From positions 1 through 44,318 of the forward strand of contig JAHCMG010000065.1 in the NCBI GenBank assembly GCA_019192585.1: 44,318 bases of DNA. The letters are read 5' to 3'. The notes below the pieces were generated by a model. It had not been told where the DNA came from. It made no database searches and saw only the letters and a program-made list of their open reading frames with translations. A program made the translations under genes and the position numbers. Of this stretch, positions 1 to 44,318 are shown one piece after another; position 1 is the first letter of the stretch; each line of letters begins with the position of its first letter. The stretch comes from Devosiaceae bacterium MH13. Its GTDB lineage: Bacteria > Pseudomonadota > Alphaproteobacteria > Rhizobiales > MH13.

Positions 1-747
1 GCCCCAGCGTGCCGCCACCTGAGGGCCGACAATGCTGCCCATGCGGGTGGACCCGGTGGCCGAGAGGATCGGCACCTGTTTGGAGGCGACCAGCGCCGCG
101 CCAATGTCTGCCCCGCCGATGAGCACCTGAACGAGGCCATCGGGGGCATCATTGCCGAACTTGGCGACCGCTTTTTCAAACAGTTTCTGACAGGCAAGCG
201 CCGTGAGCGGTGTCTTTTCAGACGGCTTCCAGATCACCGGGTTGCCGCAGATCAGCGCCAGCGCCGCGTTCCACGACCAGACGGCGACGGGGAAGTTGAA
301 AGCGGAGATGACACCGCAGGGGCCCATCGGGTGCCAGGTCTCGCTCATCCGGTGGCCCGGCCGCTCAGACGCGATCGTCAGGCCGTACAATTGCCGCGAC
401 TGGCCGACGGCGAAGTCGCAAATGTCGATCATTTCTTGGACTTCACCGAGCCCTTCAGAGAGGATCTTGCCGGCTTCCAGCGTCACCAGCGCGCCCAAAG
501 CTTCCTTGTTCGCCCGCAGCTCTTCGCCCAGAAGCCGCACGAGTTCGCCGCGGCGTGGCGCGGGCACCGATCGCCAGACTTGAAACGCCTTCTGCGAGGT
601 GGCGATGGCCGCTTGAACCTCATCGGCCGAGGTTTCGGCCAGCCTGGCGACTTCGGCGCCATCGATGGGGGAGGTCACCACCAAGGTGCCCCCGGTCAGC
701 TCGTCCTGGGTGAACCCGAGCGCGCTCAAAACGCTGGCATGGTCCAT
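1..747 (-). CDS. amaB: Aminoadipate-semialdehyde dehydrogenase, ALDH7 family (partial)
   Basis: NAD(P)-dependent aldehyde dehydrogenase of the antiquitin (ALDH7) group, which oxidises 2-aminoadipate 6-semialdehyde (in equilibrium with piperideine-6-carboxylate) to L-2-aminoadipate. The 249 N-terminal codons are present; the gene runs off the start of the window, so the catalytic Cys is not visible. ALDH7-like landmarks are EAGKILSEGLGEVQEMIDIC, then a GVISAFNFPVAVW segment, the WKPSEKTPLT cofactor-binding stretch and a SATGSTRMG turn. The start at 747 is preceded by GGGAG eight bases upstream. It lies 41 bases after the aminotransferase stop and is the last visible gene of the lysine operon. 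The family assignment is strong; the substrate is inferred from the ALDH7 type together with the lysine 6-dehydrogenase gene upstream. Confidence 0.85.
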   Translation of the reverse strand, partial: MDHASVLSALGFTQDELTGGTLVVTSPIDGAEVARLAETSADEVQAAIATSQKAFQVWRSVPAPRRGELVRLLGEELRANKEALGALVTLEAGKILSEGLGEVQEMIDICDFAVGQSRQLYGLTIASERPGHRMSETWHPMGPCGVISAFNFPVAVWSWNAALALICGNPVIWKPSEKTPLTALACQKLFEKAVAKFGNDAPDGLVQVLIGGADIGAALVASKQVPILSATGSTRMGSIVGPQVAARWG

Positions 748-788
748 GGATCTGTCTCCCAAATGTGTTCGGTTCTTACGCGCGCCGG

Positions 789-2000
789 CTAGTGCGCCGC
801 GGCGGTTTTGCGTGTCTCGGTGGTCAAGCGGGCGACGGCCGCGGCGATGCGCTTGAGGCCCTCGGTGAGGTCGCCTTCTGAGTAGGCAAATGAGAGGCGC
901 GCATGGCCGGGCAGGCCGAACGCGGCGCCGGGAACCAGGGCCACTTTCGCCGTCTCCAAAAGCCAAGCGCAGGCTTCGCCGCAGGTTGCGAACCCGCCAG
1001 CGGCCATGAGCCCTTCGATGTTGGGGAACACATAGAACGTGCCCTCGGGCTCTGGGCAGGTGATGCCTGGGATCGCGTTGAGCACGTCAACGACCATGGC
1101 GCGCCGGGCCGCAAAGATGCTGCGGCGGTCGTCCAGAAAGGCGGTGTTGCCAGTTACGGCTTCGAGCGCCGCGGCCTGCCCGATCGACGATGTGCCAGAA
1201 GTCACTTGGCCCTGGACGGCCGTCATCGCCTTGATCAGTGGCGCCGGGCCGATGCCCCAGCCGATCCGCCAGCCGGTCATCGACCAGGCCTTTGAGACGC
1301 CGTTGACGATCAGGGTGCGGCCTGTCAGCTGCGGCGCGGCATCGGCGAAGCTCACGAACGGGCGGTAGCTGAGATGCTGGTAGATCTCGTCGGACAGCAC
1401 CCAGACATGCGGGTGTGCCTCGAGCACCCGGGCCAGCGCAGCGATCTCGTCAGCGGCGTAGATCGCGGCCGATGGGTTGCACGGCGAGTTGAGCATCAGC
1501 CAGCGGGTGCGCGGCTTGATGGCCGCTGCGAGCCGCCCCGGTTGCAGTTTGAACCCGTCAGCCATGGAGCATGGCAGGGTGATCGGCACCCCGCCGGCCA
1601 TCGCCACGATATCGGAGTAGGACGTCCAATAGGGCGTGGGGATGATGACCTCGTCGCCTGCGTCGAGCGTTGCGAGCATCGCGTTCGCCAAAACCTGTTT
1701 GGCGCCGGTGGAGATCACCACCTGCTCGGGCCCAACGCCGGCTCGCTCACCGACCGCCTTGCGCAGGGCCGCCGTGCCGGCCGTCGGCGTGTAGCGCGTT
1801 TGCCCGTTGCGGGCGGCGGCGTGGGCCGCTGCGATGACCGGATCAGGCGTCGGCAGGTCGGGCTCTCCGGTCGACAGCGCGATGACGCTCTCGCCCGCCG
1901 CCCGCATCTGGCCCGCTCGCTCGGAGATCTGGACGATCTGAGAAATCTCGATCCCGGCCATGCGCTTGGACCGCCGGAAGGGGGCGTCCTCAGCCGGCAT
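789..2000 (-). CDS. Class I aminotransferase, probably 2-aminoadipate transaminase
   Basis: PLP-dependent fold-type I (AspC-like) aminotransferase of 403 residues. Visible features are the NSPCNPS motif (about residues 171-177), SDEIY with the PLP-ring Asp at about 204, and the lysine Schiff-base motif VSKAWSMTGWRIGW with Lys at about 237. The ATG at 2000 was chosen because it overlaps the end of the lysine 6-dehydrogenase gene by 11 bases, typical of translational coupling; a shorter start at 1961 is possible. A longer upstream reading frame would only add residues antiparallel to nothing conserved. In context it most likely converts L-2-aminoadipate to 2-oxoadipate, the third step of lysine breakdown. 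Related enzymes use aspartate or aromatic amino acids, so the substrate is an inference. Confidence 0.85.
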   Translation of the reverse strand: MPAEDAPFRRSKRMAGIEISQIVQISERAGQMRAAGESVIALSTGEPDLPTPDPVIAAAHAAARNGQTRYTPTAGTAALRKAVGERAGVGPEQVVISTGAKQVLANAMLATLDAGDEVIIPTPYWTSYSDIVAMAGGVPITLPCSMADGFKLQPGRLAAAIKPRTRWLMLNSPCNPSAAIYAADEIAALARVLEAHPHVWVLSDEIYQHLSYRPFVSFADAAPQLTGRTLIVNGVSKAWSMTGWRIGWGIGPAPLIKAMTAVQGQVTSGTSSIGQAAALEAVTGNTAFLDDRRSIFAARRAMVVDVLNAIPGITCPEPEGTFYVFPNIEGLMAAGGFATCGEACAWLLETAKVALVPGAAFGLPGHARLSFAYSEGDLTEGLKRIAAAVARLTTETRKTAAAH

Positions 2001-3045
2001 AGCGCGCACCGTTTTGGGTGGCGAGGAAGGCCGCGAGCGGAATGTCCTCCTGTTTGAGGAAGCCTTGCTGCGGCAGGGTGCCATCGCGGACCATCTCCAT
2101 CACCGCTGCCACGGAGGTGGCCGTGGTCCAGGCGATGGCGGTGCGGTGCTTGCCGGCGATCTGCTTGGGCTTGAGCGCGCGCACAAATTCACGGCGCTCG
2201 AGCCGGTCGCCGATGACCCCTTCGGCCGACACATGGACATAGACGACATCGGCGCTGACCGGCGGCTTGGCGTTGACCAAAATCTCGCCGGCTTGTTGGC
2301 GCCGCTCGCGCATCAACAGCTCATGAAAGAAGAAGTTCATCAGCGCGACATGACCGGGATAGCGGATCGTTTTGTAGTCCATGTTCGGAACACGATCGGC
2401 GTACGTTTCGCACATCGTTCCAAGGCCGCCCGAGGTGGTGAACGCTTCAAGCTCGAGACCGTTGATGACGATCTTTTCGACCCACTCCATGGGCGAAACC
2501 CATTTGACTTGCCCGTCCTCGAGCACCTCGCAATCGTTGAGATATTCGTTGACCACGCCTTCGGGCGACCAGTTGAACGAGTAGCCCATCAGCCCCGTCG
2601 GGTTCTGCGGCAGCGCGCCGACGCGCATGCGGCAAGACCGGCAGGTGTCAAACTGGCTGATCAAGTCGGCGCCGACGATGCCGACAAAGCCCGGCGCCAG
2701 CCCACATTGCGGCGCCAGAAGGCCCTTTGAGGTTTCCGCCAGCGCCCGGATCGCCGTGGTGGTGGGCACATCTTCGGTCAGATCGAAATAGTGCAAGCCG
2801 AGCCGATGCGCTTCGGTTGCGACGGCCTGGTTGGCATGGAACGGCAGGCAGGAGAGGACAGCGTCGGCGCCCTGCATCGTTGCGGTCAGCGCAGCGCCAT
2901 CGGCGGCGTCCAGCGTATGGGTGGAAAAGGGCAAACCCTCGATGGGATGGGCGTCATAGCCCGTGACGGTGAAGCCCGCTTCGCCGAGCAGCTCGCCGGC
3001 GAGCGCTCCCACCTTCCCAAGTCCCAGAACGGTGACGTTTTGCAT
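1990..3045 (-). CDS. lysDH: L-lysine 6-dehydrogenase (saccharopine dehydrogenase-like)
   Basis: Member of the saccharopine reductase/dehydrogenase fold, 351 residues, with an N-terminal Rossmann motif GLGKVG at residues 8-13 and the family's cytosolic two-domain architecture. The closest family I recognise is lysine 6-dehydrogenase (EC 1.4.1.18 type), which oxidatively deaminates the epsilon-amino group of L-lysine with NAD+ to give aminoadipate semialdehyde/piperideine-6-carboxylate and ammonia. This fits an operon with an ALDH7 and an aminotransferase. It is the first gene of the operon, diverging from a LysR gene across 102 bases. A bifunctional LKR/SDH protein would be far longer, so the saccharopine route is unlikely here. 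Alternative: another saccharopine-dehydrogenase-like enzyme acting on a related diamine. Confidence 0.8.
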   Translation of the reverse strand: MQNVTVLGLGKVGALAGELLGEAGFTVTGYDAHPIEGLPFSTHTLDAADGAALTATMQGADAVLSCLPFHANQAVATEAHRLGLHYFDLTEDVPTTTAIRALAETSKGLLAPQCGLAPGFVGIVGADLISQFDTCRSCRMRVGALPQNPTGLMGYSFNWSPEGVVNEYLNDCEVLEDGQVKWVSPMEWVEKIVINGLELEAFTTSGGLGTMCETYADRVPNMDYKTIRYPGHVALMNFFFHELLMRERRQQAGEILVNAKPPVSADVVYVHVSAEGVIGDRLERREFVRALKPKQIAGKHRTAIAWTTATSVAAVMEMVRDGTLPQQGFLKQEDIPLAAFLATQNGARYAG

Positions 3046-3093
3046 GGCCTACCCCTTCAGATAGGCCCAGGCTAGCAGCGCTGAGCCATGCAG

Positions 3094-3141
3094 ATAATGC
3101 CTCTTATGTGCATTTTCCTATGCATGATGCTCATGTATCAT
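3094..3141. promoter_or_regulatory. Cluster of three palindromes, probable LysR operators
   Basis: Three adjacent inverted repeats fill the gap between the divergent lysine 6-dehydrogenase and LysR genes: ATAA-N6-TTAT (3094-3107), TGCAT-N6-ATGCA (3109-3124) and ATGAT-N8-ATCAT (3124-3141). The middle one contains the T-N11-A spacing typical of LysR-type recognition. The block is AT-rich compared with its surroundings. The position fits autoregulation plus control of the lysine operon; this is inference from layout. Confidence 0.5.
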
Positions 3142-3147
3142 CGGCGT

Positions 3148-4047
3148 ATGGGATCGCTTACTCGCCTGCCTAGTTTGGCGCTTTTGCGCTGCTTTGAGAC
3201 CTCCGCCAAGCATGAGAGCTTCACCGCGGCCGCCGAAGAATTGGGGCTGACCCAGGGCGCGGTGAGCCGGCAAGTCAAGGAGCTTGAGCAGCAGCTTGGC
3301 GCGACGCTTTTTCGGCGGATCGGGCGCGGGATCAAGCTCACCGAAGCGGGGCAAAGCTTTGCCCAGGCCCTGACCAGCGACCTTCAGCGGATCCGGCAGA
3401 CCGTCGACAAGGTGGTGGCCACCGGTTCGCGGCCGCAAGCGCTCAGCATCGCGGCGCTGCCCACCTTCGGCTCGCGCTGGCTGGTGCCGCGCTTGCGCGC
3501 GTTCCGCGATCTGCATCCAGATGTGGAGCTGCTGGTCCAAAGCCGCGCTGAGCCGTTCGACCTCGTCGAAGCGCGCGTGGATGTGGCGATCCATTTTGGC
3601 GGGTTCGACTGGCCCGGCGCGCAGCTAACCCCGCTGTGCCCGGAACGGTTGGTGGTCGTCGCCGCGCCCGCGCTCTTGTCCGACGGCGCTCCGGGGACGC
3701 TCGAGGGCATCATAGCGCTGCCCTTGCTGCACCTGTCCGCGCGCCCCTCCTTGTGGGAGGATTTTATCAAGGCCGCCGATCCGAACGCGCAGGTCCCGCG
3801 CAGCGGCGCCCGCTTCGATCAGTTCAGCCTGGTGATCGCGGCGGCGGTGGAAGGCATGGGGGTGGCCATCTTGCCGACCTATCTGATCGAAAACGAGCTG
3901 GCCGCGGGTCAGCTGGTCCAGCTGGCGGACGGCCCATCATCGAAGGGGCAGAGCTACTTTGTGGCGACGCCGCTGGGCACGCATTCGGCGCTCGCAAATG
4001 CGTTCACCGCCTGGGTGCGGCAACAGGTGAGAACCCGGTCCGACTAG
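3148..4047 (+). CDS. LysR-type regulator, GcvA-like, divergent from lysine operon
   Basis: LysR-family transcription factor of 299 residues. The N-terminal winged helix-turn-helix includes SFTAAAEELGLTQGAVSRQV, followed by the KELEQQLGATLFRR linker helix region and a periplasmic-binding-protein-like effector domain. It resembles the GcvA/AmpR subgroup (RLPSLALLRCFE start, GVAILPTYLIE in the effector domain). The start at 3148 gives the standard N-terminus; the frame remains open upstream to 3088, but that segment (many Met residues) coincides with the palindromic promoter region and is probably untranslated. It likely senses a lysine-pathway metabolite and controls the divergent operon. Confidence 0.88.
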   Translation: MGSLTRLPSLALLRCFETSAKHESFTAAAEELGLTQGAVSRQVKELEQQLGATLFRRIGRGIKLTEAGQSFAQALTSDLQRIRQTVDKVVATGSRPQALSIAALPTFGSRWLVPRLRAFRDLHPDVELLVQSRAEPFDLVEARVDVAIHFGGFDWPGAQLTPLCPERLVVVAAPALLSDGAPGTLEGIIALPLLHLSARPSLWEDFIKAADPNAQVPRSGARFDQFSLVIAAAVEGMGVAILPTYLIENELAAGQLVQLADGPSSKGQSYFVATPLGTHSALANAFTAWVRQQVRTRSD

Positions 4048-4063
4048 GGCTTGGAGTGGGGAG

Positions 4064-4552
4064 CTAGCTGGCGATCGACAGATGCGCGCCGCGTGCCGGG
4101 CGGGCGCTTTCGCGGCGGCAGAACTTGCTCGCCAGAACAACCGTCGTATCGAGCGTTTCGACACCGGGAATGTCGGCGATCTCGTCGATCAGCGCGTCGA
4201 TGTCTTCGGCGCAGGGCGTGCGGACCATGCACATCAGATCGTGCTGGCCGCTGATCGACATGCACTCGGTGATCTCGGGAAAGCGCCGCAGTTCCTGAAC
4301 GATCTGCCGACGCCTACTGCGGTCGCAGCCGATATAGACGAAGCTCTGCGTCTCAAGCTCGTCCTCGTCGCGCGCTACCACCGCCGTGTAGCCGGTGATG
4401 ATCTGATCGGTCTCAAGGCGGGCAATGCGCTCGGTCACGGTGGAGCGGGCCACACCGAGGCGGCGCGAAATCTCGGATGTCGAGATGCGGGCATCGGCTT
4501 GAAGAATGGCGATCAGGTTACGGTCGGTGACATCACACTTGCGTTGCTGCAT
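4064..4552 (-). CDS. Lrp/AsnC-family transcriptional regulator
   Basis: Leucine-responsive-protein-type regulator of 162 residues with an N-terminal helix-turn-helix (about residues 8-50, motif ISTSEISRRLGVARSTVTER) and a C-terminal RAM ligand-binding domain (about 65-145) ending in the characteristic GVETLDTTVVL strand. It acts as a dimer/octamer on DNA and usually responds to amino acids. It converges on the preceding LysR gene (16-base gap) and diverges from the second LysR gene. Given its neighbours it may respond to lysine or aminoadipate, but nothing in the sequence fixes its effector. Confidence 0.9.
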   Translation of the reverse strand: MQQRKCDVTDRNLIAILQADARISTSEISRRLGVARSTVTERIARLETDQIITGYTAVVARDEDELETQSFVYIGCDRSRRRQIVQELRRFPEITECMSISGQHDLMCMVRTPCAEDIDALIDEIADIPGVETLDTTVVLASKFCRRESARPARGAHLSIAS

Positions 4553-4647
4553 GGCCCTTGTCTCTCATCGTTCCCATCGGTGGCGCGCACAGCAGGCATG
4601 GTTGCTCAGGCCAATCCATGAGAAAAGGCGTTGTTTATTCGGTCTAG

Positions 4648-4664
4648 CATGATAAATTTTCATG
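4648..4664. promoter_or_regulatory. CATGA-N7-TCATG inverted repeat at a LysR start codon
   Basis: An AT-rich inverted repeat (CATGA, seven bases, TCATG) overlaps the first ATG of the second LysR gene. CATGAT also occurs there as a direct repeat. Its position suggests an autoregulatory operator or translational control of that gene. No experimental motif is known to me for this regulator. Confidence 0.35.
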
Positions 4665-5573
4665 ATGGCCCGGTTCATTCCCTCGCTTTCGGCTTTGGTG
4701 GCGTTTGAAGCTGCGGTGACGCATCGCAACTTCACCCGCGCCGGCGAGAGCCTTGGGCTCACCCAAAGCGGCATCAGCCGTCAGGTCAGCGCGCTCGAAA
4801 AGCAGCTCGGCGTGAAGATGTTCGAGCGGATCGGGCCGCGTCTCATCCTGACTGATGAGGGCAGCAGCTACGCGCAAGCCGTCACCGAGACCCTCAACCG
4901 GCTGGAGGAAGCCTCCATCGATCTGGTGCGTGGCGGCAGCTCGCGCGATGCACTGAAGATCGGGGTTCAGGACAGTTTCGGCGGCCAGTGGCTTGTTGCC
5001 CGGATCAAGCGGTTCGTCGCGGCGCATCCCAATGCTGGCTTCACGATGGTGCCGGTGACCTCCGACACCGCCTTTCGCGACCAAGAGGTGGACGTTGCGG
5101 TGCTGCGCGGGATTGGGGCCTGGCACGATGCCCATGCGCATCATTTGTTGGATGAACAGGTGTGCGTGGTCGCCTCGCCCGAGCTTATCCCGTCGGGGGA
5201 GCAGCTTGCGCCGAGCGACTATCACCGCTTCCCGCTGATCCAGAACGCGCACCGGCCAGACAGTTGGCTGCGCTGGCTCGAAGCCAAGGGGCTGTCTCGG
5301 CAGGACACGATTTCCGGGCCGCGTTTTTCGCAGACCACCATGGTGATCGAAGCCGCGCGTACCGGCCTGGGCCTCGCTGTCGTGCCGACGGTGATGATCG
5401 AAGACAAGCTCGCCGATGGCAGTTTGCACATGCCGCTCGGCGGGCCGATCCCCAGCGGGCAGAGCTATTCGGTTGTCTATCCGCTGGCGCTTGGAAAATC
5501 GAAGGCGGTGCTGCAGTTCCACGACTGGGTTTTGGCTGAAGCGCGGCAAGCCAAGCAAAAGGCCAGCGCTTAG
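4662..5573 (+). CDS. LysR-type regulator, GcvA-like
   Basis: LysR-family regulator of 303 residues, clearly paralogous to the LysR at 3148 (same PSL-AL--FE opening, helix-turn-helix with SLGLTQSGISRQVSALEKQL, and GLGLAVVPTVMIED in the effector domain). A second ATG at 4665 is equally possible. It diverges from the Lrp gene and converges on the DadA-like gene with only 10 bases between stops. Its target is not obvious; candidates are the divergent Lrp gene or the ThDP/flavoenzyme operon downstream. Confidence 0.88.
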   Translation: MMARFIPSLSALVAFEAAVTHRNFTRAGESLGLTQSGISRQVSALEKQLGVKMFERIGPRLILTDEGSSYAQAVTETLNRLEEASIDLVRGGSSRDALKIGVQDSFGGQWLVARIKRFVAAHPNAGFTMVPVTSDTAFRDQEVDVAVLRGIGAWHDAHAHHLLDEQVCVVASPELIPSGEQLAPSDYHRFPLIQNAHRPDSWLRWLEAKGLSRQDTISGPRFSQTTMVIEAARTGLGLAVVPTVMIEDKLADGSLHMPLGGPIPSGQSYSVVYPLALGKSKAVLQFHDWVLAEARQAKQKASA

Positions 5574-5583
5574 CGGCGAGACT

Positions 5584-6873
5584 TCAGGCGACCCGCTTGA
5601 TGTAGCGATCGGTGCGAAACGGCGTCGGGTCGATGGGGCAGGGACGGTTGCTCATCAGATCGGCGAGCACCTGGGCGGTCCCGGCCCCGGTTGTGAAGCC
5701 GATATGCTGATGGCCGATACCGAGATAGACCCGCTTCGAGCCCGGCGCGAGGCCGATGGCCGGCCGGCTGTCGGGCAGGCTCGGCCGGCTGCCCATCCAG
5801 GGTTCATCATCCAGCCGCTCGCCCAGATCGATCGCCTCGCGGGCGGCCTGCTCGGCCTGCTCGATCTGGCGCGTGGTCTGCGGCGCTTCATCGTCCGCCA
5901 GCTCGACGCCGGTGCTCAGCCGCAACCCTGCTTCCATGGGCGCCAGAACGTAGCCGCCGGACGTGTCAAAAACCGGCCGGGTGAGCTGCGCGTTGTGGCC
6001 GCGCTGCGCGCCGCCGGAAAAATGCCGGTGATAGCCCCGCTCGAAGGCCATGCGCACGCGGTAGCCGGCATCGCTGAGAAAGCTCTTGGCCCACGGCCCA
6101 AGTGCCACCACCACCTGGTCGGCGCGAAGATCGTTGCGGCCCGCAAGGTGGAGCGTCACATGGCCCTCATGCTCGCGCAGGCCCTGCACGCTTTGGGTTT
6201 CGATCTGCCCTCCGGCGTTCACAAAGGCCCTTGCATAGCCCTCCACGACCGCGCCGGGATTGTTGACCGAGTAGCTGTCTTTGACCCAGACGGCGTTCTC
6301 GAAAATGGGTTCAAGGTCCGGCTCGAGATCGGACAGGTCCGCGCGGCTGAGATCCTGCAGGCCGATACCGTAGCCGCGCATGAGCCGCCGATGGGAGCGC
6401 GCCCGTCGGTACGCGCGGGCCTTGCGGTACAGGAACAGCCAGCCGTGGTCGCTCAGGTGGCTTTGCAGCCCGTTGGCTTCCACCAGGCGCGTGTGCTCCT
6501 CGATGGACAGCCGGATCAGCCCATCGAGCGCTTCGACGGTTTCGAGGAACTTGCTGCGCCGGATGCTGGTGAGGAACTGGATCAGCCAGGGCGCGTTCCG
6601 CCAGACGAAGCGCGGCTCATAGCGCAGCGCGGCGCTTGTGTTGCGGGCGAGGCGGGGCAGATTGAACAGAAGGCTTGGGTTGTTGGCCGGGATCAGGGAC
6701 GAGCGCGCCAAGACGCCGGCATTGCCATAGGATGTCATGGTGCCCGGGCCGCTGCGATCCACGAGCGTAACGCGGGCCCCACGCTTTTGCAGTTCGAGCG
6801 CCGTGCACACCCCGACCATGCCGGCCCCCAGGACGGCGATGGTCTGACCTTCAAGGGGCGGGCGATCGGTCAC
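5584..6873 (-). CDS. DadA-like FAD-dependent amino-acid/imino-acid oxidoreductase
   Basis: Flavoprotein of the D-amino acid dehydrogenase (DAO/DadA) superfamily, 429 residues. The N-terminal dinucleotide-binding motif is VLGAGMVGVCTALELQKRG, followed by VTLVDRSGPGTMTSYGNAGVL as in DadA. The C-terminal FAD contact region reads LGIGHQHIGFTTGAGTAQVL. The start is GTG at 6873, because no ATG precedes the Rossmann motif; the upstream AAGGA is 14 bases away, so initiation may be weak or coupled to the ThDP gene 40 bases upstream. Likely reaction: oxidation of a D-amino acid or cyclic imino acid to the 2-oxo acid, with electrons passed to the respiratory chain. Given the nearby lysine operon, D-lysine or pipecolate are candidate substrates (inference). 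Confidence 0.85.
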   Translation of the reverse strand: MTDRPPLEGQTIAVLGAGMVGVCTALELQKRGARVTLVDRSGPGTMTSYGNAGVLARSSLIPANNPSLLFNLPRLARNTSAALRYEPRFVWRNAPWLIQFLTSIRRSKFLETVEALDGLIRLSIEEHTRLVEANGLQSHLSDHGWLFLYRKARAYRRARSHRRLMRGYGIGLQDLSRADLSDLEPDLEPIFENAVWVKDSYSVNNPGAVVEGYARAFVNAGGQIETQSVQGLREHEGHVTLHLAGRNDLRADQVVVALGPWAKSFLSDAGYRVRMAFERGYHRHFSGGAQRGHNAQLTRPVFDTSGGYVLAPMEAGLRLSTGVELADDEAPQTTRQIEQAEQAAREAIDLGERLDDEPWMGSRPSLPDSRPAIGLAPGSKRVYLGIGHQHIGFTTGAGTAQVLADLMSNRPCPIDPTPFRTDRYIKRVA

Positions 6874-6913
6874 GTTTGGCTGCTTCGTCCTTAAGGTTTG
6901 GCTTTGCGGGCGG

Positions 6914-8668
6914 TTAGAGAAACGCCACGTCTTTCGCGTCTAAGTCGAGCGGGTCTTCGCCCTTCTTGGTCAGCCATGAATAGACCGGCGGCACGCGTTC
7001 GGCGATCGATTCAACGTGAACATCAATGAAGCATGGCGCGCGGGTATGCGCGAAGGCTTCGGCCAGCGCGGCGTCGAACTGATCAGCGGTCTTGGCGGTC
7101 CAGGACTTGAGATCGAACGCTTCGGCGATGGCTTGCCCGCGTGGCGGCGTGAAGTCGACCCCGAAGCACTGGTTGTGGCCTTTGAGCCGGTGCAGGCCCT
7201 TGATCCAGCCGAAATGGCCATTGTTGAACAAGATCAAGATGGCAGGGACCTGAAGGCGGACGAGCGTTTCGAGTTCGCCGACGGTCATGCCGAAGGATCC
7301 ATCGCCAAACAGGCCGATCGGGCGCTTTGTCGGGTCGGCGCGCCAGGCGCCCACGGTGGCGGGCAGTGCGGAGCCGAGCCCTCCAAAGGCGCGCGGAATG
7401 GCGAAGCGTGTGGCCGGATCGTTGATCTTCAAAAACCGCGTCATGTGCGGCGTTGGGGTGCCGGCATCGGAATAGATCAGCGCCGGTGCGCCGGAGGCTT
7501 CTAGCGCCTCGTTGAAGCACCGCACCGCGCGCTCAGGGCGCAGGGGCACGCTGTCGTTGGTCAGAAGGCTTTGCGCGCCACGCCAGAAACGGCCTCGCAG
7601 ATCGTTGAGATGGGCAATCCACGGCTCGTGACTGGCCGTGTCGAAGCCCTCGGGCACGGCGGCGAGCAAGTCTTGCAGCACCAGTTTCGCATCGCCCACG
7701 ATCGAGGTCACGTTCTCGTAATTGTTGGCCATGATCTCGGGGTTGATGTCGATCTGCGCGACCCGCTTGTTCAGCGTCACTTTGGGAAAGGTCCAGCCGA
7801 TGGTCACGACCGAGCCCATGCGCGAGCCAACGAACAAGACGAAGTCGCTTTCTTCCATCGAGCGGTTGGCATGCGGATGGAAGCCATTGTCGCCGATAAC
7901 GCCAATCGAGAGCCGGTGATCATCGGGCATCGTGCCCTGGCCCGTCATGGTGGTGCAAACCGGGATGTTTAGCCGTTCGGCGACAGCCAAAATGTCGCTG
8001 CCGGCGCAGGCCCGAATGACACCGCCACCGGAGACGATGAGGGGCCGCTCGGCTTTGTCGAGCGCATCGATGAGCCCTTCAACCAGGCCCGGAGCGGGCC
8101 GGGTCGCGAACGCGGGAAAGGTTTTGCACTCATCTTCAACATGCAGCGAGACGGTCGCTGGATCGACCGATTTGAGCAATATATCTTCGGGGATTTGCAG
8201 GTGCACGGCGCCGGGTTTGCCCGAACAGGCAACGCGGAACGCGCGGCGAATGATCTCGGGCAGCTTCTCGGTCGCCTTCACCTGGATCGACATTTTGGTG
8301 ACGGGCTCAAACAGCTTGGCGCAATCAAGCTCCGTCAAAACGCCGCGCCCTTCCCCGGGCAGCGGGATATCGATGGTGAGCAGGATGACAGGCACGCTTG
8401 AGGCGTTCGATTCCGCAATCGGCGGCAGAGAGTACATCGCGCCGGCGCCCGACGGGCACTCCACCACGCCGGGCTTATCGGTGAAGCGGCCATAAGCATC
8501 GGCCATGAACCCCGCCGAGCGCTCGTCGCGCGCCATCACATGGATGATCTCGTCTTCATGGTCCTGAAGGGCTTCGTAGAACGGCACATTGGTGTCGCCG
8601 GGAACGCCAAACACGGTCTCAACGCCGTAGCCGATGAGCATCTTCACCAGAATATCAGCGCCGTTCAT
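6914..8668 (-). CDS. Thiamine diphosphate-dependent enzyme, IlvB/POX-like
   Basis: ThDP-dependent enzyme of 584 residues with the three-domain acetolactate synthase/pyruvate oxidase layout. The N-terminal PYR domain contains FGVPGDTN and the catalytic Glu in DERSAGFMADAYG (about residue 49). The central domain is around 190-340, and the C-terminal domain has the ThDP motif from GDGSFGM to the closing ILFNN. The ATG at 8668 was chosen because AAGGA lies six bases upstream; a GTG one codon earlier is too close. It is not a biosynthetic acetolactate synthase by context, as no small subunit is nearby. Likely function is decarboxylation or carboligation of a 2-oxo acid, perhaps one made by the DadA-like enzyme encoded next. 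Substrate unknown. Confidence 0.82.
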   Translation of the reverse strand: MNGADILVKMLIGYGVETVFGVPGDTNVPFYEALQDHEDEIIHVMARDERSAGFMADAYGRFTDKPGVVECPSGAGAMYSLPPIAESNASSVPVILLTIDIPLPGEGRGVLTELDCAKLFEPVTKMSIQVKATEKLPEIIRRAFRVACSGKPGAVHLQIPEDILLKSVDPATVSLHVEDECKTFPAFATRPAPGLVEGLIDALDKAERPLIVSGGGVIRACAGSDILAVAERLNIPVCTTMTGQGTMPDDHRLSIGVIGDNGFHPHANRSMEESDFVLFVGSRMGSVVTIGWTFPKVTLNKRVAQIDINPEIMANNYENVTSIVGDAKLVLQDLLAAVPEGFDTASHEPWIAHLNDLRGRFWRGAQSLLTNDSVPLRPERAVRCFNEALEASGAPALIYSDAGTPTPHMTRFLKINDPATRFAIPRAFGGLGSALPATVGAWRADPTKRPIGLFGDGSFGMTVGELETLVRLQVPAILILFNNGHFGWIKGLHRLKGHNQCFGVDFTPPRGQAIAEAFDLKSWTAKTADQFDAALAEAFAHTRAPCFIDVHVESIAERVPPVYSWLTKKGEDPLDLDAKDVAFL

Positions 8669-8903
8669 CACCGTTCCTTGCCCAAGGGTGCGGCGAGCAG
8701 CGCCCGCCGGGGGAACCCGAATAGCAAAGGGACGGGCCAGAACCCAACGTCAGATTGCCGGACGCAGCGCCACCACCCCGCCGAAATGCGCCCGATCCGT
8801 TCAGATCGCCGCGTGCCATTGGCGGCGCGCGACGCCTCCATTTTACGCCGACGGCGCGCGCTGCTAAGCACAAGCCTTTGGAATCACACATCGAGCGGCC
8901 CGC

Positions 8904-9521
8904 ATGACCGAAATCCGGCTCCACCAAGGCGACTTGCCATCGCTAGAGGCCTACACGGGCGACGTGGCGATCGACACCGAAGCCATGGGGCTGAACCCGC
9001 ATCGCGACCGGTTGTGCGTTGTGCAGCTGTCACCGGGTGACGGAACGGCGGATGTTGTGCAGATCGCCCAAGGGCAGATGCACGCCCCCAATCTCGAGCG
9101 GCTTCTCGCCGATCCCGCGCGCACCAAGATCTTTCACTATGCGCGCTTTGATGTGGCTCTGCTGCTGCACAGTTTTGGGGTCACAACCACGCCTTTGTTC
9201 TGCACGAAGATCGCCTCGCGGTTGACCCGCACTTACACCGATCAGCACGGGCTCAAATCGCTCGTCAAAGAGATGTTGGGCATCGATTTGTCGAAGCAGC
9301 AGCAGTCAAGCGATTGGGGCGCAACGCAACTGACCGACGCGCAGCTGCACTATGCGGCGTCTGACGTTCTGCATCTGCACGCGCTTAAAGCGGCCCTCGA
9401 ACCGCGGCTCGAGCGCGAGAACCGTCGCGAGATAGCGCAAGCGTGTTTTGGTTTCTTGCCGACCCGTGCTCGGCTCGATCTGCTTGGGTGGAATGACAGC
9501 GATATCTTCGCACACTCCTGA
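8904..9521 (+). CDS. RNase D-like 3'-5' exonuclease (DEDDy)
   Basis: Compact DEDDy-family exonuclease of 205 residues. All expected residues are visible: Asp24 and Glu26 in IDTEAMGL, Asp83 in HYARFDVALL, and Tyr150 and Asp154 in YAASDVLHL. Canonical RNase D is about 375 residues and has C-terminal HRDC domains; this protein consists of the catalytic domain only, a form common in alphaproteobacteria. It would trim the 3' ends of structured RNA, probably tRNA precursors. It heads the lpt block and overlaps the start of lptC by 29 bases. Confidence 0.88.
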   Translation: MTEIRLHQGDLPSLEAYTGDVAIDTEAMGLNPHRDRLCVVQLSPGDGTADVVQIAQGQMHAPNLERLLADPARTKIFHYARFDVALLLHSFGVTTTPLFCTKIASRLTRTYTDQHGLKSLVKEMLGIDLSKQQQSSDWGATQLTDAQLHYAASDVLHLHALKAALEPRLERENRREIAQACFGFLPTRARLDLLGWNDSDIFAHS

Positions 9522-10179
9522 CCTGCCGCCTGATCTCGATGCGCACCGCCCACCGGCGCCCGATGCGCGGGCCCGAGCGTTCAAAGCGGCGCAAGCGCAC
9601 TCGGCGTGGGTTCGGCGGCTGCGCTGGCTTGTGCCGCTTAGCGCGGCCGCTGCTGTCGTCATCGCCATCACCGGGTGGATCGCCTCCTTGTTCACCAATG
9701 TCGATCTGAACATCGCGAGCGTCGATGTCTCGGGAAGCCGCATCACGATGGCTCAGCCCATTTTGCGCGGCGAAGACCAGGATGGCCGCCCCTATGTGCT
9801 CGAAGCGCGCGAAGCGTTTCAGACGGTGTCCGCCAATCCCATTGTGGATTTGCGCGATCTGACGGGCACCATCGCGATCAGCGACGATGACGCGGCGACC
9901 GTGACGGCGCCACAAGCCACCTTCGACAGCGAAACCAACCAAATCGTGTTCGAAAATGGCGGCGTTGAAGTCACGCTTGCCTCGGGCGGCACCGCACTGT
10001 TGGGCGTGACGCAGATTGACCTTGAAGAGGGCACATTGGTGACCGATGAACCGGTGCGCGTGGTTCAAGAGCAGCTGGAGCTTGATGCGGCGGGCCTTGA
10101 TGGCTTTGACGGCGGCACGCGCCTTGTTTTTCGCGGCGGAGTGCGCATGGTGCTTCAGCCCCAGGCTGGTGAGAATTGA
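9493..10179 (+). CDS. lptC: LptC, lipopolysaccharide export inner-membrane anchor
   Basis: Bitopic inner-membrane protein of the Lpt bridge, 228 residues. A Pro-rich cytoplasmic N-terminus precedes one membrane segment (about residues 43-66, containing VPLSAAAAVVIAITGW). The periplasmic part is a beta-jellyroll typical of LptC/YrbK, with repeated strands such as ATFDSETNQIVFENGGVEV. It passes lipopolysaccharide from LptBFG to LptA. The start at 9493 lies inside the end of the RNase D-like gene, implying coupling. The stop overlaps the lptA start as TGATG. Confidence 0.88.
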   Translation: MTAISSHTPDLPPDLDAHRPPAPDARARAFKAAQAHSAWVRRLRWLVPLSAAAAVVIAITGWIASLFTNVDLNIASVDVSGSRITMAQPILRGEDQDGRPYVLEAREAFQTVSANPIVDLRDLTGTIAISDDDAATVTAPQATFDSETNQIVFENGGVEVTLASGGTALLGVTQIDLEEGTLVTDEPVRVVQEQLELDAAGLDGFDGGTRLVFRGGVRMVLQPQAGEN

Positions 10180-10766
10180 TGATCGACAGCGCACGCACCT
10201 CCCGGTTTGCAGCCATCGTGTTTGCCAGCCTTTTGCTGGCACTCGGCGCGGCTTTGGCCGCCTCGCCCGTGCAGGCGCAGCGGCTTGCCGACGGGCTGAG
10301 CGGGTTCACCCAGGAATCTTCCGATCCCATTGAGATCGAAGCCGATGAGCTTGAGGTGCTCGACGCGCAGAACCTCGCCATTTTCCGAGGCAGTGTGCGC
10401 GTGGTTCAGGGGACCGCGACGCTGCTCACGCGCGAGTTGCGCGTCCACTATGAAGGCAATGGCGAAACCGGAAGCGTTGGCCCGACCAGCAACCAACGGC
10501 TTCGCCTCCTGGAGGCGATCGGCGATGTGGAAATCCGCTCTGAGGATCAATATGCCACAGGCGACCAGGGGCGCTTTGACTTCATCACCGAGCAAATCAC
10601 CCTCACCGGCAATGTTTTGCTGCAACAGGGCGAGAACCTGGTACGCGGGCAAACCCTGCTGATCGATCTGACGACGCGGGAGAGCCGCCTGGAAGCGGCA
10701 CCGGCCGCCACGGGTGGCGGGCGGGTCACCGGGGTTTTTATTCCCGGTTCGCAGCCGCAGCAGTAG
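10179..10766 (+). CDS. lptA: LptA, periplasmic lipopolysaccharide transport protein
   Basis: Periplasmic OstA-family protein of 195 residues that forms the beta-jellyroll bridge for lipopolysaccharide. A clear signal peptide (basic ARTSR, hydrophobic FAAIVFASLLLALGAALAA, cleavage near VQA-QR) is followed by repeats such as IEIEADELEVLDAQNLAIFR and GRFDFITEQITLTGNVLL, the hallmark of LptA. The ATG overlapping the lptC stop (TGATG) was preferred to a TTG one codon upstream. The C-terminus is Gly/Pro/Gln-rich. Confidence 0.9.
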   Translation: MIDSARTSRFAAIVFASLLLALGAALAASPVQAQRLADGLSGFTQESSDPIEIEADELEVLDAQNLAIFRGSVRVVQGTATLLTRELRVHYEGNGETGSVGPTSNQRLRLLEAIGDVEIRSEDQYATGDQGRFDFITEQITLTGNVLLQQGENLVRGQTLLIDLTTRESRLEAAPAATGGGRVTGVFIPGSQPQQ

Positions 10767-10785
10767 AGCTGGTTACGGGTTTGAT

Positions 10786-11808
10786 ATGGGGTTGATCGAC
10801 CGATCCTTCGCTGCGGTAACCGATGCTTGGCAAACCGGCCCGGCCGACATGCTCGCCCGGATGGGCGTGCTTGTCACGAAGGACCCTGTTGAGCGGCTTG
10901 GCCGGCAATTCGACCGATCGATCACCCGCGATCTTAAGCGGAACCGAACCGCAAGCGGCAAAACACCCGCTAGCGCTGATGCGCAGGTGGCCCAGCTGGA
11001 TGCGGTACCGACCGAGCCGGCCGTGAACGGTGCGGTGGCGCCAGAGCAGGCGCCCGATTTGCCGCCGCTTACCGACGAGGAAACGGCCGACATGCTGGTC
11101 GTTCGCGGGCTGCGCAAAGCCTATCGGGGACGCACGGTGGTTAGCGACGCCGCCTTGTCGCTGAAGCGTGGGGAAGCTGTCGGCCTGCTCGGCCCGAACG
11201 GCGCGGGCAAGACCACCATCTTTTACATGATCACCGGGCTGGTGCTGCCGGATGTCGGCCAGATCCTGATCGATGGGCAGGACGTCACGCACCTGCCCAT
11301 GTATCAGCGGGCGCGCCTGGGCATCGGCTATCTGCCGCAAGAGGCGTCGATCTTTCGCGGCATGACCGTCGCCGAGAACATTCTCGCCGTCCTGGAGCTG
11401 GTCGAACCCGACGCCAAAAAGCGCCAAAACGACCTTGATGCGCTGCTCGAAGAGTTCAACATTTCACATTTGCGGGATACCGCGTCGATCGCCTTGTCAG
11501 GCGGGGAGCGGCGGCGCTGCGAGATCGCGCGCGCCCTGGCGAGCCGACCCGCTTACATGCTGCTCGATGAGCCCTTTGCCGGCGTCGACCCCATTGCGGT
11601 GGGCGACATTCGCAACCTCGTTCGTCACCTGACCACGCGCGGCATCGGCGTGCTGATCACCGACCATAATGTGCGCGAAACGCTGAACCTGATCGACCGG
11701 GCCACGATCATCCATTCGGGCCGGGTGCTGACCGAGGGCACACCGCAATCGATCATTGCCGACCCCGAGGCACGGCGGCTTTATCTCGGCGAAGGTTTCA
11801 CCCTCTAG
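10786..11808 (+). CDS. lptB: LptB, lipopolysaccharide export ATPase with N-terminal extension
   Basis: ATPase subunit of the LptBFG lipopolysaccharide extractor, 340 residues. The ABC domain starts near residue 102 and has Walker A (GPNGAGKTT), the signature LSGGERRRCEIARAL, Walker B (YMLLDEPFAGVDP) and the His switch (LITDHN). The VLTEGTP and RRLYLGEGF tail is diagnostic for LptB. Canonical LptB is about 240 residues; here about 100 extra residues precede it (MGLIDRSF onward, then a Pro/Ala-rich linker at 58-100). The start at 10786 follows lptA by 19 bases; an upstream in-frame start at 10714 would overlap lptA and is less likely. A start near residue 103 (ATG in ADMLVVRG) is the alternative. 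Confidence 0.92.
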   Translation: MGLIDRSFAAVTDAWQTGPADMLARMGVLVTKDPVERLGRQFDRSITRDLKRNRTASGKTPASADAQVAQLDAVPTEPAVNGAVAPEQAPDLPPLTDEETADMLVVRGLRKAYRGRTVVSDAALSLKRGEAVGLLGPNGAGKTTIFYMITGLVLPDVGQILIDGQDVTHLPMYQRARLGIGYLPQEASIFRGMTVAENILAVLELVEPDAKKRQNDLDALLEEFNISHLRDTASIALSGGERRRCEIARALASRPAYMLLDEPFAGVDPIAVGDIRNLVRHLTTRGIGVLITDHNVRETLNLIDRATIIHSGRVLTEGTPQSIIADPEARRLYLGEGFTL

Positions 11809-11847
11809 GTGCGTTCACCTGTCTCACACCATGCCCGCCCAAATGTG

Positions 11848-11865
11848 TTGGCATACACCTTGCTT
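11848..11865 (+). promoter_or_regulatory. Sigma-54 (-24/-12) promoter upstream of rpoN
   Basis: TTGGCATACACCTTGCTT matches the sigma-54 consensus TTGGCACG-N4-TTGCW at the key positions, and the GG (11850-11851) and GC (11862-11863) are exactly 12 bases apart. Predicted transcription would begin near 11875, giving a leader of about 20 bases before the rpoN ATG. It is therefore positioned for sigma-54-dependent autoregulation of rpoN. Confidence 0.7.
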
Positions 11866-11894
11866 ACCCCCGCGAACTGCCTCACAGTCGCCGC

Positions 11895-13391
11895 ATGGGA
11901 CTGACACCCAAACTCGTTCTTCGGCAAAGCCAGACGCTGGCGATCACCCCGCAGTTGATGCAGGCGATCAAGCTGCTGCAGCTGTCGACGGTGGAGCTGA
12001 GCGCGTTTGTGGAGCAGGAGCTGGTGCAGAACCCTCTTCTGGAGCGCGATGAGCGCGGCGATGACGAGTTTGCCGGTGAAGCGGCCGCACCAGACCCCAC
12101 TGAAAGTGACGGCGTTGCCGATGGCGCAGACTGGGCCAGCGATGAGCTTGAGACAAGCGCGCAGGCCATCGCGGACAAGCTCGACACCGCCGCCGAGAAT
12201 GTTTTCCCCGACGACGCAAGCCCCGCCAGCCTCGGCCCGAGCATGGCCGGCCCGGCGGACCTTTCCGACCGGCCCGACTTTGAGAGCTTCGTCGCGCGCA
12301 CCGAGACGCTGCACGATCATCTCAACGCGCAACTGCTTGTGGCCATCACCGATCCGGCCCAGCGCCTGATTGGCTCGACCCTGATCGATGCGGTCGATGA
12401 CAATGGCTATTTACAGGCCGAAGTCTCAGACATTGCGGAACGGCTGGGCGCGACAGACGCAGACGTGGAAGGCGTGCTGACGCTGATCCAAACCTTCGAT
12501 CCGGCGGGTGTGGCGGCGCGCTCGCTGCCCGAGTGCCTGGCGCTGCAATTGCGTGAACGCAACCGGCTCGACCCGGCGATGCGGGCTCTTCTCGACAATC
12601 TGCCGCTCGCCGCCAAGCGCGATATGCCGGCCTTGCGGCGGCTATGCGGCGTCGATGAGGAAGACCTCACCGAAATGCTCGCCGAGTTGCGCCAGCTTGA
12701 CCCCAAGCCCGGCCGTGGGTTTTCAAGCACGCCGGTCGACATCGTCGTGCCAGACATTCTGGTCAAGGAAGAGCCAGGCGGCACCTGGGGCGTGGAGCTG
12801 AATGCCGAGACGATGCCGCGGCTCTTGGTAAACCGCAGCTATTATGCGCAGATCGACCGCAAGACGCTGAGCGTTGAAGATCGCAGCTACCTGTCGGAGA
12901 AGCTGCAATCAGCGAACTGGCTGATCAAGAGCCTCGATCAGCGCGCGCGGACCATGATCAAGGTCGGCCAAGAGATCGTCCGCCAGCAAGATGGGTTCTT
13001 TGAGCGCGGGATCGAGCATCTCAAGCCGCTGACGCTGAAGCAGATCGCCGACGCGATCGAGATGCATGAATCGACGGTCAGCCGCGTGACCTCGAACAAG
13101 TATATCGCGACGCCGCGCGGCACGTTCGAACTCAAATATTTCTTCACCGCCGCGATCGCCTCGACCGACGGTGGCGATGCGCACGCAGCCGAGGCGGTGA
13201 GGCAGCGGATCAAGCGGCTGATCGATGCCGAAGCGCCGGACGCCGTCTTGTCGGACGATCAGCTCGTCAAAGCGCTCAAGGATGATGGCATCGACATCGC
13301 CCGGCGGACCGTTGCCAAATACCGCGAGGCGATGCGCATCGCCTCATCGGTGCAGCGGCGGCGCGAGAAGAAAGCGCTGCTGTCGGCCTAA
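11895..13391 (+). CDS. rpoN: RNA polymerase sigma-54 factor RpoN
   Basis: Sigma-54 of 498 residues. The Gln/Leu-rich region I (LRQSQTLAITPQLMQAIKLL, then QLVQNPLLE-like ending) is present, followed by an acidic region II, the core-binding domain, the helix-turn-helix region (IEMHESTVSRVTSNKYIATP) and the RpoN box ARRTVAKYRE near the C-terminus. It directs RNA polymerase to -24/-12 promoters and needs AAA+ activators, none of which is in the window. It sits between lptB and hpf, as in many proteobacteria, and carries its own sigma-54-type promoter. Confidence 0.97.
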   Translation: MGLTPKLVLRQSQTLAITPQLMQAIKLLQLSTVELSAFVEQELVQNPLLERDERGDDEFAGEAAAPDPTESDGVADGADWASDELETSAQAIADKLDTAAENVFPDDASPASLGPSMAGPADLSDRPDFESFVARTETLHDHLNAQLLVAITDPAQRLIGSTLIDAVDDNGYLQAEVSDIAERLGATDADVEGVLTLIQTFDPAGVAARSLPECLALQLRERNRLDPAMRALLDNLPLAAKRDMPALRRLCGVDEEDLTEMLAELRQLDPKPGRGFSSTPVDIVVPDILVKEEPGGTWGVELNAETMPRLLVNRSYYAQIDRKTLSVEDRSYLSEKLQSANWLIKSLDQRARTMIKVGQEIVRQQDGFFERGIEHLKPLTLKQIADAIEMHESTVSRVTSNKYIATPRGTFELKYFFTAAIASTDGGDAHAAEAVRQRIKRLIDAEAPDAVLSDDQLVKALKDDGIDIARRTVAKYREAMRIASSVQRRREKKALLSA

Positions 13392-13406
13392 GGGCAGGTC
13401 ATCAGC

Positions 13407-13423
13407 TGGCCGCACGGCGGCCA
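13407..13423 (+). terminator. GC-rich hairpin after rpoN
   Basis: A perfect seven-base-pair stem (TGGCCGC, loop ACG, GCGGCCA) begins 15 bases after the rpoN stop codon. It lacks a downstream T-run, so it is not a standard intrinsic terminator; it may pause transcription or protect the rpoN mRNA end. A second small hairpin (CTGGC-CAT-GCCAG) follows before hpf. Confidence 0.35.
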
Positions 13424-13558
13424 AGACGTGCGTGCTTAATGATGACTTGGCCTCGCGCGCTGGCCATGCCAGCCTGCGAAACCAACATGCTGCCCCGCCA
13501 CGGCCGCCGCTGTGCGCGCCGAAGCTGGCGAGGTGCCAATAACCAAGGGAGAACACCC

Positions 13559-14125
13559 ATGAGCCTTCGCATCACCGGTAAGAACATGGATATCGGCACG
13601 GCGCTGCGGGGCCATGTGGAGGACAAGATCGAAGAAGCCTTGGCGAAGTATTTTGCCGGCGGCTATTCGGGCCATGTCACCATGGAGCGCGAAGGCTCCG
13701 GTTTTCGCACCGACTGCTCGATCCATCTCGATTCGGGCACGGTGCTGCACTCCACCGGGCTTTCGGTCGATCCGCACCAAAGTGCGGACCAGGCATCGGC
13801 GCGGATCGAAAAAAGACTGCGCCGCTACAAGCGCCGCCTAAAAGATCATCAGCATGACAAAGCCGAGCGCGCCGCGATGGCGGCAGCCAGCTATGTCACC
13901 TTCGCGACACCCGACGAGGATGAGGAGCCATCGGAGGGTTTTGCCCCGACTGTCGTTGCGGAAACCGAGACCCACATGAAAACGCTGACGGTGGCGAGCG
14001 CCGTGCTCGATCTCGATTTTTCCGGCGCGCCTGTGGTCCTGTTTCGGAACGCGGGGACGGGGCGGGTGAACGTTGTCTACCGCCGCAATGATGGAAATAT
14101 AGGCTGGATTGATCCCACCGACTGA
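13559..14125 (+). CDS. hpf: Long-form ribosome hibernation promoting factor
   Basis: Long-type HPF/RaiA family protein of 188 residues. The N-terminal S30AE domain (about residues 1-105; MSLRITGKNMDIG, RIEKRLRRYKRRLKDH) binds the decoding centre. A linker leads to the C-terminal dimerisation domain (about 135-188; PVVLFRNAGTGRVNVVYRR, ending GWIDP) that drives 100S ribosome formation. The start at 13559 follows AAGGGAGA; the frame extends upstream to 13439 without conserved residues. Location between rpoN and ptsN is standard, and sigma-54-linked or stringent control is common in the family. Confidence 0.94.
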   Translation: MSLRITGKNMDIGTALRGHVEDKIEEALAKYFAGGYSGHVTMEREGSGFRTDCSIHLDSGTVLHSTGLSVDPHQSADQASARIEKRLRRYKRRLKDHQHDKAERAAMAAASYVTFATPDEDEEPSEGFAPTVVAETETHMKTLTVASAVLDLDFSGAPVVLFRNAGTGRVNVVYRRNDGNIGWIDPTD

Positions 14126-14209
14126 GGTAACTGCACCAGCCTTGAACCTGATCGAACGAGCTGGATTCATGTTGCGGCCTCGCCGCTGCGTCCGCCGCCG
14201 GGAGCCATC

Positions 14210-14680
14210 ATGGGAATGGATTTGAGCGATTTGGTTGCACCAGACGGTGTGATCGCCTCGTTAAAGGCCACCTCCAAGAAACAAGCTTTGCAGATACTCG
14301 CCGAACGCGCGGCCTCGTTGACCGGGGTTGGCGAGCGGGAGATCTTCACGACCTTGCTCGAGCGTGAGCGGCTGGGCTCGACCGGTGTCGGCCACGGCGT
14401 CGCGATCCCACATGGCAAGATTGCGGGGCTTGAGGGTATTGTCGGGCTGTTTGCGCGGGTGCAGACGCCGCTCGATTTCGAAGCGCTCGATGACCAGCCC
14501 GTTGACTTGATCTTCCTTTTGCTCGCGCCTGAAGGGGCGGGCGCTGATCATCTTAAGGCGCTGGCGCGGATCGCGCGGGTCCTGCGTGATGAAGGTCGCG
14601 CGGAGCGTATTCGGACCACCGATCACGCATCTGGCATCTATGCGGTGCTGACTGCTGGCGCCCAGTCCGACGCTGCCTGA
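14210..14680 (+). CDS. ptsN: PTS EIIA-Ntr, nitrogen regulatory phosphotransferase component
   Basis: EIIA of the nitrogen PTS, 156 residues, cytoplasmic. The phosphorylated histidine is His68 in GVGHGVAIPHGKI. It receives phosphate from NPr and regulates rather than transports, for example potassium uptake, KdpDE and the stringent response. Starts at 14210 or 14216 are both possible; GGGAG six bases before 14210 favours the first. It closes the lpt-rpoN-hpf-ptsN block. Confidence 0.95.
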   Translation: MGMDLSDLVAPDGVIASLKATSKKQALQILAERAASLTGVGEREIFTTLLERERLGSTGVGHGVAIPHGKIAGLEGIVGLFARVQTPLDFEALDDQPVDLIFLLLAPEGAGADHLKALARIARVLRDEGRAERIRTTDHASGIYAVLTAGAQSDAA

Positions 14681-14733
14681 TGGCGCCTCCCGCCGGCGGT
14701 AGGCCTTTCGGATAAGCCGCTCTTCATGGGTTG

Positions 14734-14748
14734 TTAACCATAAATTAG
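14734..14748. promoter_or_regulatory. CtrA-like box upstream of oxygenase fusion gene
   Basis: TTAACCATAAATTAG is TTAA-N7-TTAG, one base from the CtrA full-site consensus TTAA-N7-TTAA known in alphaproteobacteria. It lies 54 bases before the start codon at 14803 in a locally AT-rich patch. Assignment rests on motif similarity alone. Confidence 0.45.
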
Positions 14749-14802
14749 GTGGGCCGAACTAGCGTTTGGCGGTGTTCCGACGACATCGCCGAGTGCTGAC
14801 AG

Positions 14803-16098
14803 ATGGCCAAAGCCACCACCAAATCCAAACCGACCTCCTCCGCTCGTAAGCCGCGCACCCGGCGCGCGCCGAAGGCTCGAAAGGCGCCCCTCGCGCCGGT
14901 TGAGGCGGCCGAAACGGAAACCGCGACACCCGCCGAAGCGGCTGAGCCAGCCGCCGCCAAAGCAGAGGCGCCCAAGCCGCAGGCACCAGCAGCGCCCGCG
15001 ATGCGGACGGTCAGCTTCGGCGAAGCGATCCCGCTGTGCTACTCGGCGACCCGCACCAACCCCCGCTTTGCCTTCGGCTCGCTCGGCGGACGCTATGTCC
15101 TGCTGGGCTTCCTGCCCGCACCGGAGCATCCCGATTTTGCCAAGATGATGGGGCCCATGCGGCGCGCGATGGACGTGTTCGATGCCGCCAACCGCGTCGT
15201 CGCGCTGGCAACGGCGATGGAGAACTCCCGCACCCATCCGGAGCTTCTGGCCGTCGATGGGTCGCTTTTGGTGTTCCACGATGACGCGCGCGGCATCCAC
15301 GACACGTTCGGCGTGACAGGCGCCAACCGCCCCGCCGCGCAGCAAAACATGCCCCATGGCTGGTTCGTGCTCGATCCATCGATGCGGGTCATGGCGATGT
15401 TCTCAGCTGATGTGACCGACAAAGCGCTCGACATGCTCGAAGCGCTGCCCGACCCGATGCTGCATGCCGGCGTTGGCACGCCCGCGCCGGTGCTCATCAT
15501 CCCACGGGTGTTTGAACCCGACTTTTGCAAGGCTTTGCTGGCCTATTACACCAAGCAGGGCGGCGAAGCGTCCGGCGTGACCCGCGAGCGCGATGGCAAA
15601 ACGCTCGTTGAGCTCGATAACAGCGCCAAGAAGCGCTTTGACTGCCTGATCGAAGATGAGGCCCTGCGCCGGGCGGCGATGCAGCGGGTCTATTGGCGCC
15701 TCGCCCCGCAGATCCAAAAAGCATTTCAGTTCAAGGTGACGCGCATGGAGCGGTACATTGTGTGCTGCTACGATGCGGAGACTGGCGGCTACTTCAAGGC
15801 CCACCGCGACAACACCACCAAGGGTACGGCCCATCGACGCTTCGCCGTGTCGATCAATCTCAACGCCGAGGAGTTTGGCGGCGGTGGGGTGATGTTCCCA
15901 GAATATTCAAAGACCATCTACAACCCGCCCACCGGCGGCGCGCTGGTGTTCTCGTGCTCGATCCTGCACGAGGCGCTGCCGATCACATCGGGCCAGCGGT
16001 ACGCGTTCCTGCCGTTCCTTTACGATGATGCGGCCGCCGAGATCCGCCGGGCGAACAATGCGTTCCTCGATGAGAGCGTGGGCAACTATACCGGTTGA
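14803..16098 (+). CDS. Peroxiredoxin-like domain fused to 2OG-Fe(II) oxygenase (P4H-type)
   Basis: Three-part protein of 431 residues. Residues 1-66 are a basic, then Ala/Pro/Glu-rich low-complexity tail (many KP, RR and APKA units). Residues about 68-225 resemble a thioredoxin-fold redoxin/peroxiredoxin domain (RYVLLGFLP, then HDTFGV and GWFVLDPSMRVMAMF), but the peroxidatic cysteine position after the first strand holds no Cys. Residues about 228-410 are a prolyl-4-hydroxylase-like 2-oxoglutarate/Fe(II) oxygenase with the iron triad HRD (His334, Asp336) and His389, and Arg399 for 2-oxoglutarate. It is probably a protein or small-molecule hydroxylase; the substrate is unknown. A CtrA-like box is just upstream. 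Confidence 0.82.
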   Translation: MAKATTKSKPTSSARKPRTRRAPKARKAPLAPVEAAETETATPAEAAEPAAAKAEAPKPQAPAAPAMRTVSFGEAIPLCYSATRTNPRFAFGSLGGRYVLLGFLPAPEHPDFAKMMGPMRRAMDVFDAANRVVALATAMENSRTHPELLAVDGSLLVFHDDARGIHDTFGVTGANRPAAQQNMPHGWFVLDPSMRVMAMFSADVTDKALDMLEALPDPMLHAGVGTPAPVLIIPRVFEPDFCKALLAYYTKQGGEASGVTRERDGKTLVELDNSAKKRFDCLIEDEALRRAAMQRVYWRLAPQIQKAFQFKVTRMERYIVCCYDAETGGYFKAHRDNTTKGTAHRRFAVSINLNAEEFGGGGVMFPEYSKTIYNPPTGGALVFSCSILHEALPITSGQRYAFLPFLYDDAAAEIRRANNAFLDESVGNYTG

Positions 16099-16130
16099 CG
16101 CAACGCTCCGGCGGACACCGCCCGTCTGCG

Positions 16131-16145
16131 TTAGCCTTGGGTTAA
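16131..16145. promoter_or_regulatory. CtrA-like box upstream of GGDEF-EAL gene
   Basis: TTAGCCTTGGGTTAA is TTAG-N7-TTAA, again one base from the CtrA consensus, 110 bases upstream of the start at 16256. A second imperfect pair with shorter spacing (TTAACTTGGTTAG) lies closer to the gene. Confidence 0.42.
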
Positions 16146-16255
16146 CCACACAATCGAGTTCCCCTTTGGGAAGACGAGCGTAAACCCAAGCTTTCACAGA
16201 TCGTTAGAAGGCCACCGCTAGCTTTCACCCTGCCTTAACTTGGTTAGAGGGTGAG

Positions 16256-19135
16256 ATGGCGGCGCAGGCGTCACGCGCAGAACACAAGCTGAGAAAGCGG
16301 TACCAAAGCCGTTATTTGGTCGCGCTCGCGTTGATCGCGACGACGATCGTCTTGGGCGCTGTTCAGCTGCATCGGATTCTCGAGATCAGCCATGAGAAGG
16401 CCGAGATCGTCGATATTGCTGGCGCCCAGCGCATGCTGTCGCAACGGCTTGCGCTGCTGACACCCCGTGTTCTTGATGCGCCCAACGCGTTTCGGCAGGA
16501 GCGCGCGATGCGCGACATGCGCGTTGCCGTGGAGCGCATGCGCGCCGGCCACACCTATCTGACAACGCCGCGGGAGAACGGGCTGGTTCCCGCCGAGGCG
16601 TCGCCAGAGCTGATCCACCATTATGCGCCGGTGGGCCGCGGCCTTTATCGCATGGCCGACAGCTTTATCTCCGCGTTTGAAGCGTTCGTGGAAGATCCCG
16701 AAGGTCGCGCTGGCACGATCGAGTTTCATCGCGTGAACGCAGAAACCGGGCTTCTGGTCCGCTTTGACCAAGCGGTTGCTCTGTACACTGCGGCGGCCCG
16801 GCAACAGACCAGCGAAGCGATCCGTGTTCACGGCGCTTGGGTGGCGTTGGCGCTCGTCATGCTGCTCATTGAAATTGCGGTGATTTTCAACCCGATGGCG
16901 CGCGATGCCGCGCGCTCGGTGACGAGCATGCAGGCGGCGCTCGACGACCGGACCAAACTGTTGTCGCAATCGATGAAGATCGCCAAGCTTGGCCACTGGC
17001 GGGCGACCAACGCGCAGGCCGATCCGATCTGGTTGTCGCACGAACTTCTTGAGATGTACGGCATGGAACGCGAGGAGGGCCTGGTGCCGCTCTCGGTCAT
17101 CCAAGACGGCGACATCATCCCCGACGAGACCCCGATCGAATCCAACACGCAGCATCTGGCGTTCAAAAAGACCTGGGAGACCGGCGAGCCGGTGGTTGCA
17201 CGCTCGCAGTACCGCAAGCCGGACGGTGAGATCATCGACATGATGGTGCACCTGGCCGCCGAACTTGATGATGAGGGTCAGGTCGTCGCCGTAACCGGGG
17301 TGGTCAAGGACGTGACCGAAGAAGCCGAAGCCGAGCGCGCGCTGCGCGAAAGCTACGAGCTGATCGAGCAGAAAACCGACAGCTTGCGCGAAGCCCAGCG
17401 GCTCGGCCGCTCGGGGACCTGGCGGCGCCCGCTCGATGAGGACAAACTGCACCTCGATAGCCGTGCCTATGAGCTTTTACGCTTTGAGCCGGGCAGCCTC
17501 AAAACGAGCCGCGCCGACATGCGCAAACACTATGTGGGCGATGCGTTTGACCGCTTGGTGATGCTGCAAGACACTGTTGTTGAGACCGGCGAGCAGGCCG
17601 AGACCGATGTGCAAATGCGGCGCGGCGACGGCGCGATCATCGATATGCGCATCCGCATGATGCTTGAGCGTGATGCCAAGGGCGAACCGCGCGCGCTGTT
17701 TGGCACCATGCAAGATGTGACGAGCGAGAAGGCGGCCGAGCGCGAACTGGAACAGTTGGCCTTTTACGACCATCTGACCGGGCTGGCAAACCGCAGCCTT
17801 TTCACCCGCGAGTTGCGCAGGGTGTGCGACAAGGCCGATGCGGGCCAGGGTGACGCGGCGCTGATCTTGCTCGACCTCGACTATTTCAAGGAAGTCAACG
17901 ACACGCTTGGCCATTTGGCCGGCGACCAACTGCTTGAAGTTGTGGGCCGCCGCCTGTCGGAAGCCGTGGGCAATGGCTGTTTCGTCTCGCGCCTAGGCGG
18001 CGATGAGTTCGCGGTGATCGTCGACAAATCCGCCACGCGCGAGAGCATCGATGCGCTGTGCGAGCGGATCATCGAGAAGGTTGCCGTGTCCGCCGATCTC
18101 AACGGCAGTGAAGTGCAAACCCGCTGCAGCATCGGCATCGCCTGGGCCCCGAAGGATTCTGTGGCGCCCGATGAGCTGATGCGCTTCGCTGACCTGGCGC
18201 TGTACGCCTCAAAAGAGAACGGGCGCGGCCGCTTCACCCATTTCGCAGCCTCAATGAGCGATGCGATGGGCGCGCGCTTGTCGATGGCCAACGAGATCCG
18301 CCACGCGCTCGAAGATGACCGCTTTGAAGTGCACTTCCAGCCCATCGTCGACGTCCGGCGCGGCGAAGTTCAGGGCTTCGAGAGCCTGTTGCGCCTGCGG
18401 CGCGAGGATGGCGGCTATGTGCCGCCGGGGCAGTTCATTCCGATTGCTGAAAGTTCGCACCTGATCGCCGATCTTGGCGCTTTTGTTCTCGAGCGGGCGT
18501 GCCTTGAAGCCCAGCAATGGGTCGAAGCGGGCGTGGCGCCGCGCAGCGTGGCGGTTAACGTTTCGGCGGCGCAGGTGTGGCACGGCGATCTTGAAAAGGT
18601 CGTGGACGGCGCTCTGACGCGGTCGGGCCTGAACCCCAAGCTTCTGTGCATCGAGCTGACCGAAAGCGTGTTTGCGGCCGAGTCCCTGGCAAGATTGGAA
18701 GGCATTCTGCGGCGCTTGTCCGAGCGCGGCATCAGCCTGGCGCTCGATGATTTCGGGACCGGCTACTCGTCGCTAAGCTATCTGAACCAGCTGCCCTTCG
18801 ATAAACTGAAGGTCGATCGGGCCTTCATCTCCGACCTTCACCTGTGCGCCGATAAACGCAAAATGCTGCGCGGTATTGTGAGCCTCGGCAAAGGCCTCGA
18901 CCTGAAGGTTGTGGCCGAAGGCGTTGAGACCAGCGAGGAGCTTGAGGTCGTCCGCGCCATGGGCTGCGACTTCGTGCAGGGCTGGTACTATGGCAAGGCC
19001 GAGCCCTCCGAGAAGGCGCTGGCCGAGGCCTCCCGCATCGAAGCGATGTCGCTGTCTGAACGCATGAATGAGCTGCGCGAAGGCAAGACTTATGGCGATG
19101 CGGTGATGCAGGCGCTACTGCGCCACCCCGCCTAA
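16256..19135 (+). CDS. Membrane GGDEF-EAL protein with PilJ-type sensor and two PAS domains
   Basis: Cyclic-di-GMP enzyme of 959 residues. A first membrane helix (about 20-38), a periplasmic sensor of the PilJ/NarX-like type (AGAQRMLSQRLALL at 56-69) and a second helix (about 193-212) precede two PAS/PAC domains (about 240-355 and 380-492). A GGDEF domain follows with intact GGDEF at 581-585, and then an EAL domain with ESL at 709-711, ELTE at 800-803, DDFGTG at 831-836 and VVAEGVET at 885-892. No RxxD inhibitory site precedes GGDEF. Both catalytic signatures look intact, so it may synthesise and degrade c-di-GMP. It is monocistronic, preceded by a CtrA-like box. Confidence 0.93.
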   Translation: MAAQASRAEHKLRKRYQSRYLVALALIATTIVLGAVQLHRILEISHEKAEIVDIAGAQRMLSQRLALLTPRVLDAPNAFRQERAMRDMRVAVERMRAGHTYLTTPRENGLVPAEASPELIHHYAPVGRGLYRMADSFISAFEAFVEDPEGRAGTIEFHRVNAETGLLVRFDQAVALYTAAARQQTSEAIRVHGAWVALALVMLLIEIAVIFNPMARDAARSVTSMQAALDDRTKLLSQSMKIAKLGHWRATNAQADPIWLSHELLEMYGMEREEGLVPLSVIQDGDIIPDETPIESNTQHLAFKKTWETGEPVVARSQYRKPDGEIIDMMVHLAAELDDEGQVVAVTGVVKDVTEEAEAERALRESYELIEQKTDSLREAQRLGRSGTWRRPLDEDKLHLDSRAYELLRFEPGSLKTSRADMRKHYVGDAFDRLVMLQDTVVETGEQAETDVQMRRGDGAIIDMRIRMMLERDAKGEPRALFGTMQDVTSEKAAERELEQLAFYDHLTGLANRSLFTRELRRVCDKADAGQGDAALILLDLDYFKEVNDTLGHLAGDQLLEVVGRRLSEAVGNGCFVSRLGGDEFAVIVDKSATRESIDALCERIIEKVAVSADLNGSEVQTRCSIGIAWAPKDSVAPDELMRFADLALYASKENGRGRFTHFAASMSDAMGARLSMANEIRHALEDDRFEVHFQPIVDVRRGEVQGFESLLRLRREDGGYVPPGQFIPIAESSHLIADLGAFVLERACLEAQQWVEAGVAPRSVAVNVSAAQVWHGDLEKVVDGALTRSGLNPKLLCIELTESVFAAESLARLEGILRRLSERGISLALDDFGTGYSSLSYLNQLPFDKLKVDRAFISDLHLCADKRKMLRGIVSLGKGLDLKVVAEGVETSEELEVVRAMGCDFVQGWYYGKAEPSEKALAEASRIEAMSLSERMNELREGKTYGDAVMQALLRHPA

Positions 19136-19149
19136 CAGGCCGAACCGCC

Positions 19150-20298
19150 CTATCGCAAAAGGCTCTGCGCCTGCGCTGCCGATAGTGGCGCAGGCCGCTC
19201 GCAGCGCGTTTGCAGCGGCACAAACGTGCCTTCTTCTCCGGACTTGAGGATCGCTTCCATCACCTCGACCACGTGTACAGTAAGATCGAGGCTGCACCGG
19301 TGCGGGCGGTCCTCGATGATGGCTTGCGCCATGTCGGCAAGGCCAGCGCCGCGATAATTGGCGCGCGGGGCGGTCTCGAAGTTCTCGTTTGCCGGGGCGA
19401 AGGGATGGGCGGAACCGGCTGCGACGTCGCGCATGGCACCTGCCTCGCTGGTGTGCTGAACGGCGCCGCCAAAGAAGTTGGGGTCGGGCAGGTACAGGGT
19501 GCCGGCGGTGCCATACAGCTCCATGGGCTGGTGGCCATGGGCCCAAACATCCCAACTTGCGGACAGTGTGATCGACGCGCCACTCTCAAAGGCGAGTAGC
19601 GCGTGAATATCGGTCGGGGTCTCGACAGTGATGCGCTCGCCGGCGCGTGGCTGCGAGCCGATGGTGCGCTCAGCGCTGCCCATGCCGCTTAGGGCCGCCA
19701 CCCGTTCCACCGGCCCTAGAAGCCCAACGAGGCTGGTCAGATAGTAAGGCCCGATATCGAAGATCGGCCCTGCCCCAGGCTTGAAAAAGAAGTCAGGGTA
19801 TGGGTGCCAGCTCTCCATGCCATGGTTCATCACATGGCAGGTGCCCGAGGTGATGCGCCCCACAGCACCGCCGTCGAGCTGGCTCCGCGCGGCCTGATGC
19901 GCACCGCCCAAGAACGTGTCCGGTGCCGCACCAACCCGGAGCCCTCGCTGCGTCGCCAGCGCCGCAATGGCCCGCGCCTCGGCCGAAGACAGCGCCAAGG
20001 GCTTTTCGGAATAGACGTGTTTGCCGGCTTCGAGACTGGCGCTCGTAACCGACGCATGGGCGGCCGGCACCGTGAGGTTGACGATGATATCGATCGAGGG
20101 GTCGGCGAGAAGCGCGTCGACGCTCAAGGCCTTCGTGCCGAACGCTTGGGCACGGTCTTGGGCGGCCGCGGCATTAAGGTCGGCCACCGCACTGATCGTA
20201 AACGGAGCGAACAGCGGCGCGAGCCGCAGATAGGTGGCCGAAACGTTGCCGCATCCGATGATGCCGACGTTCAGCGCTTGGGTGGAAGGGTCTGCCAT
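19150..20298 (-). CDS. Gfo/Idh/MocA-family oxidoreductase
   Basis: NAD(P)-dependent sugar/polyol dehydrogenase-type protein of 382 residues. The Rossmann motif NVGIIGCGNVSATYL lies at residues 10-24, and the family signature YSEKPLA with the catalytic Lys at about 99 is intact. The C-terminal half forms the alpha/beta substrate domain (GPIFDIGPYYLTSLVGLLGP). The start at 20298 (MADPSTQ) was preferred to one six codons earlier. It stands alone, convergent with the GGDEF-EAL gene (14 bases apart), and follows the TetR gene on the same strand by 51 bases. Substrate unknown; myo-inositol or glucose-like compounds are typical of the family. Confidence 0.88.
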   Translation of the reverse strand: MADPSTQALNVGIIGCGNVSATYLRLAPLFAPFTISAVADLNAAAAQDRAQAFGTKALSVDALLADPSIDIIVNLTVPAAHASVTSASLEAGKHVYSEKPLALSSAEARAIAALATQRGLRVGAAPDTFLGGAHQAARSQLDGGAVGRITSGTCHVMNHGMESWHPYPDFFFKPGAGPIFDIGPYYLTSLVGLLGPVERVAALSGMGSAERTIGSQPRAGERITVETPTDIHALLAFESGASITLSASWDVWAHGHQPMELYGTAGTLYLPDPNFFGGAVQHTSEAGAMRDVAAGSAHPFAPANENFETAPRANYRGAGLADMAQAIIEDRPHRCSLDLTVHVVEVMEAILKSGEEGTFVPLQTRCERPAPLSAAQAQSLLR

Positions 20299-20349
20299 AG
20301 CGGCAAGGCCTGCCACGCTCGCACCGGCTTGACTAGAGCGCCGGGCGCC

Positions 20350-20985
20350 TCAGCCCTGCAAGCCCAGCAGCTTTCTGAGGATTTGCAGGTGCTGGCCTTT
20401 GACTGTTTCCACCGCATAACGCTCCTCAAGGTCGGGGAACTTGGCGAACATCGAGCGGCACAAGGTCAGGTTCACCGGCACGCCGAACAGGGCGTGGTCG
20501 AGCGCCCCGAGATCGAAGGGCTCGAACTCGCCGGCCTCCATCCCGTCCCTGGCAAACACCTCGAAGATCTCGTGCATCTCTTCGATGAACTCATCATTGA
20601 AGCGCTCCGCAACTTCGGGGATCCGCCCGGTGGTCTCGGCGACAACCGGCGCCATGCGGCCCGCTCCGGAGCTGACAATGGCGGCGTACACCTCGTCTAG
20701 GACGAGCGGCAGGCGATCCTGAAACGAGAGGTCGGTGCGCTCTGCGGCGCTGCGCATGCGCTCGACCGTTTCAGCGAAGCCCGTCTGGAAGCAGGCGAAG
20801 AGCACGGCCTCCTTGCTCTCGAAGTGATGGTAGAGGCTGGCCTTCTGGATCCCGCACGCTTTGGCGAGCGCGCTCATGGATGTGCCGGCATAGCCAGTTT
20901 CCAAAAACAGCTGCGTTGCCGTCTCGACGATCCTGTCAGGGGTCGGCAGCAGGTGTTCAACATCTTTGCGCGCAGGCCTTGCCAC
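20350..20985 (-). CDS. TetR-family repressor of the adjacent RND efflux operon
   Basis: TetR/AcrR regulator of 211 residues. The N-terminal helix-turn-helix (about residues 17-62) reads YAGTSMSALAKACGIQKASLYHHFESKEAV, strongly typical; the rest is an all-helical ligand domain. The GTG at 20985 was chosen because AAGGA lies just upstream with suitable spacing; the frame remains open beyond it but through the operator. It is divergent from the RND pump operon with a perfect palindrome between them, so it very likely represses both itself and the pump until a pump substrate binds. Confidence 0.9.
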   Translation of the reverse strand: MARPARKDVEHLLPTPDRIVETATQLFLETGYAGTSMSALAKACGIQKASLYHHFESKEAVLFACFQTGFAETVERMRSAAERTDLSFQDRLPLVLDEVYAAIVSSGAGRMAPVVAETTGRIPEVAERFNDEFIEEMHEIFEVFARDGMEAGEFEPFDLGALDHALFGVPVNLTLCRSMFAKFPDLEERYAVETVKGQHLQILRKLLGLQG

Positions 20986-21009
20986 GTATTTTTCCTTATC
21001 TATAAACCA

Positions 21010-21023
21010 ACCGACCGGTCGGT
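21010..21023. promoter_or_regulatory. Perfect 14-base TetR-type operator palindrome
   Basis: ACCGACCGGTCGGT is fully self-complementary and sits between the divergent TetR and membrane-fusion-protein genes, 24 bases from the TetR start and 38 from the pump gene start. It closely resembles operators of AcrR-like repressors that control efflux pumps. An extra half-site, AACCGAC, lies at 21028-21034. Confidence 0.7.
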
Positions 21024-21061
21024 ACGTAACCGACACCAGATGTATGGCGAGGATAACAGTG

Positions 21062-22324
21062 ATGCAAGTTTCCACACTGGGAAAAATACGAATGACGGCC
21101 GGAGCCTCGGTTGCGGCTTTGATGTTGGCGGTTGCAACCCCCGCGGCGGGCCAACAGGCTGCTGATCAAGCAGAGCAAAGCGAGGCTGCGGAAGAGGCCG
21201 GCTTCTCGTTTGACGCGCTTTTAGGCGATGTGCTCGCGATGGTCGGCATGGGCGCTGATGAAGAGGCGCTAGCGGAAGAGCAAGCGCTCGCCGAACCTGA
21301 GCCCGAGCCTGAGGCCGAAGCAGTTCTGCCGGTGATCCGCGCCGTGGAGCTGATGACACCCGGCGCAGAGCAGACGGTTCTGCAACGCAATTTCTTTGGC
21401 CGCGTCGTGGCCCGGGAAACCGCAAACCTCGCCTTCCCTCTCAATGGGACGCTGACGGAGTTTCCCGTCGATGAGGGCGTTGTGGTCGAAGAGGGCGCGC
21501 TGTTGGCGCAGCTCGACCTGGCACCCTTCGAGCGCGCCGTGGAGCGGGCCGAAATCCAGCTGGAGCAAGCCGAGCGCGCCTATCAGCGCGCCAACCAGCT
21601 TGCCGATCGCGGCGTTGGCCCGGCAACGGCCGCTGAAGACACGCGCAGCGCTCGGGACCTTGCCGAGGTCGCCTTGCGCGAAGCGCGCGACGCTTTGGAA
21701 GACGCCACAATCACCGCACCCTACCGGGCGCTGATCGCCGAGCGGATCACCGCGAACCATGTGATCGTCGAGCCCGGCCTGCCCATCGTGCGGGTGCACG
21801 ACATCTCGCAGATGCGGGTTGAAATCGATGTGCCCGAGCGCCTCGTCCAGCGCCTGCCGATGAGCGCTGACGTTGCCTTCACCGCCATTCTTCCTGGCTC
21901 TAGCGAGCCGACAAAGCTCGAGATCGTCGAGTTCGAAGCCGACACAGAGGCCGTCGGCCAGAGCTACACCTTCACACTTTCCCTTCCCGACCTTGCGCTG
22001 CCGGATGGTGCCGCGACTGCTCTCCTCCCTGGCAGTTCGGTCACCATCACGGCGGCGCTGCCCGCACCGCAGCCCGCTCTGGTTCTGCCAACGACGGCCA
22101 TCGCCGCCGACGAGCAGCGCCAGCCCTATGTGATGGTGTTCGAACCCGCAGGCGCCGATGAGGGCATCGTGCGCGCTGTCGCCGTCGAGGTCGCGAGCGT
22201 TGATGGCACCAGCTTCTCGGTGACGGGGCTTCCAAGCGACGTCGAGATCGTCGAAACCGGCGCGCACCTTCTGCGCGATGGCCAGGACGTGCGCCGGTTC
22301 ACCGGCCTTCGTGTGGAGGAATAA
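21062..22324 (+). CDS. RND efflux periplasmic adaptor (membrane fusion protein)
   Basis: HlyD/AcrA-type periplasmic adaptor of 420 residues. A signal peptide (KIRMTAGASVAALMLAVATP, cleavage near AAG-QQ) is followed by an unusual acidic stretch of about 70 residues rich in Ala/Glu (EPEPEPEAEAV). Then come the barrel-sandwich/lipoyl strands (LAFPLNGTLTEFPVDEGVVV), an alpha-hairpin (about 165-215) and beta-barrel domains. The start at 21062 is preceded by GAGGA; longer forms would cross the operator. It connects the RND pump encoded next to an outer-membrane channel, which is not encoded here. Confidence 0.9.
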   Translation: MQVSTLGKIRMTAGASVAALMLAVATPAAGQQAADQAEQSEAAEEAGFSFDALLGDVLAMVGMGADEEALAEEQALAEPEPEPEAEAVLPVIRAVELMTPGAEQTVLQRNFFGRVVARETANLAFPLNGTLTEFPVDEGVVVEEGALLAQLDLAPFERAVERAEIQLEQAERAYQRANQLADRGVGPATAAEDTRSARDLAEVALREARDALEDATITAPYRALIAERITANHVIVEPGLPIVRVHDISQMRVEIDVPERLVQRLPMSADVAFTAILPGSSEPTKLEIVEFEADTEAVGQSYTFTLSLPDLALPDGAATALLPGSSVTITAALPAPQPALVLPTTAIAADEQRQPYVMVFEPAGADEGIVRAVAVEVASVDGTSFSVTGLPSDVEIVETGAHLLRDGQDVRRFTGLRVEE

Positions 22325-22327
22325 GCC

Positions 22328-25300
22328 ATGCAGATCGCACGCGCCTCCATCGAAAAGCCGCTCTACACCTGGCTTCTGATCCTGTTCTGCCTGTTCGGCG
22401 GCATCGCCGGCTATACGGGCGTGGGCAAGCTGGAAGACCCAACCTTCACGCTCAAATCCGCGCTCGTCATCACCCCCTATCCCGGCGCGTCCGCCTCTGA
22501 GGTCGCGAGCGAAGTCTCCGAAGTGCTGGAGGCTGAAATCCAGCAAATGGGCGAGATCGACACCATCCTGTCGCGCAATGTGCCGGGCCTTTCGGTCATT
22601 GAAGTGGAGATGCAAGACACGTTCGACGGCACCGAACTGCCACAGATCTGGGACGATCTGCGCGACCGCGTCGACAATGCGCGCGGCTCGCTGCCGCCGG
22701 GTGCCTTGCCGCCCACCATCAATGACAGTTTCGGCGATGTGTTTGGCGTTTTCTACGCCGTCAAAGCCCCAGGCTTCTCAGACGCCCAGGTCTGGGAGAT
22801 CGCGACCTTTCTGCGCCGCGAGGTGCTGACCGTTCCGGGCGTCGCCAATGTTGAGGCTGCGGGTCTGCCTGAGGAAGCGATCTACATCGAGCCCTCGCAA
22901 GCCTCGCTTGCCAATCTCGGCGTCGACCCCGGCGCAATCATCTCCGCAGTTCAACAGGCCAACGCGCTGAACGTGACCGGTGAAGCATCCTCTGACGGCC
23001 GCCAGGTCGAGATCGATTCCCCCGAGCCCGACGACAGTGTGTCGGCCATCTCGCGCCTGACCTTTGGTGTTCAAGGCGAGGTGCTCAACCTCACTGATTT
23101 CTCGAACGTCTACCGCGCGCGCGTCGACCAGCCGAGCCAAATCATCCGCCACAATGGCGAGCAAGGCTTCACGCTGGCGATTGCCGGTCTGACCAGCGCC
23201 AACATCGTCACGGTCGGCCAAGCGATCGAGGAAAAGATCACGGCCCTTGAGGGCGTCCTGCCCTTGGGCGTTGAGCTTTCGCCGATCTACGAGCAGCACC
23301 GGGTCGTCGATGCGGCGAACGCGGAGTCACTCCAAAACGTTCTCATCTCGGTCGGCATCGTGATCGGCGTTTTGGCCCTGTTCATGGGCTGGCGCTCGGC
23401 GATCGTGGTCGGCGTTTCACTGCTCCTCACGGTGAGTTTCACCTTCTTCTTCATGAACCTGTTCGACATCAAGGTCGAACGGATCAGCCTCGGCGCGCTG
23501 ATCATCGCCATGGGCATGCTGGTCGACAACGCGATCGTTGTCGCCGAGGGCATGCAGGTGGAGATGCGGAAGGGCCGCAAGGCGAAGGATGCTGCAGCCG
23601 AGGTCGCGCGCAAGACGCAGTTCCCGCTACTTGGCGCGACCGTCATCGGCATCCTGGCGTTTGCCGGCATCGGGCTGAGCCCCGACAGCTCGGGCGAGTT
23701 CCTGTTCTCTCTGTTCGCCGTGATCGGCATCTCGCTGATGCTCAGCTGGCTCCTCGCCGTGACCGTCACGCCGCTGTTCGCAAGCTACATGTTCAAGGTG
23801 GGCGGTCTTGCCGAGGGCAAGGACCCGTACGACACGCTGTTCTTCCGCATGTATGGCGGCCTGGTGCGCGGCGCGCTGGCGGTCCGCTGGCTCGTGATCC
23901 CGGCGCTGATCGGCATCACTGTCACCTGCATGTGGGCGATGAGCCTGGTCACGCAGCAATTCTTTCCGCCCGCCAACACGCCGCTGTTCTACCTGAACTA
24001 TCAGGCGGCGCAGGGCACCTCGATCCACGAGACGGCGGATGATCTCGCGGTCGTGGAGGATTGGCTTTCGGATAGGCCGGACGTGTTGGCGTTTACCAGC
24101 TCGGCGGGTGGCCCGTTCTCGCGCTACACGCTTACCTATACGCCATCGGATCGTGACCCTGCCTATGGGCAGATCATCATCCGCGCCGAGAGCTTCCAGG
24201 CGGTCGAAGCGCTGCGCGCTGACCTCGATGCGTTCGCGCTCGACGCGCTGCCATGGGCCGAAGTGCGCACGCAGCAGATCATCTACGGCCCGCCGGTTGG
24301 CGCCGATGTCGAGGTGCGCATTTCGGGGCCGGACCCGAACGTCCTGCGCGAACTTGCGGACGAAGCGCAGCTCGTCTTCGAGACGGCGACGGACAATCTG
24401 CTCACCGAGCGGATCGATTGGCGCGAGCGCGAACTGACCGTGCAACCGATCTTCGCAGCCGAGCGCGCGCAGGCCCTCGGTGTCACCCGGGCCGACGTGT
24501 CCCAATCGATCGCGATTGCGACCGATGGTCTGCGGGCGGGCGTATTCCGCGAGCAAGACCGGCTGATCCCGATCCTGGTCCGCACGCCCCGCGAGGAGCA
24601 GACAGAAAACGGGCTGGTGCTCGATCAGAAGGTCTTCTCGCGCGCCACCCAGGACTATGTGCCGCTCGAGCAGGTGATCGATGGGTTCGATGTAGAGGTG
24701 CGGGACACCTTGATAGAGCGCCGCAACCGCGTGCCGACGATCTCGGTACAGTCCTTCACGCCTCCCGGCGTGATGCCGCCGACCGCATTCGGTGAGGTTC
24801 GCGAGCAGATCGAGGCGATTGCCATCCCGCCGGGCTACACGCTCGAATGGGGCGGCGAATATGAAAGCTCGACCGAAGCGCAAATAAGCTTGGCAAGCCA
24901 GATGCCCCTCGCCTTCGGCGCGATGCTGCTGCTGACGATCCTGGTGTTCGGCAAACTGCGCCAGACCTTCGTGATCTGGACCGTGGTTCCGATGGCCGTG
25001 AACGGCGTGGCGCTTGGCCTCTTGTTCACCGGGTTGCCGTTCAGCTTCACGGCGCTGCTGGGCCTTCTGTCGCTGAAAGGGATGCTGATCAAGAACGGCA
25101 TCGTTCTGATCGAGGAGATCGACGCTCAGAAGGAAGAGCATGGCAAGCTGCAAAGCGATGCCATTGTCTACGCCTCCAAGAGCCGTCTGCGCCCTGTGGT
25201 GCTGGCTGCCGGCACGACCATTCTGGGCCTACTGCCGCTTGTCGCCGACCCGTTCTTCGCCTCGATGGCAGTGGCCATTATGGCCGGGCTCGGCTTCGCA

Positions 25301-25498
25301 ACCATCCTCACGCTGATCGGCGTGCCGGTTCTCTACCACACTTACCTGCGCAAAGAGCGCGTACATGAGAAGCGCATCCGAAAAGAGGAGAAGCTGCGCC
25401 TGAAAGAGGAGAAGAAAGCGGCCAAGGGCAAGAAAGGCGAACCCAAGCCCTCCAACGATGATGAGTCGCACGACCTGCAACCGGTCGCGGCGGAATAG
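22328..25498 (+). CDS. RND-family efflux transporter, AcrB-like
   Basis: Inner-membrane proton-driven efflux pump of 1056 residues with the duplicated RND layout: an N-terminal helix near 12-30, a large periplasmic loop, helices from about 335, a second loop and the C-terminal helix bundle. The proton-relay motif in TM4 reads GMLVDNAIVVAEG (Asp400, Asn401), so only one of the two acidic residues of AcrB is present, as in several RND subgroups. The TM10 lysine (LIKNGIVLIEE, Lys922) is conserved. The last ~45 residues are a highly charged Lys/Glu tail. RBS GGAGGA overlaps the end of the adaptor gene. Substrates are likely hydrophobic drugs or metabolites. Confidence 0.93.
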   Translation: MQIARASIEKPLYTWLLILFCLFGGIAGYTGVGKLEDPTFTLKSALVITPYPGASASEVASEVSEVLEAEIQQMGEIDTILSRNVPGLSVIEVEMQDTFDGTELPQIWDDLRDRVDNARGSLPPGALPPTINDSFGDVFGVFYAVKAPGFSDAQVWEIATFLRREVLTVPGVANVEAAGLPEEAIYIEPSQASLANLGVDPGAIISAVQQANALNVTGEASSDGRQVEIDSPEPDDSVSAISRLTFGVQGEVLNLTDFSNVYRARVDQPSQIIRHNGEQGFTLAIAGLTSANIVTVGQAIEEKITALEGVLPLGVELSPIYEQHRVVDAANAESLQNVLISVGIVIGVLALFMGWRSAIVVGVSLLLTVSFTFFFMNLFDIKVERISLGALIIAMGMLVDNAIVVAEGMQVEMRKGRKAKDAAAEVARKTQFPLLGATVIGILAFAGIGLSPDSSGEFLFSLFAVIGISLMLSWLLAVTVTPLFASYMFKVGGLAEGKDPYDTLFFRMYGGLVRGALAVRWLVIPALIGITVTCMWAMSLVTQQFFPPANTPLFYLNYQAAQGTSIHETADDLAVVEDWLSDRPDVLAFTSSAGGPFSRYTLTYTPSDRDPAYGQIIIRAESFQAVEALRADLDAFALDALPWAEVRTQQIIYGPPVGADVEVRISGPDPNVLRELADEAQLVFETATDNLLTERIDWRERELTVQPIFAAERAQALGVTRADVSQSIAIATDGLRAGVFREQDRLIPILVRTPREEQTENGLVLDQKVFSRATQDYVPLEQVIDGFDVEVRDTLIERRNRVPTISVQSFTPPGVMPPTAFGEVREQIEAIAIPPGYTLEWGGEYESSTEAQISLASQMPLAFGAMLLLTILVFGKLRQTFVIWTVVPMAVNGVALGLLFTGLPFSFTALLGLLSLKGMLIKNGIVLIEEIDAQKEEHGKLQSDAIVYASKSRLRPVVLAAGTTILGLLPLVADPFFASMAVAIMAGLGFATILTLIGVPVLYHTYLRKERVHEKRIRKEEKLRLKEEKKAAKGKKGEPKPSNDDESHDLQPVAAE

Positions 25499-25507
25499 GA
25501 AAGCACG

Positions 25508-26206
25508 ATGTTTGTCGACACGGTGGACGGCTCCCGCCAAGCCGCTGAACCCAACACCTATGTTGCTGATGATCTGGGCGAAGCGTTCACACTGCTGCCC
25601 CGGTTCATCCGCAGCCAGAACGGGCTCCCTCCTTTTGCGCAAGGCAGTGCCCCAGTTCGCGCGAGTTCGATCCACGATGTGGCGCTGCTGCTTGCGGACT
25701 ATGTCGCCGACTATCTTGGCACGTTCCATGGCGAGCCGTTTGTCGCGACGCGCTATGAGCCGGCCTATGGGCGGCTCAACGCCAACCGCATGTGGGATGA
25801 GGCACATTTTCAGATGCATTGGGAACCGCTGCGCGGTCGCGGCCGGCGCACGGTCTACGACCTCAATGTCGGCGCCCATGATCTGGCCTTCATCGCCTCT
25901 GAGCTGCCGGCTGATCGGCGCGATGCAGTGGCCTTGTGCGAGCGGCTCGACAGCAAACAGGACAAGCTGATTGATCTGGCATGGGAGAACAGCGTCCGCT
26001 TTCTCGACGGCGTCGATTTCGAGGCCTGGAAACGCTGGTCGCTGAGCCTAGGTGCACTGGTGCCGTTCGTGCCGCGTGAGACGCCGGGCCGGTTTAGCGT
26101 TTGCCTTGAGGCGGGGCCCGTCACCCTGCCCGTTGAGGCGCGCCGGGTCAGCTACCATGTCGCGGACGCGGTCCGGCGCACATCCAACCTTCTGTCGCTG
26201 CTCTAG
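25508..26206 (+). CDS. Protein of unknown function downstream of RND pump
   Basis: 232-residue soluble protein that I do not recognise. It starts 9 bases after the RND stop with an AGGAAAG ribosome site, so it is probably cotranscribed with the pump. It has no signal peptide or membrane segment and is predicted mixed alpha/beta. Conspicuous features are aromatic-rich stretches (WDEAHFQMHWEPL near residue 96, FEAWKRWSLSLG near 175) and a HDLAFIASEL segment. No catalytic motif is evident. Codon usage matches the neighbours, supporting a real gene. Confidence 0.7.
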   Translation: MFVDTVDGSRQAAEPNTYVADDLGEAFTLLPRFIRSQNGLPPFAQGSAPVRASSIHDVALLLADYVADYLGTFHGEPFVATRYEPAYGRLNANRMWDEAHFQMHWEPLRGRGRRTVYDLNVGAHDLAFIASELPADRRDAVALCERLDSKQDKLIDLAWENSVRFLDGVDFEAWKRWSLSLGALVPFVPRETPGRFSVCLEAGPVTLPVEARRVSYHVADAVRRTSNLLSLL

Positions 26207-26237
26207 CGCAGACCCCGCACCCCCCAAGGATGATACA

Positions 26238-26888
26238 ATGAAAGCCGTCTTTTTTGGCTCGATCGGCACGCTTGTCGAAACGTCTGAACTGCAACGCAAC
26301 TGCTTCAACCAAGCCTTCCGCGAGCATGGGCTCGACTGGCACTGGGACCGTGAGACCTATCGCGACATGCTCGCCATTTCCGGCGGCAAAGCGCGCGTCG
26401 CACGATTTGCCGAAACCCACGGCGCACAGGTCGATGCCGGCGCCGTCCACGCCACGAAGGTGGCGCTGTTTCACAAAGGCCTCGCCGAAGAGAAGCCGCC
26501 AGCGCGCGCCGGCGTCGCCGCGGTAATCGGTGAAGCGAAGAACGCCGGCTTGAAGCTGGCGCTGGTCTCCACGACCGATAAAGCAGCACTCGATCTGGTG
26601 TTGCGCAACACGCCGGAATTGGCGCCGGACCGCTTCGACCTTGTGATGTCGTCAGCGCTCGGACTGCCGCAGAAGCCGTCCCCCTCGGCGTACCATCATG
26701 CGCTGGGCTATTTCGATCTCGCTGCAGCCGAGGTGACCGCGATTGAAGACAACGCCCCCGGAGCCGTATCGGCCAAAGCGGCCGGCCTGCGGGTTGTCGC
26801 CTATCCCGGCGCCAACACGGCCGACCAGGACTATGGCGACGCGGACCTGACCGTGACCGGCGACCTTAAGAGCGCCGTGTTCGGCTAA
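26238..26888 (+). CDS. HAD-fold protein lacking motif I aspartates
   Basis: Haloacid-dehalogenase-superfamily protein of 216 residues with a helical cap (about 15-85), resembling beta-phosphoglucomutase/CbbY-type members. Motif II (LALVSTTDK, Ser111/Thr112), the motif III lysine (LPQKPSPSAY, Lys146) and motif IV (AIEDN, Glu170/Asp171) are intact. Motif I, normally FDxDGT, reads FFGSIGTL: the nucleophile Asp is Gly7 and the general acid/base Asp is Ile9. Phosphatase chemistry by the usual mechanism is therefore not expected. The start at 26238 has AAGGA seven bases upstream. The gene overlaps the next as TAATG, so the two are coupled. Confidence 0.82.
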   Translation: MKAVFFGSIGTLVETSELQRNCFNQAFREHGLDWHWDRETYRDMLAISGGKARVARFAETHGAQVDAGAVHATKVALFHKGLAEEKPPARAGVAAVIGEAKNAGLKLALVSTTDKAALDLVLRNTPELAPDRFDLVMSSALGLPQKPSPSAYHHALGYFDLAAAEVTAIEDNAPGAVSAKAAGLRVVAYPGANTADQDYGDADLTVTGDLKSAVFG

Positions 26889-27652
26889 TGCCCTCCGCAA
26901 TGGATGGCCTCTCTCAGAGGCCCTTTGAACCGATCGAACAGGTGTCGCTCGACCCGGCTGTGATCCGTCAGCGTTTGGCGGACCTTGGTGTCGTGAAGCT
27001 GGCCGAGCCACTGCCCAGCGCGCAGGCGTTTTACGCGCTGATCGAGGCGCTCGGCACGCCGATGTTCACGCAGGGCGAGACCCCCGTGGAGGGCCTGCCC
27101 ATGCTCAATGTGGTCTCGAATGTCGGGCGCAAGGTGCCGCCGCGCAGCGTCTTTCACACCGACACCAGCTATGTGCCGCGCCCGCCGGCCTATAGCGCGC
27201 TGTACGCCGTCGACGTGCCCCAGCAGGGCGGGGCGACGCTGTTCACCAATCAGTTCGAAGCGGCTGAGGCGCTGCCGGCGCGCGTGCGCGAAGCGCTGAT
27301 GGATGCCGCTGTGCTGCACGTTGCGACGGGCGTCGAGGATGCCACCCAAACCTGGCATCCGCTGTTCAGGAAGCACCCGGACTCCAAGCGCTTCGCGCTA
27401 TATCTGAGCTCTGTTGCGCGGATGAAGCGGCTGAAGCCCCGCGCCAACGCGGGGGACCGGACGGGCTTGCTCCCGCTCCTCTATCGGCGGTCGATCCGTC
27501 GGCACCTCAAGCATCGCCATGTCTGGCGGCCCGGCGATGTGGTGATCTGGGACAATCGCTGCACGCTGCACGCCGCCGATCACAGTGATGTGGTCGGCCG
27601 CCGGGTTCTCTACCGCGGCATGGTGCAGGGCGAGACGCCCTATTGGGGCTGA
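26888..27652 (+). CDS. TauD/TfdA-family 2-oxoglutarate dioxygenase
   Basis: Non-haem Fe(II)/2-oxoglutarate dioxygenase of 254 residues. The iron ligands are His90 and Asp92 in VFHTDTSY and the distal histidine at about 228 in WDNRCTLHAADH; the 2-oxoglutarate arginine lies in VVGRRVLYRG (239 or 243). TauD/TfdA members oxidise sulfonates, aryloxyacetates, quaternary amines and similar compounds; nothing here fixes the substrate. An alternative start is four codons downstream. It is coupled to the preceding HAD-fold gene and convergent with the fatty-acid oxidation gene. Confidence 0.88.
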   Translation: MPSAMDGLSQRPFEPIEQVSLDPAVIRQRLADLGVVKLAEPLPSAQAFYALIEALGTPMFTQGETPVEGLPMLNVVSNVGRKVPPRSVFHTDTSYVPRPPAYSALYAVDVPQQGGATLFTNQFEAAEALPARVREALMDAAVLHVATGVEDATQTWHPLFRKHPDSKRFALYLSSVARMKRLKPRANAGDRTGLLPLLYRRSIRRHLKHRHVWRPGDVVIWDNRCTLHAADHSDVVGRRVLYRGMVQGETPYWG

Positions 27653-27660
27653 ATCAGCCC

Positions 27661-29618
27661 CTATTCGGCGGGGTGTTCGAGCATGAACATCGGGCCGCCG
27701 CGCCAGCGCGGGAACCCATAGCCATTGACCATCACCACATCGACGTCTTCGGGGCGCCGCGCGATGCCTTCGGCAAGAATGGCGCGCGCTTCGCTTTGCA
27801 TGGCATCGATAATGCGCTTGGTGATCTCGGCTTGCGAGATAGGATTGCGGGTTACGTTCTTGGCTTTGGCGTTTAGCAGCACCAGCTCTTCAACCCAAGG
27901 AGACTTGGTCGCCTTGCCGTCCACATAGTCGTACCAGCCCTTGCCGTTCTTGCGGCCAAACCGGTCCGCCTCGCACAGCTTATCGCCGAGATCGACATAG
28001 CGCTGGTTGGGGTCGCGGGTGGCCGCCTGGCGCTTGCGGGTCGCCCACGAAATGTCGAGCCCAGCAAGGTCCTGCATTTCGAAGATGCCCATGGGAAAGC
28101 CGAAGGCCCGCATGGCTTCATCGACATCCCAGGGCATGGCGCCGTCTTCAACCATATATTCGCACTCGCGGCGGTAGGCCGACATGATGCGGTTGCCGAT
28201 AAAGCCCTCGCAGACGCCCGAAGGCACAGCGATCTTTTTGAGGCGCCGGCCCAGGGCGAAGCCCATCGCCGCGGCGTGGGGGGAGACGCCGTCGGGGAGA
28301 ACCACTTCGAGAAGCTTCATAATGTGGGCGGGCGAAAAGAAGTGCAGCCCGATCACGCGCTCGGGATGGGCTGTGCTCGCCGCCAGCTGGGCAATGTCGA
28401 GGTACGACGTGTTGGTCGCAATGACAGCCTCGGGCCCGACGGCGGCATCAATGGCGCTGAGCACGCCCGCCTTGACGTCCATGTCTTCAAAAACGGCCTC
28501 GATGATCAGCTGCGCATCGGCCAGTGCGCTGTAGCTGGTCGAACAGGTGAGCCGGCCCAGCGCCGCTTGCAGGGCCGCGTCATCCAAAAGACCGCGGCGG
28601 TGGCTGTCCGACAGAATGCCGGTGATCCGGGTCTTGCCCGCCTCTAAGGCGTCCTCGTCGCGCTCGATGAGCGACACGTCGAGGCCGGCAAGAAGGCACG
28701 CCGCGGCGATGCCAGCACCCATGGTGCCGCCGCCGATCACCCCGATCTTGGTGAGGCTTTCCACTTTGATGTCTTTGAGTTCGGGCAGCTTCCCGCTCGA
28801 GCGTTCAGCGAAGAAGATGTGGCGCAGGGCGGCGCATTGCGGGTCGGCCTTTAGGTCGAGGAACGTTTTGCGCTCGGCGGCCAGTGCATCCTTGGCGGGC
28901 AAGCGGAGCGCGTTGAGCACCGCCTCGATGGCGGCCGATGGCGCCTTGGTTCCCTTAGCGCGCTTGCGGGTGCTCTCGGCCCGGCGCTCCAGGGCATCGT
29001 AGTCGGCGCCGCCCAGCGGTTGACGCTGGGCCAATGGTTGCGGCAGGGGCGCGGCCTTGATGGCGTGGGCGAAGGTTTGGGCCGCGTCGGTCAGGTCACC
29101 GCTGACCATCTTGTCGATCAGCCCCCATTGCATCGCCTTGTCGGCACCTATGGGTTTGCCGCCAGCGACCATGGTCAGCGCGTGATCGGCAGCGATCAGC
29201 CGAGGCAGCCGAACTGTGCCGCCAGCGCCGGGGATCAGGCCGAGCGTCACTTCGGGCAAGCCAAGCGATGTGCTCTCGTCCGCCAACCGATAGTGGCAGC
29301 CCAAGGCAAGCTCGAGCCCGCCACCGAGCACGGTGCCATGCAGCGCGGCGACCCAAGGCTTGCTGGTCGCTTCGATGGCAAGCACCACATCGGCGAGAAC
29401 CGGTTCGATCGGTGGCTTGTCGAACTCGCGCACATCGGCGCCCGCGGTGAAGGTGCGGCCCGCGCCGCGTAGGACCACCGCGCCGACCTCAGAATCCGCT
29501 TCGGTGCGGGCAATGGCGTCCATCAGGCCGGATCGGACGGCGTGGCTCGCCGCGTTTACCGGCGGATTGTCGATGGTGACGATGGCCAGGCCATCGTGCG
29601 TCTCAACGCTGACAGCCA

Positions 29619-29619
<1 letters not shown>
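27661..29619 (-). CDS. Bifunctional enoyl-CoA hydratase / 3-hydroxyacyl-CoA dehydrogenase
   Basis: FadJ/FadB-like multifunctional protein of 652 residues. The N-terminal crotonase domain (about 1-190) has the oxyanion-hole segments RTFTAGADVREF and LHGTVLGGGLELALG. A linker of about 90 residues leads to the NAD-binding hydroxyacyl-CoA dehydrogenase domain starting at IGVIGGGTMGAGIA (near 295). The C-terminal domains end with RWRGGPMFMLEH. It would convert crotonyl-CoA via 3-hydroxybutyryl-CoA to acetoacetyl-CoA, or act on longer enoyl-CoAs. It overlaps the glutaryl-CoA dehydrogenase gene as TAATG, and glutaryl-CoA dehydrogenase yields exactly its substrate, crotonyl-CoA. Confidence 0.93.
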
Positions 29620-30848
<1,229 letters not shown>

Positions 30849-30910
30849 GTCTGACTCCCTAGCGGCTTTGCCTATCAATACCGTCTGACAAAATACTTCA
30901 ATATTAAAAT

Positions 30911-30925
30911 ATTTCAACTTGAAAT
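30911..30925. promoter_or_regulatory. Perfect palindrome in gcdH / anthranilate divergent promoter region
   Basis: ATTTCAA-C-TTGAAAT is a perfect inverted repeat inside a conspicuously AT-rich 125-base gap. Another TTCAA half-site lies at 30897-30901, and AAATATTT at 30907-30914 is also palindromic. TTGAAA at 30919-30924 could be a -35 element for the rightward operon, with TACGTT 17 bases on as a weak -10, so a bound repressor would block it. The MarR protein encoded in the operon is the natural candidate (inference). Confidence 0.6.
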
Positions 30926-30979
30926 GTTTTTTTTCCTGCTCTACGTTTTTCGTCAGATCAACGCAAAGGAGCGATGTGG

Positions 30980-33274
30980 ATGCGCATTGCGTGCCTAGGT
31001 GGCGGCCCGGCGGGCCTGTATTTTGGGATTTCGATGAAGCTGCGCGACCCCAGCGCGCAAGTCGATGTTCTCGAGCGCAACCGCGCCGATGACACCTTCG
31101 GCTGGGGCGTTGTTTTGTCCGATGAAGCGCTCGGCAACCTTGCGGCCAACGACCCGGTCAGTGCTCAAACCATTCGCGACAACTTCGCCTATTGGGATGA
31201 TGTTGCGCTGGTCCATGACGGCAAGCGCACCGTGTCGAGCGGCCACGGGTTTTGCGGCATTGGGCGCCACAAGCTTTTGCTGATCTTGCAAGCGCGGGCC
31301 CGTGAGCTTGGCGTCAATCTTCACTTCGAGCAGGAAGTCGACAGCGCCTCGGCCTACATGGATGATTATGACCTAGTCATCGCGGCCGACGGCCTGAACT
31401 CGAAGACGCGCAACGAGTTTGCAGACATCTTCAAGCCGCAGATCGATCAGCGGCTGTGCCAATTCGTGTGGCTTGGAACGCACCAGAAATTCGATGATGC
31501 GTTCACTTTCATCTTCGAGCAGACCGACAAGGGCTGGCTTTGGGCGCACGCCTACCAGTTCGACGATGAGACAGCGACGTTCATCGTCGAGTGCTCGCAG
31601 TCGACCTTCGATGCCTATGGCTTTGGCGAGATGAGCCAAGCCGAATCCATCGCGGTGTGCGAAGAGATCTTCAAGGATCATCTTGGCGGCCATCCGCTGA
31701 TGACCAACGCGAACCATATTCGCGGCTCGGCCTGGCTGCGCTTCCCGCGCGTTCTTTGCGACAAATGGAGCCACAAGAACGTGGTGCTGATGGGCGACGC
31801 GGCGGCGACCGCGCATTTCTCCATCGGCTCTGGCAGCCGGCTCGCCATGGAGAGTGCGATCGCGCTTGCGGAGTATCTGCAAAGCGAGCCCGATCTGGAG
31901 ACTGCACTGGAGCGCTATGAAAGCGAGCGGCGCCTTGAGGTGCTGCGCTTGCAATCCGCGGCGCGTAACTCGCTTGAATGGTTCGAGAACGTGGAGCGCT
32001 ATCTCGACCTTGATAGCGTTCAGCTGAACTATTCGATGCTAACCCGCTCGCAGCGGATCAGCCACGAAAACCTGCGTGCGCGCGACAAGCAGTGGCTTGA
32101 AAGCGCCGAGCGCTGGTTCATGGAGCAGGCGGGCGCCGGCTCCAATGCCCCCGTTCGTCCGCCCATGTTCGCGCCCTTCAAGCTGCGCGACATGGAGCTC
32201 AAGAACCGCATCGTCGTCTCGCCGATGGCGCAATACAAGGCGGTCGATGGCTGCCCGACGGACTGGCACCTGATCCATTACGGCGAACGTGCCAAAGGCG
32301 GCGCCGGGCTCGTCTATACCGAGATGACATGCGTATCGGCGGACGGTCGGATCACGCCGGGTTGCCCGGGCCTGTATACCCCCGAGCACGAAGCCGCATG
32401 GGCGCGCTTGACGCAGTTTGTGCACGCTGAGACCGAGGCCAAGATCTGCTGTCAGATCGGCCATGCCGGTCGCAAAGGCTCCACCCGGATCGGGTGGGAG
32501 GGCATGGACCAACCGCTTGAAAGTGGCAACTGGCCGCTGATGTCCGCGTCGCCGATCGCGTGGTCGGACGACAATGCGGTGCCCCAAGAGATGACCACCG
32601 AACAGATGGCCGCGGTGAAGGACGAGTTCGTCGCCGCAGCCCAAATGGCAGAGCGCGCCGGGTTCGACATGATCGAACTGCACGCCGCGCACGGCTATCT
32701 GCTGTCGTCGTTCATCTCGCCTGTGTCGAACCATCGCCAGGATGCCTATGGCGGCAGCCTCGAGAACCGCATGCGCTACCCGCTTGAGGTGTTTGCAGCG
32801 GTGCGCGCCGTTTGGCCCGAGCACAAGCCGATGGCGGTGCGCATCTCGGCGAGCGACTGGGTGGGCGACGAAGGCATCACCGCCGAAGACGCCGTTGCAA
32901 TCGCCGACATGTTCTCGGCGGCCGGCGCGGACATTATTGATGTGTCGGCGGGGCAAACCTCAACTGAGGCACGGCCCGTCTACGGCCGCATGTTCCAGAC
33001 CCCGTTCTCCGATCGCATTCGCAACGAGCGCGGGATCAAGACCATGGCGGTCGGCAACATTACCGAGCCGGACCATGTGAACTCGATCCTGATGGCCGGA
33101 CGGGCGGATCTCGTCTGCCTCGCGCGACCGCATCTGAGCGACCCCTATTGGACGCTGCGCGCAGGGACGTCGCTGGGCGATCGGCTGGAAGCCTGGCCGA
33201 AGCCTTATGCGGCGGGCCGCGACCAGGCCTGGCGGCTTGCCGACAAAGAACTTGAAATGGCAGGGCGCGCATGA
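30980..33274 (+). CDS. abmA: 2-aminobenzoyl-CoA monooxygenase/reductase (fused flavoprotein)
   Basis: Fusion of two flavoproteins, 764 residues. Residues 1 to about 390 form a class A flavin monooxygenase (salicylate hydroxylase-like: [12 protein letters not shown] at 4-15, and the GD motif at about 272 in [16 protein letters not shown]). Residues about 395-764 form an old-yellow-enzyme reductase ([23 protein letters not shown] at 568-571, [10 protein letters not shown]). This architecture is that of the Azoarcus evansii enzyme, which hydroxylates and then reduces 2-aminobenzoyl-CoA to 2-amino-5-oxocyclohex-1-ene-carboxyl-CoA. The ATG at 30980 was chosen: AAGGAG is 8 bases upstream, whereas an ATG six bases earlier would leave only two. 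First gene of a long operon; overlaps the next as ATGA. Confidence 0.93.
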
Positions 33275-34008
33275 GGCGTGTGCTTGTCACCGGTGGCGGG
33301 TCTGGCATCGGCCGGGCCATCGCGCGTGCGTTTGCCGCCGAAGGTGACGCGGTGACGATCTGCGGGCGGCGCCTCGACGCGTTGGAAGAGACCGCCGAGG
33401 GCCATGCCATGACGGCGCTACAAGCCGACATGACCGACGAGGCCTCCGTCGACGCGCTATTCGAACAGCCCTTCGATGTGGTGGTTGCCAATGCCGGCAT
33501 CGCGCGCACCGCCAAGCTGGTCGACCTATCCCTGTCCGATTGGAACGAGACGCTCGCGGTGAGCCTAACCGGCGTGTTTCTGACTTTTCGCGGCGCACTC
33601 CGGAGCATGGGCCAAGGTGGCAACATGAGCCAAGGTGGGCGTCTGATCGCGATCGCTTCGACCGCCTCGCTGCAAGGCGGCGCCACGCTGAGCGCTTATG
33701 CCGCCGCGAAGCACGGCGTGCTGGGCCTGGTGCGTTCGACGGCGAAAGAGGTCGCCAAGGCCGGCATCACCTGCAACGCGATCTGCCCGGGCTTTGTTGA
33801 CACTGACCTGGCGGCCGGCGCCGCCCAGGGGGTCGCCAAGAAGTTCGGCGTCGATGAACCGAAGGCCATGGACATGGTGGTGGCGGCCAACCCCATGCGC
33901 CGCCTGATCGCGCCCGAAGAAGTGGCGGCGACCGCGCTGTTTCTCGCATCGGCCGGCGCCGCGTCCATCAACGGCCACGCGCTCAGTGTCTCAGGGGGAG
34001 AGATATGA
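33271..34008 (+). CDS. SDR-family 3-hydroxyacyl-CoA dehydrogenase of anthranilate operon
   Basis: Classical short-chain dehydrogenase of 245 residues: TGGGSGIG at 7-14, NAG at 74-76, catalytic Ser130/133, Tyr143 and Lys147 (SAYAAAKHG), and the PG turn in [10 protein letters not shown]. In the Azoarcus pathway a hydroxyacyl-CoA dehydrogenase acts after ring reduction; this protein fits that role, so it likely reduces or oxidises a cyclic or opened oxo/hydroxy CoA intermediate with NAD(P). Residues 113-124 contain a tandem hexapeptide ([12 protein letters not shown]) encoded by a near-perfect 18-base duplication just before strand beta5. ATGA overlaps join it to both neighbours. Confidence 0.88.
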
Positions 34009-34481
34009 AGACCGCACCCTCGCACCTGCCACTTGAAGAGCCATCCAAGGAACGGCTGCGGCTGTGGCTGCGCATGCTGAAATCGACGCGGCTGATTGAA
34101 GCCACGCTGCGCGGGAAGTTCCGCGACGATTTCAACACGACGCTTCCGCACTTCGATGTGCTGGCCGCGCTGTCGCGGTTCGATGATGGGCTCAAGATGC
34201 ACCAGATTTCGGGCATGTTGCGCGTCTCAAACGGTAGCGTGACAGGCATTGTCGATAAGCTCGCCGAGAGCGGCATGCTGGTACGCGTTCCGGTGCCCGG
34301 TGACCGCCGCGCCACACGCGTGCAGCTGACCCGCAAGGGCCGCGAGGAGTTCAAGCGCCAGGCGGACGCTCACGAGGCCTGGATCTCCGAACTGCTTGCC
34401 GACTTCTCCGCCGAAGAGGCCCGGACATTGGCAGGCGAGTTGAACCTCACCGAGCCGCAAATGGCGGGCGCCGATGGCTGA
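34005..34481 (+). CDS. MarR-family regulator of the anthranilate operon
   Basis: MarR-type winged-helix regulator of 158 residues. The DNA-binding part (about 50-110) reads [23 protein letters not shown] with a basic wing ([14 protein letters not shown]). A MarR-like gene is also part of the Azoarcus evansii 2-aminobenzoate clusters. It probably represses the operon until an aryl-CoA thioester such as 2-aminobenzoyl-CoA binds, and its candidate site is the palindrome at 30911-30925. It is encoded inside the operon, overlapping both neighbours, so its dose follows operon expression. Confidence 0.88.
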
Positions 34482-35277
34482 GGCCCCAACCCATTTCCGC
34501 TGCTCAGTGGCGGCCAACGGGGTGGCGACGGTTGCCCTTGATCGGCCCGACCGCAAGAACCCGCTGACCTTCGAAAGCTATGCCGAGCTGCGCGATTGGT
34601 TCCGCGCGCTGCCCTATGATGACGATGTAAAGGCCGTCATCTTCGCCTCCAATGGCGGCAATTTCAGCTCGGGCGGCGATGTGCACGACATTATCGGCCC
34701 GCTGACCAAGATGAGCATGAAGGAGCTTCTCGCCTTCACGCGGATGACCGGCGACTTGGTCAAAGCCATTGTGAATTGCGGCAAGCCGGTGATCGCCGCG
34801 ATTGACGGCATCTGCGTTGGGGCAGGCGCGATCATCGCGATGGCGTCGGACATGCGGATCGCCACGCCGGGCGCCAAATGCGCCTTCCTGTTCACCCGTG
34901 TTGGCCTTGCTGGCTGCGACATGGGCGCTTGCGCGATTCTACCGCGCCTCATCGGGCAAGGACGTGCGGCTGAGCTTCTGTACACCGGCCGGTTCATGAC
35001 CCCCGAAGAAGGCGAGCGCTGGGGCTTTTACAACCAGCTTGTCGAAGCCGATGCCCTCGATGGCGCTGCCGATGAGGTGGCTGCGCAAATCGCGGCGGGA
35101 CCGAACTTCGCGCACATGATGACCAAGACCATGCTCGCGCAGGAATGGTCGATGTCGATCGAGCAGGCGATCGAGGCGGAAGCGCAAGCGCAGGCCATCT
35201 GCATGCAGACCCAAGACTTCACCCGGGCCTATGACGCGTTCGTCGCCCGGCAGAAACCGGTTTTTGAGGGCGACTGA
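34474..35277 (+). CDS. Enoyl-CoA hydratase/isomerase of anthranilate operon
   Basis: Crotonase-family protein of 267 residues. The oxyanion-hole segments are [16 protein letters not shown] (about 52-68) and [20 protein letters not shown] (about 109-128); the family Glu positions around 130-150 are not obviously the canonical pair, as the segment reads [20 protein letters not shown]. Crotonases with CDMGA in this position are seen in aromatic-CoA pathways. Predicted role: hydration or isomerisation of a cyclic enoyl-CoA produced from 2-aminobenzoyl-CoA. It overlaps MarR by eight bases and the next gene as TGATG. Confidence 0.87.
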
Positions 35278-36434
35278 TGGCGGACCGGACCTACCTCGAC
35301 TGGCCCTTCTTTGACGACGAGCATCGCGCTTGGGCTGCCGAGGTGGAAGCCGTGGCCGCCACCTTGCCCAACCATCACGGTGACACAGACGCTGCCTGCC
35401 GCCAGCTTGCGACGCTGCTGGGCAAGGCTGGCCTGTTGCAGCCAACCGCCAGCGCGGACGGTTCGCTCGACGTGCGCAAACTGTGCTTGGCGCGTGAGAT
35501 CTTGGCGCGGCACAACGGCTTGGCTGACTTCTGTTTTGCCATGCAGGGGCTCGGCACGGGCGCGATCTCGCTGTTTGGCACCGACGCGCAGAAGGCCGCC
35601 TGGCTGCCCAAGGCGCAAGCGGGCGAGGCCATCGCCGCCTTTGCGCTCACCGAGCCCGGCTCCGGCTCAGACGTTGCCAACAACACCATGACCGCCACGC
35701 GCGACGGGGACAGCTATGTCCTCAATGGCGAGAAGACCTGGATCTCCAATGGCGGGATTGCAGACGTCTATACCCTGTTTGCCCGCACCAACGAACAGCC
35801 TGGCGCCAAGGGCATGTCAGCCTTTGTGTTCACCCCCGATGCCGCGGGTTTCGAGATCGTAGAGCGGCTTGAGACCATCGCGCCCCATCCGCTGGCGACC
35901 TTGCGGTTCACCGATGTGCGCATCCCCGCGAGCGCGATGATCGGCACGTGCGGCCAGGGCTTCAAAATCGCGATGTCGGTTCTCGATGTCTTTCGTTCGA
36001 CCGTCGCTGCCGCAGCGCTGGGCTTCGCACGCCAGGCGCTCGATGCGGCGCTGGAGCGGGTGGTGACCCGCAAAGTCCAAGGCGCGGCCCTATCGGAACT
36101 GCAGATGGTGCAGGGCCACATTGCCGACATGGCGCTCGATATCGATGCCAGCGCCCTGCTGATCTACCGCGCCGCCTGGACCCGCGACAATGGCGCGAGC
36201 CGTGTGACGCGCGAAGCGGCCATGGCCAAACTGTTCGCCACCGAGCAGGCACAAACCGTCATCGACAAGGCTGTCCAGCTGTTCGGCGGCGATGGCGTCA
36301 AGTCTGGCACGACAGTTGAAAGGCTCTACCGCGAGATCCGGGCACTGCGCATCTACGAAGGCGCGACGGATGTCCAAAAAGTCGTCATCGCCAGGCAGTG
36401 CCTGAAGAGTTTTGAAGGAGCGGCCGCATGCTAG
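35277..36434 (+). CDS. Acyl-CoA dehydrogenase of anthranilate operon
   Basis: FAD acyl-CoA dehydrogenase of 385 residues with [19 protein letters not shown] and [19 protein letters not shown] as flavin/substrate contacts and the catalytic Glu361 in [17 protein letters not shown]. It belongs to the same superfamily as GcdH in this window but is clearly distinct (shorter, with a different N-terminus). In the anthranilate pathway it would desaturate a reduced ring or ring-opened CoA ester ahead of the hydratase. It overlaps the ligase gene by seven bases (ATGCTAG). Confidence 0.9.
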
Positions 36435-38050
36435 GTTCATCCGCCCATACCGACACATTCGCCCGGGACAATCTGCCGGCCGCATCGGACTGGCCTGAGC
36501 TTCTGCTCGATGGGTTCGACTACCCAGCCACGCTGAACGTTGGGCACGAATTGACCGATGCGATGGTGGCGCGCGGCTTTGGTGACAACACCGCGTTGAT
36601 CGGCAATGGACGCCAGCGAACCTACAAGGAGCTGACCGATTGGACCAATCGGCTCGCCAACGCGCTGGTCGACGATATCGGTGTGCAGCCCGGCAACCGG
36701 GTGCTCATCCGCTCGGCCAACAATCCGGCCATGGTCGCCTGCTGGCTCGCAGCCACGAAGGTCGGCGCCGTGGTGGTCAACACCATGCCGATGCTACGCG
36801 CGGGCGAACTGGCGAAATATGTCGACAAGGCCGAGATCCAGTTCGCGCTGTGCGACACGCGGTTGATGGACGAGATGGAGGCCTGCGCGCAGGATAGCGC
36901 CTTCCTCAAGCGCGTCGTTGGCTTTGACGGCACCTCAAACCATGACGCGGAACTCGACCGGCTTTCGCTCGAAAAGTCCGTGCAGTTCGACGCGGTAAAG
37001 ACCAGCAGTGACGATGTGGCGCTGCTCGGTTTCACGTCTGGGTCGACCGGTGAGCCGAAGGCGACGATGCACTTTCATCGCGACCTTCTGATCATCGCTG
37101 ACGGCTACGCGAAGGAAATCTTGCAGGTCGAGCCAAGCGATGTGTTTGTCGGCTCGCCTCCGCTGGCCTTCACGTTTGGGCTGGGCGGCTTGGCGATCTT
37201 CCCGCTGCGCTTTGGCGCCACGGCGACCTTGCTCGAGCAGGCTTCGCCGCCCAACCTCATCGAGATCATCGAGAAATACGGCGCGACGGTGTGCTTCACC
37301 GCGCCGACGGCGTACCGGGTGATGCTGCGGGCCATGGAGGATGGCGCGAACCTATCATCGCTCCGTGCCGCCGTGTCGGCGGGCGAGACGCTGCCCAAGC
37401 CGGTCTATGATGACTGGATCAAGCAGACCGGTAAGCCGATGCTCGATGGTATCGGCGCCACAGAGCTCCTACACATTTTCATCTCCAACCGCTTCGACGA
37501 CCACCGGCCGGCCTGCACCGGCAAACCCGTTGGGGGCTACGAAGCCAAGGTTCTCAAAGATGATGGGACCGAAGCACCGGTCGGCGAGATCGGACGGCTT
37601 GCGGTGCGCGGGCCAACGGGCTGCCGCTACCTCAATGACAGCCGCCAGGCCGACTATGTCGACGGCGGATGGAACCTGACCGGCGACTGTTTCAGCAAGG
37701 ACGAAGAGGGCTACTTCCACTTCGCCGCCCGCAGCGACGATATGATCGTCTCAGCCGGCTACAACATCTCCGGCCCGGAGGTCGAGGCGGCGCTTTTGGC
37801 CCATGATGTCGTCGGTGAGTGCGCCGTCGTCGCGGCACCGGATACCGACCGTGGTCAGATCGTCGAAGCGCATATCGTGCTGACTGATCCCGCGCTCGCG
37901 AGCCCGGAGACCACGGAACTTCTGCAGGCGCATGTGAAGGCGACCATTGCGCCGTACAAATATCCACGGTCAATTCGCTATTGCTCAAGTCTGCCAAAGA
38001 CCCAGACGGGCAAATTACAACGCTTCAAGCTCAAGAAAGCGGAGCTCTAA
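36428..38050 (+). CDS. abmG: 2-aminobenzoate-CoA ligase
   Basis: ANL-superfamily acyl/aryl-CoA synthetase of 540 residues. The P-loop A3 motif is GFTSGSTGEPKATMHFHRD (around residue 200), the A5 region is DGIGATELLHIFIS, the hinge follows FAARSDDMIVSAGYN, and the catalytic lysine is Lys529 in PKTQTGKLQRF. It resembles benzoate and 2-aminobenzoate-CoA ligases. The fused monooxygenase/reductase in the same operon makes 2-aminobenzoate (anthranilate) the best substrate. It generates the CoA thioester at the expense of ATP to AMP, in the cytoplasm. Benzoate or another substituted benzoate cannot be excluded from sequence alone. Confidence 0.88.
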   Translation: MLGSSAHTDTFARDNLPAASDWPELLLDGFDYPATLNVGHELTDAMVARGFGDNTALIGNGRQRTYKELTDWTNRLANALVDDIGVQPGNRVLIRSANNPAMVACWLAATKVGAVVVNTMPMLRAGELAKYVDKAEIQFALCDTRLMDEMEACAQDSAFLKRVVGFDGTSNHDAELDRLSLEKSVQFDAVKTSSDDVALLGFTSGSTGEPKATMHFHRDLLIIADGYAKEILQVEPSDVFVGSPPLAFTFGLGGLAIFPLRFGATATLLEQASPPNLIEIIEKYGATVCFTAPTAYRVMLRAMEDGANLSSLRAAVSAGETLPKPVYDDWIKQTGKPMLDGIGATELLHIFISNRFDDHRPACTGKPVGGYEAKVLKDDGTEAPVGEIGRLAVRGPTGCRYLNDSRQADYVDGGWNLTGDCFSKDEEGYFHFAARSDDMIVSAGYNISGPEVEAALLAHDVVGECAVVAAPDTDRGQIVEAHIVLTDPALASPETTELLQAHVKATIAPYKYPRSIRYCSSLPKTQTGKLQRFKLKKAEL

Positions 38051-38051
38051 A

Positions 38052-38288
38052 ATGATCTGTGTTTTCGTTCAAATACAGTGCAAACCCGGAAGCACGTACG
38101 ATGTGGCGAATAAACTATCCTGGGATGAAAAATACTCAGAAATGTATTCAACCAGCGGCGAGTTTGACCTTCTTTTGAAGATCTATGTCCCGAAGACAGA
38201 AGATATCGGTCGATTCATAAGCGACAATATAAGTCAGATCGACGGAATAGAAAGAACACTAACAACAATCGCATTTTCTGCTCACTAG
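38052..38288 (+). CDS. Stand-alone Lrp/AsnC ligand-binding (RAM) domain, low-GC gene
   Basis: Small protein of 78 residues comprising only the RAM (regulation of amino-acid metabolism) domain of Lrp/AsnC proteins: a MICVFVQIQCKPG strand, YSTSGEFDLLLKIYV core and GIERTLTTIAFS end strand. It has no DNA-binding helix-turn-helix. It starts one base after the ligase stop and ends 15 bases before the transporter binding-protein gene, so it is a true operon member. My count gives 97 G+C in 237 bases (about 41%), versus about 65% in adjacent genes; it uses many AT-rich codons (AAA, ATA, ACA). It may bind an aromatic or amino-acid ligand as a sensor or partner of a full-length Lrp protein. Confidence 0.85.
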   Translation: MICVFVQIQCKPGSTYDVANKLSWDEKYSEMYSTSGEFDLLLKIYVPKTEDIGRFISDNISQIDGIERTLTTIAFSAH

Positions 38289-38303
38289 AAACAGGAGGGA
38301 GTA

Positions 38304-39440
38304 ATGAACAAGCTTTTGATAACGGCGGCTGCAGCTGCTGTGCTGATGCAAGCGCCGCAAGCCTTGGCCGAGGTCAAGGTTGGGATGATCACAACACTGT
38401 CGGGTGGCGGTGCTGGCATCGGGCTCGATGTTCGCGACGGCTTTATGCTGGCCATAGAACAGTCTGGCCGCGACGATATTGAAGTCGTGATCGAAGACGA
38501 TCAGCGGCGCCCGGACCTCGCGGTGCAGCTGTCCGACCGGCTGATCCAGTCTGAGCGTGTGGACGTGATGACGGGCATCATCTGGTCCAACCTTGCCATG
38601 GCCGTCATTCCCGGGGCCGTTGCGCAGAACGTGTTCTACCTGTCGCCCAATGCTGGCCCCTCGCCGCTTGCCGGCCGGGCCTGCAACCAGAACTATTTCA
38701 ACGTCGCCTGGCAGAACGACAACCTGCATGAAGCCGCCGGCGCCTATGCGAACAGCGCCGGCTACGGCAACAGCTTCATCCTGGCGCCAAACTATCCCGC
38801 CGGCACCGACGCGCTGACCGGCTACAAGCGCATCTATGAAGGCGATCTGGCCGGTGAAGTGTTCACCCAACTGGGCCAGACCGACTATGCCGCAGAAATC
38901 GCCCAGATCCGTGCCAGCGGCGCGGACAGCGTGTTCTTCTTCTTGCCTGGCGGCATGGGGATTTCCTTCCTCAAGCAATATGCCGACAGCGGCGTCGATA
39001 TCCCGGTGATCGGCCCGGCGTTCAGCTTCGACCAGGGCATCCTGCAAGCGGTTGGCGATGCGGCGCTTGGCGTGGTGAACACTTCGCAGTGGAACAAGGA
39101 CATCGACAACCCGACCAACGCCGCGTTCGTCGAGTCGTTTGTCGAAGCGTATGACCGTTTGCCATCGCTCTATGCGAGCCAGGGCTTTGATACGGCGAAC
39201 CTTCTGCTGTCGGCCCTAGAGGTCGCCGAACCGTCGGATGCGGATGCCTTCCGCGACGCGCTTCGGGCCGCCGATTTCGACAGCACCCGTGGGCCGTTCG
39301 AATTCGGGGCCAACCACCATCCGATCCAGACGATCTACGCCCGCGAAGTCGTCCAAGAAGGTGACATCTTCACCAACCGGATCATCGGTGTCGCGCTTGA
39401 AAACCACTCCGACGCCTACGTTGGCGACTGCCAAATGTAA
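38304..39440 (+). CDS. Branched-chain/aromatic ABC transporter substrate-binding protein
   Basis: Periplasmic type I solute-binding protein (LivJ/Peripla_BP_6 family), 378 residues. The signal peptide MNKLLITAAAAAVLMQAPQ has cleavage near ALA-EV. The mature start KVGMITTLSGGGAGIGLDVR and later DDQRRPDLAVQLSDRLI are typical of the family. Homologues in aromatic-degradation operons bind benzoate-type acids rather than leucine, and an ABC binding protein is part of the Azoarcus anthranilate cluster. Strong ribosome site AGGAGGGAG. The downstream gap contains a stable hairpin that could keep its transcript level above the membrane subunits. Confidence 0.92.
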   Translation: MNKLLITAAAAAVLMQAPQALAEVKVGMITTLSGGGAGIGLDVRDGFMLAIEQSGRDDIEVVIEDDQRRPDLAVQLSDRLIQSERVDVMTGIIWSNLAMAVIPGAVAQNVFYLSPNAGPSPLAGRACNQNYFNVAWQNDNLHEAAGAYANSAGYGNSFILAPNYPAGTDALTGYKRIYEGDLAGEVFTQLGQTDYAAEIAQIRASGADSVFFFLPGGMGISFLKQYADSGVDIPVIGPAFSFDQGILQAVGDAALGVVNTSQWNKDIDNPTNAAFVESFVEAYDRLPSLYASQGFDTANLLLSALEVAEPSDADAFRDALRAADFDSTRGPFEFGANHHPIQTIYAREVVQEGDIFTNRIIGVALENHSDAYVGDCQM

Positions 39441-39456
39441 GCGGTCCTCGCGACCC

Positions 39457-39482
39457 TCCCCTTGCCCCACCGGGGCAGGGGG
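39457..39482 (+). promoter_or_regulatory. Intercistronic GC hairpin between binding protein and permease genes
   Basis: GCCCC-ACC-GGGGC forms the core of a stem continued (one T bulge) by TCCCC/GGGGG. It starts 16 bases after the binding-protein stop and is not followed by a T-run. Such hairpins between binding-protein and permease genes commonly stabilise the upstream mRNA segment or cause partial termination. Confidence 0.5.
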
Positions 39483-39496
39483 AACCTGGAGTTCCC

Positions 39497-40417
39497 ATGT
39501 CCACGATCCTGATAGTTGAACAGGTCCTCAACGGCCTCCAGCTGGGCGTCATGCTTTTTCTCATGGCGGCCGGGCTCACGCTGATCTTCGGCGTGATGGG
39601 GCTGATCAACCTTGCCCATGGCTCGCTGTACATGGTGGGGGCTTTCGCCGCGGCCGCTGTTGCCGGGGCGACGGGATCGTTTCTGCTCGCGCTGATGGCC
39701 GCGCTTGGCGCAGCCGCGCTTGCGGGCGTTTTGATCGAGATGGTCGTGATCCGAAGGCTCTACAAAGCCGCCCATCTCGACCAGGTGCTGGCCACCTTTG
39801 CGCTGATCCTGATCTTTTCTGAAGGCACGCGCTGGGTGTTCGGCTCGTTTCCTTTGTTCCTCGATGTGCCCGACGCCCTCTCAGGGCCGGTGACCTTGCC
39901 GGGCGGCATCGAATATCCGCTTTACCGGCTGACGCTGATCGCGATTGGGCTAGCCGTGGCCGTGGGTTTGTGGGCGCTCGTTGAGCGTACCCGCCTGGGC
40001 GTGCAGATCCGAGCGGGCGAGAACGACCGCGAGATGATCGCCGCCCTCGGCATCGATATCTCGAAGCTCTACACGCTGGTCTTCGCGCTCGGCGCAGCGC
40101 TTGCCGGCCTTGCGGGCGCTTTGGTTGGCGCCATCCAATCGGTACAGGTTGGCATGGGCGAACCGGTGCTGATCCTGGCCTTCGTGGTGATCGTGATCGG
40201 CGGCATTGGCTCGATCCGCGGCGCCTTCATCGGCGCGATCCTAGTGGGCCTTACCGACACGCTTGGCGGGGTGTTCCTGCCTGAATTGTTCAAACTGTTC
40301 ATGGAGACCGGCGCCGCCCAGCAAGCGGGCTCGGCCATCGCCTCCATGGGCATCTACATTTTGATGGGATTGGTCCTCGTGTGGCGGCCGACCGGCCTGT
40401 TCGGAGCACGCGGATGA
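39497..40417 (+). CDS. livH: LivH-type ABC transporter permease
   Basis: Inner-membrane permease of 306 residues with about eight hydrophobic segments, beginning LQLGVMLFLMAAGLTLIFGV and including the LivH hallmark GLINLAHGSLYMVGAF. The coupling region to the ATPases is near ENDREMIAALGIDISKLYTL. It pairs with the next gene product to form the membrane channel for the acid captured by the binding protein. The stop overlaps the livM start as ATGA. Confidence 0.94.
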   Translation: MSTILIVEQVLNGLQLGVMLFLMAAGLTLIFGVMGLINLAHGSLYMVGAFAAAAVAGATGSFLLALMAALGAAALAGVLIEMVVIRRLYKAAHLDQVLATFALILIFSEGTRWVFGSFPLFLDVPDALSGPVTLPGGIEYPLYRLTLIAIGLAVAVGLWALVERTRLGVQIRAGENDREMIAALGIDISKLYTLVFALGAALAGLAGALVGAIQSVQVGMGEPVLILAFVVIVIGGIGSIRGAFIGAILVGLTDTLGGVFLPELFKLFMETGAAQQAGSAIASMGIYILMGLVLVWRPTGLFGARG

Positions 40418-41400
40418 GGCTCAACGAGACCTATATCAACGCAGCCGTTCTGATCGGTCTGCTGGTGGTACCGCTATGGGCGGTGATGGTCGATGAGCCC
40501 TTCACCATCACCCTTGCAACCAAGGCGGTGATCCTCGCGCTGGCCGCCGTAGGCCTGAACCTGATCCTCGGCATTGGCGGCATGGTCAGCTTCGGCCACG
40601 CGCTGTTTTTCGGCCTCGGTGGATACGCGATGGGCATCCTTGCCTATCACGCGCAGACCTTCACGATGCTGGACCTTGGCCTGTTTTCGACCGGCGGCAC
40701 CAAGATGATGCCGATCATCTGGCTGGTCGCGATTGCGGTGTCGGCGGTGATCGCGTTTTTGATGGGCCAGTTGGTGCTGCGCACCGGCGGCGTCTACTTC
40801 ATCATGATCACGCTCGCGTTCGCGCAGATGTTCTACTACTTCTCGATCTCCTGGTCGCAATATGGCGGCGAGGATGGCCTGTCGATCTATGTGCGCAACG
40901 AGTTCCCCGGGCTCAACACGCTCGATCCCATCCAGTTTTTCGGCATCTGCTTTGCCATCCTGTGCGTGGTGCTGCTGCTGTTCTCGCGGCTGCAAACCTC
41001 GCCCTTTGGGCTGGCCCTGAACGCCACGCGGCAGACCGCCAAGCGCGTCGAGACCGTCGGTCTCAACCCGATGCATCTCAAGCTGGTTGCCTTCGTCTTG
41101 TCGGGCGCGATCACCGGGCTGGCCGGCGCGATGTTCGCTGACCTCAACCGCTTCGTCTCGCCAACCATGTTTAGCTGGCACCTGTCGGGCGAGTTGATCA
41201 TCTTGATCATTATTGGCGGCGTGGGCCGCCTGATGGGGCCCGTGATTGGCGCGTGCATCTTTGTGGTGCTTGAGCACTTCCTGGGCGGCCTGACGACCTA
41301 CTGGCACATCTTCTTGGGCCTGATCATGCTGGCGATCGTGTTCTTCGCGCGCGGCGGGGTAATCGGTCTGTTGACCGGCAAGGAGGGGGCACATGTCTGA
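40414..41400 (+). CDS. livM: LivM-type ABC transporter permease
   Basis: Second inner-membrane permease, 328 residues, many hydrophobic segments. Family motifs are LNLILGIGGMVSFGHALFFG and LRTGGVYFIMITLAFAQMFYYF; the coupling-helix region is LNATRQTAKRVETVGLNP. The ATG at 40414 was chosen because it overlaps the livH stop by four bases; a start 11 codons earlier lies deeper inside livH. Partner of livH, fed by the two ATPases encoded next. Confidence 0.94.
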   Translation: MRLNETYINAAVLIGLLVVPLWAVMVDEPFTITLATKAVILALAAVGLNLILGIGGMVSFGHALFFGLGGYAMGILAYHAQTFTMLDLGLFSTGGTKMMPIIWLVAIAVSAVIAFLMGQLVLRTGGVYFIMITLAFAQMFYYFSISWSQYGGEDGLSIYVRNEFPGLNTLDPIQFFGICFAILCVVLLLFSRLQTSPFGLALNATRQTAKRVETVGLNPMHLKLVAFVLSGAITGLAGAMFADLNRFVSPTMFSWHLSGELIILIIIGGVGRLMGPVIGACIFVVLEHFLGGLTTYWHIFLGLIMLAIVFFARGGVIGLLTGKEGAHV

Positions 41401-42162
41401 CCAAGTGCCTCAACCCGACGGACAGCCCGTTCTGGCGACGCACGGCCTCAACAAGGCCTTTGGCGCGTTGCAAGCCACGTCCGATGTGTCGATCGACCTG
41501 CGGGCGGGCGAAATCCACGCCATTATCGGCCCCAATGGGGCGGGCAAGTCGACCCTTATCAATCAGATCTCCGGCGGGCTTGCGCCGGATTCGGGCCGCA
41601 TTGAGTTTCTTGGCCGCGATATCTCCGCCCTGCCGGCGCAAGCGCGTGCCAAGGCGGGGCTGGGCCGCACGTTCCAGATCTCGCAGCTGTGCATGGAAGA
41701 TACGGTGCTCGAAAACACCGTTCTGGGCGCCATCGGCGAGACCCAGGGTGTTTGGCAGTTTTGGCGGCCGGCGCTTAAGACCGCCGACCTGATCGCCCGC
41801 GCCGAAGCCGCGCTCGAACGGGTTGGCTTAATCGCCGAAAGAGACGTGACCTGCGCCAATCTCAGCCACGGGCAGCGCCGCCAGCTTGAAGTGGCCGTGG
41901 CGCTGACACTGTCCCCCAAGGCGTTCATCATGGATGAGCCAATGGCGGGTCTCGGCGCTGCCGGCTCGAAGAACCTTACCGGCTTTCTCGATGGCCTGCG
42001 CCAAGAAGCGCCGATCTTGCTCGTCGAACACGACATGGACGCGGTGTTCGCGCTCGCAGACCGCATCAGCGTGCTCGTCTACGGCAAGATCATCGCCACG
42101 GGCACGGTCGACGAGGTGCGCAGCAGCAAAGAGGTCCGCGAAGCCTATCTCGGAGAGGCGGC

Positions 42163-42166
<4 letters not shown>
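41393..42166 (+). CDS. livG: LivG-type ABC transporter ATPase
   Basis: Cytoplasmic ATPase of 257 residues with Walker A GPNGAGKSTLI, signature LSHGQRRQLEVAVAL and Walker B FIMDEPMAGLG, plus the LivG-type VEHDMDAVFALADRISVLVYG. The LivG-specific GRTFQISQLCMEDTVLENT segment is present. It overlaps livM by eight bases and livF by four. Confidence 0.94.
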
Positions 42167-42848
<682 letters not shown>

Positions 42849-42849
<1 letters not shown>

Positions 42850-43259
42850 TGGTGTTCGAGATGCCGCAAAAGGTGATGTTCAAGCACTGCGACCCGGCGG
42901 GGATCGTGTTCTATCCGCGCTATTTCGAGATGATGAACGACTGTGTTGAAGCGTTCTTCGATGTGGTGCTCGGCACGCCGTTTGAGCGCCTGCACGGGTC
43001 GGGCCGCGCGGTGCCAACGGCACAGATCGAGACCCGCTTTCTCGCGCCCAGCCGCCATGGCGACCCGCTGGTGCTCCAGCTGGTCGTCACCGCCGTGGGC
43101 AACAGTTCCATGCAGTTTGCGATGACCGCCCTGTGCGACGATGAAAAACGCTTCGAGACACGCTCGACGCTTGTCCACACCAACGAACGCGGACGGCCCT
43201 CGCGATGGCCCGATGAGCTCCGCACAAAACTACAATCCTGTCTGGGAGACGCCTCATGA
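42849..43259 (+). CDS. 4-hydroxybenzoyl-CoA-type thioesterase
   Basis: Hot-dog-fold thioesterase of 136 residues. The catalytic Asp15 lies in HCDPAGIVFYPRYFEMMND, the signature of the Pseudomonas-type 4-hydroxybenzoyl-CoA thioesterase family. Its probable role is housekeeping: releasing CoA from stalled or non-productive aryl-CoA esters, such as 2-aminobenzoyl-CoA, or hydrolysing a late intermediate. Linked by TGATG and ATGA overlaps to its neighbours. Confidence 0.9.
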
Positions 43260-43651
43260 CCCACCGAACGATCCATCCCGACGGTTGGGCGTCGGCGGTT
43301 GGCTATGCCAACGGCATGTTGAGCAAGGACGGCACGCTACAGATCGCTGGCCAGATCGGCTGGGACGGCGACAAGAAGTTCGTCGACGGTGGCTTCGTGC
43401 CACAGATGAAGCAGGCACTCAAAAACATCGTCGCCGTCGTTGAAGCGGCCGGCGGCACAGCCAGCGACGTGACGCGGCTGACCTGGTTCGTCACCGACAA
43501 GCAAGAGTATCTGGCGCACCAGCGCGAGGTGGGCGAAGCCTATCGCGAGGTGTTCGGCAAACACTTCCCCGCCATGTCGATGGTTGTTGTCTCGGCGCTC
43601 GTTGAAGATGAGGCGGTGGTCGAGATCGAAGCGACCGCTTTCGTGCAATGA
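43256..43651 (+). CDS. RidA/YjgF-family protein lacking the canonical arginine
   Basis: Rid-family protein of 131 residues, presumably trimeric and cytosolic. The fold markers LQIAGQIGWDGD (28-39), QALKNIVAVVEAAGG (53-67), TWFVTDKQEY and the C-terminal VEIEATAF are present. The arginine that binds the substrate carboxylate in RidA deaminases (pattern YPTRSCVQV in the E. coli protein) is replaced: here the segment is FPAMSMVVV, with Met107 at the Arg position. A member of this family, then called a putative translation inhibitor, belongs to the Azoarcus anthranilate cluster. A plausible role is hydrolysis of the enamine/imine CoA intermediate to release ammonia; this is inference. Confidence 0.88.
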   Translation: MTHRTIHPDGWASAVGYANGMLSKDGTLQIAGQIGWDGDKKFVDGGFVPQMKQALKNIVAVVEAAGGTASDVTRLTWFVTDKQEYLAHQREVGEAYREVFGKHFPAMSMVVVSALVEDEAVVEIEATAFVQ

Positions 43652-44318
43652 CCGAGCGCGCTGTCTACATTTGCGACTACACGCGCACGCCCATCGGCAA
43701 GTTCGCCGGCGCGCTTTCCTCGGTGCGCGCTGATGATCTGGCGGCGGTCCCGGCCGCGGCGATCATGGAGCGCAACGCGGGCATCGATTGGTCGTCGCTT
43801 GATGAGGTCATCCTGGGCGCCACCAACCAGGCGGGCGAAGATAATCGCAACCTGGCGCGGATGGTGGTGCTGCTCGCAGGGCTGCCGGCAAGCGTCAGCG
43901 GACACACGATCAACCGGCTGTGCGCGTCGGGGATGGATGCCGTCATCGCCGGCATGCGCGCAATCCGCTGCGGCGAGGCGGACCTGATTATCGCCGGCGG
44001 CGCCGAGAGCATGAGCCGCGCGCCCCTTGTGATGCCTAAGGCCGACCAAGCCTTCTCGCGGCGCGCGGAGATCCACGACACGACGATCGGCTGGCGGTTT
44101 GTGAACCCCGCCATCGCCGAAACCTGGGGCACCGAAAGCATGCCCGAGACGGCGGAGAACGTTGCCGAACAGTGGTCGATCAGCCGCGAAGACCAGGATC
44201 GGCTGGCGCTGTCGAGCCAGGATCGGGCGGCGGCGGCGGCTCAGTCGGGCCGGCTCGCGCAAGAGATCACACCCGTCCAAGTAGCTGGCAAACGCGGCGC
44301 GGTCACAACCGTTGAGGC
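43648..44318 (+). CDS. Acetyl-CoA acyltransferase (thiolase), partial
   Basis: N-terminal 223 residues of a degradative thiolase, cut by the window end. The start overlaps the RidA-family gene as ATGA. The nucleophilic cysteine is Cys92 in HTINRLCASGMDAV, and GGAESMSRAPLVM follows as in PcaF/PaaJ-type 3-oxoadipyl-CoA thiolases. The C-terminal His and second Cys are outside the window. It probably cleaves a 3-oxoacyl-CoA produced after ring opening, giving acetyl-CoA plus a shorter dicarboxylyl-CoA. Confidence 0.9.
   Translation, partial: MTERAVYICDYTRTPIGKFAGALSSVRADDLAAVPAAAIMERNAGIDWSSLDEVILGATNQAGEDNRNLARMVVLLAGLPASVSGHTINRLCASGMDAVIAGMRAIRCGEADLIIAGGAESMSRAPLVMPKADQAFSRRAEIHDTTIGWRFVNPAIAETWGTESMPETAENVAEQWSISREDQDRLALSSQDRAAAAAQSGRLAQEITPVQVAGKRGAVTTVE

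Follow-up and report, generated by a model that had tools for sequence, protein, structure and literature searches.

The 2-aminobenzoate (anthranilate) gene clusters of Azoarcus evansii were reportedly described by Schuehle et al. in 2001. The part of PMC4539516 that deals with 2-aminobenzoyl-CoA monooxygenase/reductase (ABM) gives the product of the enzyme as 2-amino-5-oxocyclohex-1-ene-1-carbonyl-CoA and assigns what comes afterwards to unspecified beta-oxidation, and an excerpt of PMC3534580 mentions C7H8O4-CoA, possibly cyclohexanedione-carboxyl-CoA, in anthranilate-grown Arthrobacter. On the side of regulation, the relevant section of PMC9795900 presents BadR as the MarR-type repressor of the bad-ali divergon in Aromatoleum sp. 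CIB and Rhodopseudomonas palustris.

The locus analysed here lies in a stretch of 44,318 nucleotides from Devosiaceae bacterium MH13 (contig JAHCMG010000065.1, positions 1 to 44,318), hereafter the window. Its gap at 30849-30979 exactly fills the space between the start codons of gcdH (30848, minus strand) and ABM (30980, plus strand), although an in-frame ATG upstream, at 30974, is an alternative ABM start with poorer spacing to the ribosome site. The features of the locus are as follows:

27661-29619, minus strand: FadJ-like enoyl-CoA hydratase / 3-hydroxyacyl-CoA dehydrogenase, behind gcdH
29619-30848, minus strand: gcdH, glutaryl-CoA dehydrogenase (phmmer 632 bits to 3gnc, residues 19-408); only gcdH in the genome
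30890-30917, minus strand: candidate gcdH promoter TTGAAA-16-TATTTT, inside the operator; consensus match 9/12, weak
30901-30896 (TTGAAG), 16 bp, 30879-30874 (ATTGAT), minus strand: alternative gcdH promoter
30895-30925, no strand: bipartite operator ACTTCAATATTAAAATATTTCAACTTGAAAT, built of two 15-bp units, the outer arms being ACTTCAA and TTGAAAT; conserved in relatives
30911-30925, no strand: first-noticed palindrome, the promoter-proximal unit of the operator; unique in the genome with at most one mismatch
30919-30924, plus strand: putative -35 box TTGAAA of the ABM promoter, within the right arm of the operator
30942-30947, plus strand: putative -10 box TACGTT of the ABM promoter, 17-bp spacer from TTGAAA
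30980-33274, plus strand: ABM, 2-aminobenzoyl-CoA monooxygenase/reductase / salicylyl-CoA 5-hydroxylase family (NF006101, 1300 bits, cutoff 1078)
33271-34008, plus strand: SDR dehydrogenase of the ABM operon
34005-34481, plus strand: MarR-family regulator, proposed operator binder; third operon gene, with a conserved wHTH and DRR wing (77 sequences)
34474-38050, plus strand: enoyl-CoA hydratase, acyl-CoA dehydrogenase and aryl-CoA ligase of the ABM operon
38052-43651, plus strand: operon continuation with Lrp/AsnC-domain ORF, branched-chain-type ABC transporter, thioesterase and RidA

ABM is a two-domain flavoprotein of NF006101 whose halves resemble VioD and XenA-type proteins, and its operon runs in the order ABM, SDR, MarR, enoyl-CoA hydratase, acyl-CoA dehydrogenase, aryl-CoA ligase, Lrp-domain ORF, ABC transporter, thioesterase and RidA. 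This context favours anthranilate (2-aminobenzoyl-CoA) over salicylate as the probable substrate, since the best solved relative of the ligase is anthranilate-CoA ligase 4wv3, genes for tryptophan dioxygenase (kynA) or kynureninase (kynU) flank the ABM operon in 34 of 80 relatives, and RidA is encoded in the operon. TDO had no match in the window's own genome. The three genus-mates searched are without full-length ABM and without a close MarR, and the window ABM shares 81% identity with proteins of Rhodobacteraceae, which makes the ABM operon (30980-43651) patchy and perhaps horizontally acquired. Elsewhere in the window's genome, a second flavin monooxygenase ORF of about 400 aa resembles the N-terminal (VioD-type) part of ABM, with 42% identity over residues 1-381 (L272, G000:C38:13088-14203).

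The bipartite operator and its putative promoters

The GC content of the gap is about 38%, compared to about 63% in its surroundings. The preliminary description regarded it as the only strongly AT-rich gap of the region; it is indeed AT-rich, but 38051-38303 is nearly as AT-rich, even though that stretch encodes the Lrp/AsnC ORF. The latter (38052-38288) consists of an Lrp/AsnC ligand-binding (RAM) domain alone, 78 aa long and with no DNA-binding domain attached, and relatives of it occur beside ABM operons in five loci (L007, L008, L028, L044 and L046) and near them in four (L059, L068, L071 and L083).

Three sequence features had first been picked out in the gap, the palindrome ATTTCAACTTGAAAT at 30911-30925, a TTCAA half-site at 30897 and the AT palindrome AAATATTT at 30907-30914, and all are present as noted. 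They had been taken as separate, but are in fact parts of one conserved element, and the extent first given for the site, the 15-bp palindrome, was wrong, the unit being 31 bp. That this palindrome might be the whole operator was considered and rejected, its left half not being conserved. The base that makes this palindrome perfect, C30915, is matched at that column in only 1 of 73 relatives, and the perfect palindrome therefore appears to be a local variant.

The consensus element spans 30-31 bp, ATTTCAAGCTTAAAA-(T)-wTTTnnrCTTGAAAT, and consists of two 15-bp units with an optional base between them. Reverse-complementing the first unit gives approximately the second, which makes the element as a whole a palindrome, and either unit alone is close to being one. 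For comparison, 80 homologous loci were collected, giving 81 ABM upstream regions including that of the window. The operator was found at a matrix score of at least 25 in 74 of these 81 regions (window included), and only two other sites reached this score among 2.3 million background positions of the same loci, of which one precedes gcdH in L039. The window operator scores 35.2 with a matrix from whose training the window was left out, compared to a best score of 15.8 in 2000 shuffles, and it is the sole site of its kind in the window's 3.16-Mb genome, counts across the whole genome resting on pattern searches. Judged by this conservation, the operator is almost certainly real.

In 72% of loci, versus 6% in shuffles, a TAnnnT lies 16-18 bp beyond the right-arm TTGAAA, and the proposed overlap of the palindrome with a possible -35 element was therefore upheld, the right arm corresponding to the -35 box. 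A conserved ABM promoter thus appears to have its -35 box inside the operator, an arrangement that would fit repression by blocking. For gcdH, TTGAAA-16-TATTTT (30917-30890) is the best minus-strand match in the window and depends on C30915; it is a weak candidate because it is not conserved among the other gcdH-linked loci. A TAnnnT follows the left arm in 11% of loci versus 6% by chance, and the gcdH side seems to have no clear conserved sigma-70 site. Back-to-back -35 boxes in both outer arms were also considered as a general design and rejected on these overall frequencies, although Thalassospira (TTGAAA-16-TAGAAT from the left arm, toward fadJ) and L009 fit it.

The MarR regulator and the reach of the operator

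The window MarR, whose closest solved relative is 3boq, is the third gene of the ABM operon and is therefore proposed to be autoregulated. Nearly all complete loci carry a MarR gene within the operon, and no other DNA-binding regulator is conserved there. In L055, L056 and L062, MarR is transcribed divergently from ABM with the operator between them (two operators in L055). In G105, a complete genome without ABM, an operator (L274:6883-6912) lies 42 bp upstream of a gene for a MarR 51% identical to that of the window, at the head of a MarR-kynA-kynU operon (tryptophan 2,3-dioxygenase and kynureninase); the element therefore appears to follow MarR, staying with it where ABM is gone. Such an arrangement could have arisen from loss of ABM and SDR in an ABM operon, the link between MarR and operator remaining unchanged. 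G105 seems to use MarR and operator for the conversion of tryptophan to anthranilate alone, and this genome suggests that 2-aminobenzoyl-CoA may not be the only inducer, anthranilate or a compound of the kynurenine pathway being possible instead.

Among close relatives, MarR divergence showed no correlation with operator score (rho 0.10), and the sites of more distant MarRs (L239-L244) are weak or unrecognisable. The system has the marks of the MarR type: a regulator encoded in the operon, a palindromic operator overlapping the promoter, and an operator that tracks the regulator in the absence of ABM (L274). The claim that MarR binds in the gap is thus supported by comparison in this form, with the site as the putative operator of the operon's own MarR, over the ABM -35 box. 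Binding of the operator by MarR is very likely, and repression of ABM is, with scarcely less assurance, the expected outcome.

Further sites were sought by pattern searches in 43 genomes and with the matrix. Unlinked operators precede genes of several kinds. Two Leisingera have one ahead of RidA, and a Sulfitobacter and a Paracoccus have one ahead of branched-chain-type substrate-binding genes. In Tritonibacter and Planktotalea the site stands in front of TRAP transporter (substrate-binding) genes, Planktotalea having a further one at a second ABM copy, and in L234 it stands in front of a different ABC substrate-binding gene. A matrix scan of 385 genomes of the class gave seven sites scoring at least 34, all at pathway loci, with other hits at or below 29. 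The operator therefore appears restricted to pathway genes, which makes operator-bearing genes, namely those for RidA, the FadJ-like protein and the dedicated GcdH, candidates for missing pathway steps, and its sequence should be usable for annotating anthranilate regulons across marine Alphaproteobacteria. Extra operator-like sites occur at L078:4747 and L036:15863 beside a flavin monooxygenase-like gene or a cupin gene with an AraC-type regulator, a monooxygenase/cupin/AraC set that also adjoins ABM in L012.

Probable control of gcdH and the anthranilate route

The window gcdH has full-length homology to solved GCDHs, with NTYEGTHD aligned (YEGT catalytic-glutamate motif). The fadJ-like gene behind it is, in about nine relatives, itself the divergent partner of ABM. 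The preliminary description had MarR co-regulating both arms, which is supported for the ABM arm and probable, with less certainty, for the gcdH arm, but does not hold as a general rule, the full operator being found at 0 of the 44 unlinked gcdH copies examined. These 44 copies would also be expected if the operator served the ABM promoter only and gcdH were a neighbour with an independent promoter, outside MarR control, as would the conservation of the right-arm promoter and not the left-arm one and the many loci that have the operator without a divergent gcdH. We nevertheless consider this unlikely. A single gap of 131 bp separates the two genes in the window, the operator lying 47 bp from the gcdH start codon, and a single operator in a single gcdH/ABM gap recurs in Ahrensia (L115, L116), L114, L117, L118 and L251. 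The linked gcdH copies form one clade (support 100/99), apart from the housekeeping copies, which stays with the operator, and four genomes with a linked gcdH carry a second or third gcdH. In Ahrensia, where A. marina and A. kielensis (L007/L008) share the divergon, one gcdH copy only was found. Where a reductive-dehalogenase-like gene stands between gcdH and ABM, in L039, a three-unit operator (5441-5486) precedes gcdH and a separate one (6917-6946) precedes ABM, and half-operator units are found before unlinked gcdH in two Nitratireductor (L130, L135). Co-regulation of gcdH looks like a trait of lineages with a linked, dedicated gcdH, the window included, and on this comparative footing the operator fairly likely controls gcdH in the window as well. 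The gene inserted in L039 (5557-6891; TIGR02486, 181 bits) has an operator copy on each flank; the gcdH-side copy also faces it and could serve it, and this reductive-dehalogenase-family gene might extend the regulon to halogenated anthranilates.

The operator might also be real but bound by a regulator encoded elsewhere (e.g., of the LysR, IclR or AraC type), with MarR acting at a different site. A partial element is kept in L080, whose operon is without MarR, as this would allow, but MarR is the sole DNA-binding regulator conserved in the operon, a genome devoid of ABM has the operator at the head of its MarR-kynA-kynU operon, and a palindromic operator over the -35 box is usual for MarR repressors, so that another binder is quite improbable. 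More radically, the palindromes could be chance features of an AT-rich promoter gap in which only the -35 box is functional. The window does contain 25 palindromes with 7-bp arms and loops of 0-3, and 3.8% of shuffles of the gap contain a palindrome with 7-bp arms; because such palindromes are this common, the 15-bp palindrome by itself is weak evidence. It is raised above chance by the score of the 31-bp element, more than twice the best from shuffles, and by the motif TTTCAANTTGAAA, which occurs once in the 3.16-Mb genome with one mismatch allowed. That the two units are conserved across 74 of 81 loci already refutes chance, whose probability is negligible. Comparison across the loci shows that the operator exists, is conserved, has a -35 box built in, is confined to pathway genes and goes with MarR.

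We therefore favour, as the probable reading of these sequences, a divergent control region at 30849-30979 whose core is the 31-bp operator for the MarR repressor (34005-34481), with ABM blocked at its -35 box, gcdH most likely shut along with it, and release by a pathway metabolite. The physical binding, repression, inducer identity and simultaneous control of gcdH that we infer would proceed as follows. Without inducer, one or two MarR dimers on the operator would cover the ABM -35 box and block RNA polymerase, and, as the gcdH promoter would read the opposite way from within or beside the operator, the same occupancy would most likely shut gcdH too. Accumulation of anthranilate, of its CoA thioester or of a related tryptophan metabolite would make MarR release the operator and allow joint expression of the gcdH-fadJ operon and the ABM operon, the latter including the genes for MarR, CoA ligase, transporter and RidA.

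If the gcdH arm is controlled too, glutaryl-CoA becomes an intermediate that can be tested for in a route poorly known in its later steps. RidA might hydrolyse the enamine to the C7H8O4-CoA compound, in line with the report of such a compound in anthranilate-grown Arthrobacter in the excerpt of PMC3534580. Hydrolytic ring opening would then give oxo- or hydroxy-pimelyl-CoA, which could proceed to glutaryl-CoA in parallel to the bad-ali/aab pathway (PMC9795900). The oxygen position would need a further reduction or dehydration step, and glutaryl-CoA is therefore attractive as an inference rather than a result; we put the chances of its lying on the anthranilate route at about even. The original proposal that glutaryl-CoA or crotonyl-CoA belongs to this route accordingly survives as a reasonable supposition from the operator-linked, dedicated gcdH. 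A bolder possibility, which we hold tentatively and with some doubt, is that a single MarR operator with a built-in -35 box governs an entire anthranilate regulon, from uptake and CoA activation through ABM, RidA deamination and ring opening to a dedicated glutaryl-CoA dehydrogenase; the lower aerobic 2-aminobenzoyl-CoA route would then run via RidA enamine hydrolysis, then glutaryl-CoA and crotonyl-CoA.

Comparison with known systems

A literature search returned nothing relevant on the operator sequence or on MarR together with 2-aminobenzoyl-CoA. The operator and the regulon appear to be new, while their kind, a MarR-repressed divergent catabolic control region, is known. The Azoarcus evansii 2-aminobenzoate clusters resemble this locus in combining anthranilate-CoA ligase and ABM, with the steps that follow ascribed to beta-oxidation (via PMC3534580 and PMC4539516), but the portions of these accounts that concern them do not describe an operator or MarR control. 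The auxin-catabolism regulators IadR/IacR likewise exert MarR control over indole-derived catabolism, and the iad loci end at anthranilate; however, the enzymes are different and the ligand is indole-3-acetate (PMC9613470), whereas the window MarR is closest to 3boq among solved structures. BadR is likewise a MarR repressor of CoA-thioester ring degradation; its operators overlap the -35 boxes of divergent catabolic promoters, and some clusters include gcdH, since pimelyl-CoA goes to glutaryl-CoA (PMC9795900). The BadR operator, in contrast, is CAATnnATTG or CAAN4TTG, of about 10 bp (PMC9795900), and neither pattern occurs within 30895-30925; the window has instead a 31-bp two-unit palindrome, and ABM as its upper pathway.
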